Shown here: piece after piece, positions 1 through 11,649 of the stretch
How positions within the stretch are numbered: position 1 is the first letter of the stretch
Layout of the letters: each line of letters starts with the position of its first letter
Source of the DNA: Candidatus Woesearchaeota archaeon
Lineage (GTDB): Archaea > Nanobdellota > Nanobdellia > Woesearchaeales > GW2011-AR15
DNA: 11,649 nt
Assembly (NCBI GenBank): GCA_023701075.1
Contig: JAMPXQ010000028.1
Span: forward strand, 1 to 11,649
Direction: 5' to 3'
The notes under the pieces: generated by a model
Database searches by the model: none
Told to the model about the DNA's origin: nothing
Seen by the model: the letters and a program-made list of their open reading frames with translations, nothing else
Position numbers and translations under genes: made by a program

Positions 1-129
1 CTGAAAGCAGATTTTAAAAGATACAAGAATCCATCAGAGTCACAGCTTCTTAGAGCATTAAGAGACATTGAAGAAGAGCTTGTTTGCCTTTCATTTTACA
101 ACATCATGATACTAAAAAGGATGATATAA
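1..129 (+). CDS. C-terminal end of an unidentified protein (partial)
   Basis: The first forward frame is open from the window edge to a TAA at 127-129, giving 42 codons. All five other frames across this stretch contain stops. The peptide is charged and looks helical, with a segment RALRDIEEELVCL followed by a hydrophobic and basic end (NIMILKRMI). I do not recognise the family. The gene starts outside the window. A T5 run at 145-149, shortly after the stop, could contribute to termination. The call rests on an open frame and plausible composition only, so a spurious frame is possible. Confidence 0.5.
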   Translation: MKADFKRYKNPSESQLLRALRDIEEELVCLSFYNIMILKRMI

Positions 130-285
130 ACAGGAATAATACTCTTTTTAGCCTAATCCCTCTCTCATCAGGCGTTTCATAAAAGGCATGATATCTCTCT
201 CATTTCGCCCTTACACTTAGCTCAGATATAAGCTTATTTTCAAAAGACTTAGACTTTAGATTTACTGAATTAATGCTTAATAACC

Positions 286-295
286 TTTAAAAATA
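286..295 (+). promoter_or_regulatory. TATA-like box for the cysteine synthase-family gene
   Basis: The sequence TTTAAAAATA is centred about 26 bases before the ATG at 316, the usual TATA-to-start distance in archaea. The bases before the ATG (CAAATCAAAGTAGA) contain no ribosome-binding site, so the transcript is probably leaderless, with transcription starting at or next to the start codon. The rest of 130-315 is AT-rich; I see no gene, repeat or strong hairpin in it. Confidence 0.5.
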
Positions 296-315
296 ACCTA
301 TCAAATCAAAGTAGA

Positions 316-1185
316 ATGGTCAATCTACTCAATTACATAGGAGATACGCCTTATGTATATCTTGATGATATATTTGTCAAGCTGGAATACTTCAATCCTA
401 GCGGCTCGACTAAAGATAGGATTGCGAAATACATCATTGAAAAAGCTGAAAAAAATGGAAAATTGAACAGGAGAATGGAAGTGATAGAATCCACATCCGG
501 GAACAGCGGCATCGCTTTCTCAATGGTCTGTGCTATAAAAGGATATAAGATGAATGTCATCATGCCAAAAGGATTTTCCAAAGAAAGGACATATCATATC
601 AAAGCATATAATGCAAACATAATCTACACGCCAAAAGAAGAGAATGTATATGGCTCCCTGAAAAAAGAGAATGAGCTTGCAAAAAACAAGAAATATTTTG
701 CTGTAAGACAGTTTGACAATGAAGACAACATAACCGCATTTGAAAGAACACTTGGAAAAGAGATATTGGACCAGCATAAGAACAGGATAGATGCCTTTGT
801 CGCCGGTGTAGGGACCGGCGGAACAATCATTGGTGTTTCCAAAGCAATAAGGAAGAGATACCCTAATGCAAAATTCTTTGCTGTCGAGCCTTATGAAAGC
901 CAGGTGCTAAAAGGGAAGAGCCCTAGCGAACATGGAATTGAAGGCATAGGGGATGGTTTCATCCCTGACATATACTTAAGGAACAGGAACATGATTGATG
1001 GAATCATTGCGATAAAATCAAAAGATGCAATAAATGAAGCCAAAATAATCGCTTCCCGTGGATTCTTTGTCGGTTTCTCCAGCGGAGCAAATATGCTTGC
1101 TGCTAAAATGCTGAAGAAAAACTTCAAGAATATTGTTACTGTCTTCCCTGATAGGGGAGATAGGTATTTCTCCATGCTAAATTAG
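316..1185 (+). CDS. Cysteine synthase / cystathionine beta-synthase family PLP enzyme
   Basis: A 289-residue fold-type II PLP enzyme, slightly shorter than the usual 300-320. Family enzymes add sulfide or another nucleophile to an activated serine, so cytoplasmic cysteine synthesis is the likeliest role. The PLP-binding lysine is K33 in NPSGSTKDR. The substrate loop TSGNSG is at 60-65, the expected glutamine at Q132 (RQFDN), the phosphate-binding loop GVGTGGT at 164-170, HGIEGIGDGFIP at 206-217, GFSSGAN at 253-259 and PDRGDRYFS near the end. All the usual functional sites are present. The PDRGDRY ending resembles CBS and SbnA-like members, so O-acetylserine, O-phosphoserine or another donor cannot be told apart. 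The ATG at 316 is preferred because the TATA-like box fits a leaderless start and the conserved IGDTP begins at residue 8. It is the only complete rightward gene, ending 13 bases from the convergent radical SAM gene. Confidence 0.88.
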   Translation: MVNLLNYIGDTPYVYLDDIFVKLEYFNPSGSTKDRIAKYIIEKAEKNGKLNRRMEVIESTSGNSGIAFSMVCAIKGYKMNVIMPKGFSKERTYHIKAYNANIIYTPKEENVYGSLKKENELAKNKKYFAVRQFDNEDNITAFERTLGKEILDQHKNRIDAFVAGVGTGGTIIGVSKAIRKRYPNAKFFAVEPYESQVLKGKSPSEHGIEGIGDGFIPDIYLRNRNMIDGIIAIKSKDAINEAKIIASRGFFVGFSSGANMLAAKMLKKNFKNIVTVFPDRGDRYFSMLN

Positions 1186-1198
1186 ACACCTGTGCTGT

Positions 1199-2278
1199 TT
1201 AGCGCCAATCATCAAGCCGCCTTTGGATGCATCCCTTGATTGTGATAAAAGGCTTAGCTTTCTCTAATCTTGCCCCAAAAACATCCAACTCTTGATAACT
1301 AGAAATATATCTTTTCTTGCTTGAAATTTTCCTTGCCGTGGCTGGCCCTATGCCTGGAATCCTAATCAATTCTTCATATCCTGCTTCATTTATATCAATA
1401 CATAGATCATTCATCTTTGCCAATGCCAGTTTTGGATCCTCATCAGGAAGCATGCCATCATCCATAATAGAATAGATCTCCTGTTTCTTGTAACCATATT
1501 CCCTAATGAGAAAATCCGCATTATAGAGGTGGTTTTCCCTTTTTTCTGGCTGTGCTGCATGAGTCTCAAGCGGCGTTCCTTTGACTGGTTTAAATGCTGA
1601 ATAATATACACGCCTCATATCCAGATTATCATATTCCCAAGAGGCCATCCTAATTATCTCCTTATCTGTTGACACCCCATCAACTATCATCTGGGTCGTC
1701 TGGCCAGAAGTTATACCCATCTTCTTTATCCATGCCTGCCTTCTAAGGAGATCAGTCTTATAATCCTTGCAGGAAGATAGACCAGATAGAATATCCTTAG
1801 TAGGGCTTTCTATGTTCACACTCATCCTATCAACATACACTGATGCATGCTTTATAGTGTCATATGAAGCACCTGGCAGCACTTTTAGATGTATATAACC
1901 TGTAAAATCTTTCCTTATCAGCTCAATTGAATCTATCATCTCTTCCATGACCTTATCAGGATTCTTTGAGACTGCTGAACTTAAGAAGAGGCCATTCACA
2001 CCCATTTTTCTGTTTAGATAAGAGAATAGATTCTTCAGTTCTTTAGGTTCATACCTTGCTTTTTCCTTCTTGCAACTGTTTGCATTTGCACAGTACTTGC
2101 AATCATATGAACAATTATTATCCATCAAGGTCTTAAATATCCTGCATGTCTTATGCTCTGCTTTTGCATTATAAATGCCGCCTAGACCTTTAGATATATT
2201 GACCTCACACATCTTAGGACCGCAAGAATCATATTGCCCCGCCCTTCCAAGTATCCCTGCTTTTTGTAGGATATCCAC
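1199..2278 (-). CDS. Radical SAM protein with C-terminal helix-hairpin-helix, putative DNA modification/repair family
   Basis: About 359 residues. The 4Fe-4S motif CSYDCKYC supplies C56, C60 and C63, which bind the cluster that cleaves S-adenosylmethionine. Extra cysteines at C19, C24, C45 and C69 flank it. The barrel contains HLKVLPGASYD (about 130-140) and YYSAFKPVKGTPL (about 226-238), followed by LYNADFLIREYGY. A helix-hairpin-helix (ELIRIPGIGPATARKI, about 303-318) and a KPFITIKG ending close the protein. From memory this layout matches TIGR03916, the putative DNA modification/repair radical SAM family often encoded beside a uracil-DNA-glycosylase-like partner; no partner is in this window. 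Start choice: GTG at 2278 gives MDILQKAGIL, which lines up with family N-termini and sits 27 bases from a TATA-like box. An in-frame GTG at 2287 would add three residues. The HhH suggests nucleic acid binding; the substrate is unknown. Confidence 0.82.
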   Translation of the reverse strand: MDILQKAGILGRAGQYDSCGPKMCEVNISKGLGGIYNAKAEHKTCRIFKTLMDNNCSYDCKYCANANSCKKEKARYEPKELKNLFSYLNRKMGVNGLFLSSAVSKNPDKVMEEMIDSIELIRKDFTGYIHLKVLPGASYDTIKHASVYVDRMSVNIESPTKDILSGLSSCKDYKTDLLRRQAWIKKMGITSGQTTQMIVDGVSTDKEIIRMASWEYDNLDMRRVYYSAFKPVKGTPLETHAAQPEKRENHLYNADFLIREYGYKKQEIYSIMDDGMLPDEDPKLALAKMNDLCIDINEAGYEELIRIPGIGPATARKISSKKRYISSYQELDVFGARLEKAKPFITIKGCIQRRLDDWR

Positions 2279-2300
2279 CTTACCCACAATGACTCTTCAG

Positions 2301-2309
2301 TTAAAATAG
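2301..2309 (-). promoter_or_regulatory. TATA-like box for the radical SAM gene
   Basis: Read leftward the sequence is CTATTTTAA, centred 27 bases before the GTG at 2278 but only 18 before the GTG at 2287. No GGAGG-like site precedes either codon, so a leaderless start at 2278 fits best. The box lies in the 69-70 base spacer behind the amylase gene. Confidence 0.4.
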
Positions 2310-2330
2310 CTCACGCAGGAATGTCCAGTG

Positions 2331-2337
2331 AAAAAAA
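2331..2337 (-). terminator. T7 tract, possible terminator of the amylase gene
   Basis: On the minus strand a run of seven T lies about 20 bases past the TAA of the amylase gene and before the TATA-like box of the radical SAM gene. Short T runs act as archaeal intrinsic terminators without a hairpin. No stem-loop is visible, so this is a weak call. Confidence 0.35.
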
Positions 2338-2356
2338 TTAGCATTACAAATTAAAT

Positions 2357-3784
2357 TTATATTTGGTTCCTAAATATCCTAACTCCATGTGCAGGGACAA
2401 TAATCTCTGAAGCGTTATCAAAGACACAAGTACCTGTTATCACTTCTTCTAAACCTTTGCATATACCATAGGATTTATCGTCTTTTGACCTATTGAACAC
2501 AGCCAGAGCTTTATCTCCATCATATTCCCTTGTAACTTCAACTAGTCCTTCCCCTCTAGGAGCTATCTGGTAGCTGCCTAGAAATGCTGGGCTATTCTTC
2601 CTAAAAGATATAAGCTCCTTCACATAACCAAATAAATCCATGTCCCAGCTTGAACTGTCCCAATTGAATGCCCGCCTGTTATCCGGATCCTTGTTTCCTC
2701 TCATCCCTGTCTCGTCACCATAGTATATGCATGGCATGCCAACAGAGAAAAATATGAATGCGAAAAGCTGCTTGCGTATATCTTTATCAGGAAGATAAGA
2801 CGCTATCCTTGCTGTATCATGACTGCCTAAGAGATTCAAATTCGACATTGAAATATTTGATTCCAATGAATCCTGATCATATGATAAGGCAAATAGTCTT
2901 GATATTGTGTCCAAAAATACATCCTGATCCCTGGTCCTTAGGAACATATCATTGAAATAACCATCACCTAATCCTGAAGAATATAGCTTATCCTCAATCA
3001 CATGCTCATATGCAAAAAAATTCAGCATAGCATAAAGGAGCGGATAATTCATCTGGCCATGCATATCATTATTTAAAAGCCAATCTTTCTGGTCCCACCA
3101 TAGTTCGGCTATCCTTAAAGCACTCTTTGAACTATTGGCAATACTCTTCCAAAAAGAAGGGTCATTGATATCTGAAGCGACATCAAATCTAAATCCGTCT
3201 GCACCCAGACCTGACCAGAACCTAATTACTTCATTATGATGAGCTCTCACTTGCTCACTCCCTATATTCAAGACCGGGAGATGCGGATATCCCCACCATC
3301 CTAAGTAAGATACTCCTTGGGCTCTCACCCATCCTGGATCATACCTATCACCATCATGGATATGATACCAATTCCTGCTTTCATCATGGCCGCTTATTGC
3401 GTCTAAGAACCTTGGATGCATATTGCTTGTATGGTTAAATGCGATATCCAGCATAAGACGCATATCATTCTTATGGAGTGCAGATGCCAATGACCCGAAA
3501 TCCTCCAAAGTCCCTAATATCGGATCCGGAGAGAAATAATCCATTGCATCATACCTATGGTTAGACGGCGAAGCGAAAATAGGGTTAAGATAAATAAGAT
3601 TTACACCTAATCCTTCAAGATATGAAATCTTGGATTCTATGCCTTTAAATGTCCCACCCATCTTGCCATCATATTGAGGCGTGCTGCCCCATGGCTGGCA
3701 TGGATATGCCTGGCCAAGATTTGAAAACCTATCAGGGAAAATCTGGTATGCTACTGCATTCTTTACCCAGGATGGAAAATACAT
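2357..3784 (-). CDS. Alpha-amylase family glycoside hydrolase (GH13), cytoplasmic
   Basis: A 475-residue GH13 enzyme acting on alpha-1,4 (possibly alpha-1,6) glucans. All four conserved regions are present: DIAFNH at 113-118; GFRFDVA at 197-203 with nucleophile D201; IAELWWD at 225-231 with acid/base E227; and LLGSHD at 318-323 with transition-state stabiliser D323. The (beta/alpha)8 barrel starts almost at residue 1 (AVAYQIFPDRF, about 10-20), and a short beta domain ends the protein after about residue 400. The opening and NHRYDAMDYF resemble neopullulanase/cyclomaltodextrinase-type enzymes, but their usual N-terminal CBM34 domain is absent. There is no signal peptide, so it probably trims internal maltodextrin or glycogen. 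The ATG at 3784 has no ribosome-binding site and is preceded by a TATA-like stretch, suggesting a leaderless mRNA. It lies 27 bases after the glycyl-tRNA synthetase gene. Exact substrate and product cannot be read from the sequence. Confidence 0.9.
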   Translation of the reverse strand: MYFPSWVKNAVAYQIFPDRFSNLGQAYPCQPWGSTPQYDGKMGGTFKGIESKISYLEGLGVNLIYLNPIFASPSNHRYDAMDYFSPDPILGTLEDFGSLASALHKNDMRLMLDIAFNHTSNMHPRFLDAISGHDESRNWYHIHDGDRYDPGWVRAQGVSYLGWWGYPHLPVLNIGSEQVRAHHNEVIRFWSGLGADGFRFDVASDINDPSFWKSIANSSKSALRIAELWWDQKDWLLNNDMHGQMNYPLLYAMLNFFAYEHVIEDKLYSSGLGDGYFNDMFLRTRDQDVFLDTISRLFALSYDQDSLESNISMSNLNLLGSHDTARIASYLPDKDIRKQLFAFIFFSVGMPCIYYGDETGMRGNKDPDNRRAFNWDSSSWDMDLFGYVKELISFRKNSPAFLGSYQIAPRGEGLVEVTREYDGDKALAVFNRSKDDKSYGICKGLEEVITGTCVFDNASEIIVPAHGVRIFRNQI

Positions 3785-3800
3785 AATACAAGATAAAATA

Positions 3801-3816
3801 TAATTATATACTTAAA
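3801..3816 (-). promoter_or_regulatory. TATA-like stretch for the amylase gene
   Basis: Read leftward the sequence is TTTAAGTATATAATTA, centred about 24 bases before the ATG at 3784. It includes the stop codon of the glycyl-tRNA synthetase gene (3812-3814). It suggests that the amylase has its own promoter in the 27-base gap, although read-through from the synthetase gene is also possible. Confidence 0.4.
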
Positions 3817-5290
3817 GATTCTTCTGCAGGTATGATTTCAAGCTATCTATCTTGACTCTCTCCTGCTTCATCGTGTCCCTGTCCCTGACTGTGACCGCTC
3901 CATCTTCAAGCGTCTCAAAATCTATAGTCACGCAGTAAGGTATGCCTAACTCGTCTGCCCTTGCATATCTCCTACCAATGGACCCTGACCTATCGAACGT
4001 AGATAGGAAATCCTCTTTAAACAAAGCGTAGATCTCTCTCGCCTTAGATTCCAATTTGTTCACCAGAGGGAAGAATGCAACTTTTGTAGGTGCAACCTTT
4101 GGAGCGAACTTAAGGACAACGACTTCATTTCCGCTCTCGTCTTTCCTCATGCTATATGCATCATAAAGCACTGCCAAAAATGCCCTATCCACCCCAAATG
4201 ATGGCTCAATCACAAAAGGTATCAGCTTCTCTTTTGTGTCTTCATCAAAAAGCTCCATTGACTTCCCGGAATATTTTGCATGCTGCGTAAGATCAAACTG
4301 GCCCCTATTTGCATTACCATGAATCTCTTTCCAGCCGAATGGGAAATTATACTCTATATCAAAGGTGGCTGATGAATAATGCGACAATTCCTTCTTGAGA
4401 TGCTGCCTTACCCTCAGGTTCTCCTGCCTTATACCTAACTTCAAGAACCACTTGAAGGAGAATGAAAGCCAATATGCATGCCACTCATTCAAGAGCTTTT
4501 TTTCAAGCATTGTCTTTATTGAGACTTGCTCATGCTCCTTACTTTGATCCTGCGCTTCTTCTGAATAGAACAAGAACTCCTGACCAAGATGAGAATCATC
4601 CAAAAATGGGCATTTCTCATCCTTCCTTGTGAAGAATTCAAGCTCCATCTGCTCGAATTCCCTTGTCCTGAAAAGGAAATTACGCGGGGAAATCTCATTA
4701 CGGAATGCTTTACCTATCTGAGCTATGCCAAAAGGCACCTTGACTCTTGAGGAATCTGCAACTGCCTTGAAATTGACAAATATCATCTGCGCTGTCTCTC
4801 CCCTAAGATATGCTGTAGACTCTTTTGTCTTCTCTGCCCCTATCTGGAGAGGGAACATAAGATTGAATGAATTTATCTCCTTGAACTCCCCTTTACAGAA
4901 CTGGCAAGCTATCTTGTTTTCCTTGATCAGCTTATTTAATGCTGCTGCGTCAAGCCCATCTGCATGGATCTTCAATCTATCTTCTACAAGGTGGTCGGCT
5001 CTCTGGTTCTTCCCGCATTTTGAACACTCTGCCAATAGGTCTGCAAAATTCGCAAGATGGCCTGATGCCTCCCATATTTTCCCAGAAGATATCAATGAAC
5101 CATCCAAACCATGCACATCATCCCTATCCTGGACAAAACTCTTCCACCAACTGCTCTTGATATTGTTCTTTAGCTCTACACCAAAAGGACCATAATCAAA
5201 AAAACCCTGCATCCCGCCATATATCTCTGTGCTTGGATATACGAACCCTTTCTTCTTTGCGAATATGGATAATTCATCTATTGAAATCAT
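3812..5290 (-). CDS. glyS: Glycyl-tRNA synthetase, class II homodimeric type
   Basis: This 492-residue enzyme charges tRNA-Gly with glycine in the cytoplasm. The N-terminal FDYGPFG (about 31-37) is typical of alpha2 GlyRS. Two CxxC pairs (C89/C92 and C129/C132) could form a zinc site in the insertion. YLRGETAQ is at 161-168, motif 2 runs from FRNEISPRNF to EQMELEFF (196-220), and motif 3 is around FVIEPSFGVDR (359-369). The anticodon-binding domain occupies roughly the last 100 residues (APTKVAFFPLVNK onward). The motif 2 wording is closer to bacterial alpha2 enzymes than to the archaeal/eukaryotic form. The usual RPETAQG signature reads RGETAQM here. The ATG at 5290 is preferred over an in-frame GTG at 5299 because that GTG is part of the ribosome-binding site AAGGTGA. 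The amylase gene follows after 27 bases. The gene symbol follows the bacterial homodimeric naming. Confidence 0.95.
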   Translation of the reverse strand: MISIDELSIFAKKKGFVYPSTEIYGGMQGFFDYGPFGVELKNNIKSSWWKSFVQDRDDVHGLDGSLISSGKIWEASGHLANFADLLAECSKCGKNQRADHLVEDRLKIHADGLDAAALNKLIKENKIACQFCKGEFKEINSFNLMFPLQIGAEKTKESTAYLRGETAQMIFVNFKAVADSSRVKVPFGIAQIGKAFRNEISPRNFLFRTREFEQMELEFFTRKDEKCPFLDDSHLGQEFLFYSEEAQDQSKEHEQVSIKTMLEKKLLNEWHAYWLSFSFKWFLKLGIRQENLRVRQHLKKELSHYSSATFDIEYNFPFGWKEIHGNANRGQFDLTQHAKYSGKSMELFDEDTKEKLIPFVIEPSFGVDRAFLAVLYDAYSMRKDESGNEVVVLKFAPKVAPTKVAFFPLVNKLESKAREIYALFKEDFLSTFDRSGSIGRRYARADELGIPYCVTIDFETLEDGAVTVRDRDTMKQERVKIDSLKSYLQKNL

Positions 5291-5295
5291 TGCAT

Positions 5296-5302
5296 TCACC
5301 TT
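5296..5302 (-). promoter_or_regulatory. Ribosome-binding site that fixes the glyS start
   Basis: Read leftward, AAGGTGA lies five bases before the ATG at 5290 and matches the archaeal anti-Shine-Dalgarno complement GGAGGTGATC. The GTG of the alternative start at 5299 lies inside this site, which argues against translation starting there. Confidence 0.6.
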
Positions 5303-5320
5303 CTATCCAAGATAACTGTT

Positions 5321-5336
5321 TTTTATTTATATTTAT
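5321..5336 (-). promoter_or_regulatory. TATA-like box for glyS
   Basis: Read leftward this is ATAAATATAAATAAAA, an AT-only stretch. It places transcription start near 5302 and leaves a leader of about a dozen bases carrying the AAGGTGA site. Confidence 0.45.
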
Positions 5337-5345
5337 CTGATATTT

Positions 5346-5357
5346 TGACCTAGGTCA
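5346..5357 (+). promoter_or_regulatory. Perfect 12-base palindrome TGACCTAGGTCA, possible operator
   Basis: TGACCTAGGTCA is its own reverse complement. It is centred about 50 bases upstream of the predicted glyS transcription start, just outside the TATA-like box. The centre leaves no room for a hairpin loop, so a DNA-binding dimer site is more plausible than a terminator. No second copy was noticed in the window. Both the role and the strand are unproven. Confidence 0.3.
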
Positions 5358-5392
5358 CCAGAGAAGAACAATGCATCACAAGGGGAATCATG

Positions 5393-5415
5393 AAAAAATA
5401 CCCTGAAATAAAAAA
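5393..5415 (-). terminator. Paired T6 tracts, possible terminator of the exported-protein operon
   Basis: On the minus strand two runs of six T (5415-5410 and 5398-5393) lie 40-65 bases past the TGA of the last operon gene. T-rich tracts of this kind terminate archaeal transcription without a stem-loop. They separate the operon from the glyS promoter. The rest of the 5300-5455 spacer holds only the palindrome and promoter listed separately. Confidence 0.4.
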
Positions 5416-5455
5416 TCAACTCATTGCAAGAAATTTGGCATTCTAATAAATAAAA

Positions 5456-8400
5456 TCAGGTGAAATCCACCTGGTATTCATTGCATACCAATAGATCGTC
5501 TTCATCTAGGGCCCTATCCCCATTCATATCATAGACCCCTAAATCAACATTATTTGTAGAGCCTAGCTTATTTGAGAGGATTGTCAGATCTATGTCATTT
5601 ACTCTTCCGTCCTTATTGAAGTCACAGACCTGCCTGAATGGCCACTTCTCTATGCATGCTGAGTTTTCCATAGTCAATTTAACACAGAATATCTCAGTAT
5701 ACTCTGGTATGCCGCACTGCGGCCTCATCCAATATAAGTTATTGCAATGCATCTCAGGAACGATTGTGCATGAGTCAAAGAACATCGTCTCGACATCATC
5801 ATATTCGACATTCTCATATATCTTTGATGCGACTGTGTCACATGTGAAAGTACCGTCGTTGTTCTCTTCTACCCTATAGACATCCATCCTATTGCCACCA
5901 CCATGATGGTATCCTACGATGACATTGCCATACAAATCAACTGACATGCCTTCTGCACTCCTAATCCCTGTGCATACATCTTTTAGCTCAGACTTCTCAG
6001 GATCGTATCTTAATATCTTCCCATTCGGTGCTGAATCTGAATTAGACTGATATAAGATATATAGGTAATCACCATCCTTATCCCAGAACATGTCTTCAGG
6101 CGGCCTTCCAAGGAAATCCTTTGTAACCTTGATTGTCGACCTACAGACTCCATTATCCGGAGTTAGTGAAACTACCCTAAGACCTGTATTTTCACCTGAT
6201 GCCCATAATTCATTTGTCTTTGGATTGAAATAAGCTGCCTGGAATTCCATGTTATTCTCAATATCTAATCTACAGATGCTTCCTGTATCCCTGTTTGGAA
6301 TCCCTGTTGTCCTATCAAGAACCAATAATTTCTTCTTGTCCTGTGACTCACCTTGATCTCCAGTGAACCCATAGACAACCCCTGTACCTGGATGCTTCGC
6401 TATGGCTTCTATGTCATAATCATCTTTCCGATTAATCTGAACAGGTGAAGGCTCATCGCCTAAGACATTCAACTTGAAGAAGATGCTGTCCTTCCCTCCC
6501 TGATCCTGGATACCATACATTATGCATTCAGGCTCTTCATCATTCTGACATGACTCGTCCTCTTCATCGTCTGTCACATTTATAGTATAATATTCACTCC
6601 TGTCAGCATTCAATGATGAAATCACCACTCCTTCATCCGGAGAAGGCGATGTATATCTCTCATCAAGATAAACCCTATCAGATGAATTTATCCTCATATG
6701 CAGCTCATGATCATTTGGATAGCCTTCTGCATAGAATGAGTATTTATCTAAAACCATATAATCATCTATTCCTGCTGTCAGATAATCTGTATATACCTTT
6801 CCGCCATCTAAAAATTCCAGAGTATCTAAATCATATACCTGTGCTGATGACTTTTGAGCAAGATATGCCTGTATAGCTCTTGCAGGAGAATTTGAACTGA
6901 CTTCAACAAGTATGTCTTCATCTGACTCTGGCAAGGCCACTGATAATATATTCACTTCTGCCTGGCCAGACAATTCTTTGACCACTGCAGGCTGTGCCAA
7001 GACTCCATCCAGCCTCAACTCAAACTCATCCAGCATATCCTTCCTAACAAATATCAGCAGCTGGTCCCATTCCCTCTCAGAATCAATCCTAAACTTCATA
7101 TCTGCAGATGTGAACTGATCTGAATACAAGTAAAGGTCTCCGGAACCTGTGCATGTCTGGATCATGTAACTGGCTGAAGTCACTAAACAATCATTGCTGC
7201 ATTGATCATCATCGATCTCGTTTCCATCATCGCACTCTTCCCCTTCATCCAATACACCGTCTCCGCAATAAGGATGAGGGCAATCAAGATAGACCCAATA
7301 GACTTCATCTTCTGTATCAATTGAAAGGTTATAATATCCTTCTTCTTCTATCTCATAATCATCCAGAACTGCACCCTGCGTACCTTGCGGCCTAGGTGAA
7401 TCATAATTCTGCAGATGGTTCAATCCTTCAATCGCTACCTGAAGTTCCCTATCATCTTCTTCTTCATCTATACCTTTTGAATATTTGTCAAAGAAAAGAT
7501 AATCATATCCTCCAGATTCAAGATAAAGCTTGTTTTCTTCATCTGAATCATATATCAGCCTGAAGTTCCCGACATCATATACTGGTGAATCCTCATCTTG
7601 AATTATATATCCCTGGATAGCCATAGCACCAAGATTTGACTCTGCATCTATCTCTACAAAATCTCCCGGCACTGTCTCAACCTTATAGACTGTGACTCTG
7701 AATGGATCAACTTCATCAGACAATATGACAACAGGTGTGACTTCCTCATCGTTCAAGTATACCTTCAGTGATGTGAGATAATTCCCACCTCTTCTAGTGA
7801 AGATGAGCAACTGATCCTTTGACGTCACAAAAGAAGTATCCGGATTTTGGAATTGGTCATTCTGATACAACAATAATTCACCTTCTCCAAGGCAAGTATC
7901 TAATTCCAGCTTCATTAATTCCGGTGCAGTACAATCCCTTCGGCATCCTTCTTCATATCCGCCATCCTCACATGTCTGCTCTGTACATGCGTAATCACAC
8001 TCTTCCAATTCTTCCTGCCATACACCATCTCCGCAAGTCGTGCATGCATATTCACTTTCTGGAGAACGGCAATCCACTGCACCGCCAGACGGCGGCTTTC
8101 CTTCATCGGTTGTCCTGCATAATTCCCCCAAGGAATCAAATTCGCATGTCTCTGACTCAAGATTACATATGCCATCTCCGCATACCGGAAGGAGCTCCTG
8201 GCAACAGAAACCAAATTCGATAGAATTCCCGCATGCGCATTTACCATCGCAAGAAGGGCCTGGATCACAGCCATCTGGACAATTATCTCCTCCATAATTC
8301 CCATCCTTATATGTAGGAACACCGTTGCAGTCCTGTCTTCCGACATCTGCACATGTTGGAAGCGGAGAATTATCTTCGCACCTTCCAGGAGCATCGCAGT

Positions 8401-8686
8401 CATCTACATCTGCACATCTGCATTCTGAGCACCAATACCTATTACCGCTAGAACCATGCCTGATATCTTCGCATCCTGCATAATTTGAGGCTGCTTCACA
8501 AAAATGGCCATTTTGAAAACACCATTTGTTTGTAGTAGTTATATTCCAAAAATCATTTGGCAATGTATCCGGATCCGGACAATAATAATCGCACCTTGAG
8601 TCATAACCTGGAGGAGGTGTCTGTGAAAACACAAAACTAACCAGTGAAATCGCTAAAATCAGAAACATCATTTTTTTCATTTTCAT
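5456..8686 (-). CDS. Large secreted cysteine-rich mosaic protein with duplicated domain, propeller-like region and dockerin-like tail
   Basis: A 1076-residue exported protein. A signal peptide (about 1-22, MKMKKMMFLILAISLVSFVF) is followed by a cysteine-rich region (about 25-257) with 31 cysteines and two CGDG units at 169 and 218. An unrecognised beta-rich domain follows (about 263-463), then a textbook DUF4215/Myxococcus-type repeat CGDGVLDEGEECDDGN at 474, then a second copy of the beta-rich domain (about 509-709). Residues about 732-972 look like a beta-propeller (repeated E-x-x-x-D-x-x-G blades such as PPEDMFWDKDGDYLYI). The end (about 1020-1068) is dockerin-like, with two calcium loops (DFNKDGRVNDID and DMNGDRALDEDD). 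The whole protein is strongly acidic. The start is the ATG at 8686, which forms an ATGA overlap with the stop of the upstream gene; a GTG at 8695 is less likely. It is the last gene of the operon. Function is unknown; surface attachment is a guess. Confidence 0.85.
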   Translation of the reverse strand: MKMKKMMFLILAISLVSFVFSQTPPPGYDSRCDYYCPDPDTLPNDFWNITTTNKWCFQNGHFCEAASNYAGCEDIRHGSSGNRYWCSECRCADVDDCDAPGRCEDNSPLPTCADVGRQDCNGVPTYKDGNYGGDNCPDGCDPGPSCDGKCACGNSIEFGFCCQELLPVCGDGICNLESETCEFDSLGELCRTTDEGKPPSGGAVDCRSPESEYACTTCGDGVWQEELEECDYACTEQTCEDGGYEEGCRRDCTAPELMKLELDTCLGEGELLLYQNDQFQNPDTSFVTSKDQLLIFTRRGGNYLTSLKVYLNDEEVTPVVILSDEVDPFRVTVYKVETVPGDFVEIDAESNLGAMAIQGYIIQDEDSPVYDVGNFRLIYDSDEENKLYLESGGYDYLFFDKYSKGIDEEEDDRELQVAIEGLNHLQNYDSPRPQGTQGAVLDDYEIEEEGYYNLSIDTEDEVYWVYLDCPHPYCGDGVLDEGEECDDGNEIDDDQCSNDCLVTSASYMIQTCTGSGDLYLYSDQFTSADMKFRIDSEREWDQLLIFVRKDMLDEFELRLDGVLAQPAVVKELSGQAEVNILSVALPESDEDILVEVSSNSPARAIQAYLAQKSSAQVYDLDTLEFLDGGKVYTDYLTAGIDDYMVLDKYSFYAEGYPNDHELHMRINSSDRVYLDERYTSPSPDEGVVISSLNADRSEYYTINVTDDEEDESCQNDEEPECIMYGIQDQGGKDSIFFKLNVLGDEPSPVQINRKDDYDIEAIAKHPGTGVVYGFTGDQGESQDKKKLLVLDRTTGIPNRDTGSICRLDIENNMEFQAAYFNPKTNELWASGENTGLRVVSLTPDNGVCRSTIKVTKDFLGRPPEDMFWDKDGDYLYILYQSNSDSAPNGKILRYDPEKSELKDVCTGIRSAEGMSVDLYGNVIVGYHHGGGNRMDVYRVEENNDGTFTCDTVASKIYENVEYDDVETMFFDSCTIVPEMHCNNLYWMRPQCGIPEYTEIFCVKLTMENSACIEKWPFRQVCDFNKDGRVNDIDLTILSNKLGSTNNVDLGVYDMNGDRALDEDDLLVCNEYQVDFT
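5483..5629 (-). other. Dockerin-like EF-hand pair at the C-terminus
   Basis: The segment encodes CDFNKDGRVNDIDLTIL and, about 30 residues later, DMNGDRALDEDDLLV. Both follow the D-x-N-x-D calcium loop of type I dockerins with the following acidic position and hydrophobic helix. The second loop lacks the usual glycine after the third aspartate (R instead). No cohesin domain is recognisable in this window. Confidence 0.55.
6560..7162 (-). repeat. Second copy of the internal beta-rich domain
   Basis: About 200 residues starting at IQTCTGSGDLYLY. It matches the first copy (7298-7900) at the opening TCxGxG(E/D)LxLY, at DQLLIFxR, at A-x-AIQ-(A/G)-Y, at PVYD/QVYD and at the FFDKYS/VLDKYS segment, with similar spacing. 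It follows directly after the canonical CGDG repeat. Confidence 0.65.
7187..7267 (-). repeat. Canonical DUF4215/Myxococcus cysteine-rich repeat between the two domain copies
   Basis: The segment encodes CGDGVLDEGEECDDGN followed by DDDQCSNDC, with four cysteines. The C-x10-C-x10-C-x3-C spacing is that of the family. It is the best-preserved such repeat in the window. Confidence 0.8.
7298..7900 (-). repeat. First copy of the internal beta-rich domain
   Basis: About 200 residues starting at LDTCLGEGELLLY and ending near NLSIDTEDEVY. It aligns along its length with the copy at 6560-7162. Alternating hydrophobic residues suggest beta strands. I do not recognise the family. Confidence 0.65.
8683..8686 (-). 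other. ATGA stop-start overlap joining the helical gene to the mosaic cysteine-rich gene
   Basis: Read leftward, the four bases ATGA contain the ATG of the downstream gene (8686-8684) and the TGA of the upstream gene (8685-8683). Such overlaps usually mean coupled translation. An identical junction occurs at 11518-11521. Confidence 0.75.
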
Positions 8687-9840
8687 TTCATCCACGCAAA
8701 GCTATAATCCTTTATCCCTTCTCTTGTGAAAAGATATATGAAATAGGCATTATCCACCATCCCTTTCCTTCCGTCCGGATTAAGCGCACTAAGCCTCTTC
8801 GACAGTATCCCATAATCACCATTGCAGAATTTCCTCTCAGGAATATCCCAATTGTATTTCAGATATGCTCCTAAGACTGCTCTTGCATCTTCTAAGTATG
8901 ATACTTCCCCTGTCTTCTCATTTAGAATCAACAATGCTTCTGCACATGGAAGCAAGTTCATAGGTATAGATCTATCCAAAAGGCCGGTATCCCCAAATTC
9001 TGAACTTAGGTCCAGCTTACCAAAATAAGATGCAACACCATCCAAAACATCTTTTTTGCCTGTAGACTGATATTCCTGAAGCTTGGCTAACTCAACCCAG
9101 CATTGGCCTTCTTTTAGGACTACGCCATCCTTCTCAAGCAATGTTGTTTCCCTCTTGCTCCTTTCCTCTGAAAGCAATAGAAGCGATTTTGCATTCTCAA
9201 ACACTTCAGGTGAATTATCTTTGCTCCTCTCCCCTATCAAGTCTGAAGAGATGAAAGATTCCCTGCTGAGAGTCGCGATTATCATCGCGAAATCCTCAAG
9301 CGGCTCATAGCCTGTTATCAGAGAGCTGCCTACTGAAGTCAGCTTCCTTTTCAAACCTTCCTTATCCATATCATCCAGGATAGGGTATTTTTCAGACAAA
9401 AGATATAACTGATACAATTGGAATGATGTATACAAATCGCCTGAATCCTTGTCCTCTGCTGAAACATCCCAGTTCAATATAAGGCTATCGAGATGCTTCT
9501 GCCTCAAAGTAACATCATACAACCCTGAGTAAGCCAATATAGCCCAATTATTACCTTGCACTTCAGTAGATTCAAGCTTTTGACCATCGCAAATCTCTCT
9601 TGAAAAATAATACGTCTCATCCTTCATAGATGATACGAAAAGGTCTATATTCTCTGAGACTTCTATCCCGGTCATTGCAAGCTTGACTTGACCTTCTTCT
9701 AAGTCACCTACGTCAGCCCATTTATCCGCATCGGAATCTTTACTAATGCTCTCTGAAATCTTGTAAGTGACTATGATAACCAATAGCACTACCAAAAGCA
9801 CAATCAATATCCTTAATCCTAATTTCTTATTATTCGTCAT
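8683..9840 (-). CDS. Membrane-anchored helical protein of unknown function
   Basis: A 385-residue protein. A short basic N-terminus (MTNNKKLGLR) and one hydrophobic helix (about 9-26) suggest a signal anchor, with the remaining 355 or so residues outside the cell. The ectodomain has amphipathic helical pairs such as NNWAILAYSGLY (about 97-108), TSFQLYQLYLLSEKY (about 138-152), LLPCAEALLILNE (about 296-308) and VDNAYFIYLFTRE (about 362-374). This resembles an alpha/alpha toroid (six-hairpin) fold, but no catalytic motif is clear. Four cysteines (C84, C247, C299, C339) could form two disulfides. The ATG at 9840 overlaps the upstream cysteine-rich gene by 11 bases and has a GGTG ribosome-binding site at 9845-9848. 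The stop forms an ATGA overlap with the next gene. Its C-terminus resembles the partial gene at the right edge, so it has at least one paralogue in the operon. Family not recognised. Confidence 0.8.
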   Translation of the reverse strand: MTNNKKLGLRILIVLLVVLLVIIVTYKISESISKDSDADKWADVGDLEEGQVKLAMTGIEVSENIDLFVSSMKDETYYFSREICDGQKLESTEVQGNNWAILAYSGLYDVTLRQKHLDSLILNWDVSAEDKDSGDLYTSFQLYQLYLLSEKYPILDDMDKEGLKRKLTSVGSSLITGYEPLEDFAMIIATLSRESFISSDLIGERSKDNSPEVFENAKSLLLLSEERSKRETTLLEKDGVVLKEGQCWVELAKLQEYQSTGKKDVLDGVASYFGKLDLSSEFGDTGLLDRSIPMNLLPCAEALLILNEKTGEVSYLEDARAVLGAYLKYNWDIPERKFCNGDYGILSKRLSALNPDGRKGMVDNAYFIYLFTREGIKDYSFAWMK

Positions 9841-11521
9841 CCAGCACCAACCTTATTATAGGATCATCATCCTCAAAAGACTTATCCAGTATCATCTGCT
9901 TGAGCTCATCAGGGAGCGAGCATTTCTCAGTCTTCACTTCCCATGAATTGAACGGGCCGCAGACATGCTCCCATGCATCTGTGCCATAATTATACCATTC
10001 AACTACCAGTTCCTGATTATAGTTCCTATATTTTATCTCAAACTGCAGAGCATTCAATTCTTCAGTATCTGGAATCGCATCCTCATCAGACAGGTCGAGA
10101 AGATTATCAAATGTCAGATAGACATATTTTGCAACTACTTGTGTCGATTCGGTGCATTCCAAGAGCTCACTTGTCTTATCTGTACCAGTCGCCTCTGAAG
10201 GAGATGAATCTACTGAAGACACCAGTGCACTTGATAACGTCGGATTTGCCAAAGTGTATGCCCAGAAATAACCCTCATCTACGCCACCGTCACAAACCCA
10301 CTCCCCTTCAATCCTATTCTCTGAACTACATGATGTGTCTGCCGGGTCGTCACAGCATCCTGTTTCTCCATATTTACAGCAATTACAATATGTCCCATCC
10401 TCATTCATATCAATGTTTATCTGCCAAAGTGCAGATTCTGCTGTAGCTGACCAGCATAACTGGCTGAAATAAGATGCATCTGCCACTTTCTGCTCACAGT
10501 GCTTACAGTCCTGACTATTGTCCTGCAGATCACATACCTCTGGTATGCAGGTGCATGCATTATCATAATCTCCAGTTATAAATCCTGGCTGCCTGCATCC
10601 GCCTGGGCATGTATCAGCATAATCTGTCGAACCGAAAGATGAATGCTCCTGATCTTCATAATCCCTTGTGTCATCACAACTCTCGCTGTATGCTATCTGC
10701 AAGATACCGTCTCCGCATGCTGTGCAATCCAATCTGCATCCCGGATAGTAACCTGAATCCTTCCAATCAGCATAATTCTCCCATGTGCATCCCCCAGCTA
10801 TAGGACATGCTACATCAGGGTCACAAAATTCATAGTCAGCCTGGAATACTCCGTCTCCACAAAAAGTGCATGCATCGCTCCCAAAAGCCTTATTCCTGCA
10901 ATTCGTATCAGAACCAAAATCACATGTCTCTTTATCAACCTGGACTATGCTATCTCCGCAAAAAGTACAGCTTGGCCTGCATTGGTTTGCATCCCCATTC
11001 CCTTCATCGACAGTATTACCATCATCACATTTTTCAGGCGCTTGGATCACTGTATCGCCGCAGAAAGTACATGCATTCCTGCATTCTCCGATGCCTATAT
11101 ATCCATCGCTGTTTGTGTCTTCTCCATTATTTGGACCGAGGTCGCATTTCTCGCTTGCCTGCTTTATACTATCCCCACAACAAGTGCAATCATTCCTGCA
11201 AGAATTGCCATCTGCCTGGCATACTGTACCCGTATAGCCTCCGTTGTCCTTATAGATAACCGGATTTGCAGTGTATTCACATGCCTTGTCTGTTGAGGCA
11301 GTCCATTTTCCGTCTCCGCAAATCGGTGGTGGTGGTGGCGGTGGTTCATCGTCGTCGTCATCTCCTCCTCCACCCGGACAATTTGTACAGCAACATGGAC
11401 TACAACTAGGGCTGCAAACAGATGGCGTACATGGCCCATTGCCCCCTCCATAAATTTCTGGAACTATAGATATGAATACAACCACCAATAAGAGAAATAA
11501 GTGTAATCTTGAAGATTTCAT
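9830..11521 (-). CDS. Secreted cysteine-rich protein with six CGD repeats
   Basis: A 563-residue exported protein with 51 cysteines, 48 of them before residue 410. A signal peptide (about 1-24, MKSSRLHLFLLLVVVFISIV) is followed by a short Cys cluster (31-48) and a low-complexity linker of Gly4, Asp5, Glu and Pro7 (50-66). Six repeats then start at C68, C115, C154, C188, C221 and C269, each reading CGD(G/S/T)xxxQ and followed by a CD pair. They belong to the DUF4215/Myxococcus cysteine-rich type, though several are degenerate. Another Cys-rich stretch (320-410) follows, and residues about 430-563 look like an all-beta sandwich (VAKYVYLTFDNL, LQFEIKYRNYN, LVVEWYNYG, IIRLVLDDE). The ATG at 11521 is fixed by an ATGA overlap with the preceding gene and a GGTG site at 11527-11530. 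The gene ends 11 bases inside the next one. No enzyme motif is seen; an extracellular binding or structural role is inferred. Confidence 0.85.
   Translation of the reverse strand: MKSSRLHLFLLLVVVFISIVPEIYGGGNGPCTPSVCSPSCSPCCCTNCPGGGGDDDDDEPPPPPPPICGDGKWTASTDKACEYTANPVIYKDNGGYTGTVCQADGNSCRNDCTCCGDSIKQASEKCDLGPNNGEDTNSDGYIGIGECRNACTFCGDTVIQAPEKCDDGNTVDEGNGDANQCRPSCTFCGDSIVQVDKETCDFGSDTNCRNKAFGSDACTFCGDGVFQADYEFCDPDVACPIAGGCTWENYADWKDSGYYPGCRLDCTACGDGILQIAYSESCDDTRDYEDQEHSSFGSTDYADTCPGGCRQPGFITGDYDNACTCIPEVCDLQDNSQDCKHCEQKVADASYFSQLCWSATAESALWQINIDMNEDGTYCNCCKYGETGCCDDPADTSCSSENRIEGEWVCDGGVDEGYFWAYTLANPTLSSALVSSVDSSPSEATGTDKTSELLECTESTQVVAKYVYLTFDNLLDLSDEDAIPDTEELNALQFEIKYRNYNQELVVEWYNYGTDAWEHVCGPFNSWEVKTEKCSLPDELKQMILDKSFEDDDPIIRLVLDDE
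9845..9848 (-). promoter_or_regulatory. GGTG ribosome-binding site of the 385-residue protein gene
   Basis: Read leftward, GGTG lies four bases before the ATG at 9840, inside the coding end of the upstream gene. It supports this start over later in-frame codons. Confidence 0.4.
10667..11320 (-). repeat. Six tandem CGD cysteine-rich repeats
   Basis: The units are 33-48 residues apart. The shared core is T-x-C-G-D-x-x-x-Q-x-x-x-E-x-C-D, often followed by GGY or SGY and then C-R-x-D-C-T before the next unit. Only the third unit (CGDTVIQAPEKCDDGN) keeps the full CDDGN ending. The same core appears in the mosaic protein encoded at 5456-8686. Confidence 0.75.
11324..11374 (-). repeat. Triplet-rich low-complexity linker (Gly4-Asp5-Glu-Pro7)
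   Basis: Seventeen consecutive codons encode runs of glycine, aspartate and proline. On the DNA these are near-perfect GGT/GGC and GTC/CTC triplet runs. Slippage in triplets would change linker length without breaking the frame. Confidence 0.7.
11518..11521 (-). other. ATGA stop-start overlap joining the edge gene to the six-repeat cysteine-rich gene
   Basis: Read leftward, ATGA contains the ATG of the downstream gene (11521-11519) and the TGA that ends the partial gene (11520-11518). It matches the junction at 8683-8686. Confidence 0.7.
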
Positions 11522-11649
11522 TTTTGCACCATCATTTTTAATTGAGGTCTACTTATCAAATAAATCTGGTAAGCATTATCTGACAAATAGAAAGTATTTT
11601 TGTGATACCCATTCTTTATCGCATAACTTGTTTGCCATATACACTCCTC
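11518..11649 (-). CDS. C-terminal end of a second helical protein, paralogue of the 385-residue protein (partial)
   Basis: Reading leftward from the window edge, one frame is open for 43 codons and ends in TGA at 11520-11518. Near its end it encodes DNAYQIYLISR, against DNAYFIYLFTR at residues 363-373 of the protein encoded at 8683-9840, which is 8 identities in 11. The distance from the preceding cysteine to this motif (21 against 24 residues) and the tail after it (9 against 12 residues) also agree. The stop overlaps the start of the cysteine-rich gene by four bases, just as the full-length paralogue overlaps its own cysteine-rich neighbour. The rest of the gene lies outside the window. It also explains 11522-11649, which otherwise looks like an AT-rich upstream region. 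Confidence 0.65.
   Translation of the reverse strand, partial: EECIWQTSYAIKNGYHKNTFYLSDNAYQIYLISRPQLKMMVQK
11527..11530 (-). promoter_or_regulatory. GGTG ribosome-binding site of the six-repeat cysteine-rich gene
   Basis: Read leftward, GGTG lies five bases before the ATG at 11521 and within the coding end of the upstream partial gene. Confidence 0.45.

Follow-up and report, generated by a model that had tools for sequence, protein, structure and literature searches.

Two helical/Cys-rich gene pairs lie in tandem. The window, i.e., the whole stretch of 11,649 nucleotides that was analysed, is an entire contig of a Woesearchaeota-type genome (G000 in our genome set). Read leftward, it carries H1 (helical, an edge fragment), CysA (Cys-rich), H2 (helical) and CysB (Cys-rich), joined by overlaps of 4, 11 and 4 bases (Table 1). 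A sequence-only reading had claimed this two-pair order, with ATGA at both helical/Cys-rich junctions and an 11-base overlap in the middle, and inspection of the minus strand confirmed it, so that gene order and overlaps are directly established. The H1 frame on that strand finishes with ...DNAYQIYLISRPQLKMMVQK-stop, its TGA lying within the ATGA at 11521-11518. For CysB, the open reading frame list gives a GTG start at 8695 and several ATGs lie downstream; we chose the ATG at 8686, which yields the ATGA overlap.

The edge gene had been taken for a helical relative, and this is borne out: the fragment aligns with the helical profile over the profile's C-terminal part (24.3 bits, E 3.2e-5), H1 being readable only as a C-terminal fragment. 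The same genome bears a full-length H paralogue on another contig, C105 (C-terminus ...DNAYQIYLITRPEVKMVVPK), which directly precedes a Cys-rich gene. Thus, there are three H copies in this genome.

Table 1. Features of the locus, with positions in the window.
Feature	Position	Strand	Evidence or remark
H1, helical gene C-terminal tail, truncated by contig edge	11518..11649	-	helical-profile match, E 3.2e-5
ATGA overlap, stop of H1/start of CysA	11518..11521	-	
CysA, secreted Cys-rich protein, 563 aa, 51 Cys	9830..11521	-	orthologues in G004, G005, G007, G009
CGD-repeat region of CysA (limits judged by eye)	10667..11320	-	DUF4215 14.8 vs 27 bits, TIGR02232 17.5 vs 20.8; both below cut-off
11-base overlap, end of CysA/start of H2	9830..9840	-	
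H2, membrane-anchored helical protein, 385 aa	8683..9840	-	family alignment
Hydrophobic N-terminal stretch of H2, residues ~8-29 (by eye)	9754..9819	-	translation
H2 Cys84	9589..9591	-	invariant, 12/12
H2 Cys247	9100..9102	-	invariant, 12/12
H2 Cys299	8944..8946	-	invariant, 12/12
H2 Cys339	8824..8826	-	kept in 11/12
ATGA overlap, stop of H2/start of CysB	8683..8686	-	
CysB, secreted Cys-rich protein, 1076 aa from ATG at 8686	5456..8686	-	
CysB DUF4215/cysteine-rich acidic repeat	7187..7285	-	DUF4215 28.6 vs 27 bits; TIGR02232 32.4 vs 20.8
CysB C-terminal type I dockerin	5486..5623	-	28.9 vs 22.9 bits; 34.1 in genome scan

The helical proteins form a small family with near-invariant cysteines. 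H was detected in 6 of the 10 genomes sampled from this archaeon's taxonomic family. Outside this family no full-length H was found in a class search of 378 genomes and a phylum search of 371 genomes (overlapping samples), and the partial matches came from G031, G175, G285, G321, G409 and G524 (E 3.9e-5 to 9.2e-4); none was found in viral contigs. A large protein-database search gave five relatives and then six, which come without genomic context and were left out of the junction count given below.

Four cysteines are near-invariant in the family (Table 1); the G004 member lacks C339 and has an extra Cys five columns ahead of C84. The extracytoplasmic domain of H is probably a disulfide-stabilised helical one of the alpha/alpha-toroid kind, with C84-C339 and C247-C299 as the predicted disulfides. 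The H2 protein matched no Pfam or NCBIfam family above cut-off, and the weak Pfam matches among 10 members were to GH127 (3.2e-5, 1/10) and GlcNAc 2-epimerase (0.0013, two members), accompanied by weak matches to solved GH76 and GlcNAc 2-epimerase structures (E 0.5-1.3). These matches would suit an active alpha/alpha-barrel enzyme of the glycosidase/epimerase type, trimming glycans on the partner or on an adjacent cell. However, conserved catalytic acids of that kind were not found in the H alignments: E301 was the sole acidic residue at invariant positions among 10 sequences, and it is only nearly invariant among 12. Moreover, among solved structures the larger alignment matched designed helical repeat proteins best (0.002, 0.0076), thus helicity alone may account for the enzyme-like matches, and we consider an enzyme improbable.

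Four near-invariant cysteines in an extracytoplasmic protein encoded ahead of Cys-rich proteins could also indicate a thiol-active folding factor (an oxidase, isomerase or thiol carrier) serving its partner. This function appears quite unlikely, since no CXXC or thioredoxin-like motif was seen in H, and the loss of C339 together with the new Cys near C84 in G004 fits structural disulfides better.

The H profile was also compared with 165 ORFs from the fetched loci, 8 of which are the H family itself. Among the 157 others a Cys-rich protein ranked first (49.6), aligned only over the N-terminal membrane-helix region, followed by two alpha/alpha-toroid-looking proteins (45.6, 36.9); as the latter two had been fetched for matching the helical profile, the ranking is biased. 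A lipoprotein-like neighbour on C105 was rejected as an H relative (profile comparison probability only 0.1%).

H genes directly precede Cys-rich genes. It had been suggested that the helical gene sits directly before its Cys-rich partner. At all nine H-to-next-gene junctions, from six genomes, the next start lies -4 to +1 bases from the H stop and the following gene begins with a signal-like N-terminus. The partner is Cys-rich in eight cases, whereas the ninth can be read for only 25 residues before the contig ends. Neither outcome that would have refuted the sequence-only reading was seen over what was covered: the readable C-terminal part of the edge gene is related to H, and at these junctions, which do not include the database relatives P0001-P0005, H homologues do not lie mostly away from such partner genes. 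Of the 10 family genomes, five carry the CysA C-terminal domain, all of them belonging to the six with H genes. Two candidates were removed in this analysis: the CysA match in G008 continues a CysB-type partner (61-base end overlap) and was taken out of the CysA count, while the partner on C105 is not CysA, its continuation on C106 showing another giant protein whose N-terminus is CysA-like.

Tight coupling had been read as a sign of special pairing. This part of the argument needs qualifying, as short overlaps are frequent in these operons (e.g., CysA/524 aa/CysB in G005) and an overlap by itself is not special; it is the conserved gene order, rather than the overlap, that is the noteworthy feature of the pair. 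One may then ask whether there is any special pairing at all, or whether a single compact surface operon encodes H and the Cys-rich proteins as separate subunits, co-inherited in a small lineage. Overlaps of similar size join other operon genes too, the nine junctions of this small family are non-independent, and Cys-rich neighbours are frequent in the fetched loci anyway (38 of the 215 ORFs of at least 200 aa have at least 4.5% Cys). However, the pair is found at differing genomic sites (in three genomes it adjoins pilins, in G000 and G005 a tRNA synthetase-like gene), there are three copies in G000, and two H groups tend to sit ahead of two partner classes. We thus regard mere co-inheritance as unlikely.

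The Cys-rich partners differ in domain content. CysA and CysB match each other over their CGD-repeat parts (E 1.2e-7), in agreement with the earlier observation that these two Cys-rich proteins share CGD repeats. The repeats are not common to all partners, however, because the C105/C106 protein consists mainly of LamG and SLH domains with one CGD motif (counted by eye). CysB resembles the DUF4215/TIGR02232 cysteine-rich acidic repeat proteins in exceeding both curated cut-offs, whereas CysA lies below both (Table 1).

Hint (intein-like) domains were found in two partners (G007 and G009), with four copies in one of them, and in none of the remaining readable partners scanned. Hint domains are common in polymorphic toxins, and in such a pair the secreted protein might be toxin-like and the anchored one its protector. 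This is very improbable, since the Hint repeats are followed by CGD repeats and a conserved C-terminal domain, the Pfam scan gave no toxin family in these proteins, and the other readable partners scanned showed no Hint.

Pilin-like genes, cohesins and dockerins accompany some of the pairs. In three genomes (G009, G004 and contig C105 of G000) the pair comes after pilin-like genes, and the last of these before the pair bears a cohesin or cohesin-like domain. The score of the last-pilin cohesin exceeded the cut-off of 24.1 bits on C105 of G000 (42.7) and in G002 (41.7), G005 (33.6) and G004 (26.3), and was below it in G001 (23.0, but 26.0 in the genome scan), G003 (17.7) and G009 (19.3). The genome scan found a cohesin above cut-off in four genomes, each solely at the last-pilin gene; the G004 cohesin was not recovered there, despite its 26.3 bits in the protein scan. 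G006, G007 and G008, the latter two with H genes, yielded no long cohesin pilin. The pilin profile reached scaffoldin C among solved structures only at 0.098, after G-protein alpha chains (0.017, 0.04), and a single pilin sequence gave no cohesin match there.

Cohesin and dockerin are a known binding pair. Dockerins above cut-off were found by the genome scan in 5 of the 10 family genomes (G000, G002, G003, G005, G007). In the G000 assembly both domains score above curated cut-offs, the dockerin on CysB and the cohesin on the C105 pilin. For G004 and G009 the genome scan gave no dockerin at E<=0.01, though both have the pilin. The giant protein adjoining the pilin in G000 reached 18 bits in the genome scan, below cut-off, and had no dockerin in the protein scan. 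The G009 CysB had seemed by eye to end in a dockerin and was rejected, the scan giving only an EF-hand (0.078); a regular expression for dockerin loops was discarded, as it failed on Pfam-supported dockerins.

As for the pilins themselves, QVSFEF-type motifs were seen by eye, while the class III signal peptide (PF04021) scored 19.1, 20.4, 16.1 and 15.8 bits, all under the cut-off of 23.7. The last pilin of G001 is a fusion protein that also carries five cysteine-rich acidic repeats (93 bits) and a LamG domain. A long pilin relative outside the family, in G247, stands beside a secretion ATPase (T2SSE, 124.6 bits) and two T2SSF genes (49.6 and 37.8 bits); no secretion ATPase or TadC/T2SSF was seen within the fetched stretches of the family itself. 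The pilin-like operon, the cohesin pilin, the CysB dockerin and the Hint domains of some partners are new relative to the sequence-only reading.

The pairs as proposed modules of a pilus-like apparatus. The H/Cys-rich pairs probably belong to a surface filament attaching to other cells or surfaces. More specifically, we tentatively propose, at a probability of about 0.4, that a type IV pilus-like apparatus includes the two pairs as modules, each consisting of an anchored H and a matched adhesin, with CysB-type adhesins docked on a pilin. H1 and H2 would be held in the cell membrane by a single N-terminal helix, with the disulfide-stabilised helical domain outside, and CysA and CysB would be secreted disulfide-rich adhesins. 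Each H, encoded right ahead of its own adhesin, may contact it and retain it at the membrane through export and folding. The CysB-type adhesin would then be fixed to the filament, because its dockerin is predicted to bind the cohesin of the last pilin-like protein.

Support for the pilus-module reading comes from the adjacency at the junctions, the co-occurrence of the CysA C-terminal domain, the upstream pilins, the cohesin and the dockerin, the G001 fusion and the neighbours in G247. It is weakened by the scan finding no dockerin in G004 and G009, by no long cohesin pilin having been seen in G006-G008, by the sub-cut-off scores of the G000 giant protein (dockerin), of G003 and G009 (cohesin) and of the signal peptides, by the G004 cohesin escaping the genome scan, by the pairs of the window and G005 being located away from pilins and by Cys-rich ORFs being common across the loci fetched.

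In bacteria, minor pilins and the PilY1 tip adhesin present a similar order, a pilin operon and then a large secreted adhesin, here a candidate one. The partners differ from PilY1, as their scans gave no DUF2341 or PilY family but did show CGD, Hint, LamG, SLH and dockerin domains. PilY1 is also mentioned in the portions of Makarova et al. (2016, PMC4858521) drawn on here, which report conserved cysteines in several components of archaeal pili, as well as pilus loci with predicted adhesins. The archaeal type IV pili described there, with minor pilins, adhesins and S-layer-like subunits, share with our loci pilin-like genes in a row and large secreted Cys-containing proteins; those portions describe neither a cohesin on the last pilin nor an anchored H ahead of the Cys-rich protein, as found here. 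Non-cellulosomal cohesins and dockerins occur in secreted archaeal proteins of ANME, where, according to the portions of a survey used here (PMC9012536), they are thought to connect surface proteins. The likeness is the combination of cohesin and dockerin in secreted archaeal proteins; however, theirs are in scaffoldin-like proteins, whereas here there is one cohesin per genome, in a pilin-like protein. Titles and abstracts of the open-licence literature searched described no cohesin-bearing archaeal pilin.

The means by which DPANN archaea, Woesearchaeota among them, recognise other cells and keep hold of them are largely an open question, as the abstract of PMC11329633 also states. A bolder extension, which we hold to be rather unlikely, is that ultra-small archaea dock by such a pilus: a cohesin pilin would catch dockerin adhesins, H, as a new family of anchored helical proteins, would be the matched loader of each adhesin, and up to four tandem Hint domains would serve the self-maturation of some adhesins, which could let a single filament show exchangeable tips for holding a host cell. 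As H2 has no family above cut-off, a single structure would be enough to place a new partner protein outside the cytoplasm, and the H/Cys-rich pair may be used as a marker to locate such adhesins. If the pilus-module reading is true, the pilin cohesin and the dockerins on secreted Cys-rich proteins would constitute a concrete, testable mechanism of attachment.

Helical genes are followed by cysteine-rich genes

The window is contig C86 in full, from a fragmentary genome, G000 (1,261,383 bases in 157 contigs, with 76% completeness). Read leftward along its minus strand, it holds the tail of the membrane-anchored helical protein H1 at the right edge, its secreted cysteine-rich partner CysA (563 aa), the second helical protein H2 (385 aa) and its partner CysB, which has 1076 aa counted from its ATG and a dockerin at its end. 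Genes for a glycyl-tRNA synthetase-like protein, an alpha-amylase and a radical SAM-like protein follow; the first was named by eye, and in Pfam its anticodon-binding domain exceeds the cut-off, which the class II core narrowly misses. Since genome G005 also has a radical SAM-like gene after its tRNA synthetase-like gene, the region is taken as syntenic. Signal peptides, membrane helices and the labels pilin-like and coiled-coil were assigned by eye unless a domain score is given.

Features of the window and related loci
Location	Strand	Feature	Description
Window 11518-11649	-	H1	edge fragment
Window 9830-11521	-	CysA	
Window 8683-9840	-	H2	
Window 5456-8686	-	CysB	
Window 1199-2287	-	radical SAM-like protein	helix-hairpin-helix end
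Window 316-1185	+	PALP-family enzyme	near left end; cysteine synthase-like by eye
L024:1502-3790	+	two lipoprotein-like helical genes	G000, contig C105
L020:5504-9439	-	Cys-rich partner of helical gene	G009; four tandem Hint (intein-like) modules, each with terminal VHNK or similar
L088:6085-8265	+	last pilin-like protein	G001; cohesin-like domain fused to five cysteine-rich acidic repeats and LamG
L117:634-2358	-	secreted protein, 574 aa	G007; outside pilin operon; terminal dockerin above cut-off
L049:3377-10060	-	2227-aa protein, 201 Cys	G009; end of pilin-adhesin operon; subtilase and VWA domain
L091:8217-8792	-	191-aa protein	G005; N-terminal hydrophobic stretch; directly after cohesin pilin
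L091:5583-8216	-	877-aa Cys-rich protein	G005; follows 191-aa protein
L023:1-840	+	protein with terminal Peptidase_S74 intramolecular chaperone domain	G008; upstream of H2-like gene; 54.7 bits vs 22

The overlaps described in the sequence-only reading, ATGA at both helical/Cys-rich junctions and 11 bases in the middle, were borne out. The kinship it proposed for the edge gene stands for the C-terminal end, whose last residues match the helical profile (E 3.2e-5) and are almost identical to the C-terminus of a complete helical paralogue on another contig of the genome, C105; H1 is readable only in part. On C105 a Cys-rich gene comes next, at -4 bases, and the first 71 residues of its product are 64% identical to CysA. 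The ends of C105 and a further contig, C106, share an exact 46-base overlap, and on C106 the partner frame runs on over 1982 residues, in which two LamG stretches and three SLH stretches score above cut-off; a membrane protein, coiled-coil-looking by eye, lies 3' of this giant. With two helical genes in the window and this paralogue, the genome therefore has three, each preceding a Cys-rich gene.

The 3' end is readable in nine helical genes (two each in the window and G008, one each on C105 and in G004, G005, G007 and G009). At all nine the next start lies -4 to +1 bases away (-4 in six, -1 in one, +1 in two). The eight readable partners contain 4.7-9.9% Cys, computed with continuation contigs for C105 and G007 (6.0% each); the G007 fragment alone has 4.0%, and the pair of contigs joined there shares a 143-base overlap with 1 mismatch. 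The ninth partner, in G008, is truncated after 25 residues. On the question whether a helical gene always directly precedes a CGD-repeat gene, the nine junctions bear out the position and the eight readable partners the cysteine content; the C105/C106 partner, however, consists mainly of LamG and SLH. As a control, median Cys content was 1.08% across 215 ORFs of at least 200 aa from the fetched loci, but 38 of them reach 4.5%; such neighbours are frequent there because the loci were selected around these genes. Overlaps of equal size also connect other operon genes, and the nine junctions share descent and come from fragmentary bins. Judging from these sequences, a functional pairing of helical and Cys-rich genes is likely.

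The helical family and its partners in family f1

Among 352 genomes of the order, the helical family was found in six, all within the ten of family f1 (G000-G009), with one further weak match, a YyaL-like protein in G321. The overlapping class (378 genomes) and phylum (371) samples gave only weak partial matches beyond f1. Four named records match the family, all MAG contigs (three Woesearchaeota, one Nanoarchaeota).

Twelve helical sequences were aligned (identity to H2 19-92%), excluding two database relatives, P0005 for its shorter length and P0006 as a duplicate of the C105 protein. By eye, all have a hydrophobic N-terminal stretch but P0002, whose sequence lacks that part. C84, C247 and C299 are invariant and C339 is retained in 11 of 12, the exception being G004, whose protein has an additional Cys five alignment columns before C84. 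We infer that disulfides may join C84 to C339 and C247 to C299. No Pfam or NCBIfam family exceeded the cut-off for H2. Weak matches to GH127 (Pfam, 1 of 10 members), GlcNAc 2-epimerase (Pfam, 2 of 10), GH76 structures and, over residues 62-128, the YyaL-like protein point to a possible alpha/alpha toroid, a tentative assignment because the top solved-structure matches of a larger alignment are designed helical repeats. As to a glycosidase function, E301 is the sole invariant acidic residue among 10 sequences and nearly invariant among 12, a pattern that counts against it.

CysA orthologues sit after helical genes in G004, G005, G007 and G009. The CysA C-terminal domain occurs in five of the ten family genomes, all among the six with helical genes, for which simple arithmetic gives a chance of 6 in 252 draws, a figure qualified by the relatedness and incompleteness of the genomes. 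CysB is similar to the protein encoded after an H2-like gene in G008 (E 4.9e-31). In the 12-sequence tree the C105, G009, G007 and G005 proteins form a clade (support 1.000), with the G004 protein and the second one of G008 placed between this clade and the H2 group. In the G009 partner (1311 aa) the Hint modules lie between an N-terminal Cys cluster and CGD repeats; their top-scoring Pfam family is AXH, taken as a cross-match. Hint is also present in the G007 partner.

Pilin-like genes, cohesins and dockerins

The helical gene comes after pilin-like genes (named by eye) in G009, G004 and on C105, where the two opposite-strand lipoprotein-like genes intervene; Pfam gave no match for these at E<=0.01, nor was a link to the helical family found. 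In G005 and the window it adjoins the tRNA synthetase-like gene instead of pilins. The 191-aa protein of G005 is a different one; it stands where other genomes have the helical gene, between the cohesin pilin and the 877-aa Cys-rich protein. In G001, G002 and G003, which are without helical genes, Cys-rich giants of 1447-1817 aa come after the pilin-like genes; in G003 a 503-aa gene intervenes.

The last pilin carries a cohesin domain above the Pfam cut-off in G000, G002, G004 and G005; that of G001 scores 23.0 as protein (below) and 26.0 in the genome scan (above), and those of G003 and G009 are below. The genome scan, which missed G004, placed cohesins above cut-off in 4 of 10 genomes, always at the last-pilin gene only, and dockerins in 5 of 10, of which that in G007 is not part of the operon. 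The two domains together exceed the cut-off in G000, G002 and G005, CysB and the cohesin pilin of G000 being on separate contigs of one bin. Against docking count the genome scan of G004 and G009, with no dockerin match at E<=0.01, and G006, G007 and G008, where the long cohesin pilin was not seen. With these genomes counted, docking of adhesins on the pilin through cohesin and dockerin is a tentative proposal, at slightly less than even odds.

Beyond f1, the long pilin occurs in G055 (cohesin 18.2 bits, below cut-off) and, with no cohesin, in G247 and G264. Neighbours of the G247 pilin are a T2SSE ATPase and two T2SSF proteins, a setting that connects pilins of this type with the machinery of pili.

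A possible route for the adhesins

We put the probability that the pairs belong to a pilus-like apparatus at about 0.6, on sequence grounds. H1 and H2 would remain in the membrane, take up the adhesin during export and hold it during disulfide formation, although such a loader role is somewhat less likely than not. Dockerin-bearing adhesins would then bind the cohesin pilin and travel outward with it. CysA, since it has no dockerin, may be retained on H1 or attach through its C-terminal domain.
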